From: Streptosporangium sandarakinum
GTDB taxonomy: Bacteria > Actinomycetota > Actinomycetes > Streptosporangiales > Streptosporangiaceae
Assembly (NCBI RefSeq): GCF_013409935.1
Contig: NZ_JACCCO010000001.1
Span: forward strand, 2,170,001 to 2,234,000
Direction: 5' to 3'
Length of the DNA: 64,000 nucleotides
Shown: positions 1 through 64,000 of the stretch, in pieces
How the letters are laid out: every line of letters begins with the position of its first letter
How positions within the stretch are numbered: the first letter of the stretch is position 1
The notes under the pieces: model-generated
Database searches by the model: none
What the model was told of the DNA's origin: nothing
Seen by the model: the letters and a program-made list of their open reading frames with translations, nothing else
Program-made: the position numbers and the translations under genes

Positions 1-507
1 CGGCCGACCGCCGAACAGGGTCCGCAGCAGCCGCAGCGCCAGCACGCCGAGCAGCGCCTGCGCGACGAGCGTGACGGCCGACACCAGCGCCCAGTCGTAG
101 GGGGCGGCGCGCGACAGCACCCAGGTCAGCGCGATCGCGCCCGGCATGAAGTGGCCCTTGTGCACCCGGGTCAGGTAGTCGAGCGTGAAGTCCTCGCCGT
201 AGGCGTTGCCGACGAACAACAGGTCGTCCTCGACGAAGTAGGAGTCGCGCAGGACCAGCACGCGCAGGACCAGCGACACCGCGATGAGGGCCGCCGCGCC
301 CAGGGACACCGGGCCACGCAGCCGCGCCAGCCACCCGGGCAGCGTGAGACGCACCGCCGGCGCCTCCGGCCGGCCCGCCTCCGGCCGGCCCGCCTCCGCA
401 TCCGCCCCGTCCCGGGAACGGCCCGGTCCGGCGGCCTCGTCGGCGTGATCCGTGCCGGCCGGGTGCTCCGGGCCCGTGGCGGTTCTCGTGTCCTCAGTGG
501 CGTCCAC
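1..507 (-). CDS. Polytopic membrane protein, GT-C-like, N-terminal 169 residues (runs off the window)
   Basis: The frame stays open from a GTG at 507 down to base 1, so only the first 169 residues are present. An AGGGAG ribosome binding site lies about 7 bases before the GTG. Residues 1-50 are a charged, Pro/Glu-rich cytoplasmic tail. A membrane segment follows, and then an external loop containing SYFVEDDLLFVG. The loop and the next stretch (HKGHFMPGAIALTW, APYDWALVS) match residue for residue the start of the protein at 1474-3489, so the two are paralogues. An acidic pair in the first external loop is typical of GT-C glycosyltransferases that use polyprenyl-phosphate sugars, but the catalytic function here is inference. 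Confidence 0.8.
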   Translation of the reverse strand, partial: MDATEDTRTATGPEHPAGTDHADEAAGPGRSRDGADAEAGRPEAGRPEAPAVRLTLPGWLARLRGPVSLGAAALIAVSLVLRVLVLRDSYFVEDDLLFVGNAYGEDFTLDYLTRVHKGHFMPGAIALTWVLSRAAPYDWALVSAVTLVAQALLGVLALRLLRTLFGGRP

Positions 508-626
508 CAGGCGTCTCCCTACGATCCGGTGTTCCGGCGGAACACCGCGCGAGCTGTCAGGACCAGAAGTGATGCGGTGTTATGCTCCGGCCCACCTGGT
601 TTGTCCAATTGCGGTGAGGAGCAGCA

Positions 627-1370
627 TTGGAGACCCCGCAGGCACCGTTCCGGGCCACGTTGGGCCGGTCCGTCACACTCCTCCGCGCCTTCCGCAAGGA
701 GCAGACCGACCCGGACTTCTTCTACGGCATGCTGGCCCGCGACACGGTCGCCCAGCTCGCCTCCTACACCGAACTGAACGGCGCGCTCGTCGCCGACGTC
801 GGGGGCGGCCCGGGATACTTCACCGACGTGCTGCGCGCCGCGGGCGCCCGCCCGGTCTGCGTCGACTGCGACGCCGGGGAGATGATGGCCCGCCAGGGCG
901 CCGCGCCCGAGGGGGCGGTGCTGGGCAGCGCGCTGGACCTGCCGCTGGCCACCGGGTCGGTGGACGTCTGCTTCTCCTCCAACGTGCTGGAGCACGTGCC
1001 CGACCCGTGGCGGATGGCCGCCGAGATGGTCCGGGTGACCAGACCCGGCGGCGTGGTGTACCTGTCGTTCACCAACTGGCTGTCGCCCTGGGGCGGCCAC
1101 GAGACCTCCCCGTGGCACTACCTCGGCGGCCACCGCGCCGCCGCCCGCTACACCCGCCGGTACGGCAGGCGCCCCAAGAACGTCTACGGCGAGAGCCTCT
1201 ACCCCGTCTCGGTCGGCGCCGCGCTGCGCTGGGCCCGGCGGCGGCCCGGCGTCACGGTCCTGGACGCCCTGCCCCGCTACCACCCTCGCTGGGCGACCCC
1301 GGTGATCCGCGTCCCGGGGCTGCGGGAGATCGTGAGCTGGAACCTGCTGCTCGTCCTGCGCCGCCACTGA
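627..1370 (+). CDS. Class I SAM-dependent methyltransferase
   Basis: The 247-residue protein starts at a TTG with a GAGGAG site just upstream. The SAM-binding motif I is VADVGGGPGYF (about residues 50-60), with the acidic motif II in VCVDCD and motif IV-like FSSNVLEHVPDP. This is the Methyltransf_11 type of Rossmann fold. No membrane segment is seen, so the protein is probably cytosolic. It is the only plus-strand gene in the envelope locus and lies between two paralogous GT-C-like genes read the other way. From memory, mycobacteria have a similar methyltransferase (Rv0224c region) near a DUF3068 gene and a GT4 gene, so a role in modifying an envelope glycan or lipid carrier is plausible. The substrate cannot be read from the sequence. 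Confidence 0.88.
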   Translation: METPQAPFRATLGRSVTLLRAFRKEQTDPDFFYGMLARDTVAQLASYTELNGALVADVGGGPGYFTDVLRAAGARPVCVDCDAGEMMARQGAAPEGAVLGSALDLPLATGSVDVCFSSNVLEHVPDPWRMAAEMVRVTRPGGVVYLSFTNWLSPWGGHETSPWHYLGGHRAAARYTRRYGRRPKNVYGESLYPVSVGAALRWARRRPGVTVLDALPRYHPRWATPVIRVPGLREIVSWNLLLVLRRH

Positions 1371-1480
1371 CCGCCGGGCACCGGCGGGAGACGCTCCGGG
1401 CGCCCCTGCCCGCCGCTCGTCCCCTGCCGGCCGCCGGGCACCGGGAGACGCTCCGGGAGTCCCCGCCCGCCGCTCAGCCC
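1371..1480. repeat. Imperfect tandem duplication between convergent genes
   Basis: Two adjacent copies of a roughly 50-60 base unit lie just after the methyltransferase stop. Each begins CCGCCGGGCACCGG and continues through GAGACGCTCCGGG and CCCGCCGCTC. The copies differ by a few bases and a short insertion. It probably arose by local slippage. No gene is seen in it beyond the 3' end of the opposing CDS. Confidence 0.55.
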
Positions 1481-3489
1481 GTGCCGCCATCGACCGCCCC
1501 TTCCGGCCTCTCCGGCACGGCCGCGCCGACCACCACCGCGCGCAGGCAGACGCCGCTCTCCCGGCCGCCGTCCCGGCGTGATCCGTCCGGGAGCGAGCCG
1601 TCCGGGAGCGTGACGCGGACCGGCCCCGGGGCGGGTGCCGCCGAGAGGTGGACCCGCTCCCGGTCCGCCCGCAACGTGACCTCGGTCCGCCGCTCCCCCA
1701 CGGTCACGATGACACGCGTGTCGCGGGGCACGTCGTAGTGCAGGCGGACGACGTTCCCCTCGTGGACGGCGAGATCGGCGGTGACCGCGCCGCCGCGCCA
1801 CGGGAGGCAGCCGCGGTCCTCGCCGGCCACGAACCCGCCGAGGACCGCCGCGGGCACCAGGTGCCCCCGGTCGTCGAAGGTGACCGCGTCGTAGGCGACC
1901 CCGGGGTGGGCGACCCGCTCGCGCAGCGCGCCCCGGGCGAGCGGGGCGAGCGCCCGGGAGGTCAGCCGGTCCGGCAGCGACTGCCAGGGGAACAGCAGCC
2001 GCTCGGGCACCATCGCGGGGTACACGCCGGGCTCGGGGCCGAGCGCGGCGAGGTCCGCGCGGGCCGCGTCGAAGTAGGCGCGGCCGGTACGGCCGGGGAG
2101 CGTGGGGCCGAAGACCGACGCCGACACCAGGGCGAGCGCCACGTAGGCGCACGCGGCCGGTACGGCGTACACCGGGAGGGTCCGCGCGCCCCCGTCCGGG
2201 ACCGTCGCCGGACCGGCCGCCTCCGGACCCTGGACCGCCGGGTCCGACGCGTCCCCTTCCGGGCTCGGAACCGCCGGGTTCGCCGTCGTGCTCCCCGCCG
2301 GAGACGCCGTGCCCCGCCGTACGGCCCGCGCCTTCGCGCCCCGCCACGTCATCAGGGCCAGCGCCAGGCAGACCGTGAGCAGGGGGAGGGCGTCGGCGAT
2401 GTAGCGGCTCTCGAAGGCGCGCCACGGCCCGGAGCGGACGATCATGATCAGCAGGCCGTCCGCGACCAGGAGGTAGCCGCCCGCCAGCAGCCACGCCGGG
2501 ACCGCCGCGCGCCGCGCCCGGCAGGTTCCCGCCACGACGGCGGCCAGGGCCAGCCAGGCCACGGCGATCTCGACGGGCCGGTGACCGGCCAGCGCGCCGG
2601 CCGACAGCACCGGCTCCCAGGTCAGCGGGCCCCCGACCAGCAGGGTCGGGACCGTGCCGCCGAAGAACGTCGCGGCGTAGTCCACGGCCGTGTAGAAGCC
2701 GGGGAACGTGATCCCCTGGCCGCCGGACCGCCCGGACGCCGCGAGGTACCCGGCGAGGTAGGCGCCGGCCACCGCCGCGTGGACGAGCCACAGGCCCAGG
2801 TGCCGGCGCGCGGCGCCGAGCACCCCGTGTTCCCCGGCGAGGAGCACGACGGTGAGCAGGAACAGCACCGGCGGGACGAGGACCGCCTTCTCGAAGAACA
2901 GCAGCCCGGCGCAGGTCCAGGCGAGCCCGGCGACCGCGTGCCGCACCCGGCCGGTGCGGACCAGCAGCACCTGCGAGCACATCGCCATGAGCATGGCGAT
3001 GTGCAGGGGCAGGATGTTGATCGCCGCGGCGAACCAGGCGGTCGCCTGGAAGCTCGCGGGCGAGAACAGGAAGAAGGCGAGCGGGACGAGGACCATCGGC
3101 CGGGCCCCGAACAGCAGGCGCAGCAGCCGGTACAGCGCCAGGGCCGCCGCCGCGGACAGGGCGAGGACGACGACCGAGACCAGCCCCCAGTCGTAGGGGG
3201 AGATCGCGGTGAGGGCCCGGACCAGCGCGAGGGCGCCCGGCATCAGGTGGCCGATGTGCACCCGCAGCAGGTGCGCCCAGCCGAACGGCTCGGTCACGGC
3301 CCGGCCGACGAAGACGATGTCGTCCTCGACGAAGTAGGACCGGCTGAGCAGCCATCCCTTCAGTACGAGGCCCGCGGCCACCAGCAGCAGCGCCGCGGCC
3401 GTGAGGCCGTGCCGGAGCCGTGGGACGCCGCGCGCCCAGGCCGGCAGCCGCAGTTCCACCTCGACCGGGCCGCCGCCCGTTCCCGTCAT
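1474..3489 (-). CDS. Polytopic membrane protein, GT-C-like
   Basis: The 671-residue protein has about ten hydrophobic helices in its first 430 residues and a soluble carboxyl domain of roughly 230 residues rich in beta-type sequence. The first external loop carries SYFVEDDIVFVGR, and downstream come HIGHLMPGALAL and SPYDWGLVS. The partial gene at 1-507 shares these blocks. The architecture (short amino tail, first loop with acidic residues, many helices, extracytoplasmic carboxyl domain) resembles GT-C enzymes such as arabinofuranosyl- and mannosyltransferases, but I recognise no exact family. The ATG at 3489 lies 25 bases after the DUF3068 stop, so it is probably cotranscribed with that gene and the AftD-like gene. 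Function is inferred from context only. Confidence 0.82.
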   Translation of the reverse strand: MTGTGGGPVEVELRLPAWARGVPRLRHGLTAAALLLVAAGLVLKGWLLSRSYFVEDDIVFVGRAVTEPFGWAHLLRVHIGHLMPGALALVRALTAISPYDWGLVSVVVLALSAAAALALYRLLRLLFGARPMVLVPLAFFLFSPASFQATAWFAAAINILPLHIAMLMAMCSQVLLVRTGRVRHAVAGLAWTCAGLLFFEKAVLVPPVLFLLTVVLLAGEHGVLGAARRHLGLWLVHAAVAGAYLAGYLAASGRSGGQGITFPGFYTAVDYAATFFGGTVPTLLVGGPLTWEPVLSAGALAGHRPVEIAVAWLALAAVVAGTCRARRAAVPAWLLAGGYLLVADGLLIMIVRSGPWRAFESRYIADALPLLTVCLALALMTWRGAKARAVRRGTASPAGSTTANPAVPSPEGDASDPAVQGPEAAGPATVPDGGARTLPVYAVPAACAYVALALVSASVFGPTLPGRTGRAYFDAARADLAALGPEPGVYPAMVPERLLFPWQSLPDRLTSRALAPLARGALRERVAHPGVAYDAVTFDDRGHLVPAAVLGGFVAGEDRGCLPWRGGAVTADLAVHEGNVVRLHYDVPRDTRVIVTVGERRTEVTLRADRERVHLSAAPAPGPVRVTLPDGSLPDGSRRDGGRESGVCLRAVVVGAAVPERPEGAVDGGTG

Positions 3490-3514
3490 CGCCTCACCCC
3501 GGCCGCCGCGCCGC

Positions 3515-4564
3515 TCACTTCCGCTCCCCGTCCGCCCCGGCCGCGGCCGGCTCGCCGCCCGCCTCCGCGCCCGGCCGTACCCCGGCCGGGTCCCCGTTCG
3601 TCTCCGCGTCCGGCCGTACGGCCGGCTCCCCGGCCGGGCCGGGCCGCCCGTCCCGCCTCCGCCGCCGGAGGGCCACCGGGACCAGCGCGAGCCCGGCCGC
3701 CAGGAACAGCCCCGGCAGCAGGTCGCGGACGAGGAGGACCCAGCGGGCGAAGGCCTCCGCGTCGGCCACCCGGTCCGCCACGTCCTCGGGCATCATGTCC
3801 AGGTCCGCCAGGAGGGCCACCTTGCGCTCGACCCCGTCGGGGGTGCGCAGGGTCTGGCGCTGGTGTTCGCGTACCTTGACCGTCAGGCCGCTCTCCGGCT
3901 CCACCCAGATCGTCCGGGTCACCTCGGCGTAGCGGGCGACGTTGACGGCCCGCCACTCCGGCAGGCCCAGCACCTTGCCCGGGAGCCGCCCGGGGACGTC
4001 CTCGATCCTGATCGGGCCCGCCGTGTAGGTGTAGCGGTAGGCCGGCCGGCCGAACACCCGTTCCTGCCGCTCGTAGCGGAGCGGGACCGCCGTCCGCAGC
4101 AGCACGTCGTACATCGGGTAGGTCCGCGGCTCGGCGCGGAACGGCAGGCGGAAGGCCAGCCCCTCCTGGCGGGCGCCGGGGTCGTCGTCGACGTACCCGT
4201 CGCAGCAGGCGACCGCGAGGCCCGTCCTGCGGTCGAAGGCGGTCCGGCGCTCGTGGTAGTCGATCCGGTCGCCGCCCTCGGTGGTGAGCGAGGTGAACTC
4301 CACCCACACCGCGGTGTCCGGGCCGCCCGCGCCGGCGTCCCCGCTCACCGTCGTGGTGGACAGCAGCGAGACCCCGGCGTGGGAGGTGAGCGTCGCGGTG
4401 TCGAAGTACTGGGCGCCGGACGCCGTCATGCGGTACGTCCTGGCCTGCTCCAGCGGCATCACCAGGGCGCTCGGGTAGACGTACAGGCGCAGCAGCGCCG
4501 CCAGCGTGACGAAGAAGGCGCTCGCCGCCGCGAACGCCGTCCAGGGGACCCGCGGGCCGGTCAC
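3515..4564 (-). CDS. DUF3068 (PorA-like family) membrane protein
   Basis: The 349-residue protein starts at a GTG whose last bases overlap the stop of the AftD-like gene (GTGA), so the two are translationally coupled. An amino-terminal helix (residues 8-28) and a carboxyl-terminal helix (about 285-305) flank an extracytoplasmic domain of about 250 residues, ending in a cytoplasmic tail rich in Arg, Pro and Gly. The arrangement and motifs such as YHERRTAFDRRTG and YPMYDVLLR fit DUF3068, which databases label porin PorA family. The family is found in mycobacteria (Rv0227c from memory) close to glycosyltransferase and methyltransferase genes as here. Its biochemical role is not established. It may be part of an envelope glycan or glycolipid export machinery. 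Confidence 0.85.
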   Translation of the reverse strand: MTGPRVPWTAFAAASAFFVTLAALLRLYVYPSALVMPLEQARTYRMTASGAQYFDTATLTSHAGVSLLSTTTVSGDAGAGGPDTAVWVEFTSLTTEGGDRIDYHERRTAFDRRTGLAVACCDGYVDDDPGARQEGLAFRLPFRAEPRTYPMYDVLLRTAVPLRYERQERVFGRPAYRYTYTAGPIRIEDVPGRLPGKVLGLPEWRAVNVARYAEVTRTIWVEPESGLTVKVREHQRQTLRTPDGVERKVALLADLDMMPEDVADRVADAEAFARWVLLVRDLLPGLFLAAGLALVPVALRRRRRDGRPGPAGEPAVRPDAETNGDPAGVRPGAEAGGEPAAAGADGERK

Positions 4565-7500
4565 CGGCGCACCGCCGTCGCGGCCGGCTCCGGGTGCCGC
4601 ACCGGTTCCGGGGCGGCCGGGGCGGCGGGGACCGGCTCCGGGGCCGCGACCGGCAGCCAGGCGAGCGCCAGCAGGCAGAGCACCTGCGGCACGACGCCGG
4701 TCAGCGCCCCGGCGAGCGCGGTCCCGCCGTACGCGGTGCCGGCGGCGAGCGCGAGACCGGCCAGGAAGAGCGGGACCGCCGGCGCCCACCGCAGCAGCGT
4801 CGCGGACACGGATCCGCCGGGGCGGACGCCCCAGAGCCTGACCGGCCGGGCGTACAGCGCCGCCGCCGCGGTGACGACCACCGCGCCCGCCACGCCGCCG
4901 GTCCACAGGCCGACGGCCGGGGCGAGCGGCCAGAACCAGGCCGCGCGGACCGCTGCGGCCCCCGTCCCCGCCCGGCGGGCCGCGGTACGGCGCGGCCGGA
5001 CGAACGCGAGCGCCGCCACCAGCGGCACCAGGCACCCGCCGCCGAGCAGCGCCGCGCGATAGGCGGAGTCGGGTTCGTAGCGCATGGTCACCACGCCCTG
5101 CCCGGCGGGCAGCTCCCACGCCTGCCGCCAGCCGTCCAGCCGGACCGGCGTCAGCCGCCCGCCGTCGAGGTACGCCTGCCAGCCCGCGTTGTGGTTCTCG
5201 TTGACCACCAGGTAGGAGGGGGCGGAGGCCGAGAAGCGGACCCGGCGCTCGGCCGGCCCCCACGCCTCCGCGGTCACGGGCGAGGCCGTCACGGCGTCGC
5301 CTTCCGAGCCGCCCCGGCCGGTTCCGGACGACGATCCGGGTTCCCGGTCCGCCGTCCCGCCGTCCGTCCCGCTTTCCGTCGCACCGCCCGTCTCACCGTC
5401 CGCGGCGCGCACCACGAGCGACTCGATCCGGAAGGCGTCGGCCGGGGCGACGCTCACCCTGGCCGTGCCCGGCTTCAGCTCGACCGGCCCGCAGGCGCGG
5501 TAGCCGACGGGACGGCCGCCGAGCACGTCGCCCATCGTGCCCCGGACGACCTCGGTGCGCACCGTTTTGCCGTTCACCGAGAGGGTGGGCCCGTATCCGC
5601 AGGGCAGCCGCAGCGGGGTCGTCTCCATCGAGCCGAGCGGCTTCACTCCGGGGACGGTGACCTCCGACACCTCGATCGGCCGGGACACCGGGGCGGTGAA
5701 GCCGATCTCCAGGGTGTCGGTGGTGATCTTGGGGAAGACCACCCGGCCGTCGGCGCGGATCCAGCCCCGCGTGGTCTGCCCGCCGCCGCTCACGCTGACC
5801 TGGACCGGCGGCTGCCCGAGGAAGGAGTCGGGGAACAGGACCATGATCTGGGAGATCGTCCGCTTCCTGCCCAGCCTGACCGTCAGGGTCGGGTGGCGGT
5901 CGGCGGGGTCGGCGTACCAGACGGTGCCGAGGTCGCCGTCCATGGCCGCGCGGCCGAGCACGGCCGGGTGGCCGGTCAGCGTGGAGGAGGCGGTCACCTG
6001 CGGGTGGACGCCGTGCAGGGTGGTGACGAGGCGGGAGGAGACGGGGTCGGTCAGCACGGCGTCGCCGCTGAGGGACCGCTTCCCTCCCTCGCGGACGGTG
6101 AAGGAGCGGTCGAAGCCGTCGCCGTCCTCCCCGGTGACCTGCAGCGTGGAGGGGTCGCAGGTCCAGGTGGACGACCCGCGCATGCAGGCGCTCGCCGTAC
6201 CCCGGCGGGTCAGCAGCACCGTCCCGGGGTCGCGCGGGCCGTCGGGGGGCACGACGAGGGTGCGTCCGGGCCGCACGCCGGGGATCGCGACCTCGGTGAC
6301 GCCGACGCGGGCGCCGGTCGGCGTCGCGAGTTCGGCGGCCAGCCGGGTCACCCGGATCCGCAGCCAGGAGGTCCGCCCGAGGGGCGGGCGCATCAGCTGC
6401 GGGTCGGCGGTCGGGTTCACCGCGACCCGGCGGGCGCCCGCCTCGGTCTCCAGGGACACCTCGGCCACCTGCGGCAGCAGCGGCGAGCGCTCGAAGGCGA
6501 CGGTGATCTGCGGCATGTCGATCGGCTCGGTGAAGCGCACCCGGAGCCACTGCCCGACCGCGCCGTCCCAGCCGTCGGAGCGCCACCCGGTGCGCGGGTC
6601 GCCGTCGAACGCCGCGTACGGCTGGCGGCCCGGGTCGCGGCGCTCCCCCGCCCCGATGCCCGACTCGGCGGAGGAGGCCCGCACGTCCCGGACGCCGGTG
6701 TAGGCGGCCGTGACGGTCGCGCCGGACCAGGCGGGGTCGGTGAGGTCGGCGCCCCGGGGCCGCTCGGGCCGCTGGCCGGCGGTCATGGTGGGGGTGGCGA
6801 TGCGACGCAGGTCGCCGAAGAGGATCTCGCGGCGGCGCAGCGTGTCGGTGGCCACCGTGTCGCGCGCGGACACGGCGGGCGCCCCGGGCTCGTCCCCGAC
6901 CACGACGGGCCGGTCGTCGGCGAGCAGTCCCTCCTCGGCCATGTCCAGCACCGCCTCGGGCGCGCCGGTGACCCGGAGCGTCCCGTCGCGCGGCACGGTC
7001 GCGGCGAGCGGCGCGGGGTCGGGCACCGCGTAGACCTCCAGCGCCGAGTAGGGCTGCTCGAACCAGCCGGCGGCCGTGGGGCTGGACCGCAGGCCGATCT
7101 CCGGGCCGAAGCCGGCGACCCGCCGCAGGCCGGTGGACTCGGCGAGGGTCTCGTGGACCCGCGCGGGCCAGGCCGTGCCGAGGCTCTGCCGGGCGAGGTC
7201 GTTGCGGACCAGCAGGTACTTCACGCCGATCCGGCGCAGCGCGGCGGTGAGGCCCGGCGATCCGCGGCCGGTGGCGAAGCGCTCGTCCACCGCCTGGACC
7301 AGCCTCGCCAGTCCCGGCGAGCCCCAGGGGACGTTGGTGTGGGTCGCCCAGCGCACGGTCAGCAGCGACTGCATGGGCTCGTCCATCGGGCGGCCCCACA
7401 GGTAGTCGCCGCGGCGCGAGCCGGGAACGGCCAGGACCATGCCGTCGCCGGTGTTGCGGTTCAGCCAGGTCGCGGCGTCCCGCCAGTAGCCGGGCAGCGC

Positions 7501-8766
7501 CTCGAACCCCCCGGCGGGGGTCGCCCCGGCGGTGGCCACCGGCAGCGCGGCCAGGGCGGCCAGCACGGCGGTGCCGGCCAGGACGGGTCGGCGCAGCCGT
7601 ACCGGGCCGGCCAGGGGCAGGGCCGCGAGGCCCAGGGCCAGCGGGAGCCGGATGAGGGCGTCGAACTTGTGCAGGTTGCGGAAGGGCGCCAGCGGCCCGT
7701 CGAGCAGCGCCCGCACCTGCTCGGTCCACGGGTGGGCGAGCGCGTCGGCGTGCCCGGCGGTGACCGCCACCACCCCGGCCAGCACGCTGAGCGCGAGGAA
7801 GGGCCGCTCCGGCGTGGCGCGGGCGGCGATCCCGGCGAGGCCGAGCGCGGCGACCGCCGCGGTCAGCGCGATCATCACCGGCGCGGTGGCCTGCTCGAAC
7901 GACGCGGGCAGCCACGCCTGGCCGTCCACCGGCAGGAAGGACATCCAGCTCGACGTGCCGCGCAGGGTGTTGAGGAGCGAGGTGACGCCGGTGGTGGCGT
8001 CGGCGGTCTCGATGAAGGGCAGGAAGGAGAAGATGTAGCGGCCCATCACCAGCAGGGGCAGCAGCCACCACATCGACACCGCGGCCACGCAGGCGAGCCA
8101 CCAGGCGAGCAGGCGCCGCCGGTGGGGGCCGCCGCGCCGGGTCAGCAGGTACAGCAGCGGCACGACGAGGACCGCCAGCTCGGCCACGGCGTTGATCCCG
8201 CCGGCGAAGACGAACGCCAGCGCCGACAGCGCGGCGGCCCGGCGCGGGCTCGCCCCGGGCCGGGTGCCGTGGACCAGGGGCAGCAGCACCCACGGCAGCA
8301 CGGCGCTCGGCTGGAACTCCGAGGAGTTGGTCCCGATCAGCGCGACGGCGTGCGGGGCGAGGGCGTAGGCGAGCCCGGCCAGGACGCGGGTGGCGGGGGC
8401 GCCGATCCCCATCGCCCGCGCGACCCGCTCGACGCCGAGGAACGCCGCGCACAGCACCAGCGCCATCCACAGCCGCTGGACGTTCCAGGCGGGCATGCCG
8501 AGCTCGGTGAACAGCGCGTAGAACGGGCCCATCGGGAACAGGTAGCCGTACGCCTGGTTCTGCAGGTGGCCGAAGAACGCGCCGTCCCACAGGTGCGTCG
8601 CCCTGGCCAGGAAGGCGACCGGGTTGATCGCCATGTCGAGCTTGGTCTCGCCGATGACCTGGCCGGGGGCGGTGTTGAACGCCACGGCGGCGAGCAGCAG
8701 GCAGCCGGCCAGCAGGCGCAGGCCGTGCCGGAGCCGGCCGGGCTCGGAGGCGGGTTCCGTGTTCAA
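4561..8766 (-). CDS. AftD-like alpha-(1->3)-arabinofuranosyltransferase family protein (DUF3367)
   Basis: The TTG start at 8766 overlaps the stop of the upstream glycosyltransferase (TTGA), giving 1401 residues, the usual size for mycobacterial AftD. The frame is open further upstream, but that part is the shadow of the neighbouring gene. The first 430 or so residues form a multi-helix GT-C membrane domain with an acidic residue in the first external loop (GETKLDMAINP). Next comes a long extracytoplasmic region with two discoidin-like carbohydrate-binding segments (for example VGQWLRVRFTEPIDMP and LTVRLGRKRTISQI). The protein ends in a helix cluster and a Pro/Ala-rich tail. AftD transfers arabinofuranose from decaprenyl phosphate in mycobacteria. 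The acceptor in this organism is unknown. Confidence 0.88.
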   Translation of the reverse strand: MNTEPASEPGRLRHGLRLLAGCLLLAAVAFNTAPGQVIGETKLDMAINPVAFLARATHLWDGAFFGHLQNQAYGYLFPMGPFYALFTELGMPAWNVQRLWMALVLCAAFLGVERVARAMGIGAPATRVLAGLAYALAPHAVALIGTNSSEFQPSAVLPWVLLPLVHGTRPGASPRRAAALSALAFVFAGGINAVAELAVLVVPLLYLLTRRGGPHRRRLLAWWLACVAAVSMWWLLPLLVMGRYIFSFLPFIETADATTGVTSLLNTLRGTSSWMSFLPVDGQAWLPASFEQATAPVMIALTAAVAALGLAGIAARATPERPFLALSVLAGVVAVTAGHADALAHPWTEQVRALLDGPLAPFRNLHKFDALIRLPLALGLAALPLAGPVRLRRPVLAGTAVLAALAALPVATAGATPAGGFEALPGYWRDAATWLNRNTGDGMVLAVPGSRRGDYLWGRPMDEPMQSLLTVRWATHTNVPWGSPGLARLVQAVDERFATGRGSPGLTAALRRIGVKYLLVRNDLARQSLGTAWPARVHETLAESTGLRRVAGFGPEIGLRSSPTAAGWFEQPYSALEVYAVPDPAPLAATVPRDGTLRVTGAPEAVLDMAEEGLLADDRPVVVGDEPGAPAVSARDTVATDTLRRREILFGDLRRIATPTMTAGQRPERPRGADLTDPAWSGATVTAAYTGVRDVRASSAESGIGAGERRDPGRQPYAAFDGDPRTGWRSDGWDGAVGQWLRVRFTEPIDMPQITVAFERSPLLPQVAEVSLETEAGARRVAVNPTADPQLMRPPLGRTSWLRIRVTRLAAELATPTGARVGVTEVAIPGVRPGRTLVVPPDGPRDPGTVLLTRRGTASACMRGSSTWTCDPSTLQVTGEDGDGFDRSFTVREGGKRSLSGDAVLTDPVSSRLVTTLHGVHPQVTASSTLTGHPAVLGRAAMDGDLGTVWYADPADRHPTLTVRLGRKRTISQIMVLFPDSFLGQPPVQVSVSGGGQTTRGWIRADGRVVFPKITTDTLEIGFTAPVSRPIEVSEVTVPGVKPLGSMETTPLRLPCGYGPTLSVNGKTVRTEVVRGTMGDVLGGRPVGYRACGPVELKPGTARVSVAPADAFRIESLVVRAADGETGGATESGTDGGTADREPGSSSGTGRGGSEGDAVTASPVTAEAWGPAERRVRFSASAPSYLVVNENHNAGWQAYLDGGRLTPVRLDGWRQAWELPAGQGVVTMRYEPDSAYRAALLGGGCLVPLVAALAFVRPRRTAARRAGTGAAAVRAAWFWPLAPAVGLWTGGVAGAVVVTAAAALYARPVRLWGVRPGGSVSATLLRWAPAVPLFLAGLALAAGTAYGGTALAGALTGVVPQVLCLLALAWLPVAAPEPVPAAPAAPEPVRHPEPAATAVRR

Positions 8767-10049
8767 GCGGGGTCGGTCTCCCCGGAGGCGATGCGCAGGC
8801 CGGCGGTCGCGGCCCTGCGGAGCGGGCCTGCCGTACGGGCGGCGCGCAGTTCGGCGGTGACGAGGCCGGTGACGGCGGCGCCGGTCCGCCCCCAGGTGAA
8901 CTCGCCCGCCCACGCCCGGCAGGCCGCCTGGATCTCCGCGCGCCGCGCCGGGTCCGACAGCTCCCCGATCGCCCGGTCCACCACGTCGGCGAGCGTCTCG
9001 CCCTCGCGGACCAGCCAGCCGGTCACCCCGTCCCGGACCGAGTCGCGCAGCCCGGCGACGTCGTAGGCGACGGTCGGCACGCCGAAGCCCGCGGCCTCGA
9101 TCACCGTGAGGCCCCAGCCCTCGAACTCCGAGGCGGTCACGTTCAGCAGCGCCGCGCCGAGCACGGCGTTCTTGGCGGGCTCGGCGAGGAAGCCGTGCAG
9201 GTGCACCCGGCCGGCGACGCCCAGCTCGGCGGCCCGGCGGGCGAGCGACCCGCTCTCGGGCCCCCGGCCCACGACGTGGACGTGCAGCCCGGGGCGGGTC
9301 TCGCCCAGCTCGGCGGCCAGGCCGACGACCCGCTCGACCCTCTTGTGCCCGACCAGCCTGCCCAGGTAGACCACGAGCGGGTCGCCGGGCAGCTCCCGCA
9401 TCGTCACCGGGCGGGCCGCCGGACTGCCGTTGGCCACGACGTGGATCGGCGCCTTCCAGCGCAGCCGCGCCCGCAGGTCCTCCCGGGACGACTCCGAGAC
9501 GGTGATCGTGGTGCGGCGGCGGTAGAGCGACCGCGCCACCGGCCCCTCGACGAAGCAGCCGATCCTGGCGAGCCAGGGCGGGAAGAATGCGTGGAACTGC
9601 CGGTCGTGCACGTGGTGCACCAGGCAGATCACCGCGGTGCGGCGGCGTACCACCAGGGGGGAGAAGAAGGGGATGCCGTTCATCGAGTCGATGACGACGT
9701 CGAACCGGCGGCGGCGCAGCAGCAGCCAGAGCGGCACGAGCAGGTAGACGAGGTAGCGGTTGCCCATCCTGCGCAGCTCGACGCCGTCGCGCTGTTCCGC
9801 GGCGGACTGGCCGGGCTCGCGGGCCGTGGCGAACCACACCTTCGCGCCCTGGCCGGTCAGGTAGCGGCTGATCTGCCAGGCGTACTCCTCCGCGCCGCCC
9901 GCCACCGACTGCTGCGGCTCGCGGAAGTTCAGCACCGCCACCCGGACGCCGCGCAGCGGCTCCTCGGGCGTGCCCTCGGCCTCCACGCTGAGGGCGGGCC
10001 GCGACGGGGCGGACGGGCGCGGCCCCGCGCTCCGGCCGAAAAGGGCCAC
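8763..10049 (-). CDS. GT4-family glycosyltransferase
   Basis: The GTG at 10049 is preceded by AAGGAGG at ideal spacing, so I choose it over an ATG 195 bases upstream whose extension is low-complexity Arg/Pro. The protein is 428 residues and cytosolic, with a GT-B fold. The amino half has the donor/acceptor glycine signature SVAGGAEEYAWQ. The carboxyl half has VYLGRLVGHKRVERVV, the binding-site segment NVTASEFEGWGLTVIEAAGFG (E-x7-E type) and PTVAYDVAGLRDSV. These are hallmarks of family GT4 retaining enzymes. It overlaps the AftD-like gene by 4 bases. It probably adds a nucleotide-sugar-derived residue to a lipid carrier or glycolipid that the membrane-bound enzymes then use. Confidence 0.9.
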   Translation of the reverse strand: MALFGRSAGPRPSAPSRPALSVEAEGTPEEPLRGVRVAVLNFREPQQSVAGGAEEYAWQISRYLTGQGAKVWFATAREPGQSAAEQRDGVELRRMGNRYLVYLLVPLWLLLRRRRFDVVIDSMNGIPFFSPLVVRRRTAVICLVHHVHDRQFHAFFPPWLARIGCFVEGPVARSLYRRRTTITVSESSREDLRARLRWKAPIHVVANGSPAARPVTMRELPGDPLVVYLGRLVGHKRVERVVGLAAELGETRPGLHVHVVGRGPESGSLARRAAELGVAGRVHLHGFLAEPAKNAVLGAALLNVTASEFEGWGLTVIEAAGFGVPTVAYDVAGLRDSVRDGVTGWLVREGETLADVVDRAIGELSDPARRAEIQAACRAWAGEFTWGRTGAAVTGLVTAELRAARTAGPLRRAATAGLRIASGETDPA

Positions 10050-10265
10050 GCTGCCTCCTTGCTCTCCGGGCCGCGGTCCTCCGCGGTCTCTCCTGTCCCC
10101 CGCGTCCGGACGGGCGCCGCCGGTCCGGTCCGGGTACGGCGCCGCCGCCCGCCCGGCCCGGCGCGCCCGTTTCAGGGCATGGTGAAGCCGCGCTCCGTTC
10201 CGATGGACGATCTCCGCGGTCCGGCCGGGGACCGGTGCGATCACCGGCCGCCGCGCGGCCTCAGA

Positions 10266-10394
10266 TCACCTGGTGCCGTAGTTGTACAGGGGGCGGTTCG
10301 GCGGCTCCGGGGTGGGCGAGCCGACGTTCACGACTGCCACGGAGGCACCGACCGCGAGGATCGCACCGATGGCCAGCGCCAAGAGCACTCGCAT
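10266..10394 (-). CDS. DUF2613 membrane microprotein (42 residues)
   Basis: The ATG at 10394 has an AAGGGAG site 7 bases upstream. The protein is 42 residues: a single hydrophobic helix (residues 2-24, MRVLLALAIGAILAVGASV) followed by a short tail ending PLYNYGTR. Small size, one helix and a conserved Tyr-Gly-Thr-Arg end match DUF2613. In Mycobacterium tuberculosis a DUF2613 protein (Rv0236A, from memory) lies directly upstream of aftD, as here with the GT4 gene between. That conserved linkage suggests it assists the AftD-like enzyme or its complex, which is inference. The 150 bases upstream contain an unusually AT-rich patch (about 10440-10495), probably its promoter. Confidence 0.82.
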   Translation of the reverse strand: MRVLLALAIGAILAVGASVAVVNVGSPTPEPPNRPLYNYGTR

Positions 10395-10546
10395 CCCTGG
10401 CTCCCTTCAGCGACGGACAGTGTGCCGAGACTAGAACGTGATTCGCGCATAAGCCATGGTTTTGGTTAAAACGTGACAAAGAAAGTTACCGTTGGGTACT
10501 CCTCCGAGCTGGGGATATGTCCCTCCAAGAACGCCGATCAAGCTGT

Positions 10547-12364
10547 TCAGAGGCCCTCGTCAAGCCGCAGGAGCCGGATCTCCGGGCCGGTGAACACGGT
10601 CGCCGCATCACGGAACGTGTCGTCACCGGCCCGGGTGAGGACATACCGGACGCCCAGCCGCGCCAGCGCCGCCTCCCGCGCTCCCGGGCGGGCGCGCAGC
10701 GCCGCGTCCACCCCCGCCGTCGCCGGGTCCTCGGGCGCCACCCGCAGCCGCCCGCCGCCGGGCAACCCCACCAGCAGCGCGTCGTTCCACAGCACCCTGC
10801 GCCGGAACATCTTGGTCGCCGGGTCGAGGATCACCCGGTGGCCGTTCCACCCGAACGCCCGGTGCGCGCCCCACGGCAGCGACAGCAGCGCCCCGGGCGC
10901 CGGGTCGGCGTTCACGATCGCCTGGACCCGCCGCCACTCGTCCGGGTAGTCCACCGCGGCCAGCCTGCCGAACGCCCCCAGCGCGAACGTGGGCAGCACC
11001 AGCACCGGAACCGCCGCCGCGACCGCGGCCACCGCGCGCGAGTTCCAGCGTTCCACCGCGCAGCCCAGGCCCACCGCCTGCAGCAGCGCGAACGGGGCGA
11101 GGTAGAGCTGGCCGTCCCGCAGCGGCCCGAACCCCGGCCACCAGGCGATCAGGCCGCCCAGCACCCCCGGCGCGAAGGCGCCCGCCAGGGCGACGCCCAG
11201 CCCGGCCACCGCCGCCGTCGCCAGCCCCGCCCGGTACGGCGCCGCCCGCCCGGCGCGCGTGCGCGCGAACCCCCAGACCGCGACCGCCGCCAGCGCCAGC
11301 CGCACGCCCGCCGACCACCAGGTGCCCTGTCCCGGCACCCCGGCGTCCGAGTTCCAGATCCCGCCGAGCGTGAGCAGGCTGCCGACCGTCCCGAAGGGGC
11401 CGTCGGCGCGGGCCGCGAACGCCCGCACCCCGGCGGGGTCGGTCACCGCCCGGCTGCCCAGGGCCGGCACCAGCCACGGCAGGCTGAGCAGGACGACGAC
11501 CGCCGCGGCCCCGCCCGCCCGGCGGACCGCGGGACCGACCCGCCACCGGCCGCCGGCTTCACCGGGACGCCGGTCCGCCTCCGGTCCGCCGGACGGCTCC
11601 CCGGGGTCCGCACCCGGCGGGCCGGCGGGTGGCGGGTGACCGGCCGGACCCCGCGCGGTCGCCGCCACCGGGAGCACCGCCAGCGCCGAGACCAGCATCG
11701 CCTGGAACCCGCCCACCGCGGCCGGCAGCAGCGCGACCGCCAGCCGTACCGGCCAGGCGGCCCGCGCCCACCAGGTCTCCCGGGTCCCCGGGGTCGCCGG
11801 AGTCCGCCCGGCCCGCCGTACGGCTTCCGCTGAGGCACCCCTGAAGGAGTGGGCGGCGGCGCGCACCGCCCAGGGCAGCCCGGCCACCCCGAGCAGCAGC
11901 GCCCACTGGCCGAGCAGCAGCCGCTGCGCGAGGTAGGCGTTCCAGGCGTAGAAGGCCGCCGCCGCCAGCCGCGGGCCGAGACGCCGCGAGGGCACCAGTG
12001 CCGCCGCACCCGAGGCGGCCAGCACGAAGATGCCGAGCAGCGCGGCCTTCTGCACCGCCTGGACGGGCACGACCTGCGCGAGCAGCGCGACCACCAGGTC
12101 GCTGGGCACCGCCCGGGGGAAGCCCTCCCCCGGCCCGACCGGCGGCGGGTCGGGCACGAACACCATGTCGTACCGCAGCACGAACCCCGGGCCCAGCGCG
12201 GGCCCCAGCGCGAGCAGCCCGAGCGCCAGCCCGAGCAGGGCGGGCGCGAACCGCGCCGCCGCGGCCCGCGCGCCGGACGGCCCGCCCGCCTCCGGAAGGG
12301 TGCCTCCGTCCGCGGCCGGTCCCGGCGGGACGGCCGCGTCCGGCCCCGGAGGCACTCCCGCCAC
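10547..12364 (-). CDS. Polytopic membrane protein, probable GT-C-like partner in the envelope locus
   Basis: The GTG at 12364 begins 3 bases after the acyl-CoA dehydrogenase stop, so the two genes are cotranscribed. The 605-residue protein has a Pro/Ala-rich amino tail (1-40), about eleven hydrophobic helices, and a short soluble carboxyl domain (about 480-605) that includes PGALLSLPWGAHRAFGWNG and ARLGVRYVLTRAGDD. The carboxyl domain echoes the AftD-like protein, which has the related phrase RRIGVKYLLVRNDLA at the corresponding place after its membrane domain. This supports distant homology. A first-loop acidic stretch RYDMVFVPDPPP is present. Probably a lipid-linked sugar transferase, substrate unknown. 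Confidence 0.8.
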   Translation of the reverse strand: MAGVPPGPDAAVPPGPAADGGTLPEAGGPSGARAAAARFAPALLGLALGLLALGPALGPGFVLRYDMVFVPDPPPVGPGEGFPRAVPSDLVVALLAQVVPVQAVQKAALLGIFVLAASGAAALVPSRRLGPRLAAAAFYAWNAYLAQRLLLGQWALLLGVAGLPWAVRAAAHSFRGASAEAVRRAGRTPATPGTRETWWARAAWPVRLAVALLPAAVGGFQAMLVSALAVLPVAATARGPAGHPPPAGPPGADPGEPSGGPEADRRPGEAGGRWRVGPAVRRAGGAAAVVVLLSLPWLVPALGSRAVTDPAGVRAFAARADGPFGTVGSLLTLGGIWNSDAGVPGQGTWWSAGVRLALAAVAVWGFARTRAGRAAPYRAGLATAAVAGLGVALAGAFAPGVLGGLIAWWPGFGPLRDGQLYLAPFALLQAVGLGCAVERWNSRAVAAVAAAVPVLVLPTFALGAFGRLAAVDYPDEWRRVQAIVNADPAPGALLSLPWGAHRAFGWNGHRVILDPATKMFRRRVLWNDALLVGLPGGGRLRVAPEDPATAGVDAALRARPGAREAALARLGVRYVLTRAGDDTFRDAATVFTGPEIRLLRLDEGL

Positions 12365-12367
12365 GGG

Positions 12368-14599
12368 TTACCGGCCCGGCTCCGGGTCGCGCGGCAGGCC
12401 GAGCATCCGCTCACCGATGATGTTGAGCTGCACCTCGGTGGTGCCGCCGTAGATCGTCATCGCCCGGGTGGCGAGCACGGCGCGGTTCCAGTAGCCGGCG
12501 TCGCCGAGCTTCATGTCCGCCGCGACCACCGCGGCCGTGCCGAGCAGGCCGACCGCGCACTCCGAGACGTGCTGGGCGTGCGAGGTGGACAGCAGCTTGC
12601 GCACCGAGGCGTCGGCGCCCGGCTCGGCGCCGGTGAGCTGCTTCAGCGTCACCCGCATGCCGAGGGCGCTGATCGAGTGGCCCTCGCAGACGACCCGGGC
12701 CACCTCCTGGCGCTCGGCGGAGGACAGCTCGCGGCCGAGCCGCCCGGCCAGGCCGAGCAGGTCGGGGACGGACGCTCCGGTGCCGCCGGACCCCGCCGAC
12801 AGCGAGACCCGCTCGTTGGACAGCGTGTTGCGGGCGACCTTCCAGCCCTGGCCGACCTCGCCGACGACCAGCTCGTCCGGGACGAACACGTCGTCGAGGA
12901 AGACCTCGTTGAACAGGTTCTCGCCGGTCATCTCGGTCAGCGGACGGACGGTGACGCCCGGGGCCTTCATGTCGACGATGAAGTAGGTGATGCCCTCGTG
13001 CTTGGAGCCCTCGGAGGAGTTGCGGGCGATGCAGATGCCCCACTCGGCGACGTGGGCCACGGAGGTCCAGATCTTCTGGCCGTTGAGCCGCCAGCCGCCC
13101 TCGACCTTCTCGGCCTTCATCTGCAGCGAGGCGAGGTCGGAGCCGGCGCCCGGCTCGGAGAAGAGCTGGCACCAGATCATCTCGCCGCTCAGCGTGGGCG
13201 GCAGGAAGCGCTCCTGCTGCTCGGGCGTGCCGTACGCGACGATCGACGGCACCACCCAGGCGCCGATGATCATCTGGGGCGGCTTGACCCGGGCGGCCTT
13301 GAGTTCCTGGAGGATCAGCACCTGCTCAAGAGGCTTGGCGTCGCGGCCCCAGGGGCGGGGAAGGTGCGGCATGACGAACCCGGCCCCGGCCAGGGCCCGC
13401 TTCTGCTCCTTGCCCTCCAGCGCGGCGATCTGGGCGATCTCGGCGCGGATCTCCTCGCGCAGCGCCGCCGACTCCTCCGGCAGCTCGATCTCCATCTCCC
13501 GGCTCACGCCGGAGAGCGCGAGCCCGGCGACCCGCTCGGCCCACTCGGACGAGGGGCCGAGCAGCGCGCGCAGGGTCAGCGCGCGGCGGTAGTAGAGGTG
13601 GGCGTCGTGCTCGAAGGTGTAGCCGATGCCGCCGAAGATCTGGATGGCGTCCTTGGCGCACTGCACGGCGGCGTCGGGCGCGACGACCCCGGCGATCGCG
13701 GCCGTGTAGGCGGCCGCCGCGGCGCCGTTCCCCTCCCCGGCGGCGGCCTCGGCCGCGGCGCGGGTGGCGTCCCAGACCGTGGCGCGGGCCTGCTCCAGCG
13801 CGACGAGCATCCGGGCGGCCTTGTGCTTGACGCCCTGGAACTGGCCGATCGGGCGGCCGAACTGCACACGCACCTTGGCGTACTCGGCGGCGGCGCGCAC
13901 GCACCATGCCGCGACGCCCGCGGCCTCCGCACCGAGGACGATCGCCGCGAGGTCGCGGACCGCGGCGCCGGTGAGGCCGTCCAGCACCCGCCCGGCCGGC
14001 ACGGTCACCCCCGCCGGCTCGACCCTGGCCACCCCGCGGGTGAGGTCGAGGGAGGCGACCGGCGTCACGGTCACCGCGGAGGCGTCCAGCGCCACCCACT
14101 CCTCCTCGTCCCGGCCGGTGTCCACTGGGAGCACCAGGACGTCGGCGAGCGCGCCGCCCAGGACCGTCTCGGCGACGCCGGTGACGGTGAGCGTCCCGGC
14201 GTCGTCGCGGGTGCCGGTGAGGGCGGCGCCGAGCGCGACCGCGCCGGTCAGCGTGCCGTCGGCGAGGCCGGGCAGCAGCTCGGCGCGGGCCTTGCCGTCG
14301 GAGGCGAGGATCGTGGCGGCGGCGAGGACGGTGGGGACGTACGGGCCGGGGGCGGCCTTCTCGCCGAGGGCCTCGACCGCGACGGCGGCCTCCAGCAGGC
14401 CGTAGCCGCTGCCGCCGTACTCCTCCGGGAGGTGCAGGCCGAGCAGGCCCTGATCGGCGAGGGCGGACCAGAAGGCGGGGCGCTCCCCGTCCCCCGCCGC
14501 GACGGCGGCGCGCACGACCTCGGGGCGGATGTTCCGCTCGGCCCAGCCGGTCACCGACTCGCGGAGCGCCTCGTGCTCCTCACTCAACCCGATCGCCAT
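12368..14599 (-). CDS. Acyl-CoA dehydrogenase with two fused ACAD domains
   Basis: The ATG at 14599 has a GGAGG site 7 bases before it. The 743-residue protein is a tandem of two acyl-CoA dehydrogenase units. Residues 1-365 include QVCAKDAIQIFGGIGYTFEH-type sequence (in the form CAKDAIQIFGGIGYTFEHDA). Residues 370-743 include the flavin/substrate signatures WCQLFSEPGAGSDLA, GQKIWTSVAHVAEWG and the terminal YGGTTEVQLNIIGERMLGL. Similar long FadE proteins of 720-740 residues occur in mycobacteria (FadE6/FadE22 type). It oxidises an acyl-CoA at the alpha-beta bond using FAD. It leads an apparent operon with the 605-residue membrane protein, a pairing that does not by itself explain the substrate. 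Confidence 0.92.
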   Translation of the reverse strand: MAIGLSEEHEALRESVTGWAERNIRPEVVRAAVAAGDGERPAFWSALADQGLLGLHLPEEYGGSGYGLLEAAVAVEALGEKAAPGPYVPTVLAAATILASDGKARAELLPGLADGTLTGAVALGAALTGTRDDAGTLTVTGVAETVLGGALADVLVLPVDTGRDEEEWVALDASAVTVTPVASLDLTRGVARVEPAGVTVPAGRVLDGLTGAAVRDLAAIVLGAEAAGVAAWCVRAAAEYAKVRVQFGRPIGQFQGVKHKAARMLVALEQARATVWDATRAAAEAAAGEGNGAAAAAYTAAIAGVVAPDAAVQCAKDAIQIFGGIGYTFEHDAHLYYRRALTLRALLGPSSEWAERVAGLALSGVSREMEIELPEESAALREEIRAEIAQIAALEGKEQKRALAGAGFVMPHLPRPWGRDAKPLEQVLILQELKAARVKPPQMIIGAWVVPSIVAYGTPEQQERFLPPTLSGEMIWCQLFSEPGAGSDLASLQMKAEKVEGGWRLNGQKIWTSVAHVAEWGICIARNSSEGSKHEGITYFIVDMKAPGVTVRPLTEMTGENLFNEVFLDDVFVPDELVVGEVGQGWKVARNTLSNERVSLSAGSGGTGASVPDLLGLAGRLGRELSSAERQEVARVVCEGHSISALGMRVTLKQLTGAEPGADASVRKLLSTSHAQHVSECAVGLLGTAAVVAADMKLGDAGYWNRAVLATRAMTIYGGTTEVQLNIIGERMLGLPRDPEPGR

Positions 14600-14653
14600 G
14601 GCAGCCTCCAGACACGATTCACTGCCAGAACCATATTCTAGAAGTTGCTTCCA

Positions 14654-15667
14654 TCACAACGGCCGGGCACTGGCCATCAGGGGTGCGATGTCCGCCCAGA
14701 GCTCCTTGCGCGAGTCGGGCACGGTCACGAAGAGCATCGCGGGCTTGCGGCGGCCGACGTCCAGTACGGTGACCGCCGCCTGGGAGGTGTGCTTCTTGCC
14801 GTTCAGCACGTAGGTCACGCGGTAGCCGAGCGTCCAGCCCTTGCCGCCGGCCGCCTTCTGCGAGGCCGTCCAGGCGATCTTCCCGCCCGGCGGGTGGTGG
14901 GTGGCGGCCGTCCACTTCACCGCCTGCATCGCCGCCGTCCGCAGGGCGGGGTAGGTCTTCGGGGCGGTGGCCGGGGTCGCGCCGGGGAGCATCCCGGAGC
15001 CGACGACCGTGCGCGGCAGCCGCGCCGCGCCGACCTGCTGGCCGACCGAGAAGGGCGGCACGACCGCGGCCTTCCAGGGCCTGCCGAGCTTGGCGTAGGT
15101 GATGTCCGCCGTGGCGTCGCTCACCGAGCCGACCACCCCGCTGGGCGTGCCGGGCAGCGCCGCCAGCGCCTTCATCTTGGGCCGGCCGGGCAGTGTGATC
15201 GTGGGGGCGGCCTTCGCGGGGGGCGCGGCGGCGCCCTCCGGCCGGGGCTGCGCGCTCCGCTCGGGGGGCTCGTCCCCGGAGAACAGGACGAAGACCAGCA
15301 CGACCGCGACGGCGGTGAGGAGGGCGGCGACGATGCTGTAGACGGCCCGCAGCGACAGCCCGCCGCGCCGCGGCGGCCCGGCGGGCGAGGCCCCGGACGG
15401 CGGGGGCGGCGCCGGCGGCTCCGTCCGCCCGGCCGGCTCACCCGCGGGCGACGGCCGCTCCGGCGCGGGGAACGCTCCAGCCGGGTCGATCTTCGGGACC
15501 AGCAGGGTCTCCTCGCCGTCCCCGATGGGGAACCGGCGGGGCACCCGGGTGCCGATCATCGTGCCGTCCTCGGCCTGGACCGCGGGCATGGGCGCCGTGG
15601 GCGCCTCGTACGACGGGATGTATCTCTCGTGAGAACGCCCGGAGGAGTCACCGTCAACGTCCGCCAT
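14654..15667 (-). CDS. Single-pass membrane protein with Pro-rich cytoplasmic region, unknown function
   Basis: The 337-residue protein starts with an ATG at 15667. Residues 1-105 are hydrophilic and Pro-rich. A strong membrane helix follows (about 107-130, VYSIVAALLTAVAVVLVFVL). The remaining 200 residues are extracytoplasmic and include two repeated-looking blocks around PRTVVGSGMLPG and MQAVKWTAATHHP. There is no catalytic motif that I recognise. The topology (cytoplasmic disordered segment, one helix, external domain) is common in actinobacterial envelope and kinase-associated proteins. It stands alone, divergent from the protease gene with only about 100 bases between the two starts, so the promoters are shared or overlapping. 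Function unknown. Confidence 0.8.
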   Translation of the reverse strand: MADVDGDSSGRSHERYIPSYEAPTAPMPAVQAEDGTMIGTRVPRRFPIGDGEETLLVPKIDPAGAFPAPERPSPAGEPAGRTEPPAPPPPSGASPAGPPRRGGLSLRAVYSIVAALLTAVAVVLVFVLFSGDEPPERSAQPRPEGAAAPPAKAAPTITLPGRPKMKALAALPGTPSGVVGSVSDATADITYAKLGRPWKAAVVPPFSVGQQVGAARLPRTVVGSGMLPGATPATAPKTYPALRTAAMQAVKWTAATHHPPGGKIAWTASQKAAGGKGWTLGYRVTYVLNGKKHTSQAAVTVLDVGRRKPAMLFVTVPDSRKELWADIAPLMASARPL

Positions 15668-15765
15668 GGTCGTCAGGCTACGTCACGGGACCCGGAACGA
15701 TGAACCCAGACCTGATCAAAACCTCGGCAGGGTACCGCCGCCGGTGTCCGGGAAGATATCCCTGC

Positions 15766-16905
15766 ATGGGGGGATCGACATCGCGGGCCGCGCTGCTGAT
15801 GGCCGTCGCCGTGGCGCTCGCGGGCTGCGGCGGGAACGGCGGGACGGGGCTGACCGGCTCCGTCTCCGACTCGGTCTCCGGCTCGGCCGGCGGCCCGCCC
15901 GCCGTCACGGCCGGCAGACTCCCCGGCTCCCCGACCGGCACGCCGCCCGGCCCCGGGGCGCCGGTCTCACCGCAGTCGCTCCAGGCGGCCTACGAGCAGG
16001 TCATCGCCAAGGTGCTGCCGTCGATCGTGCAGATCACCACGGGGGAGGGCCTCGGCTCCGGGGTCGTCTACGACGCCGCCGGGCACATCGTGACCAACGC
16101 CCACGTGGTCGGCCGGGCCAGGCGCTTCCAGGTGACGCTCGCCAGCGGTGGCCCGCCCCGGCCGGCCAGGCTGATCAGCACCTTCGAGCTGGGCGACCTG
16201 GCCGTGATCAAGGTGGACGACCCCAGGGGGCTGCGGCCGGCCGCGTTCGGCGCCTCCAGCCGCCTGCGGGTCGGCCAGTTCGTCCTGGCCATGGGCAACC
16301 CGCTGGGCCTGTCCGGCAGCGTCACCGACGGGATCGTCTCCGCGCTGGGCCGTACGGTCACCGAGCCCGCCGAGGGCGAGGGCCCCGCCGCGACGATCAC
16401 CAACGCCATCCAGACGTCGGCCGCGATCAACCCGGGCAACAGCGGCGGAGCACTGGTCGACCTCGCGGGGAAGGTCATCGGCATCCCCACCCTCACCGCC
16501 GTCAACCCCGAACTGGGCGGCGGCCAGGCGGCCGGCATCGGCTTCGCGATCCCCTCCGACACCGCCGTGGACATCACCCGGCAGATCATCGAGAAGGGCC
16601 GGGTCGTCAACACCCGCCGGGCCGCCCTCGGCGTCACCGTGCAGACCGTGATCGGCTCCGACGGCCTGCCCGTGGGCACCGGCGTCGTACGGGTCACCCC
16701 CGGCGGCGGCGCGGCGCGGGCGGGGATCAAGGCGGGCGACCTGATCGTCTCCGTCAACGGCACCGCCACCCCGACGACGCAGGCCCTCTCGGAGGTCCTC
16801 GCCGACCTCGATCCCGGCGACCGGGCCCGGGTGGAGCTGCGCCGCTCGAACGGCTCCACCGCCACCGTCACGGTGACCCTGAGCGAACTCCCCAGCGGCG
16901 GCTGA
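15766..16905 (+). CDS. HtrA-like S1C serine protease lipoprotein with PDZ domain
   Basis: The chosen ATG at 15766 gives 379 residues and places a lipobox (VALAGC, Cys21) correctly after a hydrophobic segment. An ATG at 15700 is in frame but would bury the signal. The trypsin-like domain has the full triad: His113 in TNAHVV, Asp144 in LGDLAVIKVDD and Ser226 in NPGNSGGALV. A PDZ domain covers about 295-375 (RVTPGGGAARAGIKAGDLIVSVNG). DegP/HtrA enzymes degrade or refold damaged envelope proteins. Because it is lipid-anchored here, it should act at the outer face of the membrane. The stop lies inside a 21-base tandem duplication. Confidence 0.92.
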   Translation: MGGSTSRAALLMAVAVALAGCGGNGGTGLTGSVSDSVSGSAGGPPAVTAGRLPGSPTGTPPGPGAPVSPQSLQAAYEQVIAKVLPSIVQITTGEGLGSGVVYDAAGHIVTNAHVVGRARRFQVTLASGGPPRPARLISTFELGDLAVIKVDDPRGLRPAAFGASSRLRVGQFVLAMGNPLGLSGSVTDGIVSALGRTVTEPAEGEGPAATITNAIQTSAAINPGNSGGALVDLAGKVIGIPTLTAVNPELGGGQAAGIGFAIPSDTAVDITRQIIEKGRVVNTRRAALGVTVQTVIGSDGLPVGTGVVRVTPGGGAARAGIKAGDLIVSVNGTATPTTQALSEVLADLDPGDRARVELRRSNGSTATVTVTLSELPSGG

Positions 16906-16994
16906 CCCGCGCGGGAAAGCGGCTGACCCGCGCGGGAAACACGAGAAGCCGCCCACGCCGGCACGGCGAAGGCGGCGAAGGCGGCGAAGGCGGC
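16898..16994. repeat. 21-bp tandem duplication across a stop codon, then a 9-bp triplicate
   Basis: GCGGCTGACCCGCGCGGGAAA occurs back to back in two near-perfect copies at 16898-16918 and 16919-16939, and the protease TGA lies in the first. The copy length is a multiple of three, so both copies carry the stop in the same frame. Further on, 16965-16994 has three copies of a GGCGGCGAA unit. Both look like replication slippage. Confidence 0.8.
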
Positions 16995-17053
16995 TCCACC
17001 CGAGGGCTCCGCCAGGGGGCGACGACCCGTCCGGGGATTTTCCCGGCCACGAC

Positions 17054-17100
17054 GAAGAAGCCCGCCGGGGCGAGTGCTACTCGCCCCGGCGGGCTTCTTC
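17054..17100. terminator. Bidirectional terminator between the protease gene and ssrA
   Basis: A perfect inverted repeat has 22-base arms (17054-17075 and 17079-17100), a 3-base loop and an outer AAGAAG/CTTCTT step. It lies 6 bases beyond the mature 3' end of tmRNA on the minus strand and about 150 bases after the protease stop on the plus strand, so it can end both transcripts. Confidence 0.92.
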
Positions 17101-17106
17101 ATGGGG

Positions 17107-17491
17107 TGGTGGAGGTGGCGGGAATCGAACCCGCGTCCTTCAGCTCCAAGACAGGGCTTCTCCGGGTGCAGCCCGCTGTGCTTTTCTCAGCCCCGGCGAT
17201 CACGCAGGCAAGTCGCCGACGGGCTCAGCCACTGTTAGATTTCCCGATCTCCCCCGTGGCCGGGTCGATCGGTTGAGCCTCCTAGCGATGCCGGATCCGG
17301 GCCGGAGGCGCTCCCGGGCCGGCAGAGGTCACTCGCTGCTTAGGCGGCGAGGGCCAGGTTGCCCTGGCTGACCTCGGAGTGCGTCTTATTGGCACTTGTT
17401 GGTCGCGGTCACAGTGTTAACGAGGTTATGTCCGCAGTCCTCGACCCGCTTCCCCTGACTTGCAAAGCCAAAGTCGAAACCAGTCACCCCC
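17107..17491 (-). ncRNA. ssrA: tmRNA (transfer-messenger RNA)
   Basis: The minus strand begins GGGGGTGACTGGTTTCGAC and ends with a T-arm (GGTTCGATTCCCGCC type) and an encoded CCA at 17109-17107. The first 7 bases pair with CACCTCC before the discriminator A, making the alanine-acceptor stem. The resume codon GCC is at 17393, and the tag frame reads ANKTHSEVSQGNLALAA, stopping with TAA at 17342-17340. tmRNA with SmpB frees ribosomes stalled on broken mRNAs and marks the product for proteolysis through the LALAA end. Its partner smpB lies 2.3 kb upstream on the same strand. End positions are set by base pairing and could be off by one base. Confidence 0.96.
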
Positions 17492-17888
17492 CTGTTGAGT
17501 TGTCAACCCGGCCTCGAAAGGCGGGCGATCCGAAGATACCCGTAACAACACCGTCCATGCCAACCTGATTCCCGCCCGGGAGCCCTTCCGGGCGGGAAAA
17601 TCCGGAAATCCCGGGGGCGCGGGCGTCGCGCCGCGCGCCCCCGGGATCGACCGGCAGGGTCGAGCCGGTCCGGACGGCGGGGCCTCCCCGAGACGAGGAC
17701 CCGGCGCCGTCACAGCGACCGGGCCCGCAACCCCCCAAGCGGTGCCCGGTCATCTGGAAGGACGCAGCGCGGGCACCCCATGGTTGCTCGGGGCGACGAG
17801 ATTGTCACCGGGAGTGCGCACGAGGCCGGCGAGGCGCCCGGTTCCGTCTCCGCCCGGACGGGTCACGGCTCCGTCCGGCGGGGATCGG
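17492..17888. other. Spacer upstream of ssrA, no gene seen
   Basis: These 397 bases separate the 5' end of tmRNA from the stop of the penicillin-binding-protein homologue, both on the minus strand. The ssrA promoter should lie here. A short inverted arrangement of CCCGCCCGG and CCGGGCGGG at about 17572-17598 can form a hairpin and may terminate the upstream gene. Open frames are short and lack ribosome binding sites. Confidence 0.5.
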
Positions 17889-19787
17889 TCACAGGCCCGC
17901 GCGCAGCCCCCGGAAGAACCGGCCGGCGACGGTCGCCCCGGCGGCGGGGTCGGTGCTCTCCATCAGCACCGCCACGGCCGTGTCCCCCTGCCAGCCGACG
18001 AACCACGCCAGGGGCTTGCGGCCGCGGACGGCGGTGGCGGTGACGCCGTACACCGGGTCGCCCGGGGCCGCGGCGGCGGCGGCCGAACCCGAGGTCACCC
18101 CGGCCCGCATGAGCGTCCTGAGGGTGGCGACCGTCCTGTCGTCGAGCTTGATCTGCGCGGGCGGCGTCACCGGCTTGGTCTCGGCCGACGGGTCGGGCTC
18201 CTTGGGGTCGGTGACCAGGACGGGCGGGTGCCAGGTGCCCGTGGGAGAGGCGACCGCCCCCGCCACCAGGGCCATGGTCAGCGGGCTGACCAGCACGTTC
18301 TGGCCCGCGATGGCCCGCGCCGTGGCCGCGTCCCCCTTCAGGGGCCGCATCGAGCCGCTGAAGGTCGAAAGCGGCAGGTTCCAGTGCGTGCCCAGGCCGA
18401 ACTTCGCCGCGCCGGCCGCCAGCTCGGCGCCGTCCACCTTGCGGGCCAGCGAGGTCAGCGCCGTCACGCAGCCGGTGGCGAAGGCGCCCTGGACGGTGGG
18501 CGTGCTCGGAGCGGGCGGCCCGGACTGGCGGAAGCGGGCGCCGCCGACGCTCCGCTCCGCGGGGCAGGCGAGCTTCTGCTTGAAGTTCGTCCCCGCCTTG
18601 ATCAGCCCCTCGACTGCCATGAGCGAGAAGGCCGAGCCCGGGTGGAACCGCCCGGCCAGGGCGTCCTTCTCCTGGTGGTACTCCTTGGTGGCGCCGACGG
18701 CCCGCACCTCGCCGGTGGAGGCCTGCACCGCGACCAGCATGCCGGGCGTGACGCCGAGCAGCGCGTCGTCCGCCGCCTTCTGGACGCCGCGGTCGAGGGT
18801 GGTGCGCACCGGCGAGGTGGGGCGCCCCTCCCACTTGTGCAGCTCGGCCACCTTCTTCGTCGTCTTGACGTCCAGCGTGATCACGCTGGTCTCGGTCGAG
18901 CCGGTGAGGTACTCCTGGTACGCCTTCTGCAGCCCGGTGCGGCCGACCGTGTCGCCCGCCCGCTGGGGGCCGCCGAGCTGCTGCTGGAGGTCGGCGGTGA
19001 CCGCGGAGACGATGCCCACGATCTGCTTGGGCGAGTCGGGCGCCAGAGGCTGCGGGTCCTTGGCGATGGTGATGCCGGGGATGGCCTTCAGCTGGGACTC
19101 CAGCTGCGCGTAGCGCCTGCCGCCGAAGGTGGCCAGCGGAACGGCCGCGTCCGGCCGGGCCGACCGGATCCGGCTCAGCAGACGGTCCTGCGGGAATCCG
19201 GTGACCTTGGCCAGCCGCTCGCAGACCTCGGACGGATTCTTCAGCTCGGCCGGTGTGACGTTCGCCACGTAGAGCGTGGTCTCCTGCTGGAGGGGCTCAC
19301 CGGTGCGGTCCTGGATCGGGTTGCGCCCCTGGGGCTTGATGTCCACCGCGAACCGCTGGCCCTCGTGCAGCTCGGGGTGCAGGACGCTGGGCGACCAGTG
19401 CACCTTCCACTGGCCGTTCACCAGGCGCAGCGGCAGCTTCCCGTCGTACTCCCACAGGGGGTTGTTCTCCCCCAGGTCGACCTCTGCCGCGAAGTCGGCC
19501 TCGGCCTGCTCGTCCCGGTCGCCCTGCCCGCCGCGCAGGCCGGTCAGCCGGAAGCGGAACGAGGCCGCGTCGAGCTGGACCTTGGCGTCCTCCAGGGCCC
19601 TGCGGACCACCTTCTCGTCGCCGTCGGTGCGCCTGGCGGCGGCGGCGTAGTCACCCGTCTGCCAGCCGACCAGGAAGTCGCGGACCGCCTCGTGGGCCGA
19701 CGGCTCCTCAAGGCACGCCGACAGCAGGGGTGCGGTCGCGACCAGCGTGAGCGCCGCGGCGACGGCGCGCCGAGCCTTCCCCGTCAC
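17889..19787 (-). CDS. Penicillin-binding-protein homologue lacking all three catalytic motifs (lipoprotein)
   Basis: The GTG at 19787 starts 2 bases after the smpB stop and gives 632 residues. A lipobox (LLSAC, Cys25) follows a hydrophobic signal. Residues about 28-150 form an NTF2-like (MecA_N) domain. A dimerisation-type segment and a transpeptidase-like domain (about 330-632) follow. Alignment with the intact paralogue at 35446-37011 is clear through the whole fold (STGEVRAVG, PAERSVGG, WFVGWQGD). However, the SxxK site reads S385-A-F-S388, the SxN site reads G439-C-V, and KTG reads Y580-G-V. No acyl-serine chemistry is expected. It is probably a structural or sensing protein at the outer membrane face. 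Position between smpB and ssrA, downstream of ftsEX, suggests coordination with division, which is inference. Confidence 0.9.
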   Translation of the reverse strand: MTGKARRAVAAALTLVATAPLLSACLEEPSAHEAVRDFLVGWQTGDYAAAARRTDGDEKVVRRALEDAKVQLDAASFRFRLTGLRGGQGDRDEQAEADFAAEVDLGENNPLWEYDGKLPLRLVNGQWKVHWSPSVLHPELHEGQRFAVDIKPQGRNPIQDRTGEPLQQETTLYVANVTPAELKNPSEVCERLAKVTGFPQDRLLSRIRSARPDAAVPLATFGGRRYAQLESQLKAIPGITIAKDPQPLAPDSPKQIVGIVSAVTADLQQQLGGPQRAGDTVGRTGLQKAYQEYLTGSTETSVITLDVKTTKKVAELHKWEGRPTSPVRTTLDRGVQKAADDALLGVTPGMLVAVQASTGEVRAVGATKEYHQEKDALAGRFHPGSAFSLMAVEGLIKAGTNFKQKLACPAERSVGGARFRQSGPPAPSTPTVQGAFATGCVTALTSLARKVDGAELAAGAAKFGLGTHWNLPLSTFSGSMRPLKGDAATARAIAGQNVLVSPLTMALVAGAVASPTGTWHPPVLVTDPKEPDPSAETKPVTPPAQIKLDDRTVATLRTLMRAGVTSGSAAAAAAPGDPVYGVTATAVRGRKPLAWFVGWQGDTAVAVLMESTDPAAGATVAGRFFRGLRAGL

Positions 19788-19789
19788 AG

Positions 19790-20257
19790 TTACCTGTTCC
19801 TGTGCCTGAGCGCGCGGGCCATCTCCCGCTTGGCCTGCTGCTCGGCCAGCGTCTGCCGCTTGTCCCAGTCCTTCTTGCCCTTCGCGAGGCCAATCTCGAT
19901 CTTGGCCTTGCCGTCCTTGAAGTACAGCGCGAGCGGCACCAGGGTGAGGCCGCCCTCCTTGGTCTTGGCGGCGAGCTTGTCGAGCTCCTTGCGGTGGAGC
20001 AGCAGCTTGCGGGTACGGCGCGCCGCGTGGTTGGTCCACGTCCCCATCGTGTACTCGGGGATGTGGACGTTGATCAGCCAGGCCTCGCCGTCCTTGATCG
20101 TGGCGTACCCGTCGACGAGGGACGCCCGCCCCAGGCGGAGCGACTTGACCTCGGTGCCCTGCAGCACGAGGCCGGCCTCGAAGGTCTCCTCGATGTGGTA
20201 GTCGTGCCAGGCACGCTTGTTCTGGGCGATGGCCTTCCGCCCGGTCTCACGTGGCAT
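19790..20257 (-). CDS. smpB: SmpB, tmRNA-binding protein
   Basis: The 155-residue protein starts with an ATG at 20257 and has the whole SmpB barrel: [41 protein letters not shown] and [13 protein letters not shown]. The basic carboxyl tail ([20 protein letters not shown]) enters the decoding centre of stalled ribosomes. It is required for trans-translation with the tmRNA encoded 2.3 kb downstream. The order ftsE, ftsX, smpB on one strand is common in actinobacteria. The gap to ftsX is 79 bases. Confidence 0.98.
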
Positions 20258-20336
20258 GCTTCGAGCCTACCGGTGCCCGGGACGGCCTACCGCGCCCGAG
20301 ATCGCGCGCATGTCCGGCACGAGGGTCATCGAGGCG

Positions 20337-21242
20337 TCACACCCGCAGGTAGCGGCGGAGCGTGACGAACGACGCCAGGATACAGATCACCACACCGAAG
20401 ATCAGCGTGATGAGGATGACCTTGGTCACGGTCTCCCAGGTGAGCACGGTGTTGGCGAGGTAGACCTGCACCTTGTCGAAGAGGAACACCTTGCTGACCA
20501 TCAGCAGCACCCCGGACATCACACCGCCGATCAGGCCGGCGATGACGCCCTCCATGACGAACGGCAACTGGATGTAGATGTTGGACGCGCCCACCAGCCG
20601 CATGATCCCGGTCTCGCGCCTGCGGTTGTAGGCCGACAGCCGGACGGTGTTGCCGATCAGCAGCGTGGCCGCGAAGACCAGGATGATGGCGACCACCAAG
20701 GCGGCCCAGCGGAGGCTCTCCAGCAGGGCGAAGAACTTCTCCAGGATCTCCTTCTGGTTGACCACGTTGGAGACGCCGGGGGCTCCCTTGAGCTGCTCGA
20801 TCACCGCGGTGTAGGTGTCCGGGTCCTTGAGCTTCACCCGGAACGACTCCGGCATGTCCTCGGCCCGGATCGCCGACAGCAGCACGGTGTTGCCGGAGTT
20901 CGTCGTCTTGAAGACCTCGTAGGCGTGCGCGGAGTCCTCAAAGGAGACCGACTCGACCTGCGGCATCGCCTTGATCTGCTGGGAGAGGGCGGCCTGCTCC
21001 TGGGCGTTCACCCCGCCGCTGCCCTTGCACGCCGGGAAGGGGTCGTTCTTCTTGCACAGGAAGACCGAGACCTCGACCTTGTCCGACCAGAAGTCCTTCA
21101 TGGTGGAGATCTGGGAGTTGATCATCAGGCCGACGCCCAGCAGGGCCATGCCGATCGCCACTGTCACGATCACCGCGACGGTCATCGTGAGGTTACGCCG
21201 GAGGCCGATCCAGACCTCGGAGAAGATGAAGTTTGCCCGCAT
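20337..21242 (-). CDS. ftsX: Cell-division protein FtsX (permease-like)
   Basis: The 301-residue protein has a cytoplasmic amino end, a first helix (about 21-45), an extracellular domain (about 46-170) and three further helices in the carboxyl half (around 180-205, 230-255 and 270-295). The external domain has two cysteines (CKKNDPFPAC) that could form a disulfide, as known in mycobacterial FtsX. FtsX anchors FtsE and transmits ATP hydrolysis across the membrane to peptidoglycan hydrolases (RipC-type in mycobacteria). AGGAAGAG precedes the ATG, 33 bases after the ftsE stop. Confidence 0.97.
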   Translation of the reverse strand: MRANFIFSEVWIGLRRNLTMTVAVIVTVAIGMALLGVGLMINSQISTMKDFWSDKVEVSVFLCKKNDPFPACKGSGGVNAQEQAALSQQIKAMPQVESVSFEDSAHAYEVFKTTNSGNTVLLSAIRAEDMPESFRVKLKDPDTYTAVIEQLKGAPGVSNVVNQKEILEKFFALLESLRWAALVVAIILVFAATLLIGNTVRLSAYNRRRETGIMRLVGASNIYIQLPFVMEGVIAGLIGGVMSGVLLMVSKVFLFDKVQVYLANTVLTWETVTKVILITLIFGVVICILASFVTLRRYLRV

Positions 21243-21275
21243 GCTCTTCCTGTCGCTGCTGCCGGTACTGGTGTG

Positions 21276-21965
21276 TCAGTACGCCTGGCCGTACACGCCA
21301 CGCGACTGGTCTCGGACGATCTTGCCGTCCTCCAGTTCCACTACGCGTTTGCGCATGGAGTCGACGATGGCCGCGTCGTGCGTGGCCATGACGACGGTGG
21401 TGCCCGTCCGGTTGATCCGGTCGAGCACCTTCATGATGCCGATGCTCGTGGCCGGGTCGATGTTTCCGGTGGGCTCGTCGGCCAGGAGGATCATCGGCCG
21501 GTTGACGAACGCGCGGGCCATCGCGACCCGCTGCTGCTCACCGCCGGACAGCTCGTCGGGCATCCGGTGGGCCTTGCCCTCCAGGCCGACGAGCTCGACG
21601 ACCTCGGGCACGACCTTACGGATGAACCGCCGCGGCTTGCCGATCACTTCGAGGGCGAACGCGACGTTCTCGTACACGTTCTTGTTCGGCAGGAGCCGGA
21701 AGTCCTGGAACACGCAGCCGATCCGGCGGCGCAGGTGCGGCACCTTGAAGTTGGACAACCGGGAGAGGTCCTTGCCGGCGACCTGGATCACCCCGGAGTC
21801 GGGGCGCTCCTCCTTGAGGACCAGGCGCAGGAAGGTGGACTTCCCCGACCCGGAGGGGCCGACGAGGAACACGAACTCACCCTTGTCGACATCGACGCTG
21901 ACGTGGTCCAGCGCGGGCCGGTTCTGGTTCGCGTAGACCTTGGTGACATTATCAAAATGGATCAC
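21276..21965 (-). CDS. ftsE: Cell-division ATP-binding protein FtsE
   Basis: The 229-residue ABC ATPase has Walker [10 protein letters not shown] (near residue 36), a Q-loop, the signature [14 protein letters not shown] and Walker [13 protein letters not shown]. It is the cytoplasmic partner of FtsX and links the divisome to septal cell-wall hydrolysis. The start is a GTG ([11 protein letters not shown]) with no clear Shine-Dalgarno sequence. A TAGACT promoter-like box 20 bases upstream would give a very short leader. Confidence 0.97.
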
Positions 21966-21982
21966 GGGCGCATCACGGCATG

Positions 21983-22104
21983 CCAGTCTAGGGGGTAGGA
22001 CGGTCGAGGTAGTGGCGGAGCTTCGCCTTCGCCTCTCGCCGGCCGGGGGGCGCCGGTCTTTACCGAGGATCGACGTTCCGGTGGCCGGAGCCCAGTCTAG
22101 GGGG
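21983..22104 (-). promoter_or_regulatory. Two copies of a 13-bp promoter-like box upstream of ftsE
   Basis: CCAGTCTAGGGGG occurs at 21983-21995 and again at 22092-22104. On the minus strand each reads CCCCCTAGACTGG, with a TAGACT -10-like core. The first lies about 20 bases before the ftsE start. No good -35 element is visible at normal spacing. The box may be a shared regulator site or tandem promoters. Confidence 0.4.
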
Positions 22105-22198
22105 AAGACCGGCCTGGAAAGTCCATAACGGAAACAAAACGATTCGGCCGCCCGGTAACGACCGCATAAAGTGGTTCTGAAGGCTAGAAGGAGGACGT

Positions 22199-22390
22199 AT
22201 GAGCTGTGAAGACTTGGTCTGCGCGCGGTGCGCGCACCCTGTCGCCGAGGGCCGCTGTCCTCAGTGCCGCGCCGCTCGCGAGCGGATGCACCACCACGGC
22301 CTGGACGGCATGGCGGCCACGATGGTGCTGCTGGCGCTGGTCGCCCTGCTCCTGCTGTCCCTGGCCCTGAACCACCTCACCGGGGCCTGA
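22199..22390 (+). CDS. Cys-rich single-pass microprotein (63 residues)
   Basis: The ATG is preceded by AGAAGGAGGACGT, a near-ideal ribosome binding site. Residues 1-25 contain CEDLVCARC and CPQC, which together make a short zinc-ribbon-like cluster (Cys3, 8, 11, 20, 23). A linker with His-His-His follows, then one membrane helix (about 38-60, [19 protein letters not shown]). The protein would sit with the metal site in the cytoplasm. It is divergent from ftsE and convergent with prfB. I do not recognise a named family. Coding is supported by the ribosome site, codon bias and protein-like domain order. Confidence 0.78.
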
Positions 22391-22402
22391 GAAGGCCCCT
22401 GG

Positions 22403-22430
22403 CGGGCGCCGGACGGCGCCCCGGCGCCCG
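22403..22430. terminator. Hairpin between the microprotein gene and prfB
   Basis: CGGGCGCCGG at 22403-22412 pairs with CCGGCGCCCG at 22421-22430 around an 8-base loop. It lies 12 bases after the microprotein stop and before the convergent prfB stop, so it probably ends one or both transcripts. No U-tract is present, as usual in these organisms. Confidence 0.6.
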
Positions 22431-22478
22431 GCCGCCGTACGACGGTCCGCCCGGACGCCCGGCGGCGTCATCCGGCCG

Positions 22479-23594
22479 TCACTCCGCGCCCGACTCCTGG
22501 CGGCGCGTCCAGCGGATCTCCGCCTCGATGAACTGGTCGAGGTCGCCGTCGAGCACCGCGGCCGGGTTGCCGGCCTCCGAGCCCGTGCGGAGGTCCTTGA
22601 CGATCTGGTAGGGGTGCAGCACGTAGTTGCGGATCTGGGTGCCCCACGACGTCGTCGACTCGCCGCGCAGCTCGTTCAGCGCCGCGGCCTCCTCCTGCCG
22701 CTTGCGCTCCAGAAGCTTGGACTGCAGGACCGCCATGGCGGTGGCCTTGTTCTGCAGCTGCGAGCGCTCGTTCTGGCAGGAGACGACGATCCCGGTGGGC
22801 AGGTGGGTCAGGCGGACCGCCGAGTCGGTGGTGTTGACGCCCTGGCCGCCGGGCCCCGAGGAACGGTAGACGTCGACGCGCAGGTCGTCCTCGTTGATGT
22901 CGATGTGGTCGGTCGTCTCGACCACCGGCACCACGTCCACGCCCGCGAAGGAGGTCTGGCGGCGGCCCTGGTTGTCGAACGGGCTGATCCGCACCAGGCG
23001 GTGGGTGCCGTGCTCGCCGCGGAGCGTGCCGTACGCGTAGGGGGCCTTGACGGTGAAGGTGGCCGACTTTATACCGGCCTCCTCGGCGTAGGAGGTCTCG
23101 TAGACCTCCGTCGGGTAACCCTTGCGCTCGGCCCAGCGGAGGTACATCCGCAGGAGCATCTGCGCCCAGTCGGCGGCGTCGACGCCACCGGCCTGGGAGT
23201 TGATCGTGACGACGGCCTCGCGGGCGTCGTACTCGCCCGACAGGAGGGTGCGCACCTCCAGGGCGCCGATGTCGCTCTTGAGCGACTCCAGCTCGCGGTC
23301 GGCCTCGGCGCGGGTCTCCTCGTCGTCCTCGGCGGCGGCGAGCTCGTACAGGACCCCCAGGTCCTCCAGGCGGCGCCCCAGCGACTCGATCCTGTTGACC
23401 TCGCCCTGGAGGTAGGAGAGCCTGCTGGTGACCTGCTGGGCCCGCTCCTGGTCGTTCCACAGGTCGGGCGCGGCGGCCTGCTCCCCGAGCTCCTCGATCT
23501 GCTTGCGCATCACGCCGAGGTCGAGGACGTCCTGGATGCTGGCGAGCGTGCCGGTAAGCTCGTTGATCTCTTCGGCCGGATCGATGACTGCCAC
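22479..23594 (-). CDS. prfB: Peptide chain release factor 2
   Basis: The 371-residue protein starts with a GTG at 23594. It has the class I release factor layout: amino coiled domain, codon-recognition domain with [15 protein letters not shown] (the SPF motif that reads UGA/UAA), and the peptidyl-hydrolysis loop [15 protein letters not shown] with the GGQ. The frame is continuous, so there is no programmed +1 frameshift like that of many bacterial prfB genes. Actinobacteria generally lack it. It is convergent with the 63-residue gene. Confidence 0.98.
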
Positions 23595-23696
23595 GTCTGT
23601 AAAGGGTACGCGACCACCGAACCCCGTTGGGTACGGCTCGCACCCCGCCGGTGGCTAGCATGGGCGCGCGAGGGGGGACCACGAGGAGGCGGGCAG

Positions 23697-24737
23697 TTGC
23701 GGGCACATCGGAGACGCGGGCCGCTCGCGCTCGCCCTCGCGCTGGTGACCTGCGCCGCGGCCTGCTCCGGCCCCGGGGACCAGACGCCGCTCAAGGGCGG
23801 GATGCCGCCCGGCTCGACCCCCACCTCCGCCTCCCTGGCCAAGCCCCCGGTCACCCTTGAGGAGGCGGACGACGCCCTGGAGGGTGTCCTGGACGCCGAG
23901 GGCGTGCTGAGCGGCGCCACGCCGCACCTGGCCGCCGACCGCAGGAACATGCTGGCGCAGACCTGCGAGGCGCAGCAGGCCCTCAGCTCCGCCGCGTTCA
24001 ACGTCTCCCCCGACGCGCCGCCCCACCACACCTGGGGCCGGCCGAGGCTGCTGGTCCCCCGCGTCCAGCGGGCGCCGTACTGGTTCGCCGCGGTGGTGAG
24101 CCGCGAGGACTCCGCGGGCGGCTCCCGCACCGCCGTGCTGACCCTGACCGAGCGCGACGACAGGTGGTGCGTCAGCTCCACCGCGCTGCTGGAGCCGGGC
24201 GAGAAGATCCCGGAGATCGCCAGGGACGCCGAGGGTTACGCCACCGCGCTGGACCAGGACGACCGGTCCGTGGAGATCAGCCCGCGGCTGATGGCGCCGC
24301 TGCACGCGACCGCCGCGGAGCAGGGCAACCAGGGGATCGCGGCCGGGCTGATCGAGAAGGGCCGGCGCACCACCGGCTACGCCGAGGAGATCGCGACCGA
24401 GCGGAAGAAGTACAAGGCCGACGACTGCCAGGCCTACGACTCGATCTTCGGCGCGAGCGGCTACCCGGTGCGCGCGCTGCGCACCGCCGACGGCGGGGCC
24501 ATGGTCGTGTACTCGCTGGTCAGGACCGACACCCTGACGAACAAGGTCCCGCCCTGCGCGATGATCAGGGTGCCGAGGCACCTGAAGCCGCTGGTCTCCG
24601 GCTCGGACCTGCCGGTCAAGGAGCTGCGGATCGTGGAGACGCAGCCCTACGTCAGCGTCGTCCCGCGCCGCAACGCCCACGTCCCGGCGCGGGTCATCGC
24701 CTACCTCGGCGCCGTCACCAAGGTCTTCGGCACCTGA
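23697..24737 (+). CDS. Putative lipoprotein of unknown function
   Basis: I chose the TTG at 23697 because GAGGAGG lies 7 bases upstream and it begins a lipoprotein signal (MRAHRRRGPLALALALVTC) with a lipobox ending at Cys23. The frame is open far upstream, but that part is antisense to prfB. The protein is 346 residues, secreted and lipid-anchored, with no enzyme motif. Four Cys in the mature part (CEAQQAL, RWCVSS, DDCQAY, PPCAM) could form two disulfides. Aromatic and Arg-rich strands suggest a beta-rich fold. It is divergent from prfB. Confidence 0.82.
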   Translation: MRAHRRRGPLALALALVTCAAACSGPGDQTPLKGGMPPGSTPTSASLAKPPVTLEEADDALEGVLDAEGVLSGATPHLAADRRNMLAQTCEAQQALSSAAFNVSPDAPPHHTWGRPRLLVPRVQRAPYWFAAVVSREDSAGGSRTAVLTLTERDDRWCVSSTALLEPGEKIPEIARDAEGYATALDQDDRSVEISPRLMAPLHATAAEQGNQGIAAGLIEKGRRTTGYAEEIATERKKYKADDCQAYDSIFGASGYPVRALRTADGGAMVVYSLVRTDTLTNKVPPCAMIRVPRHLKPLVSGSDLPVKELRIVETQPYVSVVPRRNAHVPARVIAYLGAVTKVFGT

Positions 24738-24741
24738 CCGG

Positions 24742-24785
24742 CCGCGGGGCCCTCGGTGACCGGCCGGTCACCGAGGGCCCCGCGG
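24742..24785. terminator. Perfect 44-bp palindrome between convergent genes
   Basis: Arms 24742-24761 and 24766-24785 are exact inverse complements around GGCC. It begins 4 bases after the lipoprotein stop and ends 7 bases before the glutamate dehydrogenase stop, so it can terminate both convergent transcripts. Confidence 0.92.
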
Positions 24786-24792
24786 CTCGGGA

Positions 24793-27700
24793 TCACACCT
24801 CGCGGAGCGGCAGGTTGACCGTGGCCACCAGCGCGCGGATCGCGCGCAGCGCCACCGACAGCGTCGCCAGGTCGAAGTTGTCGCTCTCCCAGATCTCCGA
24901 CAGGGTCTGCCGTGCCCGGGCCACCGCCGCCGCGTTCGCCTCGGTCCAGTGGGCCAGGCGCTCCTCCGGCGACAGGCCCGGCGTGCTGTGGGCCAGGACG
25001 TCGCGGGTGAGGGAGGCGTGCGCGGCGTAGAGGTCGTCGCGCAGCGCGGCCCGCGCCATGGAGTTCCACCGGTTGTCCCGCGGCAGCGCGATGACGCGCT
25101 CGCGCAGTCCGGCCAGCTGGAGCCGGTCGGCCAGGTCGAAGTAGACCTCGGCCACCTCGCCGACCGGGCGGCCGAGTTGCGAGGCGACCTCCACCAGGTC
25201 GAACGTGGAGTAGGCCGGGACCATCGACGCGACCCGCTCGGCCAGCTCCTCGGGCACGCCCCGGGCGATGAAGGAGTCGCGGCGCTCCTCGAACGCCGAC
25301 AGGTCCGAGCCGGTCAGCAGCTTGGGCAGGTGCGGCAGCAGGCCGTTCATGCCCTTGGCGAAGAAGTCGACCGTGGAGGCCAGGTCGAGCGGCGCCCGGC
25401 GGTTGCCGAGCAGCCAGCGGGTGCCGCGCTCGGCCAGCTTGCGCGCCTCCAGCTCCATGGCGATCTGCGTGGCGGTGTCCACCTTGTTGTCCAGCTCCTC
25501 GACCTGCCGCCAGAAGCTGGGCAGGTCGAAGACCTCGCGGGTGACGAGGTAGGCGCGGGCGATGTCGGGGGCGGACGCGCCGCTCTCCTCCCCCAGCCGG
25601 AACATGAAGGTGGTCCCGCTGGAGTTGATCATGTCGTTCACCACGCAGGTGGTGATGATCTCCCGGCGCAGCGGGTGGGCGTCCATGTGGGGGCGCATCC
25701 GCTCGCGCAGCGCCGACGGGAAGTAGGACACCAGCCAGGAGGCCAGGTAGGGATCGTCGGGCAGGTCGGAGGCGAGGATCTCGGCGTCCGTCACCAGCTT
25801 GGTGTAGGACAGCAGCACCGAGAACTCCGGCGCGCTGAGCCCGAGCCCGGCCTGTCGCCGCTCGGCGATCGTCTTGTCCGAGGGCAGGAACTCCAGCTCC
25901 CGGTTGAGCAGCCCGGCCCGCTCCAGCCTGCGGAGCTGGCGCGCGTGGATGTGCAGCATCTCCGGCGCCTGGGCGCGGGCGGCGGCCAGCACCACGTTCT
26001 GGTCGTAGTTGTCCCGCAGGACCAGCTCGGCGACCTCGTCGGTCATGTCGAGGAAGATCTGGTCGCGCTGCTTGTCGGTCAGCTCGCCGTCGCGGACCGC
26101 TCGGTCCAGCAGGATCTTGATGTTCACCTCGTGGTCGGAGGTGTCCACGCCGGCGGAGTTGTCGATGAAGTCGGTGTTGACCAGCCCGCCGTTGAGCGCG
26201 AACTCGATCCGGGCGAGCTGGGTGAAGCCCAGGTTGCCGCCCTCGCCGATCACCTTGCAGCGCAGCTCGGCGGCGTCGACCCGCAGCGCGTCGTTGGCCT
26301 TGTCGCCGACGTCGGCGTGGGACTCGCTCGACGCCTTGACGTAGGTGCCGATCCCGCCGTTCCACAGCAGGTCCACCGGGGCCCGCAGGATGGCGCTGAT
26401 CAGGTCGTTGGGCGCCAGCGAGGTCACCTCGTCGGCCAGGTCGAGCGCGGCGCGCATCTGCGGGGAGACCGGGATCGACTTGGCCGTACGGGGCCAGACG
26501 CCGCCGCCCTTGGAGATGAGCGAGGCGTCGTAGTCGGCCCAGGAGCTGCGGGGCAGCGCGAACAGCCGGGCGCGCTCGGCGTAGCCGCGGGCCGCGTCCG
26601 GGTCGGGGTCGACGAAGACGTGCCGGTGGTCGAAGGCGGCGACCAGCCGGATGTGCTGGGACAGCAGCATGCCGTTGCCGAACACGTCGCCGGACATGTC
26701 GCCGATGCCGGCCACGGTGAAGTCGGTGCTCTGCACGTCCACGCCGATGGTGCGGAAGTGGTACTTGACCGACTCCCAGGCGCCCCGGGCGGTGATGCCC
26801 ATGCCCTTGTGGTCGTAGCCGATCGAGCCGCCGGAGGCGAAGGCGTCGCCCAGCCAGAAGCCGTAGTCCTTGGCGACCTCGTTGGCGATGTCGGAGAACT
26901 TCGCGGTGCCCTTGTCGGCGGCGACCACCAGGTAGGTGTCGTCCTCGTCGTGCCGGACCACGTCGGCGGGCGGGACGACCCGGCCGTCGACGAGGTTGTC
27001 GGTGATGTCCAGCAGGCCGGAGATGAACATCCGGTAGCAGGCGATGCCCTCGGCCAGGACCTCCTCCCGGCCGCCCGACTTCGGCGGGTTCTTCACGACG
27101 AAGCCGCCCTTGGAGCCGGTGGGGACGATGACGGTGTTCTTCACCATCTGCGCCTTGACCAGGCCCAGCACCTCGGTGCGGAAGTCCTCCATCCGGTCCG
27201 ACCAGCGCAGGCCGCCTCGCGCGACCTTGCCGAAGCGCAGGTGCACGCCCTCCACCCGCGGCGAGTAGACGAACACCTCGAACTTCGGCCGGGGCAGCGG
27301 CAGCACGCTGATCGACGGCGAGTCCAGCTTGAGGCTGATGTACGGCTTGCGCTGGCCGTCCACGGTCTGGAAGCAGTTGGTCCGCAGGGTGGCGCCGATC
27401 ATCTCCAGGTAGGCGCGCAGGATGCGGTCCTCGTCCAGGGAGGCGACGTCCTCCAGGGCTCCGAGGATCTCCTCGTGCAGCGCGGCCTGCAGCTCGTCGC
27501 GGACGTCCTCGGCGCGGCGGGGGTCGAGCCTCGCCTCGAAGTAGCGCACCAGCAGCCGGGCCACGCGGACGTTGCCGAGCAGGACCTGCTCGATGTAGTG
27601 CTGGCTGAAGGTGGTGCCGGCCTGGCGGAGGTACTTGGCGTAGACCCGCAGGATCTCGGCCTGCCGCCAGGTGAGGCCGGCGGCCAGGACCAGCGCGTTG

Positions 27701-29670
27701 AAGCCGTCGCTCTCCACCCGGCCGTGCCACAGCGCCTCGAACGCGTCCTGGAACAGCCGCTTGAACTCGTCGCGGTCCACCTCCTGCGAGGGGGTGTAGC
27801 GCAGGCCGAAGTCGTAGATCCAGGCGTCCTTGGTGTCGGGGTCGTTGTCGCGGTCGATCTCGTACGGCCGCTCGTCGACCACCTCGACGCCCATGCGCTG
27901 CAGCAGCGGCAGCACCTGCGACAGGGAGACGGGGGCGCCGATCCGGTAGATCTTGAACCGGCGCTCGCCCTCGGCGGCGTCGTAGGGCTCGTAGAGGTTC
28001 ATCCCCAGCTCGTCGGACGACTCCGCGAGCTCCTCCAGGCGGCGCAGGTCGGCGACGGCCATCCGCGGCGGGAAGTCGGCCTTGTACCCCTCGGGGAACG
28101 CCGTGGCGTAGCGGCGCACGAGGCCGGGGGCCTCCTCCTCGGAACTCAGCTCGACGATCGCGGCGGCGAGGTCGTCGTCCCAGGAGCGGGTGGCCGCGGC
28201 GAGCTTGGCCTCCAGCTCCTCGACGTTCACCGTGTCGGCGCTCAGCGGCCGGCCGCGCTCACCGCGGACCACCACGTGCAGCCGGGCGAGGGCCGACTCG
28301 CCGATCATGGCGCTGTAGTCGAGCGAGGTGCCACCGATCGCCTTGAGCAGGAGGTTCTGCAGCTTGACGCGGATCTTGGTGGTGTAGCGGTCGCGCGGCA
28401 GGTAGATCAGACAGGAGATGTAGCGGCCGTAGTCGTCGGGGCGCAGGAAGAGCCTGACCTGCTTGCGCTCGCGGAGCCTGAGCACGCCGAGCGCGATGGG
28501 CAGCAGCTGCTCCACCGAGGTCTGGAAGAGCTCGTCGCGGGGGAAGGTCTCCAGGATCTCGATGAGGTCCTTGCCGTCGTGGCTGTCGGCGGTGAACCCG
28601 GCCAGGTCGAGGACCTCGGCCAGCTTGCGCCGGAGCACCGGGATGCGGGAGATCGACTCGCTGTAGGCCACGTGGGTGAACAGGCCGAGGAAGCGCCGCT
28701 CGCCGACGACCTCCCCGGCGGCGTCGAACATCTTGACGCCGACGTAGTCAAGGTAGGCCGGGCGGTGCACGGTGGCGCGGGTGTTGGCCTTGGTGATGAT
28801 CATCATCTGCTGCCGGTCGCGGGCCTTCGCGCGCAGCTCGGGGGTGAGGGCGGCGAAGCTCTCCGAGCCCGACTTGTCGTGGCGCAGGATGCCGAGACCG
28901 GTGCCGGGGACCTGGCGCAGGCTGTCGCCGTCCTCGCCCTCCTCCAGGCGGTACTCGCGGTAGCCGAGGAACGTGAAGTGGCCGTCGGCCAGCCAGCGCA
29001 TCAGCTCCAGGCTGTCCTCGGCCTCGGCCGGTTCCAGCGGCGGCGGGTTGAGCGAGACGTCCTCGGCGGTCTGCACGGCCAGGGCCCGCATCTTGACGAA
29101 GTCCTCGACGGCGAAGCGCACGTCGGACAGGATCCGCTGCAGGTCGTCCTCAAGCGCCTTGAGGGCCGCGGCGTCGGCCTGGCGGTCGACCTCGAAGTGC
29201 ATCCAGGACTCGACGAGCATCTGCCCCGTCGTGTCGTCCTCGCCGCGGCCGAGCAGCCTGCCGGTCATGTCCCTGCGCACCCGCATCTGGGGGTGGACGA
29301 CCAGGTGGACGCCGATCTCGTGGCGGTCGAGCTCCATCGTCACCGAGTCGACCAGGAAGGGCATGTCGTCGGTGACCACCTCGATGACCGAGCATCCGGG
29401 GTCCCAGCCGTGCTCCTCCAGCGTGGGGTTGTAGGCCCGCACCAGCGCGCGGCCCTGGGGGCGCTGCTCGGCGAGCTGCCGCTGGGCCATCGCCGGGCCG
29501 TAGACGTCGACCGGGTCGCGGCTCAGCAGGTCCTCGGGGGCGACATGCCGGTAGTACAGCCGCAGATAGGCGAGGGCCTCCTCGGCGCCCACGTGCTCGC
29601 TACCCGGCGTGTGCGCGCACATCTCGGCGGCACTCCTGAGTAGCTCGTCCTTGGCCTCGTTGAGCGGCAT
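24793..29670 (-). CDS. gdh: NAD-specific glutamate dehydrogenase, large (180-kDa) class
   Basis: The 1625-residue protein is the size of the GDH_180 class. I prefer the ATG at 29670, which has AAAGGAG upstream. An in-frame ATG at 29703 has no site. The amino half (to about 700) carries ACT-like regulatory segments. The catalytic region contains [19 protein letters not shown], then [14 protein letters not shown] and [19 protein letters not shown], with the NAD fold around [16 protein letters not shown] long carboxyl helical part follows. The enzyme oxidises glutamate to 2-oxoglutarate and ammonia, feeding the TCA cycle. In mycobacteria this class is controlled by GarA. Whether GarA acts here cannot be read from this window. 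Confidence 0.97.
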
Positions 29671-29715
29671 GTCGCTCTCACTCCTTTGTGAGGGGTTTTC
29701 CATAGTTGGAGGGAT

Positions 29716-29733
29716 CTACGGCTTAATCCGTAG
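29716..29733. promoter_or_regulatory. Perfect inverted repeat upstream of glutamate dehydrogenase
   Basis: CTACGG (29716-29721) and CCGTAG (29728-29733) flank CTTAAT. The dyad is centred about 55 bases upstream of the chosen gdh start. In a GC-rich genome an AT-rich centre with exact arms is unusual and suggests an operator. Its regulator is unknown. Confidence 0.45.
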
Positions 29734-30633
29734 TTCCCCGGGTCGGAGGAAGTAATACGAAAGCCGCGGTTCTCCCGGCGGCGGGTCTCCCGCCGCTCGG
29801 CCCGCATCCGGGCACGCCGTACCCGCCCGGCCCGCACCCGGGCATCCCGCGCCCGTACGGCCGGCGCCCGGCGCGGACGGGAGCGGAAGCGGAGTGCGGC
29901 GCGGTGTCCCCGCGGTGGAGCGGGCGGCCGGGCCATCGTGGCCGTCGTGATCGGCGTGGCCGTCGTGGTCGGCTCGGCCGGCGACCGGTCGCCGCGGATC
30001 GTCGGAGCCTGGCGCGTCGTGGGCCCCGCGGCTCCCCGCCGTCGTCGGCGTGGAAGCCGCCGTCGCCGGGGCGGGACCGGCGGTCCCGTGGTGCGGGAGG
30101 GACGGTCCCCGCCGAATGGGGGCGGTGAGGAAAGCATCGCACAGGGTGGCCTGGATGAGGCGGCGACACCGCGCCCCCCGCCCACCGAAACTCCGCCCAC
30201 CGGGCATGGCCCGCGGCACAACACCTCCAGCGGCCACGTGTTCCGGTCCCCGTTGACCAGAACATGCCGCCGCCCTGCATATCACCCGAAAAGCCAGGAA
30301 ACGTCAACGTGGCGTCGATGCTCCGGCGGGCCGCCGCAGCGGTCCGGCCGGACGCCGGGGGGTGCCTCGTGCGGTCCGGGCGGCGGGGAAGCCCCCGCTC
30401 TCTCCCCATGGTAGGGCCCCGGGCGGGTGTCTTCGCGAGGTTCGCGCATCACCGGCGACCCGGGCCGGCCCTCACCGCTCCGGCAGGCCGTCCCGCCGGC
30501 CGTACGGCGTGGCGGAACCCCCGGGGCGGCCCGCCCGCGACAGGCCGTACGGCGTGGCAGGGCGGATCGCGAGGGCCGGGGGTCCGCCGAAAACGGGTGG
30601 ATCGCCACCCGTCCGGGTTGGCACCATCGGGAA
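29734..30633. other. Gene-poor 0.9-kb stretch
   Basis: No frame in this region combines a ribosome binding site, biased third positions and a protein-like composition. Open frames exist on both strands, but they translate to Arg/Pro/Gly/His low-complexity sequence. The part at 29930-30000 has short repeats of GGCCGTCGTG and GTGATCGGCGTGG type. It may hold the gdh promoter, a decayed gene or a small RNA, none of which I can support. Confidence 0.5.
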
Positions 30634-31284
30634 ATGCGCAACTGGCCCCTTTTCGGACTGCGGGTGACCACCCCTCGCCTGGAGCTGCGGTTCCCGTCCC
30701 TCGACGACCTGGACGCCCTGGCCGGCCTCGCCGCCGAAGGCGTCCACGACCCCGGGGTCATGCCGTTCCTCTTCGCGTGGACCGACGCCGAGCCCGGCGA
30801 GCGGGCGCGGAGCACCGTCGCCTTCCACTTCCGGCAGTGGGGCGCGTGGACTCCGGAGAAGTGGAGCTGCTCCTTCGTCACCGTCGTGGACGGGGAGGTC
30901 GTCGGCACCCAGGAGATCGGCGCCACCGACTTCGCCGTCACCCGGCAGGTCGACACCGGCTCCTGGATCGGCCGCCGGTTCCAGGGGCGGGGCATCGGCA
31001 CCGAGATGCGCGCCGCCGTGCTGCACCTGGCCTTCGCGGGCCTCGGCGCCGGCCACGCCCTCTCGGGCGCGTTCGCCGACAACCTCGCCTCGCTCGGGGT
31101 CTCCCGCAAGCTCGGCTACGTCCCCGACGGCGTGGAGATCCGCAGCCGCAGAGGCGAGGCCGCCGAACTCCGCCGGCTGCGCCTGGCCCGCGACGCCTGG
31201 ACCGCCCGGGACGACATCGCCATCCACGGCCTGGAGCCCTGCCTGCCGCTGTTCGGTGCCGACCGTACGGCGGAGAGCCGCTGA
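30634..31284 (+). CDS. GNAT-family N-acetyltransferase (RimJ/RimL type)
   Basis: The ATG at 30634 gives 216 residues. The family layout is complete: amino strand TTPRLELRFPSLDDL, the CoA pyrophosphate loop IGRRFQGRGIGTEMRAAVL and the carboxyl motif FADNLASLGVSRKLGYVPDGV. Such cytosolic enzymes acetylate (or occasionally succinylate) amino groups of proteins, polyamines or antibiotics, and the substrate is not evident. The gene is alone on the plus strand after the gene-poor stretch and ends at a strong hairpin shared with the convergent ligase gene. The frame is open further upstream, but that segment is low-complexity, so I take this start. No strong ribosome site is seen. Confidence 0.88.
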   Translation: MRNWPLFGLRVTTPRLELRFPSLDDLDALAGLAAEGVHDPGVMPFLFAWTDAEPGERARSTVAFHFRQWGAWTPEKWSCSFVTVVDGEVVGTQEIGATDFAVTRQVDTGSWIGRRFQGRGIGTEMRAAVLHLAFAGLGAGHALSGAFADNLASLGVSRKLGYVPDGVEIRSRRGEAAELRRLRLARDAWTARDDIAIHGLEPCLPLFGADRTAESR

Positions 31285-31401
31285 CCGCCCCGAACGTGGT
31301 CTCGGCCCGCCGTCCCCTCCGGCGAAGAAGGCCAGGCCGTCCGGCTCCGGATCGCGGCCGGGAAGACGGCCCGGAGTCATCGCCTTCCGTGGCGGGCGGA
31401 C

Positions 31402-31436
31402 CACTGAGGCACGGCTCGCCGAGCCGTGCCTCAGTG
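31402..31436. terminator. Bidirectional terminator hairpin
   Basis: CACTGAGGCACGGCTCG (31402-31418) and CGAGCCGTGCCTCAGTG (31420-31436) are exact inverse complements. It lies between the convergent acetyltransferase and acetoacetyl-CoA synthetase genes, 7 bases before the stop of the latter. Confidence 0.9.
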
Positions 31437-31443
31437 ATCCGCG

Positions 31444-33426
31444 TCAGTCCTCGTTCGGCGTGAAGTGCGAGAGCACCTCCGGGTTGGCCATGGCGTCGAG
31501 GTTGGCGGCCTTCTCGGCGGGGACGCCGAGAAGGATCTTGCGCACCGGCACCTCCAGCTTCTTGCCGCTGAGCGTGCGCGGGATGCCCGGGACCTCGATG
31601 ACCTCGTTCGGCACGTGCCGCGGGGACAGCTCCTCACGCAGCGCCGTGCGCAGCCTGGCCAGCAGGTCGCCGGACAGCTCGGCCCCCTCGGCCATGGTGA
31701 CGTACAGCAGCAGCCGGCCGTCCTGGCCGAGCTGGCCGGTGTCGATCACCAGGCTGTCGGCGATCTCGGTGAAGCGCTCCACCACCCGGTAGAACTCGCT
31801 GGTGCCCATCCGCACGCCGCCCCGGTTGAGGGTGGAGTCGGAGCGGCCGTAGATCACGCAGCCGCCATCCGGCAGGATCTTGATCCAGTCGCCGTGCCGC
31901 CAGACGCCGGGGTAGTCGGCGAAGTAGCTCTCCCGGTAGCGGGCGCCGTCCGGGTCGTTCCAGAACATGACCGGCATCGAGGGCATCGGCGCGGTCAGCA
32001 CCAGCTCGCCCACCTCGCCGATCACCGGCCGGCCCGACGGGTCGAACGCCTCCACCTTCGCGCCCAGGCAGCGGCACGGGATGACGCCCGCGCGGACCGG
32101 CAGCAGCGGGACCGCGCCGACGAAGCCGGTGCAGACGTCGGTGCCCCCGGAGAACGAGCCGAGCTGGACCGCGGGCAGCGCCTCGGCGATCCAGGCGAAC
32201 CCCTCCGGCGGCAGCGGCGAACCGGTGGAGCCCACGCCGCGCAGCGCCTCCAGCCCCTCCGGCCGCACCCCCTCCTTCATCGAGGTCACGATGTACGGCG
32301 CGCCGACGCCGAAGTACGTCACCCCCTCCTCGGCGGCCAGCCGCCACAGCGCGTCGGTGCCCGGGTGGGCGGCCGACCCGTCGTAGAGCACCACCGTCGC
32401 GCCGACCAGCAGGCCGCCGACGAGGTAGTTCCACATCATCCAGCCGGTGGTGGTGTACCAGAAGAAGACGTCGCCCTCGCCCAGGTCCTGGTGGAAGGAG
32501 AGCGCCTTGAGGTGCTCCAGCACCACGCCGCCGTGGCCGTGCACGATCGGCTTGGGCAGGCCGGTCGTACCGGAGGAGTAGACGATCCACAGCGGGTGGC
32601 CGAACGGCACCGGCTCGAAGTCGAGCGGCCCCTCGGCGGCCCGCAGCTCCGCCCAGTCGATCACCCGCCCGCCGTCCCCGGCGGCGCCGGCCGTCCCCTC
32701 ACCGGACGCTTCGGTCGAGGGCGTCCCGGCTCCGGCGGGCGCGCCCGGGGAGGGGACGCGCACCCGGGCGACCAGGGTCGGCAGCTTGGCCGCGATGTCC
32801 CGCACGACCTGGGAGCGGTCGAACCGCCTGCCGTTGTAGTGGTAGCCGTCCACCGCGATGAGCACCTTCGGCTCGATCTGGGTGAACCGGTCGATCACGC
32901 TGGAGGCCCCGAAGTCCGGGGAGCACGACGACCAGACGGCCCCCAGCGAGGCCGTGGCGAGGAAGGCGATCAGCGTCTCCGGCACGTTCGGCGCGTAGGC
33001 GGCGACCCGGTCGCCCCGGCCGACGCCCAGCGCGGCCAGGCCCGCGCGGACCCGCGCGACCTCACCGGCCAGCTCCCCCAGCGTGAGGGTCCGGCGCTCA
33101 CCGGTCTCGTCGCGCGCCACCACCGCGAGGCGGCCGGGGTCGGACGCGGCGCGGCGCAGCGCGTTGGCCGCGTAGTTCAGCGTCGAGCCGGCGAACCACT
33201 CCGCGCCGGGCATCGTCCCGGACAGCACGGGCCCGTCGCCGCGCTCGCCGGCCACCCCGAAGTAGTCCCAGACCGACGTCCAGAACCCGGCGGGGTCGTC
33301 CACCGACCACCGCCACAGGGAGTCGTAGTCGCCCGGCCGGCCGAGCCACTCCATGTAGCGGGTCACCTTGGCGTCTCTCACGACCTCCGGGGAGGGTTCC
33401 CAGAGCAGCGCACCTTCCTCAACCAT
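31444..33426 (-). CDS. Acetoacetyl-CoA synthetase (acetoacetate-CoA ligase)
   Basis: I take the ATG at 33426 (660 residues) because the typical start VEEGALLWEPSPEVV follows it. The frame runs 17 codons further. The amino end RYMEWLGRPGDYDSLWRWSVDDPAGFW is diagnostic for this subfamily of the acyl-adenylate enzymes. The ATP signature IVYSSGTTGLPKPIVHG, the motif FFWYTTTGWMMWN, the hinge YGRSDSTLNRGGVRMG and the terminal Lys motif RTLSGKKLEVPVRK are all present. It activates acetoacetate to acetoacetyl-CoA in the cytosol, salvaging ketone bodies or feeding polyester and isoprenoid routes. It is monocistronic, ending at a shared hairpin. Confidence 0.96.
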   Translation of the reverse strand: MVEEGALLWEPSPEVVRDAKVTRYMEWLGRPGDYDSLWRWSVDDPAGFWTSVWDYFGVAGERGDGPVLSGTMPGAEWFAGSTLNYAANALRRAASDPGRLAVVARDETGERRTLTLGELAGEVARVRAGLAALGVGRGDRVAAYAPNVPETLIAFLATASLGAVWSSCSPDFGASSVIDRFTQIEPKVLIAVDGYHYNGRRFDRSQVVRDIAAKLPTLVARVRVPSPGAPAGAGTPSTEASGEGTAGAAGDGGRVIDWAELRAAEGPLDFEPVPFGHPLWIVYSSGTTGLPKPIVHGHGGVVLEHLKALSFHQDLGEGDVFFWYTTTGWMMWNYLVGGLLVGATVVLYDGSAAHPGTDALWRLAAEEGVTYFGVGAPYIVTSMKEGVRPEGLEALRGVGSTGSPLPPEGFAWIAEALPAVQLGSFSGGTDVCTGFVGAVPLLPVRAGVIPCRCLGAKVEAFDPSGRPVIGEVGELVLTAPMPSMPVMFWNDPDGARYRESYFADYPGVWRHGDWIKILPDGGCVIYGRSDSTLNRGGVRMGTSEFYRVVERFTEIADSLVIDTGQLGQDGRLLLYVTMAEGAELSGDLLARLRTALREELSPRHVPNEVIEVPGIPRTLSGKKLEVPVRKILLGVPAEKAANLDAMANPEVLSHFTPNED

Positions 33427-33513
33427 GGTCCCCATCCTGTCGGCGGCCCGCCCGAATGTCATCCCCCGGGCGCACACACCGGCCGGGCACGGGGTGTGTT
33501 CCGGCCACGTGGC

Positions 33514-34365
33514 TCAGCCGCGCAGCCGCTCCACGGCGGCCCGCGCCGCGGCGCCGATCACCGCGTCGGCGCGGGGCTGGTTGTGGGCGGTGCCGTACGA
33601 GCGGGTGAAGACGGCGACGGCGTAACGCCCGCCGTCGGGATACTCCACCACGCCGGCCTCGTTGCGGATCGTGGGCAGCGTCCCGGTCTTGCCGCTGACC
33701 GCGACGTCGTCGTAGGGGAAGCCGGCCGCCAGGCGGTGCGGCCACACCTGCAGGCCGAGCAGCCTGCGCATCGCGGCGCACGACCGCGGCGAGGCCGCCT
33801 CGTCACGCCAGATCATGCCGAACAGCCGCGTCGTCTCGCGCGGGGTGCTGCGGTTGGTGCGCGCGGGGTCGAGCGCCCGCAGCCGTGCCAGCACGGCGGG
33901 GTCGGTGGGCATCTCCTCCTGCCCGGAGTCCTCGACGATGCTCGCGAACAGCCCGCGGCAGTCGTGCTCGACCCGTGTGCCGGTCAGCCCCAGACCGGCG
34001 AGCATGGTGTTGACCGCCGACAGCCCGACCCGGTCCATCAGCGTGTCGGCGGCGGTGTTGTCGCTGACCGCCATCATCAGGTAGGCCAGGTCGCGCAGGG
34101 ACATCGTCACGTCGTCGGACATCGCCGACACTCCGGTGGCCCCGGGGGTGTGGCGGTCCGCCATGACCGTGACCCGCTCGGCCGGGTCCAGCAGCCCCCG
34201 GTCCGCCTGCCGGAAGAACTCCACCAGCAGCGCCACCTTGAACATCGAGGCGGTGACCACGGCGTCGTCGGCGTCGTGGGCGACCTCGGCGCCGGTGTCG
34301 ACGTCCACGGCGTGCAGGAAGCCCGTCACCCCGGCGGAGCGGAAGAGGGTGCCGAGGCCGGTCAT
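33514..34365 (-). CDS. Class A beta-lactamase-like serine hydrolase without signal peptide
   Basis: The ATG at 34365 has AAGGAG 5 bases upstream and gives 283 residues. Active-site motifs are intact: S40-M-F-K43 (SxxK), S101-D-N103 (SDN) and SGKTGT near residue 228. The omega-loop Glu that activates water in class A enzymes is not obvious. The corresponding stretch reads LDPARTN, with Asp in place of Glu. The protein starts directly with the fold, with no signal or membrane segment, so as read it is cytosolic. It follows a LysR regulator by 53 bases on the same strand. It may hydrolyse beta-lactams inefficiently, or it may be a related esterase or peptidase. Confidence 0.88.
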   Translation of the reverse strand: MTGLGTLFRSAGVTGFLHAVDVDTGAEVAHDADDAVVTASMFKVALLVEFFRQADRGLLDPAERVTVMADRHTPGATGVSAMSDDVTMSLRDLAYLMMAVSDNTAADTLMDRVGLSAVNTMLAGLGLTGTRVEHDCRGLFASIVEDSGQEEMPTDPAVLARLRALDPARTNRSTPRETTRLFGMIWRDEAASPRSCAAMRRLLGLQVWPHRLAAGFPYDDVAVSGKTGTLPTIRNEAGVVEYPDGGRYAVAVFTRSYGTAHNQPRADAVIGAAARAAVERLRG

Positions 34366-34418
34366 CGAATCTCCTTGGGCGAGGGAAGCCCGGTCGCCGG
34401 GGCCGGGACGGGCGGAGG

Positions 34419-35339
34419 TCAAGCGAGGAACCCGGAGGCGGGGCGGGCCCGCACCCGCCGGGCCGGCGCCACTCCGTCGTCCGTCATCCCGGCGTTCTCC
34501 TTCAGCACTCGTACCGCCACCGCACCGAAGGCTACGGCAGCCTCCCCGGGCTCTCCGCGCCAGGCGGTGGAGACCTGCCAGGTCAGCGGGGTGCCCAGCA
34601 GCGGCCTCCAGCGCAGCCCGGGAAGGGCGACCTGCGGCCCGAAGGCGACGGCCGTGCCCGCCATGACCAGGCCGAGGGTCTGCGCCTCGTGGACCTCCTC
34701 GGGGACGAACCCGTGGCGGCGGCACTCGGTGAGCGTCTCCTCGTGCAGTCCGGGCTCGTGAGGGTAGAGCACGAGCCGCCGCCCCGCCAGGTCGGCCAGG
34801 TGCACCGACGCCGACGCCGTCAGCGGGTCGGACTCGGCCAGCACCACGCCGGGACGCTGGACGAGCACCGGGCCGAAGCGGAGGCCCGGCACGGCCACCG
34901 GGTGCCGGACCACGCCCACGTCGAGGGTGCCGTCGAGCAGCGCCGCGACCTGGTCGGCGCTCCACATCTCCGCCGGCGCCGGCCGTACGTCGGGGGCCCG
35001 CTCCCGGAACCCGGCGATGAGCGCCGCGATCACCGCCGACCCCAGGTCGGGCAGGACCCCCACCCGCAGCACCGCGCCCTCGCCGCGCCCGGCCAGCTCG
35101 CGCAGCCGCTCCACCCGCGACACGATCTCGCGTGCCTCGGGCAGCAGCATCCGCCCCTGCTCGGTCAGCCGCACCTGGCGGGCGGAGCGGTCGAACAGCC
35201 GCACGCCGAGCTCGTCCTCCAGTCGCCGGATGCGCTGGCTGAGCGGCGGCTGGGCCATGCCGAGCCTGATCGCCGCGTTGCCGAAGTGGAGTTCCTCGGC
35301 GACGACGGTGAAGTAGCGCAGATGGCGGACGATGTCCAT
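34419..35339 (-). CDS. LysR-family transcriptional regulator
   Basis: The 306-residue protein begins MDIVRHLRYFTVVAEELHF, with the winged helix-turn-helix AAIRLGMAQPPLSQRIRRLEDELGVRLFDR at residues 22-53, and has a periplasmic-binding-like effector domain (about 90-295). It heads a two-gene unit with the beta-lactamase-like gene and is divergent from the penicillin-binding-protein gene at 35446. That layout resembles the AmpR/AmpC arrangement, in which cell-wall fragments or beta-lactams are sensed. A TATGAT box lies 8 bases before the ATG and no ribosome site is visible, so the message may be leaderless. Confidence 0.92.
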   Translation of the reverse strand: MDIVRHLRYFTVVAEELHFGNAAIRLGMAQPPLSQRIRRLEDELGVRLFDRSARQVRLTEQGRMLLPEAREIVSRVERLRELAGRGEGAVLRVGVLPDLGSAVIAALIAGFRERAPDVRPAPAEMWSADQVAALLDGTLDVGVVRHPVAVPGLRFGPVLVQRPGVVLAESDPLTASASVHLADLAGRRLVLYPHEPGLHEETLTECRRHGFVPEEVHEAQTLGLVMAGTAVAFGPQVALPGLRWRPLLGTPLTWQVSTAWRGEPGEAAVAFGAVAVRVLKENAGMTDDGVAPARRVRARPASGFLA

Positions 35340-35445
35340 GAGCAGGGATCATATCGGTTTCGCTATAGATCAGCAGCGGATATCAATATTGGACATCGCT
35401 GGGACGCCTCTGGTCTCCTCGACCTGCGAGACAGGGGGACGAACC
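35340..35445. promoter_or_regulatory. Divergent control region between lysR and a penicillin-binding-protein gene
   Basis: These 106 bases are much richer in A and T than their surroundings. They contain TATAGAT (35364-35370, plus-strand -10-like), TATGAT on the minus strand (35355-35350), and inverted ATATC (35351-35355) and GATAT (35379-35383) half-sites. LysR proteins bind AT-rich dyads in such positions. One regulator could control both directions. Confidence 0.55.
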
Positions 35446-37011
35446 ATGAGGAACAAATACAGGTACGGCGCGGCCGCGGTCGCGCTGGCCGCCGCCGCGG
35501 CGGGCGCGGGCGTGTGGCTGCTGCGCACGCCGGGGTCGCCCGAGGACACCGCCCGGGACTTCCTCGCCGCCTGGACCCGGCAGGACTACCGGGCGATGCG
35601 GGCGCTGACCGTCGACCCGCCGGGTGACTTCGACCGCTGGTACACCCGCTTCCGGTCGGACCTGAAGATGTCGGGGGCCGCCTTCCGGGTCACCGGTGGC
35701 GACGACGCCGACGGCTCCGACGGCTCCGACGGCTCCGACGGCTCCACGGTCCGGTTCCGGGCGACGCTGGACGGCCCGGTGCGCTGGTCCTACGACGGGT
35801 CACTGCGGGTGGTCGAGCACGAGCGGGCCTGGCGGGTGCGGTGGACCCCGGCGGCGATCCACCCCCGCCTCGGCCCGGACCTGCGGATCAAGGCCGTGCC
35901 GTCCCGGCCCGAGCGGGCGCCGATCCTGGCCGCCGACGGCACCAGGATCGACACCCCCTCCGCGCCCGGCTCGGTGCAGCAGCTCGTCGAGGGGCTCGCC
36001 GGCAGGTACGCCGCCCGCCTCACCGGCTCCTCCGGCGGCCGGGTCGACCTGGTGCGGGACGCCGAACGGGTCACCACGCTCGCCACCGCGGGCGCGCGGC
36101 CGGGCCGGAAGCTGACCACCACGATCGACCTGCGGGTGCACCGCGCCGCCGCCGACGCCATGGACGGCGTGACCAAGCCCGCCTCGCTCGTCGCGCTGCG
36201 CCCCTCGACGGGGGAGGTCCTCGCGGTGGCCAACCAGCCCGGCGGGTTCAACCGGGCGCTGCTCGGCCACTACCCGCCCGGCTCCACCTTCAAGGTGGTC
36301 ACCGCCTCGGCCCTGGTCGCGGGCGGCATGACGGCCGATCAGCCGGTCGGCTGCCCCGCCGAGCGGAACATCGGCGGCTACGCCTTCCACAACGCCGGCT
36401 TCGAGGACTTCGGCACGGTGCCGCTGCGGGCGGCGTTCGCGCACTCGTGCAACACCACGTTCGGGTCGCTGAGCGTGGAACGGCTCGGCGCCGAGCGCCT
36501 GTCCTCGGTCGCGGCGAGCTTCGGTTTCGGCGGGCCGGTGGACCCGGGGGTGCCCGCCGTACGGGCGCAGTTCCCGGCCCCGAAGGACGACACCGACCTC
36601 GCCTCGGCCGCGATCGGGCAGGGCCGCGTCCTGACCAGCCCGCTGAACATGGCCACCGTCGCCGCCGCCATCGCCGACGGCTCCTGGCGCCCGCCCCGCC
36701 TCGTGGACGCCGCCCTGCTGCCGGCCGCCCAGCCGAGGAGGCTGGAGCCCGCGGTGGTGCGGGCGCTGCGCACGCTGATGCCCGCGGTGGTGACGGACGG
36801 CACCGCCAAGGGGGTCTCCTTCCCGTCCGGTACGGCGGGCAAGACCGGGACCGCGGAGTTCGGCTCGGGGAAGGAGCCGCCCACCCACTCCTGGTTCATC
36901 GGCTACCGCGGCGACCTGGCGTTCTCGGTGATCGTGGAGGGTGCCGGCGAGGGAGCGGCGGTGGCCGCCCCGATCGCCGCCCGGTTCCTCAACGGCCTCG
37001 CCTCGCCCTGA
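35446..37011 (+). CDS. Penicillin-binding protein, class B-like transpeptidase with NTF2-like domain
   Basis: The ATG at 35446 has AGGGGGAC upstream and gives 521 residues. An uncleaved amino helix (residues 6-25) anchors it outside the membrane. The NTF2-like MecA_N domain covers about 30-135 and includes a Gly-Ser-Asp repeat. The transpeptidase domain has a full active site: S280-T-F-K283, S334-C-N336 and K466-T-G. MecA-like class B enzymes cross-link peptidoglycan, and some have low affinity for beta-lactams. Divergent from a LysR gene and a beta-lactamase-like gene, it may belong to a beta-lactam response. The protein at 17889-19787 is its inactivated relative. Confidence 0.94.
   Translation: MRNKYRYGAAAVALAAAAAGAGVWLLRTPGSPEDTARDFLAAWTRQDYRAMRALTVDPPGDFDRWYTRFRSDLKMSGAAFRVTGGDDADGSDGSDGSDGSTVRFRATLDGPVRWSYDGSLRVVEHERAWRVRWTPAAIHPRLGPDLRIKAVPSRPERAPILAADGTRIDTPSAPGSVQQLVEGLAGRYAARLTGSSGGRVDLVRDAERVTTLATAGARPGRKLTTTIDLRVHRAAADAMDGVTKPASLVALRPSTGEVLAVANQPGGFNRALLGHYPPGSTFKVVTASALVAGGMTADQPVGCPAERNIGGYAFHNAGFEDFGTVPLRAAFAHSCNTTFGSLSVERLGAERLSSVAASFGFGGPVDPGVPAVRAQFPAPKDDTDLASAAIGQGRVLTSPLNMATVAAAIADGSWRPPRLVDAALLPAAQPRRLEPAVVRALRTLMPAVVTDGTAKGVSFPSGTAGKTGTAEFGSGKEPPTHSWFIGYRGDLAFSVIVEGAGEGAAVAAPIAARFLNGLASP
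35710..35745 (+). repeat. Four perfect copies of a 9-bp coding repeat
   Basis: GACGGCTCC is repeated four times in tandem and encodes Asp-Gly-Ser units in the NTF2-like domain of the penicillin-binding protein. Copy number is likely to vary between strains without breaking the frame. Confidence 0.85.
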
Positions 37012-37091
37012 GCCGGGCCGCCGGGCCGGGGTTCCGGGTGGCGGGCCGCCGACCGGCTCCGATCACGGATCCGGCGTTCCGGGCCGCCGGG

Positions 37092-37991
37092 TCACGGGAT
37101 CGCCGGGTCCGGCCGGGCCGCGTCCCGTGCCGGTTTCCGGCCCGTCCCGGGGGCCGGGCCGGAAACCGGCGGGCGCAGGGCGGCCAGGGCTGCGGCGGGG
37201 TCGTCGGCGAAGAACCGGATCACCCGGACCTCCGCGCGGCGGCCGAACGGGCGGACCGCGACGACGGGCTCGGCCAGCTCGACGACCACGTTCGTCTGGG
37301 AGGAGACCGCCACGCCGAGCCGCCCGTCCTTCACGGTCACCATGCCGGACTCGCCGTAGCCGGACGCCCGCCGTACCGAGGAGATCAGCTCGCGGGGGAC
37401 GCGCAGGTCGAGGAAGACCCCGTACCGGACGCGCAGCTCACGATCGGAGACGACGTGGGGCCGGGTGGCGCAGGCGGCGCCGAACGCCAGGAGGAAGACG
37501 ACCGAGTAGACGTGCAGCGCGAGCATCACCAGGTGCACCGCCCACGGCACGCTCCCGCCCTGCAGCATCAGCTCCACGGCCGTCCCCTCCACCACCGTCG
37601 CGAACAGCAGGAGCAGGACCGTGGAGAACTGCCCCCGGGCGTACGGCACCGCGACCGCGCCCGGCGGGACGCCGTCGCGGCGGCGCGCCGCCCACAGCGC
37701 GAGGGAGGCCATGCTGCGGGCCTCGAACCCCATGAGCCTGCGCACCGGCTCCGGCACCAGCCGGCGCGCGACCCCCCGGACGGCGGCCCGGCGGCCCGCG
37801 CCGCGGCGGCGCTCGTCCCGGAACAGCCGGACGAAGGTCACCGCCTCCAGCGCGAACACCGCCGCGACGAGCCCCTCCGCCGCCATGACCACCGGGACCG
37901 GCAGCGGCGCCCCGGACAGCAGCAGCACCACGAGCACCAGCTCGGCGACCGGTACGGCGAGCAGCGCGGCACGCGCGATCCGGAGCGTCAT
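37092..37991 (-). CDS. Multi-helix membrane protein cotranscribed with a MerR regulator
   Basis: The ATG at 37991 overlaps the merR stop by four bases (ATGA) and has GGAGGGACG upstream. The 299-residue protein has about four membrane helices: residues 5-45 (two), and about 118-175 (two). A cytoplasmic Arg-rich loop lies between. The carboxyl half (180-280) is soluble, with SSVRRASGYGESGMVTVKDG and VVVELAEPVVAVRP, which resembles the PH-like domains of bacterial membrane proteins. The tail is Pro-rich. As the partner of a MerR regulator it could be a stress- or drug-responsive membrane protein. No transporter motif is visible and function is unknown. Confidence 0.82.
   Translation of the reverse strand: MTLRIARAALLAVPVAELVLVVLLLSGAPLPVPVVMAAEGLVAAVFALEAVTFVRLFRDERRRGAGRRAAVRGVARRLVPEPVRRLMGFEARSMASLALWAARRRDGVPPGAVAVPYARGQFSTVLLLLFATVVEGTAVELMLQGGSVPWAVHLVMLALHVYSVVFLLAFGAACATRPHVVSDRELRVRYGVFLDLRVPRELISSVRRASGYGESGMVTVKDGRLGVAVSSQTNVVVELAEPVVAVRPFGRRAEVRVIRFFADDPAAALAALRPPVSGPAPGTGRKPARDAARPDPAIP
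37129..37170 (+). terminator. Hairpin inside the 3' end of the convergent gene
   Basis: GCCGGTTTCCGGCCC (37129-37143) pairs exactly with GGGCCGGAAACCGGC (37156-37170) around 12 bases. It is 118 bases past the stop of the plus-strand penicillin-binding-protein gene and could end that transcript. It lies in codons for the Pro-rich tail of the minus-strand membrane protein. Confidence 0.6.
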
Positions 37992-38773
37992 CGTCCCTCC
38001 ACGGGCTTCTCCTCGGATCCCCGGGCGATCATGCCGATGGCCCGCCGGAACACCTCGGCCTGGGCGGGCGACACCTCGGCGTACAGCGTCCGCAGCCACC
38101 GTTCCGCCTCCGTGGAGGCGAGGTCGCCCATGGCCGCGGCCATCGCCGCCGCCTCGCCCGGAATGCAGGCCGCCACGTCGGCGGCGACCTCGGCGACGCG
38201 GGGATCGCCGAGGTCGGCCTCGGTCAGCTCGTCGAGCCGCTCGTAGACGGCCCTCCACCGGGCGGCGGCGGCCGGCTCGGTGAGCGGGCGCATCAGGCCG
38301 AGCAGCCGCTCGTGGCCCTCCGGGGTGACCGCGGTGTCCAGCAGCGCCAGCAGCTCGCGGTCGAGGTCGGCGAGCGCCGACTCCCCGGCCGGGAAGCCGC
38401 TCAGCACCTCCGCCACGCCGGGGGACACCGTCGCGTCGGGGTGCAGGCCGGCGGGGTCGGCCAGCAGGGCCGCCAGCCGGGCGCGCCGGGCGGCGATCGC
38501 CTGCTGCTGCCGGGCGAGGTCGGCGTCCAGCTCGGCCAGCACCTCCTCCAGGTCCCGGCCCCGGTCGTCGGCCAGCACGTCGCGGATCTCGTCCAGGGAC
38601 AGCCCCAGCTCGGCCAGCCTCCGCACCCGGGCCAGGGCGATCGCGTCACGCAGGCGGTAGTCCCGGTAGCCGTTGGTCAGCCTCTCCGGCTCGGGGAGGA
38701 GACCGATCCGGTGGTAGTGGCGCACCGTCCGGGTGGAGACCCCGGCCAGCGCGGCGAGTTCGCCGATCTTCAT
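37988..38773 (-). CDS. MerR-family transcriptional regulator
   Basis: The 261-residue protein starts MKIGELAALAGVSTRTVRHY, the standard MerR winged helix-turn-helix, with NGYRDYRLRDAIALARVRRL as the second wing. A long coiled-coil dimerisation helix (about 75-105) follows. The carboxyl domain of about 150 residues is helical and lacks the Cys pairs of metal sensors, so the ligand is probably organic. The -10 box ends 6 bases before the ATG and no ribosome site is present, so the mRNA is probably leaderless. It regulates its own promoter by the sign of the operator dyad, and is coupled by a 4-base overlap to a membrane protein gene. Confidence 0.93.
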   Translation of the reverse strand: MKIGELAALAGVSTRTVRHYHRIGLLPEPERLTNGYRDYRLRDAIALARVRRLAELGLSLDEIRDVLADDRGRDLEEVLAELDADLARQQQAIAARRARLAALLADPAGLHPDATVSPGVAEVLSGFPAGESALADLDRELLALLDTAVTPEGHERLLGLMRPLTEPAAAARWRAVYERLDELTEADLGDPRVAEVAADVAACIPGEAAAMAAAMGDLASTEAERWLRTLYAEVSPAQAEVFRRAIGMIARGSEEKPVEGR

Positions 38774-38779
38774 ACCGCC

Positions 38780-38811
38780 ATTAGAAACGTTGACGTCGCG
38801 ACAAGGTCAAC
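38780..38811 (-). promoter_or_regulatory. MerR-type promoter with 19-bp spacer and dyad
   Basis: On the minus strand, -35 TTGACC (38810-38805) and -10 TCTAAT (38785-38780) are separated by 19 bases, the overlong spacing that MerR proteins correct by twisting DNA. An exact inverted repeat, GTTGAC (38789-38794) and GTCAAC (38806-38811), spans the spacer. The start site would fall at the ATG of the merR gene. Confidence 0.85.
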
Positions 38812-38918
38812 GCGGAGCCTCCGTCCCGGGCGGGACGGAGGACCCCGGAGAACGCCCCGGGGCACCCGGGGACGGCGGTTCGCGGCCCGGCGCGACGTGG
38901 CCCGGAACGCCCCGTGGC

Positions 38919-39710
38919 TCAGCCGGCCTTACGGGACGGGGAGGTGAGGCCGGCCACGGCGGCGACGACCTCTGAGGGGTCGGCCAGGTCGGGCAGCACC
39001 ACGTCGGCGCCCGCCTCGTGCAGCGCGGCCGGCAGGGAGCGGCCGGTGGCGACGCCGATCATCGCGGCCCCGGCGATCCGGGCGGCCTGGACGTCGCGGG
39101 CCGAGTCGCCGATCAGCACGGTGTTGCCGCCGTCGAAGGCCGTGCCGTACTTGGCCCTGGCCCGGCCCTGGGCGACCTGGAGCAGGGTGGCCTTGGGGTA
39201 GACCTCCTCGCCGTAGCCGCCGACCTCGAAGTCGACGTGCCGGTCCAGGCCGAAGGCGGTCAGTTTGTGCACGGCGTTGCTCTTGATCGTGCCGGTGAGC
39301 ACCGACTGGACGGTGCCGTCGAGCCTGGCCACGGCCCTGAGCGCGTCGGCCGCGCCGGGCATCGTCCGGCCGTCCCGGGTCAGCAGGCCGCGTCGGGCCG
39401 CGAAGGCGACGGCCAGCGCGTCGAGGAACGCCGGCAGGTGGTCGTCGGTGGCGACGACCCCGTTCAGGGCGAGCATCTCGAAGACGATCTCGGAGTCCGG
39501 GCGGCCGTTGTGCTGGGTCAGCTTGACCAGCGGACGGCCGGTGACCCGGCGGAACGCCTCGGCGTACGCGTCGCGGGTCACGATGGACACGTCGACCAGC
39601 GTGAGGTCGATGTTCCAGAGAACCAGGCGGTTGATCGTGGCCTCCCGGGGGTGGGGGTCGCGGACGCCGCCGGGGCGGGGGCTCGCGGACGCCGGTGGTG
39701 AGGATGCCAA
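38919..39710 (-). CDS. HAD-superfamily hydrolase
   Basis: The frame from the only canonical upstream start (ATG, 39710) gives 263 residues, but its first 25 are Pro/Ser-rich and have no ribosome site. A strong GGGAGG lies 5 bases before an ATC at 39635, and the conserved fold begins right after it (RLVLWNIDLTLVDV), so translation may start at ATC. The HAD motif I is here N-I-D-x-T instead of the usual D-x-D: the nucleophile position is Asn and the second Asp is kept. Motif II is LTGTIKSN, motif III a Lys in YPKATLL, and motif IV LIGDSARDVQAA. Probably a phosphatase-like protein. With the Asn its activity is uncertain. Confidence 0.82.
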   Translation of the reverse strand: MASSPPASASPRPGGVRDPHPREATINRLVLWNIDLTLVDVSIVTRDAYAEAFRRVTGRPLVKLTQHNGRPDSEIVFEMLALNGVVATDDHLPAFLDALAVAFAARRGLLTRDGRTMPGAADALRAVARLDGTVQSVLTGTIKSNAVHKLTAFGLDRHVDFEVGGYGEEVYPKATLLQVAQGRARAKYGTAFDGGNTVLIGDSARDVQAARIAGAAMIGVATGRSLPAALHEAGADVVLPDLADPSEVVAAVAGLTSPSRKAG

Positions 39711-39843
39711 GGGTACGGCCGCCGCCGGGCCCGCGCCCCACCCGATGCCGAGGATGTACGGCCCGGTGGGGCGTCGGGTGTGACCGGGGGCGTCCGGTCC
39801 GGCGCACGCCGGATGTGCCCGAGGGCGTACGGCCCGGCGCGCG

Positions 39844-40479
39844 TCAGGCGTGGTCGAGGGCGTCGGCGAGGGTGTCGACGACCGGGACGCCGCAGGTCGC
39901 CAGGGCCGCCCTGCCGGTCACGCCCCCGCTGTAGAGCACCGCCCGCGCCCCGACGTGCTGCGCCGCGTGCGCGTCGTCGAGGCTGTCGCCGATCACCAGC
40001 ACGTCGGCGGGATCGACGCCGAGCGCCGCGAGGTGCGCCACCATCGACTCCGCCTTGCGGCTGCCGAAGCCGGCGAGCAGGCCGTCGATCCGCAGGAAGC
40101 GCCGGGCGATCCCCAGCTCGGTCACCTTGGGCACCAGCCGGTCGTGCGCCCACATGGACAGCAGCGACTGCCCGCCGCCCGACTCCTCCCAGCTCCGCAG
40201 GGTGGACAGCGCGTCGGCCGCGAGACCGCACTCCGGCATCAGCCGGTGGTAGTGCTCGTGGAACTCGAAGTCGAGCCTCTCCCACTCTCCGTCGAGGAGG
40301 GAACGGCCGAGCATGCGCTCGTAGGCCGCCCAGATGGGGCGGGAGTACACCGCCCGGAAGCCCTCGACGTCGTAGGGGGCCAGACCGTGGGGTTCGAAGA
40401 CCGCGTTCGTCGCCTCCACCACGGCGTGGATGTCGTGGAAGAGCGTGCCGTTCCAGTCCCAGACAATGTGTTTCGTCAT
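39844..40479 (-). CDS. HAD-superfamily phosphatase
   Basis: The ATG at 40479 begins the fold (MTKHIVWDWNGTLFHD) and gives 211 residues. The frame continues upstream, but that part is repetitive His/Gly/Ala-rich sequence. Motif I is DWNGT, motif II LSMWAHDRL, motif III Lys in FGSRKAESM, and motif IV VLVIGDSLDDAHAA. These mark a phosphoglycolate-phosphatase-like HAD-IA enzyme acting on small phosphates in the cytosol. No Shine-Dalgarno sequence is visible. It is the second of three HAD genes in 3 kb. Confidence 0.88.
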   Translation of the reverse strand: MTKHIVWDWNGTLFHDIHAVVEATNAVFEPHGLAPYDVEGFRAVYSRPIWAAYERMLGRSLLDGEWERLDFEFHEHYHRLMPECGLAADALSTLRSWEESGGGQSLLSMWAHDRLVPKVTELGIARRFLRIDGLLAGFGSRKAESMVAHLAALGVDPADVLVIGDSLDDAHAAQHVGARAVLYSGGVTGRAALATCGVPVVDTLADALDHA

Positions 40480-40531
40480 AGCCGCACAAGCGTAGCCCTC
40501 CACGACGGCATGGCCGCGCCGGGTGGGGCCC

Positions 40532-40563
40532 GCGTGACCTGCGTGACCTGCGTGACTCGCGTG
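40532..40563. repeat. 9-bp tandem repeat upstream of a HAD gene
   Basis: GCGTGACCT occurs twice exactly, then as GCGTGACTC, and then begins a fourth time. It lies between the HAD gene start at 40479 and the DUF6912 stop at 40620. It is probably a slippage repeat, though it is in a promoter position. Confidence 0.65.
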
Positions 40564-40619
40564 CCACGGCGACGCCGGGCATGCGCCGCCCGGCCCCGGG
40601 GCCGCCGCGCCGCGCGGGG

Positions 40620-41126
40620 TCAGCCGAGCAGGTCGGGCATCTCCTGGGTGGCGTACCACAGCAGCTCGTGGGCCTCGGCGCCGTCCACCGTGAACCGCGC
40701 GTCCTCGTCCCCGCGGTCGGCCTCGGGCAGCGCGGCGACCGCGGCCTCGACGTCCGCCGCCGCGGCCTCCTCGTCCACGTGGACCGCGGCGATCCGCGTC
40801 ATCGGGACCGCGGCGGCGAGCCGTACCCGGGCGCGCTCCTCCGGCTCCGCGCCCATGCTCACCTCGTCGTCCGGCACCTCGGCGGCGACGACGACCCGGC
40901 GCGCGGCCGCCTTGACCCCGTCGGCGCGGTCGGCGGCCAGCATCCGCAGGGACGCCCGGGCGGCGTCGGTCAGGGCGATGTACTCCAGCTCCTCGGTGTC
41001 ACCCGAGGCGTACCACTCGACCAGCGCGGGCGTGACCGCGTAGCCGGTCAGCGGGGCCGGGCCGAGCTCGCCCTCGGCGAGCACGCGGGCCAGCGCCGGA
41101 AGCGTGCAGGGCAGGTAGACGCGCAT
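40620..41126 (-). CDS. DUF6912 family protein
   Basis: The 168-residue protein starts MRVYLPCTLPALARVLAEG with an ATG at 41126. The frame is open to 41213, but the family begins at this Met. The segments GPAPLTGYAVTPALVEWY and DTEELEYIALTDAARASL are characteristic of a small actinobacterial family now called DUF6912. The sequence is acidic and cytosolic, with alternating helix and strand and no catalytic residues that I recognise. It is conserved in sequence, so it probably has a defined but unknown housekeeping role. It lies among HAD phosphatase genes on one strand. Whether they share a transcript is unclear, because a minisatellite lies upstream. Confidence 0.85.
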   Translation of the reverse strand: MRVYLPCTLPALARVLAEGELGPAPLTGYAVTPALVEWYASGDTEELEYIALTDAARASLRMLAADRADGVKAAARRVVVAAEVPDDEVSMGAEPEERARVRLAAAVPMTRIAAVHVDEEAAAADVEAAVAALPEADRGDEDARFTVDGAEAHELLWYATQEMPDLLG

Positions 41127-41247
41127 CCATGCCTCGATCTGTTCATCCCACACCGGCGCCGGTGCGGCGCCGATCACCCATCGAGTGTGCCAGCCCGGAC
41201 GGCCGGGCCGCACGCGGCGCGAGGCGAGGACACCGTGGGGGCACTGC

Positions 41248-41306
41248 GGGGGCGCCGTGAGGACGCTGTGGGGGCGCCGTGAGGACGCTGTGGGGACGCT
41301 GTGGGG
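41248..41306. repeat. 22-bp minisatellite
   Basis: Two exact tandem copies of a 22-bp unit (GGGGGCGCCGTGAGGACGCTGT at 41248-41269 without change at 41270-41291) are followed by a half unit GGGGACGCTGT and GGGG. Degenerate units precede them. It ends 3 bases before the stop of the downstream HAD gene. Confidence 0.85.
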
Positions 41307-41309
41307 ATC

Positions 41310-41954
41310 TCAGCGCAGCGGCACGCCGAGGATCGTCTCCAGCTCCGCGATGGTCTCCTCCGCCTCCCGGTGGTGCACGCCGACGATGCCCAGCGCGCGG
41401 GCGGCGACGATGTTGGCCTCGATGTCGTCGACGAACACGCACTCCTCACCGGTGAGGCGCACCCGGCCCAGGGCGTGCTCGAAGATCCTCGGCTCCGGCT
41501 TGCGCATGCCGACCTCGCCGGAGATGACGACCTCGTCGAAGAACTCCTCCCAGCCGTCACGGGGGTACTCGTTGGCCCAGGAGTTGGAGACCAGGCAGGT
41601 CCGCAGGCCCGCGGCGCGCGCCGCGCGGAGCATGTCGTACATCGGCTCGATCCGGAGGAACCCGGCGAACATCCTCTCCAGCAGCCCCTCGGCGGCCGGC
41701 GGCACGCCATCCGTCGTGATCAGCATGGCCGCCAGGGAGCGTTCGAAGTCGGGCCCGGAGATCTCCCCGCGTTCCAGGGCGTGCACGACGTTCTCGGCCG
41801 GCCCCGACCCCTCGTAGGCGTGCTGCACCAGCTCACGCATCACGCCGTGGTAGTGATCGGCGTCGATCCGGTCGGCGACGATCCAGTCGGTGATCGCCTC
41901 GGACAGGTTCGTCGTCAGCACCCCGCCCCAGTCGATGAGCACACCTTTGAGCAT
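41310..41954 (-). CDS. HAD-IA family hydrolase
   Basis: An AGAAGGAGGCGGG ribosome site directly precedes the ATG at 41954, giving 214 residues. Motif I is LIDWGGVLTTN (D-x-G-G-V, as in the YihX/epoxide-hydrolase amino-domain subgroup), motif II is CLVSNSW, motif III has Lys in GMRKPEPRIF, and motif IV is CVFVDDIEANIVAA. Typical substrates are sugar phosphates or flavin nucleotides. The third HAD of the cluster, it differs in motif I from the other two, so they are unlikely to be recent duplicates. Confidence 0.92.
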   Translation of the reverse strand: MLKGVLIDWGGVLTTNLSEAITDWIVADRIDADHYHGVMRELVQHAYEGSGPAENVVHALERGEISGPDFERSLAAMLITTDGVPPAAEGLLERMFAGFLRIEPMYDMLRAARAAGLRTCLVSNSWANEYPRDGWEEFFDEVVISGEVGMRKPEPRIFEHALGRVRLTGEECVFVDDIEANIVAARALGIVGVHHREAEETIAELETILGVPLR

Positions 41955-42169
41955 CCCGCCTCCTTCTCGGCATCGGCTCCAGATTAGGACGTATCCGGAC
42001 GAAGCCAACGGGGGTCCTATCCTCCCCCTGATCACCGGAGGGCGAAACACCCCCTCCGTCGCCTCTTCCTTATATTTCCGGAAAGAGCGTGGAATGCCGA
42101 TGGCTTTGCGTGGCGAACACCCATCTGACCAGGCATAAAGCGTTTCGGAAGCGCCGCGGGAGGAACGCT
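41955..42169. other. Lower-GC divergent spacer
   Basis: This spacer between a HAD gene on the minus strand and the P-type ATPase locus on the plus strand has AT-rich patches (CTTATATTTCCGG near 42068, GGCATAAAGCG near 42131). It may hold the promoter of the downstream locus. No gene is supported, although a 14-codon frame starting MPMALRG near 42094 is present. Confidence 0.4.
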
Positions 42170-42193
42170 ATGGGAATGGCGGCATGCCCATGA
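42170..42193 (+). CDS. Candidate leader peptide (7 residues)
   Basis: GGGAGGAACGCT, a strong ribosome site, precedes ATG. The frame reads MGMAACP and stops. Its TGA overlaps the ATG of the next mini-frame (ATGA), the usual sign of coupled translation. It is upstream of the locus encoding a membrane protein and a P-type ATPase. It could be a regulatory leader, but may be chance. Confidence 0.3.
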   Translation: MGMAACP

Positions 42194-42240
42194 AACAGCA
42201 CGTAGATGGCCTGATGAGGCTTCTGCGGGTTTTGTTTTGA
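42190..42240 (+). CDS. Candidate overlapping mini-ORF (16 residues)
   Basis: Reads MKQHVDGLMRLLRVLF, beginning in the ATGA overlap with the preceding mini-frame and ending 32 bases before the ribosome site and start of the 244-residue gene. Its codons (AAA, GTA, GAT, CTT, GTT, TTG, TTT) are unlike those of neighbouring genes, which argues either for an attenuator-like leader or against real coding. Confidence 0.28.
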   Translation: MKQHVDGLMRLLRVLF

Positions 42241-42272
42241 CCGTTTCCTCAGAACTCCGTCCAGGAGGGGCC

Positions 42273-43007
42273 ATGACAGTGAGTCAGACGTCGAGCCGGA
42301 CGTCGAGCCGGACGTCCCGGCCGTCACGCGGCCGCGCGACGGCAGGTTCCGCCGCGACGGCGCCGGAGCCCGCGGCGACCGGCCGGACGACGGAACAGCG
42401 CGGGACCGCGGAGCAGAGCACGGACGGCCACGCGCTGACGCTGAACCTGCCCATGCTGACCGTGCAGCTGCGTCCCCCGCACATGCACCTGCCGCACATC
42501 AACCGGCAGGAGGCGGGCCACGCCGTCGACACGGCCCGGTCCCTCCTCCCGCCGCCGGAACGGCTCGTCTACTACGGCGGGCTCGGCGCGCTCGCGGTCG
42601 CGGGACTGATCGAGTGGCCGGTGGCGGCGGCCATCGGGGTCGGAACGGTGATCGCCCAGCGTGCCCGCAGGGAGCGGGCCGCCGCGCCGCCCGTCCCGGC
42701 CTCCGGGCCGGGCTCCGTGAGCACCCCCGCCGAGGGCGCCGGGACGACCGGTACGGCGGGCACCACGCGCACCCGGGCCACCCGCGCCACCGGCGGCACG
42801 GCGCGGGCCACCGGAGGCACCGCCCGGACCACCCGGGCCACCCGGGCCACCTCGGCCGCCGGCGGCACGGCGCGGGCCACCCGGTCCACCGCCGCGGCCG
42901 CCAAGGCGGCCTCCCCGGCCGCCGGGGCCGCCAGAGCCGCCTCGCCCGCCACCCGGTCCGCGTCGCGGACCGCCCGCGCCGCGGGCGCGGAGGGCGCCTC
43001 CGGGTGA
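42273..43007 (+). CDS. Membrane protein with Ala/Thr/Arg-rich histone-H1-like tail
   Basis: The ATG has AGGAGGGG upstream and gives 244 residues. Residues 1-60 are Ser/Thr/Arg-rich. Residues 60-95 (LNLPMLTVQLRPPHMHLPHINRQ) carry His/Pro-rich sequence that could bind metal. One or two hydrophobic helices follow (about 104-132, LVYYGGLGALAVAGL). The last 110 residues are an irregular repeat of Thr-Arg-Ala and Gly-Gly-Thr-Ala-Arg-Ala units resembling the lysine/arginine tails of bacterial H1-like proteins, with Arg instead of Lys. It is 202 bases upstream of the P-type ATPase on the same strand, so the two probably act together. I know no named family. Confidence 0.78.
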   Translation: MTVSQTSSRTSSRTSRPSRGRATAGSAATAPEPAATGRTTEQRGTAEQSTDGHALTLNLPMLTVQLRPPHMHLPHINRQEAGHAVDTARSLLPPPERLVYYGGLGALAVAGLIEWPVAAAIGVGTVIAQRARRERAAAPPVPASGPGSVSTPAEGAGTTGTAGTTRTRATRATGGTARATGGTARTTRATRATSAAGGTARATRSTAAAAKAASPAAGAARAASPATRSASRTARAAGAEGASG

Positions 43008-43209
43008 CGGCGGCGGGCACGCCGGCACGGGAGGACGCCGGGAATCCCGGCGGTGCCCGCCGGAAGGGCACCGCCGGGGCATCCGGAGGACACCGGAGGG
43101 ACGTCCGGGGGGCGGCGGCGCGGGACGCGACGCCAGGGTGACAGGGCCGATCGGGCCATGATCCACGAGGCCGGGTCGGCCCGGTTTCCTTTTCACTGGA
43201 GAGAGCCGA

Positions 43210-46200
43210 ATGTTCGTGCCGCGCGCGCTCAGATCGCCGATCGAGGCGCTCTGGGGAATCGTGCCCGATCCGATCCGCGCCGCCCTGCCGGGCTCTCGCG
43301 AGGTGCGGGCCTGTCCCGGCGGGGTCCGCATCGACCTGCGGAGGATCGGCGGTCCGGGCACCGGGCGGATGGCGCGGCGGCTGGAGGAGCGGCTGCTGTC
43401 GATGAAGGGCATCGGCCGGGCGGAGGTCAACGGCGTCCTGGGCTGGGTCTTCGTCGGCTGCGACAGCGCCTCGGCCGACCTGGGCAGGCTGCTGTCCATC
43501 GTCGACCAGTTGGAGGGCGAGGCGGGGGAGGAGGAGTTCGAACCGGGCCCCGTGGAGGAGGCCGGGGACACGACCGACCACAGCCCGCGGTCCCCGTCGT
43601 CCCGGCTGGCGGAGAACCACATGCGGGCCGGTATCCGGCTCGGCGCGAGCCTGCTCGGGGCCGGCCTGGCGGTCGCCGGGCGCGCGCTGCGGACGCCACT
43701 GCTCCCCCCGTCCGTCCCCACCGTCCTCAACCTGGTCGACTCCACCCCGTTCATCCGCGCGGGGCTGGAACGTCGCCTCGGGCGCGCGGTCACCGACACG
43801 CTGTTCACCACCGCCGGGATCGTCGGCCAGACGCTCGCGATGCGCCCGTTCGGGATGGCGGTCCAGTCGGTGACCGCGGCCGCCCGTTACGCGGAGGCGC
43901 GCGGCGCCCTGCGGGCCTGGCGGGAGCACGAGAAGGAGCTGGCCACCAGGGAGGGGGGCTACCGCCACATCCGGGCGGCGCGGACGCCCCGCACGGCCCC
44001 GATGTCCCACAGCCCGGTGGACCGGTTCGAGCGCGTGGCGAGCCCGCTGGCGGTGGGCGTGTCCGGCCTGACGCGCCTGCTCAGCGGCAGCCGCGAGCAG
44101 GGCTTGGCCATGCTGGTCAGCGCGACGCCCAGGGCCGCGAAGCTGGGCCGCGAGGCGTTCGCGGGCGCGGTCGGCCGGGCCGCGGCGCGACGCGGCGCGA
44201 TCGTGCTGAGGGGCAACGCCCTGCGCCGGATGGACGGCGTGGACACGGTCGTCCTCGACGCCGGCCTCCTCGCCACGGGTTCCTGGACGATCGACCGCGT
44301 CGTCCCGCTGACCGACGACGTGATCGGCGGCGCGGCCGGTCACACGGACAGCGGCACGGACGGCGGCGCGGCCGGGGACTCGGCCGGGAACACGGACGGG
44401 GACGAGCTGCGGGCCCGGCTGTACGGGCTGATCGACCTCTCCGACCCCGGCGCGCGGCGCGAGCACGACGGATGGACGGCCGAGCCGCTCACCGACCCCG
44501 CCGGTTTCCTCCCCCCGGGCGGTCCTCCCCCGCCGGACGACCTCGGCGAGTGGGAGAGCCGGGGGCTGCGGGCCGTCGGCGTGCGGCGGGAGGGCGTGCC
44601 GGTCGCGCTGGTGGGCGTGGCGCCGGATGTCGATCCCCTGGCGGACGCCCTCGTCGCCGCGGCCCGGGACGCGGGCACCGTACTGCTCGCCGGCGGCCAC
44701 CCGGAGCTCCCGGCGTTCGCGGAACTCGGTCCGCGGCTGGGCGTCGGCGAGAGCGTGCCGGGCGGCTCCGGGCTCGTCGCGAGGGTCCGCGCGCTCCAGG
44801 CGGACGGGCACGGCGTGGCCGTGGTGTCGAATCGCTCCCTCGCCGCGCTGGCCCAGGCCGACCTGGGCGTCGGCGTGCTGCGGCCGTCCGGTCCGGTGCC
44901 GTGGGACGCGGACGTGATCTGCGAGCCCGGCGAGGCCCACCTGCTGCTGAGCTCCCTGGGCCCGGCGCACCGGACGAGCGAGCGGTGCGTGTGGATCGGC
45001 GTCGCGACGGCGCTGCTCGGGACCGGCCTGACGGTCCTCGTGCCGAGGGCGGCGGTGGTGCGCTGGGCGCAGCTCGTCAGCGACGGCACGGCGCTGCTGG
45101 CCATCGCCGTCGGCGAGTGGTCGGGCCGCGACGTCGGGCGCGTGGCGGCGCCGGTCCGCGCCGACCCGACCCCCTGGCACGCGATGCGGGCCGAGGACGT
45201 CCTGACCCGGCTCGGCTCCTCGCCCCGGGGCATCAGCGAGGCCGAGGCGCTGCGGCGCCGTACCGCCGCCGGGACCGAGCGCCCCGAGACCCCCGCCTCG
45301 CTGCTGCGCGCCTCCGCCGAGGAGCTGGCCAACCCGCTGACGCCGGTCCTGACCGCGGGCGCGGGCCTGTCGGCCCTGGTCGGCTCGGTCTCCGACGCGG
45401 TGCTGATCGCCGCGGTCATGGTCATCGACGCGCTCATCGGAGGTGGCCAGCGGTTCGCCGCCGACCGGTCCCTGCGCCGCCTGACCGAGACGGTCGCGTT
45501 CCGCGTACGGCTGCGCCGCCCCGGCGGCCAGGAGAGCACGACCGTGGAGAAGCTCGTGCCGGGCGACGTCGTCGAGCTGCGGGCGGGCGACGCCGTACCG
45601 GCCGACTGCCGGGTGGTCAGGGCGGTGGGCCTGGAGGTCGACGAGGCGAGCCTGACCGGCGAGTCGCAGCTCGTCACCAAGTCGCCGGCGCCGGTCGGCG
45701 CGTCCGCCCTGGCCGAGCGGACCTCGATGGTCTACGAGGGCACGACGGTGGCGGCCGGGCACGGCCTCGCCGTGGTCGTCGCGGCGGGCCGGACGACCGA
45801 GGCGGCCCGCACCGCGGGGATCACCGCGGAGCGGCCCCCGCCGACCGGGGTGCAGCTGCGGCTACGGCGGCTGAGCCGGGAGATCCTCCCCGCCGCGATC
45901 GGCTCCGGCCTGCTGCTCCTGGTCACCGACCTGGCGCGGGGCAGGCCGATGGCGCAGGCGCTGGCGCCCGCGGTGAGCCTCGCCGTCGCCGCCGTGCCCG
46001 AGGGGCTGCCCTTCGTCGCCTCGGTCGCCGAGCTCGCCGCCGCCCGGCGGCTGTCCAGGCGCAACACCCTGGTGCCGAACCCCTCGACCATCGAGGCCCT
46101 GGGCCGGGTGAACGTGCTCTGCTTCGACAAGACGGGCACGCTGACCGAGGGGCGCATCAGCCTGCGGCGTGTCTCCGACGGGCGGTCCGACCGGCCGGTG

Positions 46201-47736
46201 GAGGCGCTGACCCCGGAGCTGCGGCGGATCGTGGCCGCGGGGATGCGGGCCGGGCCGCGGCACGACGCCGAACGGCCCGTCGCCCATCCCACCGACCGCG
46301 CCGTCCTGGAGGGGGCCCGGCGGCTGGAGGTGACGCCCGGGGACGGCGCCGAGGGGTGGCTCCGGATCGACGAGCTGCCCTTCGAACCCGGCCGCGGCTA
46401 CCACGCCGTGCTCGGCGCGGGCCGGGCCGGGGCGCTGCTGAGCGTCAAGGGCGCCCCGGAGATCGTGATCACCTGCTGTACGGCGGTGCTGCGCGACGGC
46501 CGCGAGACCCCGCTGACCGGTGCGGTGCGCGCGGAGCTGGAGAAGGAGGTGAACCGGCTGGCCCTTCAGGGGTACCGGGTGCTCGCGGTGGCCGAGCGTC
46601 CGGCCTCCGGCCGCCGGGACCTGGACGAGGAGCGCATCCGCGAGCTGCGCTTCCTCGGGTTCCTCTGCCTGGCCGACCCGGTCAGGCCCACGGCGGCCGA
46701 CAGCGTCCGCCGCCTGATGGGAGCGGGCGTCCGGATCGTCATGGTCACCGGTGACCATCCCAGCACCGCCGAGGCGATCGCCGCCGAGCTGGACGCGCTG
46801 AACGGGGGGCGGGTCATGACCGGCCCGGAGATCGACGCCCTGGACGACGAGGAGCTGGCCGAGGCGCTGTCGGACGCGGCGGTCCTCGCCCGGACCACCC
46901 CGGCGCACAAGGCCAGGATCGTCCGCTGCCTGCGCCGGTCCGGCAAGGTCGTGGCGGTCACCGGCGACGGCGCCAACGACGCGCCCGCGATCCGCGTCGC
47001 CGACGTGGGCATCGCCCTGGGCTCCCGCGCCACCCCCGCGGCCCGGGCCGCCGCCGACGTCGTGGTGACCGACGACCGGATCGAGACGATCGTCGACGCG
47101 ATCACCGAGGGCCGGGCCATGTGGAGTTCGGTGCGCGACGCCCTGAGCGTCCTGCTCGGCGGCAACATCGGCGAGATCGTCTTCGCGGTCGGCTCCAGCC
47201 TGCTGTCCGGCCGGAATGTGCTGAACGCCCGCCAGCTGCTGCTGGTCAACCTCCTCACCGACATGCTGCCCGCGCTGGCGGTGGCCGTCCGGCCGCCGGC
47301 GTCGACGAGCCCGGAGAAGCTGCTGGCCGAGGGGCCGGAGGCGTCGCTGGGAGCCTCCCTGACCCGGGACATCTACCTGCGCGCGGTCACCACGGCGAGC
47401 GCGGCCGGGGCCGCGTGGTGGATCGGCCGGATGACCGGCACGACGGGCCGGGCGAACACGATGGGGCTGGTGGCGCTGGTGTCGGCGCAGCTCTTCCAGA
47501 CCCTGGTGCTCGGCCGCCGGGACCGGATGGTCCTGCTGGCCTCGGCCGTCTCGCTGGCCGTACTGGGCCTTACGGTGTCGGTGCCCGGGGTGTGCCGGTT
47601 CTTCGGCTGCCGCCCGCTCGGGCCGGTGGGGTGGACCGTCGCCCTGGGCAGCGCCGCCGCCGCGACGGTCGTGGAGGCGGCGCTGCAGGTGCCGGCCCGC
47701 AAGGTGTCACCGCCTGTTCATCCCCCGGTAACCTGA
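43210..47736 (+). CDS. Large cation-translocating P-type ATPase (CtpH/CtpI-like)
   Basis: The 1508-residue protein is far longer than ordinary P-type ATPases (700-1000) and fits the mycobacterial CtpH/CtpI class. The carboxyl 850 residues are a complete pump: Cation_ATPase_N segment near 655-690, actuator TGES near 816, PEGLP in the ion-binding helix, DKTGT with the phosphorylated Asp973, MVTGDHPSTAE, and GDGANDAPA near 1252, then four or more helices. The amino 640 residues look like a second, decayed ATPase: VVLDAGLLATG aligns with the DKTGT segment (Asp350 kept, KTG lost), and VVSNRSLAALAQADLGVGVL aligns with the hinge motif. PEGL is typical of Ca/Mg-type pumps. The ion is not certain. Confidence 0.95.
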   Translation: MFVPRALRSPIEALWGIVPDPIRAALPGSREVRACPGGVRIDLRRIGGPGTGRMARRLEERLLSMKGIGRAEVNGVLGWVFVGCDSASADLGRLLSIVDQLEGEAGEEEFEPGPVEEAGDTTDHSPRSPSSRLAENHMRAGIRLGASLLGAGLAVAGRALRTPLLPPSVPTVLNLVDSTPFIRAGLERRLGRAVTDTLFTTAGIVGQTLAMRPFGMAVQSVTAAARYAEARGALRAWREHEKELATREGGYRHIRAARTPRTAPMSHSPVDRFERVASPLAVGVSGLTRLLSGSREQGLAMLVSATPRAAKLGREAFAGAVGRAAARRGAIVLRGNALRRMDGVDTVVLDAGLLATGSWTIDRVVPLTDDVIGGAAGHTDSGTDGGAAGDSAGNTDGDELRARLYGLIDLSDPGARREHDGWTAEPLTDPAGFLPPGGPPPPDDLGEWESRGLRAVGVRREGVPVALVGVAPDVDPLADALVAAARDAGTVLLAGGHPELPAFAELGPRLGVGESVPGGSGLVARVRALQADGHGVAVVSNRSLAALAQADLGVGVLRPSGPVPWDADVICEPGEAHLLLSSLGPAHRTSERCVWIGVATALLGTGLTVLVPRAAVVRWAQLVSDGTALLAIAVGEWSGRDVGRVAAPVRADPTPWHAMRAEDVLTRLGSSPRGISEAEALRRRTAAGTERPETPASLLRASAEELANPLTPVLTAGAGLSALVGSVSDAVLIAAVMVIDALIGGGQRFAADRSLRRLTETVAFRVRLRRPGGQESTTVEKLVPGDVVELRAGDAVPADCRVVRAVGLEVDEASLTGESQLVTKSPAPVGASALAERTSMVYEGTTVAAGHGLAVVVAAGRTTEAARTAGITAERPPPTGVQLRLRRLSREILPAAIGSGLLLLVTDLARGRPMAQALAPAVSLAVAAVPEGLPFVASVAELAAARRLSRRNTLVPNPSTIEALGRVNVLCFDKTGTLTEGRISLRRVSDGRSDRPVEALTPELRRIVAAGMRAGPRHDAERPVAHPTDRAVLEGARRLEVTPGDGAEGWLRIDELPFEPGRGYHAVLGAGRAGALLSVKGAPEIVITCCTAVLRDGRETPLTGAVRAELEKEVNRLALQGYRVLAVAERPASGRRDLDEERIRELRFLGFLCLADPVRPTAADSVRRLMGAGVRIVMVTGDHPSTAEAIAAELDALNGGRVMTGPEIDALDDEELAEALSDAAVLARTTPAHKARIVRCLRRSGKVVAVTGDGANDAPAIRVADVGIALGSRATPAARAAADVVVTDDRIETIVDAITEGRAMWSSVRDALSVLLGGNIGEIVFAVGSSLLSGRNVLNARQLLLVNLLTDMLPALAVAVRPPASTSPEKLLAEGPEASLGASLTRDIYLRAVTTASAAGAAWWIGRMTGTTGRANTMGLVALVSAQLFQTLVLGRRDRMVLLASAVSLAVLGLTVSVPGVCRFFGCRPLGPVGWTVALGSAAAATVVEAALQVPARKVSPPVHPPVT

Positions 47737-47805
47737 TCTGGGCGTTTAGTCCATATTTGTCATGAATTATCGCTTATAAGAAGTTTTCTCCCCTGTGAGG
47801 TCGCC

Positions 47806-47931
47806 ATGCCCGCCATCCTGACGTCGCTGCTGGCCAAACTGGCCGTCATCGCGCTCGAAGCCATCGCCGCCTACGCCATCCGGGCGATCGTCGCCTCCGT
47901 CCTGGAGCGCCGGGGCCTCCAGCCGGCCTAG
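47806..47931 (+). CDS. 41-residue amphipathic membrane microprotein
   Basis: An ATG with GAGG 6 bases upstream begins MPAILTSLLAKLAVIALEAI and ends ERRGLQPA, stop TAG. The single hydrophobic helix (residues 4-31) contains a Glu and a Lys, and a basic tail follows. It lies 69 bases after the P-type ATPase stop, across an AT-rich stretch with TATAAG and CATATTT, which may be a promoter of its own. Small helices regulate several ion pumps (KdpF, sarcolipin), so a regulator of this ATPase is a reasonable hypothesis, not shown. Confidence 0.6.
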   Translation: MPAILTSLLAKLAVIALEAIAAYAIRAIVASVLERRGLQPA

Positions 47932-47956
47932 ACACGGCCTGGACACGGCCTTCCCG

Positions 47957-49324
<1,368 letters not shown>

Positions 49325-49402
49325 GCGTCCCACGCTATCCGTGCCCACCGACGGACGCGCCGCACCGCCTCATCTCCGGGCCGGAAACATCCCATCCGCC
49401 GG

Positions 49403-51103
49403 TCAAAGGCCCAGCTCCGCCAGGCCCGGCAGATTCGCCCGGGCCGCGGCGCGCGCCTCGTACGGCGAGCCCGCGGTCACGGCGGCGGCCGCGGCGAGCA
49501 CGCACTCCTCCCGGGAGTGCCGCGCCAGGGCCGCCCGTACGGCGGGCAGCGCGGGCGCGGCCATCGACAGCGAGGTGACGCCGATCCCGACGAGCACGCA
49601 GGCCAGCGCCGGGTCACCCGCCGCCTCCCCGCACACCCCGCACGGCCTGCCGCGCTCGGCCGCGCCGGCCACGGCCAGGCCGACCAGGTCGAGCAGGACG
49701 GGCTGCCAGGGGTCCTGCAGCCCGGTCAGCGCCCCCACCTGGCGGTCGGCGGCCAGGGTGTACTGGGCCAGGTCGTTGGTGCCGACGGAGAAGAAGTCCG
49801 CCTCAGCGGCCAGGTCGGCGGCGCGCACCGCGGCCGACGGGACCTCGATCATCACGCCCGCGGACGGCAGCCCGGCCTCCCGGCAGGCGGCGGCGAACCA
49901 GGCGGCCTCCTCCGCGGTGGCGACCATCGGGGCCATCACCTGGAGATCGGCCCGCGAGCGCGCCGCGGCCCGGGCCAGGGCGCGCAGCTGCGTCTCCAGG
50001 ATCCCCGGGTGGGCCCGCAGCAGCCGCAGGCCCCGCTCGCCCAGCGCGGGGTTGGGCTCCGGGCGCGGCGGCGGCAGGAACGCCAGCGGCTTGTCCGCCC
50101 CCGCGTCGAGCGCCCGCACGATCACCCGGCCGCCCGGGAAGGCGTCCAGCACCGCGAGGTAGGCCTCCTCCTGCTCCCGCTCGCCGGGCGCCGCCGACCG
50201 GCCCAGGAAGAGGAACTCGGTCCGGAAGAGCCCGACGCCCTCGGCGCCGTGCGCGAGGGCCGCCTCGACGTCGTCCGGGCCGCCGATGTTGGCCAGCAGC
50301 GGCACCGGGTGGCCGTCGGCGGTGGCGCCGGGGCCGGTGACCGCGGCCAGGGCGGCCTCCCTGCCGGCCGCGATCCCGAGGGCGGCGGCCACGTCGGCGT
50401 CCGGCGGGGCGGGCCGTACGGTCCCGGCGGCGCCGTCCACCAGCAGCGGCGTGCCCGCCGCGATGGAGGCCGCCCCCGGGCAGGCCACCACGGCCGGCAC
50501 GCCCAGCGCGCGGGCGAGGATCGCGGTGTGGCTGGTCGGCCCGCCCTCCTCGGTGACGAAGGCGGCGACCACGTCCGGCGACAGGGCGGCGGTGTCGGCG
50601 GGCGCCAGGTCGCGGGCGACGAGGACGTACGGTCCCGGCGGGCCGTCGAGGGCGTCCCGGGAGGCCGGCGGTCCGGGCGGCGGCCGGCCGTCGAGCACCG
50701 CGATGGCCCGGTCCCGGACGTCGTCCAGGTCGGCGACGCGCGCGCCCAGGTATCCCCCGGCGCCGGCCAGCATCGCGCGGTAGGCGCCGAACGCCTCGTA
50801 GACGGCGCGGGCGGCGGACGCGCCGGCGTCGATCAGCCCGGCCACCCCGGTGGCCAGGCCGGGGTCGCGCGCCATCAGCGCCTGGGCGTTCAGGATCTCC
50901 CGGGCCTCGCCGCCCACCCTGGCCCCGCGCGCCTCCAGGTCGGCGGCGACGTCGGCGAGGGCCCGCTCGGCCCGCGCCCGCTCCGCCTCGGCGTCACCGC
51001 CGTGCCCGGCCCCCGGCTCGGGGACGGGGGGCTCCCAGTTGAGCACGAAGGCCGGGCCGAAGCCGACGCCGGGGCTGACGCCCGTCCCCGTCAGCTCGTT
51101 CAC
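49403..51103 (-). CDS. ptsI: PTS enzyme I (phosphoenolpyruvate-protein phosphotransferase)
   Basis: The GTG at 51103 overlaps the ptsH stop (GTGA). The 566-residue protein has the amino HPr-binding domain, the phospho-His loop GGPTSHTAILARALGVPAV, and the PEP-binding barrel with GVGLFRTEFLFLGR and MVATAEEAAWF, ending in GVCGEAAGDP with the conserved Cys. It transfers phosphate from PEP to HPr in the cytosol, starting sugar phosphotransfer. It is slightly shorter than enzyme I of E. coli (575). It belongs to the cluster with HPr, EIIA and EIIB. Confidence 0.96.
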   Translation of the reverse strand: MNELTGTGVSPGVGFGPAFVLNWEPPVPEPGAGHGGDAEAERARAERALADVAADLEARGARVGGEAREILNAQALMARDPGLATGVAGLIDAGASAARAVYEAFGAYRAMLAGAGGYLGARVADLDDVRDRAIAVLDGRPPPGPPASRDALDGPPGPYVLVARDLAPADTAALSPDVVAAFVTEEGGPTSHTAILARALGVPAVVACPGAASIAAGTPLLVDGAAGTVRPAPPDADVAAALGIAAGREAALAAVTGPGATADGHPVPLLANIGGPDDVEAALAHGAEGVGLFRTEFLFLGRSAAPGEREQEEAYLAVLDAFPGGRVIVRALDAGADKPLAFLPPPRPEPNPALGERGLRLLRAHPGILETQLRALARAAARSRADLQVMAPMVATAEEAAWFAAACREAGLPSAGVMIEVPSAAVRAADLAAEADFFSVGTNDLAQYTLAADRQVGALTGLQDPWQPVLLDLVGLAVAGAAERGRPCGVCGEAAGDPALACVLVGIGVTSLSMAAPALPAVRAALARHSREECVLAAAAAVTAGSPYEARAAARANLPGLAELGL

Positions 51104-51357
51104 GGAGCCGATGCGATCTCGGCCAGCCGGTCCAAAATCTCGTCGGCGCCGTCACCCTCGGCGGCGATCACCACGATGTCGCCCTTGCGCACGTCGAGCG
51201 ACAGGACCGACAGGATGCTCTTGGCGTTCACCGGCTTGCCGCTCCCCTTGGCGATGGTGATGTCCAGGGGCGCCTTGGCGGCGGTCTGCACGAACGTCGC
51301 CGCCGGACGGGCGTGCAGGCCGACCTCGGCCTCGACGGTGACTTGACGCTGGGTCAC
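51100..51357 (-). CDS. ptsH: HPr phosphocarrier protein
   Basis: The GTG at 51357 has GCAGGAGGAG just upstream. The 85-residue protein has the phosphorylated His15 in GLHARPAATF and the regulatory serine in NAKSILSVLSL (Ser47). It carries phosphate from enzyme I to EIIA. The Ser motif is kept although actinobacteria usually lack the HPr-kinase control of firmicutes. It is coupled to ptsI by a 4-base overlap. Confidence 0.97.
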   Translation of the reverse strand: MTQRQVTVEAEVGLHARPAATFVQTAAKAPLDITIAKGSGKPVNAKSILSVLSLDVRKGDIVVIAAEGDGADEILDRLAEIASAP

Positions 51358-51546
51358 GAACTCCTCCTGCGAGTGTCTGCCGGGCGGTCCGGACCACCCG
51401 GTGTCCTGTCGCCCGGTGGAACCCGGGCGGCCTCCACGGTACGGCGGCCGGTGATCGGCCGCCGCGGATCCCGTGCCCCTGCGGGGCCCGGCCATGCGGC
51501 GCACACCGTACCGGGGCCCGGTCACGCCCGGACACGTCATACCCCC

Positions 51547-52002
51547 TCAAGGAGCCCACGCCCACCGGAAGAGCCCGTCCCCGGCGCGCACGGGGCCCCG
51601 GGCGAGGGTGGTGACGGCCTCGGCGGGGGCGTCGAGCGCCACCACCGCGCAGACCGGTGAGCGCCCGCCCGCCGCCACCCGCGCCGGGTCCCAGGCCACC
51701 ACGGGCTGCCCCGCGCCGACCCGGTCCCCCTCCGCGGCCAGCGTCTCGAAGCCCTCCCCCCTGAGCTGCACGGTGTCGATGCCCAGGTGCACGAGGACCC
51801 CGCGGCCGTCGTCGCCGACGACGACGAAGGCGTGCGGGTGCAGCTTGACGATGGTGCCGGTGATCGGCGAGACCGCCCGGCCGGCCGTCCGCTCGGGCTC
51901 GACGGCCATCCCGGGGCCGACCAGGCCCTTGGAGAACACCGGGTCGGGCACCGCGTCCAGGTCCACGGCCGTCCCCGTGACGGGGGCCATAACCGTCATC
52001 AT
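51547..52002 (-). CDS. crr: PTS EIIA component, glucose family (Crr-like)
   Basis: The ATG at 52002 follows GAGGGGGAT, giving 151 residues. A second ATG follows at once. The EIIA-Glc fold shows MAPVTGTAVDL, GRAVSPITGTIVKL and the two active-site histidines H57 (LHPHAFVV) and H72 (VLVHLGIDTVQL). It receives phosphate from HPr and passes it to EIIB. In streptomycetes one such EIIA serves N-acetylglucosamine uptake. It is in the same orientation as EIIB, 55 bases downstream. Confidence 0.95.
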   Translation of the reverse strand: MMTVMAPVTGTAVDLDAVPDPVFSKGLVGPGMAVEPERTAGRAVSPITGTIVKLHPHAFVVVGDDGRGVLVHLGIDTVQLRGEGFETLAAEGDRVGAGQPVVAWDPARVAAGGRSPVCAVVALDAPAEAVTTLARGPVRAGDGLFRWAWAP

Positions 52003-52057
52003 CGCAAATCCCCCTCGGTCTTCCCCCCGTGCGCCGGGGCGGGGACGGACCGGCGCG

Positions 52058-52294
52058 TCAGCCGATGATGTCCTCGATGTCACCGGCGATCGTGTCGGCC
52101 TCTGGCCCCACGACCACCTGGACGACGTTGCCTGTGGCCATCACCCCGTGCGCGCCGGCCGCCCGCAGGGCCGCCTGGTCGACCTTGGAGACGTCGCGCA
52201 CCTCGGTGCGGAGCCGGGTGATGCACGGTTCGATCTCGATGATGTTGCTCGCGCCCCCGAGGCCCGCGATGATCGCGTCGGCGTCAGCCGCCAT
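52058..52294 (-). CDS. PTS EIIB component, glucose/N-acetylglucosamine family
   Basis: The 78-residue domain protein starts with an ATG after GGGAGGGCGAC. The phosphorylated Cys24 lies in the motif EPCITRLRTEV, typical for EIIB of glucose and N-acetylglucosamine systems. It is encoded as a separate protein, while EIIC is on the other strand 2 kb away. It takes phosphate from EIIA and gives it to sugar crossing EIIC. Confidence 0.96.
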   Translation of the reverse strand: MAADADAIIAGLGGASNIIEIEPCITRLRTEVRDVSKVDQAALRAAGAHGVMATGNVVQVVVGPEADTIAGDIEDIIG

Positions 52295-52345
52295 GTCGCC
52301 CTCCCTTGCCTGCGCTCTGTGACCAGGCTAAACGACACTCGGTGA

Positions 52346-53389
52346 TCAGTCGGTCTGCGTGACCTTGTTCAGGCCGCGCGGGGCGTCGGGGTCGATCCCG
52401 AGCCGGCGGGCCAGGGCCTCGGTCAGCAGCTGCCCCGGGACGATCAGCCCGAGCGGGGCGACCCATTCGGGCAGGTCCGGGCCGTTCAGCGCGGCGCTGG
52501 AGGCGGCGGCGAGCTCGGTGCCGCCGCCGACGGTGAACGCCTGGGCGCCGGCCTCGGTGACCCGCCGGGCCAGGGCCACCGTACCGGCCAGGGTGGGGCC
52601 CTGGCCCGCGGCGACGAGGACGGCGGGGGTGTCGGCGTCCACCACCGCGATCGGGCCGTGCAGCAGGTCGGCGTACGACAGGCCCATGGCGTGCAGGTAG
52701 CACGCCTCCTTGAGCTTGAGGGCCAGTTCGAGGGCGGTGGAGAAGGCCAGGCCCCGGCCGGAGATCACCGCGCCCGGCTTGTCGGCCAGGCCCTCGACGA
52801 TCGCCTCCAGGTCTCCCGGCTCGGCGATGAGCTTCTCCACGGCGTCCGGCACGCGCCGCAGGTCGCCCGGGTCGACGTCGGCGCCCAGGCCGAGGCCCAG
52901 GACGGCCAGGGCGGCGAGCTGGGTGGTGTAGGTCTTGGTGGCCGGGACGGCCTTCTCCTCGCCCGCGAGCGTGCACAGGGCGAGGTCGGCGGCCTGGGCG
53001 AGCGGGCTGTCCTCGCCGCCGTTGGTGACGGCCACGGTCACCGCGCCGCAGTCCTTGGCCCAGGCGAGGGTCTCGACGATCTCCTCGGTCCGGCCCGACT
53101 GGGAGAGCGCCACGGCCAGGACGCCGTCGAGGTCCAGCCTGCGGCGGTATGTGGTGGCGATCGACGGCGCGGCGAGGGTGGACAGGCGGCCTGTGTGCGC
53201 CTCGGCGAGGTAACGGCCGTAGACTGCGGCGTTGTCGGAGGTGCCGCGGGCGATGAACAGCAGCTGGCGGGTCTGCCGGGCGAGCCGTTCCACCTCCCCG
53301 ACCCGGGGGAGGAGCGCGTCCAGGGTGGCGCGCAGCGCGGCGGGCTGCTCGGCGATCTCGCTGCGCATCTTGGTCGTCATCTCGTTCAT
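52346..53389 (-). CDS. SIS-domain sugar-phosphate isomerase/deaminase (NagB-II/AgaS-like)
   Basis: The 347-residue protein has two SIS domains: the first with ARGTSDNAAVYGRYLAE and ALSQSGRTEEIVETL, the second with ISGRGLAFSTALELALKLKE and LLHGPIAVVD. This is the pattern of GlmS-isomerase-domain-like proteins that act on glucosamine 6-phosphate (type II NagB deaminases). In a PTS cluster it would convert imported amino-sugar phosphate to fructose 6-phosphate and ammonia. A second ATG nine bases in is also possible as start. It is the first gene of the minus-strand unit, divergent from the GntR gene. Confidence 0.9.
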   Translation of the reverse strand: MNEMTTKMRSEIAEQPAALRATLDALLPRVGEVERLARQTRQLLFIARGTSDNAAVYGRYLAEAHTGRLSTLAAPSIATTYRRRLDLDGVLAVALSQSGRTEEIVETLAWAKDCGAVTVAVTNGGEDSPLAQAADLALCTLAGEEKAVPATKTYTTQLAALAVLGLGLGADVDPGDLRRVPDAVEKLIAEPGDLEAIVEGLADKPGAVISGRGLAFSTALELALKLKEACYLHAMGLSYADLLHGPIAVVDADTPAVLVAAGQGPTLAGTVALARRVTEAGAQAFTVGGGTELAAASSAALNGPDLPEWVAPLGLIVPGQLLTEALARRLGIDPDAPRGLNKVTQTD

Positions 53390-53445
53390 CCTTCGGCTCG
53401 GACGGACGAGATCGGGCCGTTATCGATCCGTCTCCGGTCCGTACG

Positions 53446-53488
53446 TTGACACCCTTTTCCGGCACGTGGTCTAGTCCGGACTAGACCA
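53446..53488 (+). promoter_or_regulatory. dasR-type promoter overlapped by a perfect 22-bp palindrome
   Basis: Plus-strand -35 TTGACA (53446-53451) and -10 TCTAGT (53470-53475) are 18 bases apart. A perfect palindrome spans 53467-53488: left arm TGGTCTAGTCC, right arm GGACTAGACCA. It covers the -10 box, so a bound regulator would block transcription of the GntR gene, and it also lies upstream of the SIS gene. The TGGTCTA and TAGACCA half-sites match the DasR responsive element of streptomycetes, but here separated by four extra bases in the middle. Confidence 0.85.
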
Positions 53489-53556
53489 GTACGAACCATA
53501 GCTCATCACCACATCCCAGATCGAGTGGCTGGATACCTGTCAGAGAGGGGGACGCC

Positions 53557-54294
53557 GTGGCCCGGATCGATCCGGACAGCCCGGTGCCGAAGTACTTCCA
53601 GCTCCGGGAGATCCTGCTCGACATGATCGAGAGGGACGAGCTGGTCATCGGCACGGCGATCCCGTCCGAGCGCGAGCTCTGCCAGCGCTTCGGCCTGTCC
53701 CGCATGACAGTACGGCAGGCGGTCGACCACCTGGTCTCCGAGGGCAGGCTGCAGCGCGTCCCGGGCAAGGGCACCTTCGTGGCCCGCCCGAAGATCGAGA
53801 TGGCGCTCCGGCTGACCTCGTTCAGCGACGAGATGCGCTCCCGGGGCATGGAACCCGGCTCCCGCGACCTCGACCGCCGCGTGGTCCGGGCCAGCGCCTA
53901 CCTCGCCAGGGAGCTCGGTATCCGCCCCGGCGAGGAGGTGCACTTCATCGAGCGGCTGCGGACCGCCGACGCCGAGCCCATGTGCATCGAGCGGGCCCAC
54001 ATCCCGGTCTCCATCGCACCCGACCTCGGTGACCACGACCTGACGGGCCGCTCGCTGTACGCCCTGCTGGAGACCCGCTACGGGCTGGTGCTCGACGCGG
54101 GCGAGCTGACCATCGACGGCGGCATCGCCGACCCCGGCGACGCCGACCTGCTGAAACTGCCGCGCGGCGGGGCCGTGCTGCTGCTACAGCGGCGCTCCTT
54201 CGCCGGAGGCGTCTGCGCCGAGCTGGGGGTGTCCACCTACCGCGCGGACCGCTACCAGCTCCGCACCGTCCTGGAGACGCCGCGGCGCGTCTGA
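53557..54294 (+). CDS. dasR: GntR/HutC-family regulator, DasR-like
   Basis: The GTG at 53557 starts a 245-residue protein. The winged helix-turn-helix covers about 8-78 (VPKYFQLREIL, GTAIPSERELCQRFGLSRMT, VPGKGTFVARP) and the UTRA effector domain about 95-240 (ERLRTADAEPMCIERAHIP, YALLETRYGLVLDAGE). DasR represses N-acetylglucosamine and chitin genes and is released by glucosamine 6-phosphate. Location among PTS genes and a palindrome made of DasR-like half-sites support the assignment. It is immediately followed by EIIC. Confidence 0.9.
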   Translation: MARIDPDSPVPKYFQLREILLDMIERDELVIGTAIPSERELCQRFGLSRMTVRQAVDHLVSEGRLQRVPGKGTFVARPKIEMALRLTSFSDEMRSRGMEPGSRDLDRRVVRASAYLARELGIRPGEEVHFIERLRTADAEPMCIERAHIPVSIAPDLGDHDLTGRSLYALLETRYGLVLDAGELTIDGGIADPGDADLLKLPRGGAVLLLQRRSFAGGVCAELGVSTYRADRYQLRTVLETPRRV

Positions 54295-54330
54295 CGCGCC
54301 CCGCCCGTCCCGAACGGAGGGACCACGCCA

Positions 54331-55794
54331 GTGAAGCGACCTTCTTTCCCTGCGGTCTTCGCGGTGCTCCAGCGGGTCGGGCGCTCGCTGATGATGCCGA
54401 TCGCGGTGCTGCCCGCCGCCGGGATCCTGTTCCGCATCGGCCAGGACGACCTGCTCGGCCGTACCGACAATCCCATCCTCGACCAGGTGGCGGGGGTGTT
54501 CGCGGCGGCGGGCGGCGCGCTGTTCGACAACCTGCCGCTGCTGTTCGCGATCGGCGTGGCGATCGGGTTCGCCCGCAAGGCCGACGGCTCGACCGCCCTG
54601 GCCGCGCTCGTCGGCTACCTCGTCTTCGACCGGGTGTCCCGGACGCTGTTCTTCGCCGCCCCGCAGGACTCGGCGGTCTACCGGAAGGTCGCGCTGAGCG
54701 TCGTGGGGCCCGACGGACGGCCCGCGCCCGCGCTCGACCTGGGCGCGGAGAACCCCACCGGCGTCCTGGGCGGCATCGTCATCGGCATCGTCGCCGCCCT
54801 GCTCTGGCAGCGCTACTACCGCACCAAGCTCCCCGCCTGGCTCGCCTTCTTCGGTGGCAGACGGTTCGTCCCGATCGTCACCGCCGTCGCCGCGCTGCTC
54901 CTCGGCGTGGTCTTCGGCCTGCTGTGGCGGCCGGTCGGCGACTGGCTGGCGAACGCGGGCGACTGGCTCGCGCTGCACGGCCCGGTGGGCGCCGGCGTGT
55001 ACGGCGTGGCGAACCGGCTGCTCATCCCCGTCGGCCTGCACCACTTCCTGAACACGATCGTCTGGTTCACCCTCCCGGAGTGCCAGGCGGGCGTCGACGG
55101 CGCGACCAGGAGCGCCGCCGGCGACCTGAACTGCTACTTCGCCGGCCAGGACGGCGCCGGCATCTTCATGACCGGGTTCTTCCCGATGATGATGTTCGGC
55201 CTGCTCGGCGCGGCCATCGCGATGTGGCGGGCGGCGCCGCCCGGCAGGCGCGCGACCGTCGGCGGGATCATGCTGTCGGCCGGCCTCACCGCCTTCGTCA
55301 CCGGCATCACCGAGCCGCTGGAGTTCGCCTTCATCTTCGTCGCGCCCGTGCTGTTCGTGGTGCACGCGCTGCTCACCGGCCTGTCGATGGCCCTGATGGC
55401 CGAGCTGGACGCCCGCCTGGGGTTCACCTTCTCCGCGGGCGCCATCGACATGCTGCTGAACGCGGGCAAGTCCAACACCCACCGGCTCGCCCTGATCATC
55501 GGCTTCGGCCTGGTCTACTTCGCCGTCTACTACCTGCTGTTCACCGTGCTGATCAGGAGGATGAACCTCGCCACCCCGGGCCGGGAACCGGACGAGGGCG
55601 ACGCCCTCGCGCCCGCCGCGCCGCCCACGGCCCCCTCCGGAGAACGGCCGCCCGGAGCGCCCGGGGAGCCGTCCGCCGGACCGGAGGCGGGCGCCGCCGC
55701 GGAACGGCCGCCCAGGGAGACGTCCGCCCGGCCGGAGGCCGGCCCGGCCCGCGACCCCGGCGAGAAGGCTCCCCCGGCGGGGTCCGCCTCCTGA
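54331..55794 (+). CDS. PTS EIIC transporter, N-acetylglucosamine/glucose type
   Basis: The 487-residue protein starts with a GTG after GGAGGG. Ten or so membrane helices include the family signatures MMPIAVLPAAGILFRIG, FAIGVAIGFARK, VGLHHFLNTIVWF and GITEPLEFAFIFVAP. The membrane domain is complete (about 1-415), while the usual fused EIIB domain is missing and replaced by a Pro/Ala/Glu-rich tail of about 60 residues. EIIB is the separate protein at 52058. It imports and phosphorylates an amino sugar or glucose. The 36-base gap to dasR suggests one transcript. Confidence 0.94.
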   Translation: MKRPSFPAVFAVLQRVGRSLMMPIAVLPAAGILFRIGQDDLLGRTDNPILDQVAGVFAAAGGALFDNLPLLFAIGVAIGFARKADGSTALAALVGYLVFDRVSRTLFFAAPQDSAVYRKVALSVVGPDGRPAPALDLGAENPTGVLGGIVIGIVAALLWQRYYRTKLPAWLAFFGGRRFVPIVTAVAALLLGVVFGLLWRPVGDWLANAGDWLALHGPVGAGVYGVANRLLIPVGLHHFLNTIVWFTLPECQAGVDGATRSAAGDLNCYFAGQDGAGIFMTGFFPMMMFGLLGAAIAMWRAAPPGRRATVGGIMLSAGLTAFVTGITEPLEFAFIFVAPVLFVVHALLTGLSMALMAELDARLGFTFSAGAIDMLLNAGKSNTHRLALIIGFGLVYFAVYYLLFTVLIRRMNLATPGREPDEGDALAPAAPPTAPSGERPPGAPGEPSAGPEAGAAAERPPRETSARPEAGPARDPGEKAPPAGSAS

Positions 55795-56000
55795 GGGGCG
55801 TTCCGGACGTCCTCCGGACGCCGCGATCCGCGCCGGAACCCGTCCCGCCCGGCCGGAGACCGCGCCAGGTCGGCCCGGCCTTCCTCACCTACCGGGGCGA
55901 ACCGGCACGGCCGGACGGGAAGTTGGCGGCGGCGGTATCTGGACGGGCGGCCGGAAACTCCTGAACGCGTCAGGTCAGCCGACGACGATCGGAGCCCCCC

Positions 56001-56666
56001 ATGTCGTGCCCTCCGCACCCGCCGCGCCCGCCACGGTCCCTCCGCCATCCGCGCCCGCCGCGCCTTTCCCGTCCGCCGCGTCCCGTGCCGCTCCCCCGGC
56101 TCGCACCGCATCCCCCGGCGGAGCCGCCCTACGACGACGAGCGCCCGCCGCCGTCCGGCCCGGCAGCCCCGCCGTACACCCAGGGAACTCCGCCCTACGT
56201 CCAGGGCGCCCTCGCGCCGGCCGGCGAGCCCGAACCGGCCAGCGCGCGCGAGCCCGAGGCGGGCAGCGCCCGAGGGCCCGAGCCGGACGGTGTCCGCGAG
56301 CCCGAGCCGGCCGGGGCCCGCGACCGCCGGACGCCGGTGTGGGGGCCGGCGGGCGCGGTCCCCGACGAGCGCCGGCTGCGTGCCCTGGGCCAGGCCGTCG
56401 CCGAGGCCCTGTCCGGACGCCGGCCGCCGGCGAGCCTGTCCGCCCACATGACCGTCCGGGCCCACGCCGAGCTGGTCCGGACCGGCAAGGTCATCGGCGG
56501 CGCCCGGCCGCCGCTGGTCGGCGTCCCGCACGTGTCCCGGCCCGGGGACGGGGTGGTGGAGATGTGCGTCCTGGTGCACTGCGGCGACCGGCCGCGCGTC
56601 CTGGCGCTGCGCCTGGAACGGCGGGGGGCGCGGTGGCTGTGCACCGACGTGGAGACCACCCCCTGA
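56001..56666 (+). CDS. Rv3235-like family protein
   Basis: The 221-residue protein starts with an ATG at 56001 after CGGAG. The first 110 residues are disordered and Pro/Arg/Glu-rich, with a repeated Glu-Pro motif (EPEPASAREPEAG). The carboxyl 100 (RRLRALGQAVAEALSGRRPPASLSAHM to CTDVETTP) form a conserved small domain of the Rv3235 type found near secA in many actinobacteria. Function unknown. Possibly an accessory to secretion, inferred from linkage. It is convergent with secA across a strong terminator. Confidence 0.82.
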   Translation: MSCPPHPPRPPRSLRHPRPPRLSRPPRPVPLPRLAPHPPAEPPYDDERPPPSGPAAPPYTQGTPPYVQGALAPAGEPEPASAREPEAGSARGPEPDGVREPEPAGARDRRTPVWGPAGAVPDERRLRALGQAVAEALSGRRPPASLSAHMTVRAHAELVRTGKVIGGARPPLVGVPHVSRPGDGVVEMCVLVHCGDRPRVLALRLERRGARWLCTDVETTP

Positions 56667-56669
56667 AAG

Positions 56670-56712
56670 CCGGAGAGGGGCCCGCACGTCGGCCGTGCGG
56701 GCCCCTCTCCGG
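56670..56712. terminator. Bidirectional terminator before secA
   Basis: CCGGAGAGGGGCCCGCACG (56670-56688) pairs exactly with CGTGCGGGCCCCTCTCCGG (56694-56712) around TCGGC. It is 3 bases after the Rv3235-like stop and 11 bases before the secA stop on the other strand, so it can end both convergent transcripts. Confidence 0.95.
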
Positions 56713-56723
56713 GTGGTGACCTG

Positions 56724-59525
<2,802 letters not shown>

Positions 59526-59792
59526 TTTAGGTAAGGCTCCTCGCAGGTCTTCCGGACCGGACGGGCCCGGATGAGGACGAGACATGGTTCTCCGCAGCCA
59601 TCGTAGGCGGTTCCGCCACCCGGCACAGCCATCCTCGGCGACGCCTTCCACGACCGCGGAGTCCCTCGTGTCCTTGCATCAGGACTACTTCCCAGACTAA
59701 AGGGTATGCCGATCGGCCCACGCGCACGATGACGGCCGTCGCCGCACGGGCGCGTCGTCCCCCTCGGGTCATCCCCGGAAGGAGACGCCGCC

Positions 59793-60047
59793 ATGCCGGA
59801 CGGCGCACCTCATTCGGACCACGGCGCGGGCCACGCCGGCAGGGCGTCGTCCTGGCTCGCCGTGACCGTGCTCATCCTTGGTTTCGCCGTCGGCGGGATC
59901 GGTCTGTGCCGCGGCCCCGACTGGTTCCTGTTCTGGGCGGGCACGGCCGTCTGCGTCCTCGGCGGCGTCCTCGTCGTGGCGTTCGGGGTGTTCCGGGACG
60001 TCTCGGTCGAGCTCCCCCGCGAGTTCCCGGGCGTCCGGGGCCGCTAA
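59793..60047 (+). CDS. Small two-helix membrane protein (HGxxPAAW-like)
   Basis: An AAGGAGACG site precedes the ATG, giving 84 residues. The amino end has HGAGHAGRASSW, followed by two hydrophobic helices (about 21-40 and 46-66). The layout resembles a small actinobacterial family with an HGxxPAAW motif, although here Pro and Ala are replaced (HAGRASSW). It is divergent from secA, 267 bases away. Function unknown. Membrane placement is clear. Confidence 0.75.
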   Translation: MPDGAPHSDHGAGHAGRASSWLAVTVLILGFAVGGIGLCRGPDWFLFWAGTAVCVLGGVLVVAFGVFRDVSVELPREFPGVRGR

Positions 60048-60091
60048 CCGGCATACCGGTTTCGTCGGTGTGAGACGCTAGTCTCGGCGTC

Positions 60092-60127
60092 ATGCTGACG
60101 CGATGCCTGCCCCGGGGCCGCTCATGA
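60092..60127 (+). CDS. Candidate leader peptide (11 residues) of the YcaQ-like gene
   Basis: A TAGTCT -10-like box (60079-60084) lies 7 bases before this ATG, which would make a leaderless message. The frame reads MLTRCLPRGRS and stops in an ATGA overlap with the ATG of the YcaQ-like gene. That layout supports coupled translation, but no convincing -35 is seen and the frame is very short. Confidence 0.3.
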   Translation: MLTRCLPRGRS

Positions 60128-61308
60128 CGGTCGCACTCTCCGCCGACGAGGCCCGCCGGATCATCCTGCGCGCCCAGGGTTTCCTGGGCGCCGACGCCCG
60201 CCGCGGCGGTGTCCCCGCCGTGCTGCGCCGGCTGGGCGCCGTCCAGCTCGACACGATCTCCGTTCTGGCCCGCTCGCACGAGCTCGTCGCCTACGCCCGC
60301 CTCGGCGCCGTCGGCCGGGCGAAGGTCGAGCGCGCCTACTGGGACGACCCGGCCCGCGCGTTCGAGTACTGGTGCCACGCCGCGTGCGTGCTGCCGATCG
60401 ACGACTGGCCCCTTTACGCCTTCCGCCGCCGGTACTACGCGGTCAGGAAGTACCGCTGGCACGAGGTGCCGCCGACCGTCGAGAAGGTGCTGCACCAGGT
60501 GCGCGAGAGCGGCCCGGTCACCACCGCCGACCTCGGCGGCGCCAAGAACGGCGGCCCCTGGTGGGACTGGTCGGACGCGAAGATCGCCATCGAGTGGCTG
60601 CTCGACACCGGGCAGGTCGTCTGCACCCGCCGCGTCGGCTGGCGGCGGGTGTACGACCTGACCGAGCGGGCCGTCCCGGCGCACCTGCTGGCCGAGGAGC
60701 TCTCCGACACCGAGTGCGTCACCCGCCTCACCCGGACCGCCGGGCGCGCCCTGGGCGTCGCCACCCGGGCCGACCTGGTCGACTTCCTCCGCCTCAAGGC
60801 GCCCGAGGCCGCGCTCCTGGACGGGGCCCTCGCCTCCGGCGCCACCGGGCTGGTCCCGGTGCGGGTCTCCGGCTGGCCCGAGCGCGCGGCGGACGCCTGG
60901 GCCGACCCGGCGGCGCTGGAGGGCGAGCCCCGGGGACGGCACCGCACCACCCTGCTGTCGCCGTTCGACTCCCTCGTCTGGGACCGCCCCCGCACCTCGC
61001 GCGTCTTCGGCTTCGACCACCGGCTGGAGGCGTACGTCCCGAAGGACAAGCGGGTCCACGGCTACTTCACGATGCCGGTCCTGTCCGGCGGCCGCCTGAT
61101 CGGCCGGGTGGACCCGGCGCGGGAGGGCACCACGCTGGTCGCCCGGCAGGTCGGCCTCGAACCCCGCGCGGGCCGCGGAGCCGTCGAGGCGATGGCGGAG
61201 GCCCTCGCGGAGGCGGCGGCCTGGGTGGGCTGCGACGCCGTACGCGTCGAGCGGGCCGATCCGGCCGTGACCGTCGCGCTGTCCGCGGCGCTCGCCGAGG
61301 CGCTCTGA
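60124..61308 (+). CDS. YcaQ-like winged-helix DNA glycosylase
   Basis: The ATG at 60124 gives 394 residues. An ATG 21 bases upstream is in frame but has no ribosome site. Family motifs are RRLGAVQLDTISVLARSHEL (the QLDT region), HAACVLPIDDWPLY, and LLSPFDSLVWDRPR, with three tandem winged helix-turn-helix domains. The catalytic Q-x-D motif of YcaQ/AlkX, which unhooks interstrand DNA crosslinks, is read as Q-L-D here. In streptomycetes relatives (AlkZ) give resistance to self-made alkylating drugs. YcaQ-like members are more general. A repair function in the cytosol is expected. Confidence 0.9.
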   Translation: MTVALSADEARRIILRAQGFLGADARRGGVPAVLRRLGAVQLDTISVLARSHELVAYARLGAVGRAKVERAYWDDPARAFEYWCHAACVLPIDDWPLYAFRRRYYAVRKYRWHEVPPTVEKVLHQVRESGPVTTADLGGAKNGGPWWDWSDAKIAIEWLLDTGQVVCTRRVGWRRVYDLTERAVPAHLLAEELSDTECVTRLTRTAGRALGVATRADLVDFLRLKAPEAALLDGALASGATGLVPVRVSGWPERAADAWADPAALEGEPRGRHRTTLLSPFDSLVWDRPRTSRVFGFDHRLEAYVPKDKRVHGYFTMPVLSGGRLIGRVDPAREGTTLVARQVGLEPRAGRGAVEAMAEALAEAAAWVGCDAVRVERADPAVTVALSAALAEAL

Positions 61309-61377
61309 CCCGGGGCGCCCGCCGGGTCTCCGTGACCGGGCCCCCGAGGACGGGGTCCCGCGGCGGACGGCCTCACC

Positions 61378-61421
61378 GCACGGCGCCCGCGGCCGGTCAC
61401 GACCGGCCGCGGGCGCCGTGC
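61378..61421. terminator. Bidirectional terminator after the YcaQ-like gene
   Basis: An exact inverted repeat has arms of 21 bases (61378-61398 and 61401-61421). It is 70 bases after the YcaQ-like stop and 8 bases before the response-regulator stop on the minus strand, thus serving both. Confidence 0.92.
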
Positions 61422-61428
61422 CCGCCGA

Positions 61429-62133
61429 TCAGGTGATCTCGAGCATCCGCTCGCGGACCGCGTAGACCACCGCTTCCATCCGGGAGTGGAGCTGGAGCTT
61501 GTCCAGGATGTTGCGGACGTGGTTCTTCACGGTGTTCTCGGCGATGAACAGCTGCTTGGCGATCTCGCGGTTGTTCATCCCCTTCGCGACCAGGCGCAGC
61601 ACCTCCATCTCGCGGTCCGTCAGGCGCGGGACCGGGAGCTGGGGAGGCCGCTCGGCCTCCTTGCGGCTCATGTTCGCGAACTCGGTGATGAGCTTGGCGG
61701 CCATCGCCGGGTTGATCAGCGACTGCCCTTCGTGAACGCCGCGGACGGCCTCGGGCACCTCGTCGAGCTGCACGTTCTTCAGCAGGTAGCCGGTGGCCCC
61801 CGCCTTGATCGCCTCGAAGAGGTCCTCCTCCTCGTCGCTCACCGTCAACATGATGATCCGCGTGCTCGGCACCGAGGCCTTGATCTCGCGCGTGGCCTCG
61901 ATGCCGCTCCTGCGGGGCATCCGGACGTCCATGAGCACGACGTCCGGGGTGAGGCGGTCTGCCAGCTCGACCGCCTCCTGTCCGTCACTCGCCTCGCCGA
62001 CCACCTCGATGTCCGTCTCCGCGGCCAGCGCCATCTCCAGGCTGCGGCGGATCAACGCGTGATCGTCGACGATCAGCACGCGGATCGGGTCACCGCTCCT
62101 GGCAGCGCGGGTCGTCTCATCGGATTCCGTCAC
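61429..62133 (-). CDS. NarL/LuxR-type response regulator
   Basis: The GTG at 62133 has GAGGAGGAGG upstream, giving 234 residues. The receiver domain (about 17-135) has the acidic pair Asp23-Asp24, the phosphorylated Asp69 (VVLMDVRMP), Thr/Ser in IIMLTVSD and Lys in GYLLKN. The LuxR helix-turn-helix (170-232) contains LTDREMEVLRLVAKGMNNREIAKQLF in pieces (REMEVLRLVAKG, NREIAKQLFIAENTVKNHV). No histidine kinase gene is adjacent, so it is an orphan. It lies next to hpf in the same orientation, as is common in streptomycetes, suggesting a role in growth or stress control. Confidence 0.95.
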   Translation of the reverse strand: MTESDETTRAARSGDPIRVLIVDDHALIRRSLEMALAAETDIEVVGEASDGQEAVELADRLTPDVVLMDVRMPRRSGIEATREIKASVPSTRIIMLTVSDEEEDLFEAIKAGATGYLLKNVQLDEVPEAVRGVHEGQSLINPAMAAKLITEFANMSRKEAERPPQLPVPRLTDREMEVLRLVAKGMNNREIAKQLFIAENTVKNHVRNILDKLQLHSRMEAVVYAVRERMLEIT

Positions 62134-62226
62134 GCCTCCTCCTCGGGGGGCCAGAGCCGTTGGACCGCCATGATTACACGGTTTCAGGTCCTCGGGGTGG
62201 TCGGAGAGGATCTTCGTACGGGTTCG

Positions 62227-62922
62227 TCAGGGTTCGACGAGCCGCAACACTCCGTAGTTGTAACCTCGCCGCCGGTAGACGACGCTCGGCAGGCCGCTCT
62301 CCTTGTCCCGGAAGAGATAGAAGTCGTGGCCGACCAGCTCCATCTCCAGCAGCGCCTGGTCGATGGTCATCGGATCGGCCTTGTGGGTCTTCTCCCGGAC
62401 GACGAGCGGTCCGTCGCCGTCCATCTGGATCGGGACGATCGCGCTGTCCTCGGAGAGGTCGCCGGCCTCCGCCGCGGGCTCGGGCTCGAAGCGGTACTCG
62501 TCGCCGGAACCGCCGACGGTCGCGGGCTCGACACGGACCCCGGCGGGGTCGATCTCGAAGGACTCGGCGAGCGCGGCGGCGGTCAACTCGGCCACCGAAG
62601 GGGGGCAATGGTTGCCGTAGTGGACCTTGCGCCGGTCGGCGAGGCGCCGGAGCCTGCCTTCGAGCTTCCCGAGCGCGATGTCGAGGGCGGAGAAACGGTC
62701 GTCGGCCGAGGCCTCGGCGCGGATGGCGGGTCCCCGGGAGTGGATGGTGAGCTCGACCCGCTCCCGCGGGCCGTTGATGCGCGGGTTCGTCTCCTTGGAG
62801 ACCTCCACATCGATGCGGATGAGTTTGTTGTCCAGACGCTCGATCTTGGCCAGCTTGGCGGTCACGTGGTCTCGGAACCGGTCACTCACTCCCGTGTGCC
62901 GGCCCTTGACGATGATGTCCAT
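62227..62922 (-). CDS. hpf: Long-form ribosome hibernation promoting factor
   Basis: The ATG at 62922, preceded by AAGGGGGG, begins MDIIVKGRHTGVSDRFRDH and gives 231 residues. The amino domain (1-105) is the HPF/YfiA fold with Lys/Arg-rich face. A linker of about 70 residues follows. The carboxyl domain (about 172-231, TIDQALLEMELVGHDFYLFRDKESG) is the dimerisation unit that joins two 70S ribosomes into 100S particles. It protects ribosomes in stationary phase. It lies 93 bases upstream of the response-regulator gene and has a long 5' leader. Confidence 0.97.
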   Translation of the reverse strand: MDIIVKGRHTGVSDRFRDHVTAKLAKIERLDNKLIRIDVEVSKETNPRINGPRERVELTIHSRGPAIRAEASADDRFSALDIALGKLEGRLRRLADRRKVHYGNHCPPSVAELTAAALAESFEIDPAGVRVEPATVGGSGDEYRFEPEPAAEAGDLSEDSAIVPIQMDGDGPLVVREKTHKADPMTIDQALLEMELVGHDFYLFRDKESGLPSVVYRRRGYNYGVLRLVEP

Positions 62923-63258
62923 GCACAGCCCCCCTTCGAAACCTCGACGGTGTTGAGCGGCGGCACCCACCCGGCCGACCTGGTCTTCGTCCCCACATCC
63001 GCCTGCTGAGGGTCTCGCAGCTCTTTGCCACTACTGCCCTTCTCTTCTGGCGAGGAACATCTGGCTCCTCGGGAAGGCAGGACTTACCTCTAAGCCGCAC
63101 CGTGATCGATCGACGAAAAGTCGTCTTACGTGGACCGTTTAGCCTGCGGCTGGCATCGGCTAGCCGGGCCGGTCTCCTCGCGGGAGCCGGTCCGGCGCAA
63201 CCACGGACCCGGGCGGGTGCCATGTTCAGACGCTATCCGCATCGCGGCCGAATGTCAG
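62923..63258 (-). promoter_or_regulatory. hpf leader and candidate promoter
   Basis: On the minus strand, CTGACA (63258-63253) and TAGCGT (63235-63230) are spaced by 17 bases, a normal promoter. Transcription would begin near 63223, leaving a 5' leader of about 300 bases before hpf. The region is lower in GC than its flanks (GGCTTAGAGGTAAGTCC and GGGCAGTAGTGGCAAAG are examples). An ATG exactly at the predicted start opens a 113-codon frame that runs into hpf, but its third positions are not biased, so I judge the region noncoding. Confidence 0.5.
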
Positions 63259-63440
63259 CTTGGCCCCGCCTTTGCCGGTCACTTTGCGTGATCTTAAACG
63301 CGCCCGCGCGGGTCGGGGGCGGCCGTTTCACTGAGCGGCTCCGGCACGTGCCCGCTTCTCAGCGCCCCCGGGGGGCCGCGCGGAGCCGATCCGGACAGGC
63401 GGGCACCACCACCGGACGGGACCGTTTTCCGGCCGTTACA

Positions 63441-64000
63441 TTACTTACGGTGATGGTTTCGAAATCCGCCCTCTCGGCGTGTCGCGGCGACCGTGGCGGC
63501 CAGCGGGACCTCCGTGCCCGCCTCGCGCAACGCCCGGGCCGCCTCGGCGAGCGTCGCGCCGGTGGTGAGGACGTCGTCCACCAGCACGACGGCCCCTCTC
63601 CCGGCCCAGAAGCCGAGCCGGGCGCGGTTGTGGCCCGCGACGACCCGGAAGGCCCCGGCGAGGTTCTCGGCGCGCCGGGGGGCGCTCAGGCCCGCCTGGT
63701 CGGCGACCCTGCGGCGCTGGGTGAGGACCCGGGCGACGGTCGCCGGCCATCCCGCCGCGCGGAGGTATCCGGCTGCCAGCTCGGCGAGCCCGGTCACCGG
63801 GTCGTGCCCGCGCCGCCGCAGCGCGGGACGGGCGCTGGGCACCGGGACGAGGATGACGGGCCGCTCACCCGCCGCCGCGGCCACCGTCAGCGCCAGGGCG
63901 CCGGCCAGCGGGTGGGCGAGCGCCGTACGGCCGTGTTCCTTGTAGGCGAGGATCGCCCGCCGCGGGCCGCCGGCGTACTCGGCGGCCGACCAGCACTCGG
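63441..64000 (-). CDS. ComF-family phosphoribosyltransferase-like protein (N-terminus beyond the window)
   Basis: The frame ends with a stop at 63441 and is open to the last base of the window, so about 186 carboxyl residues are present. The segments AILAYKEHGRTALAHPLA, VILVPVPSARPALRRRGHDP, RRRVADQAGLSAPRRAENL and the PRPP-binding loop VVLVDDVLTTGATLAEA are the ComFC signature. ComFC takes part in DNA uptake in competent bacteria and may have a nucleotide-handling role elsewhere. In mycobacteria it is next to hpf and secA as here. The region between it and the hpf promoter (63259-63440) shows no gene. Confidence 0.93.
   Translation of the reverse strand, partial: ECWSAAEYAGGPRRAILAYKEHGRTALAHPLAGALALTVAAAAGERPVILVPVPSARPALRRRGHDPVTGLAELAAGYLRAAGWPATVARVLTQRRRVADQAGLSAPRRAENLAGAFRVVAGHNRARLGFWAGRGAVVLVDDVLTTGATLAEAARALREAGTEVPLAATVAATRREGGFRNHHRK

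Follow-up and report, generated by a model that had tools for sequence, protein, structure and literature searches.

The window, the whole 64,000-nucleotide stretch of Streptosporangium sandarakinum DNA analysed here, carries on its minus strand at 17889..19787 a gene with a GTG start that encodes a 632-residue homologue of the penicillin-binding proteins (PBPs). Upstream on the same strand lie smpB (19790..20257, named by sequence and position), whose stop falls 2 bases before the start of the PBP homologue, ftsX (20337..21242), which has FtsX_ECD and FtsX Pfam domains, and ftsE (21276..21965), named from sequence and position, with relatives 83–100% identical over the part seen that adjoin ftsX in many of the fetched loci. 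The tmRNA gene ssrA (17107..17491, minus strand) follows 397 bases downstream, so that the gene does lie between ftsEX-smpB and ssrA, where the first-pass annotation had placed it. At some loci of relatives (L061, L210, L249, L267 and others) an open reading frame between ftsX and smpB resembles, by eye, a PDZ-containing S41 peptidase, and at two (L254, L302) a coiled-coil M23-like protein occupies this interval, also by eye; the window has no open reading frame of either kind there. Elsewhere in the window we note an HtrA-like serine protease with a PDZ domain (15700-16905, plus strand) that is convergent with ssrA, a 337-residue open reading frame (14654-15667, minus strand) that matches no Pfam or NCBIfam family at E ≤ 1, and a full-length raiA RNA motif (RF03072; 62966-63217, minus strand; 151.7 bits).

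The encoded protein begins with a predicted lipobox (LSAC, residues 22–25, by sequence pattern; Cys25 at 19713..19715), followed by a MecA_N or NTF2-like domain (residues 30–144, 19356..19700; Pfam PF05223, 44 bits against a cut-off of 22), a PBP_dimer or pedestal domain (residues 155–307, 18867..19325; PF03717, 51.3 bits, above cut-off) and a transpeptidase domain (residues 349–626, 17910..18743; PF00905, 70.6 bits against a cut-off of 22.1), all on the minus strand. The last of these matches makes it, by sequence profile, a member of the transpeptidase fold; the Pfam search returned no glycosyltransferase family up to E 1. All three domains were matched in each of the 40 members of alignment A1, MecA_N at E ≤ 0.001. 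The best PDB match by sequence is a PBP5 chain (E 7e-17, residues 32–374), and the NCBIfam equivalogs pbp2_mrdA, PBP4_5_Efaec and MECA_PBP2A scored 114, 70 and 26 bits against curated cut-offs of 455, 700 and 750, none of which was reached. The lipobox pattern recurs in 136 of 148 proteins (the fragment L245 and 147 family members); these 136 are predicted lipoproteins and would sit at the cell surface. Among the exceptions, 2 have a cysteine at that place, 9 have none there and L245 lacks its start, all starts and lipoboxes being predictions.

Loss of the catalytic motifs

As comparison sequence we used a MecA_N paralogue at 35446..37011 (plus strand), in which GSTFK, SCN and KTG are intact and most of the pedestal is missing. 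At the aligned sites the homologue reads S385-A-F-S388 in place of SxxK (18624..18635), G439-C-V441 in place of SxN (18465..18473) and V579-Y-G-V-T-A584 in the region of KTG (18036..18053), each on the minus strand. The first-pass annotation had reported all three motifs as absent, and this stands with two amendments. The lysine of SxxK is indeed lost, but the nucleophile serine is retained; likewise, there is no KTG in either reading, but the YGV that had been aligned with it begins two residues before the aligned place, V582-T583-A584. What has gone is thus the lysine of SxxK, the serine and asparagine of SxN, and KTG. With its domains kept and the three defining motifs failing, the gene is, as judged from its sequence, a pseudo-PBP derived from the MecA_N class B PBPs and not a PBP, and its product would not be expected to undergo acylation or to bind penicillin covalently.

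The orthologue alignment of the three motifs that the first-pass annotation had proposed was made with MAFFT, as were all motif counts given here, over 148 distinct relatives (147 of family f1, to which Streptosporangium belongs, and L249 of the neighbouring family f47). In the pooled alignment neither the SxxK lysine nor the KTG lysine occurs in any of the 148, the SxxK serine occurs in 18 and the SxN asparagine in 3, and the middle cysteine is present in all of them. A K[TS]G string was found between SPLxMA and WFVG in 17 of the 148, with 2 faulty anchors, and within 55 residues before WF[VI]G in 2 (L059 and L066), where it lies away from the aligned KTG place; L160 is without the anchor. 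As both lysines are also missing from another 147 distinct proteins, the motif loss is not due to chance. A sequencing error is unlikely, as the record of Streptosporangium pseudovulgare JCM 3115 (L099), 98% identical, has the same letters at all three motif sites.

Distribution of the dead copies and conservation of gene order

A search of the family gave a match in 150 of 150 genomes, paralogues counted, and from these genomes we fetched 90 loci, one per genome (L001, L010–L098). The SxxK and KTG lysines are absent from all 90 and the SxN asparagine from 89, L091 being the one that keeps it. The best match was weak or partial in three genomes: G040, where the gene is split over two contigs and the fragment L245 is without motifs; G056, where the contig ends just after smpB; and G105. 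One stop inside the matched stretch was flagged for each of G067, G085 and G140, and in G067 (L070) an open frame spans all three domains. A scan of named genomes, of which the best 80 of 355 candidate loci were kept, found the motifs absent in 80 of 80 and smpB in 79 of 80; the named genera with a dead copy include Streptosporangium, Planobispora, Planomonospora, Nonomuraea, Microbispora, Microtetraspora, Sphaerisporangium, Herbidospora and Spongiactinospora. One Nonomuraea strain (sp. MG754425, L171) has a second dead copy that does not adjoin smpB and that falls inside the dead clade of the tree.

The position beside smpB is kept at almost all of the family loci examined. In all 90 of the loci examined first, smpB lies upstream on the same strand, at a gap of at most 100 bases from the chosen start in 80 of them (widest 1,076 bases). 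For the 79 named loci that have smpB, the distance from its stop to the chosen start has a median of 3 bases (from −4 to 35) and stays within 30 in 78. A tmRNA gene follows downstream on the same strand in 54 of 54 named loci scanned (of the 80). No tmRNA was found in 19 kb of the f47 locus or in 18 kb from one f48 genome, and the f7 tmRNA gene is ~2.7 kb past the intact PBP, so the ssrA neighbourhood is not general. A profile search of 36 further smpB loci of the class, from other families, found no such PBP; at 5 of these loci the sequence after smpB is shorter than 2 kb. Since ftsX is also near smpB in 18 of these 36 loci without such a PBP, linkage to ftsEX is weak evidence for FtsX as a partner, and FtsX as a shown partner, for which the neighbourhood alone speaks, was set aside.

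Intact relatives and a probable single loss of catalysis

The first-pass annotation had regarded orthologues with intact motifs as evidence against the loss. Such orthologues do occur at the same place: in f48, a family of the same order, the copy adjoining smpB has all motifs intact in 3 of 3 genomes (L250–L252), and one f7 genome and one f35 genome likewise have an intact smpB-linked copy. As they belong to other families, they give the direction of the change, and the loss described here stands. In f47, represented by one genome (L249), the motifs are lost and the serine is kept. An f18 genome (G365) has two full-length intact copies (L227, L228), one of them directly after smpB and ssrA, in the order smpB, ssrA, PBP.

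In a first tree of 57 chosen rows, with the motif columns removed and rooted on L003 and L004, the 29 dead copies form one clade (100/100) with one change of state. In a second tree (51 rows; an outgroup of other class B PBPs; motif columns and residues 165–256 omitted), the 14 dead copies included again form one clade (100/100). The dead copies being a single clade in both trees, catalysis was probably lost once across them. The trees gave no clear branching order among the dead clade, the f48 copies, the truncated paralogues and other class members, and the second tree left the duplication and its timing unsettled. Partial motif decay was seen separately in a second MecA_N-type PBP of two f13 genomes (L215, L217), which reads GTAFK and TTGTAL and keeps SCN.

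Selection and the shift of constraint

The pseudo-PBP gene is under purifying selection. By the Nei-Gojobori method, whose values are rough for GC-rich genes, whole-gene dN/dS is below 1 in 19 of 19 close pairs (0.10–0.53), and the transpeptidase domain alone gives 0.10–0.50 over 19 pairs. With the frame open in 148 distinct relatives and the position kept, there is neither a broken frame nor neutral evolution, and the earlier view of a maintained gene as opposed to a pseudogene is upheld. That the gene is nevertheless decaying, carried along by its neighbours smpB and ssrA, could be argued from a dN/dS that, summed over 16 of these pairs, is 0.37 against 0.29 for ftsX and 0.15 for smpB, from a pedestal dN/dS of 1.10 in one of the 19 pairs (L110–L111) and from relaxed constraint on the transpeptidase domain. 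We hold this to be highly improbable, given the purifying selection on the whole gene, its near full length in the 148 proteins and an NTF2-like domain under stronger constraint than in the paralogue.

This redistribution of constraint was quantified by mean column entropy, comparing 60 dead copies with 32 intact class members (of 35), both sets non-redundant. The NTF2-like domain has 1.64 bits in the dead copies versus 2.29 in the intact members, the pedestal is equal (1.87 and 1.88 bits) and the transpeptidase domain has 1.92 versus 1.52 bits. Because the dead and intact sets differ in breadth, we made a matched control from 17 of the 22 paralogues, each set against the dead copy of its own genome; the other five were left out where the dead copy was not retrieved, a fragment or not found. 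Mean identity in the NTF2-like domain is 0.543 for the dead copies versus 0.410 for the paralogue, in the pedestal 0.451 versus 0.506 (82 of 163 columns comparable) and in the transpeptidase domain 0.444 versus 0.584. When the columns of this matched set were shuffled, none of 10,000 shuffles gave a gap in entropy change between the NTF2-like and transpeptidase domains as large as the observed one, nor did any of 10,000 with the motif blocks left out; for the transpeptidase domain without motifs against the pedestal, 5 of 10,000 did. Conservation has thus shifted from the transpeptidase to the NTF2-like domain, the opposite of the intact paralogue, in a comparison that covers 17 genomes and two paralogues of different history.

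In the matched set the motif blocks have a mean column entropy of 1.35 bits in the dead copies, versus 0.68 in the paralogue. Across the broader set of dead copies 26 positions are newly conserved: 9 in the NTF2-like domain and 7 in the pedestal (16 N-terminal in all), 2 in the linker, and 8 in the transpeptidase domain, all eight small, hydrophobic or aromatic. The first-pass annotation had suggested a structural or sensory role without acylation, and the move of constraint to the N-terminal domains supports a structural rather than an enzymatic one. Binding of peptidoglycan precursors, which it also proposed, is not supported for the old active site, given the lost conservation of the motif blocks and the character of the eight new transpeptidase positions, which make the cleft less likely as a ligand site. 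The same loss of conservation, together with the predominance of N-terminal positions among those newly conserved, weighs against a sensor or decoy that would bind muropeptides, lipid II or beta-lactams without acylation and report or buffer them. A role of this kind seems unlikely to us, even though the transpeptidase fold and C408/C440 are retained, and S. aureus PBP2a is reported to have an allosteric site outside its catalytic domain. A ligand role is possible inasmuch as the transpeptidase domain is still somewhat constrained; in a variant of the sensor the ligand site may lie in the NTF2-like or pedestal domain.

The dead copies have been conserved over a long time and share many invariant residues, two cysteines among them, which might point to a new reaction catalysed by the old cleft or by another part of the protein. 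C408 and C440 are, however, conserved to at least 90% in the intact relatives too, so they probably form an inherited disulphide, and a new cysteine nucleophile was rejected for this reason; the small, hydrophobic or aromatic nature of the new transpeptidase positions also counts against such chemistry, which we regard as very improbable.

Intact paralogues with a truncated pedestal

The host genome encodes four MecA_N proteins, namely the pseudo-PBP and three intact, truncated ones. Among the matches listed, a second match starting near profile position 250, which is the mark of the truncated paralogue, occurs in 56 of 57 f1 genomes and in the f47 genome, and the 57th f1 genome (G037) has only a shorter second match among those listed. 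The 22 paralogues that we read (21 from f1, 1 from f47), picked from genomes with a listed match and not a random sample, all have the three motifs, and all lack about residues 170–251 of the pedestal (19035..19280, minus strand, in the pseudo-PBP), the domain being 51% filled on average. This segment is missing in none of the 148 dead copies, the 6 intact copies linked to or near smpB, or the 28 other intact proteins. Each of two f48 genomes searched has one MecA_N protein, which is the linked intact one, and a search with the truncated paralogue in five genomes of f48, f7 and f35 gave the smpB-linked intact protein itself as top hit; the lack of a separate best match there fits a linked copy that was freed from catalysis once another enzyme was present. 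Truncated intact MecA_N-type PBPs that miss the same pedestal segment were also seen in f18 and f17 (L241, L247, L248), with no full-length relative listed.

These observations raise the possibility of a split enzyme, in which the truncated catalytic paralogues would do the chemistry and the dead copy would supply a full pedestal in trans. The complementary pattern, with the segment absent from every intact paralogue read and the domain kept in every dead copy, speaks for it, as do the five genomes in which the truncated form finds the linked intact protein as its best match. In two f18 genomes (G404 and G397), however, truncated intact forms (L241, L247) are what best matches the dead family, the listed matches include no full-length relative, and the truncation is not dated by the tree; we therefore consider the split doubtful. 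Equally doubtful is its fullest form, a bifunctional class B PBP divided in nature into truncated catalytic paralogues and a dead, smpB-coupled lipoprotein that, with its full pedestal and newly constrained NTF2-like domain, would direct or activate a wall synthase in trans.

Proposed role of the pseudo-PBP

In this family of soil actinobacteria, motif loss combined with long retention beside the same genes suggests a helper or scaffold rather than an enzyme. In our working model, the ancestor would have been a functional MecA_N-type class B PBP that already adjoined smpB; its acylation chemistry would have been lost, probably once, in the ancestor of f1 (Streptosporangium, Nonomuraea, Microbispora and allies) and f47, and the gene would then have been kept. 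Contact with a partner, which may be a SEDS/class B PBP synthase or some other envelope protein, would be made by the NTF2-like and pedestal domains, with the transpeptidase fold retained as a structural module. The pseudo-PBP may well be such a membrane-anchored, non-catalytic scaffold or regulator of cell-wall synthesis acting through its NTF2-like and pedestal domains, a reading to which we give roughly even credence. Several points argue against a scaffold. On the prevailing view a membrane helix takes part when class B PBPs activate SEDS enzymes, whereas the pseudo-PBP is a predicted lipoprotein in most relatives; the pedestal of the L110–L111 pair has a dN/dS above 1 and constraint on the gene is weaker than on ftsX and smpB; and the truncated intact forms of the two f18 genomes in which no full-length relative was seen would need no dead partner there.

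Two functions are attributed to class B PBPs: they crosslink, and they organize or activate the synthase. Work on the second has relied on mutants in which catalysis was abolished by design. A dead PBP that is natural and conserved across an actinobacterial family, with intact relatives in the equivalent position in other families and intact paralogues in the same cells, would allow the structural function to be studied alone, and if the split reading were true the proposed scaffold role of class B PBPs could be tested as a separate protein. For annotation, the family is a warning that transpeptidase matches in these genomes are not all drug targets.

Comparison with known systems

Degenerate LytM factors such as EnvC are dead relatives of wall enzymes that regulate others together with FtsEX. 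By analogy, the pseudo-PBP would likewise be a dead relative of a wall enzyme encoded near ftsEX, but its fold is different and its link to FtsEX is known here from gene neighbourhood alone. Closer in architecture are B. subtilis PBP3/PbpC, S. aureus PBP2a and E. faecium PBP5, whose N-terminal and pedestal domains are related to those of the pseudo-PBP. MecA_N-type class B PBPs have their catalytic motifs and bind beta-lactams, and in this the pseudo-PBP, which is without the motifs, differs from all three. For B. subtilis PBP3, PMC5656894 records the MecA_N domain, the presence of the catalytic motifs and the binding of beta-lactams.

Among actinobacterial proteins, mycobacterial PBP-lipo (Rv2864c / MAB_3167c) is described in PMC9170245 as a class B PBP and hypothetical lipoprotein, and carries PF05223 according to PMC3987819. 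The pseudo-PBP appears to share with it the actinobacterial host, the class, the predicted lipid anchor and this domain, a likeness by class and domain. In PMC9170245, a serine mutant of PBP-lipo fails to rescue growth of M. abscessus, which implies that catalysis matters there, a difference from the pseudo-PBP, in which the motifs are missing.

A literature search of a partial library, with few subscription journals and no bioRxiv preprints, found no description of a natural dead PBP, nor is there one in the accessible portions of PMC9170245, PMC3987819, PMC6273383, PMC6804068 and PMC10352307; the entries with absent motifs in Tables 2 and 5 of PMC6273383, as far as that text is available, are beta-lactamase candidates and not PBPs. 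Precedents that class B PBPs can work without catalysis come from two further reports: B. subtilis PBP 2B with its serine replaced (S309A) supports division, PBP 3 then becoming essential (PMC5656894), and in C. difficile the promotion of asymmetric division by PBP3 does not depend on its catalysis (PMC12713402). By analogy with these two proteins, the pseudo-PBP would be a class B PBP relative that supports division without catalysis of its own; in contrast to them, which are engineered mutants of intact enzymes, its loss of the catalytic motifs is natural and family-wide.
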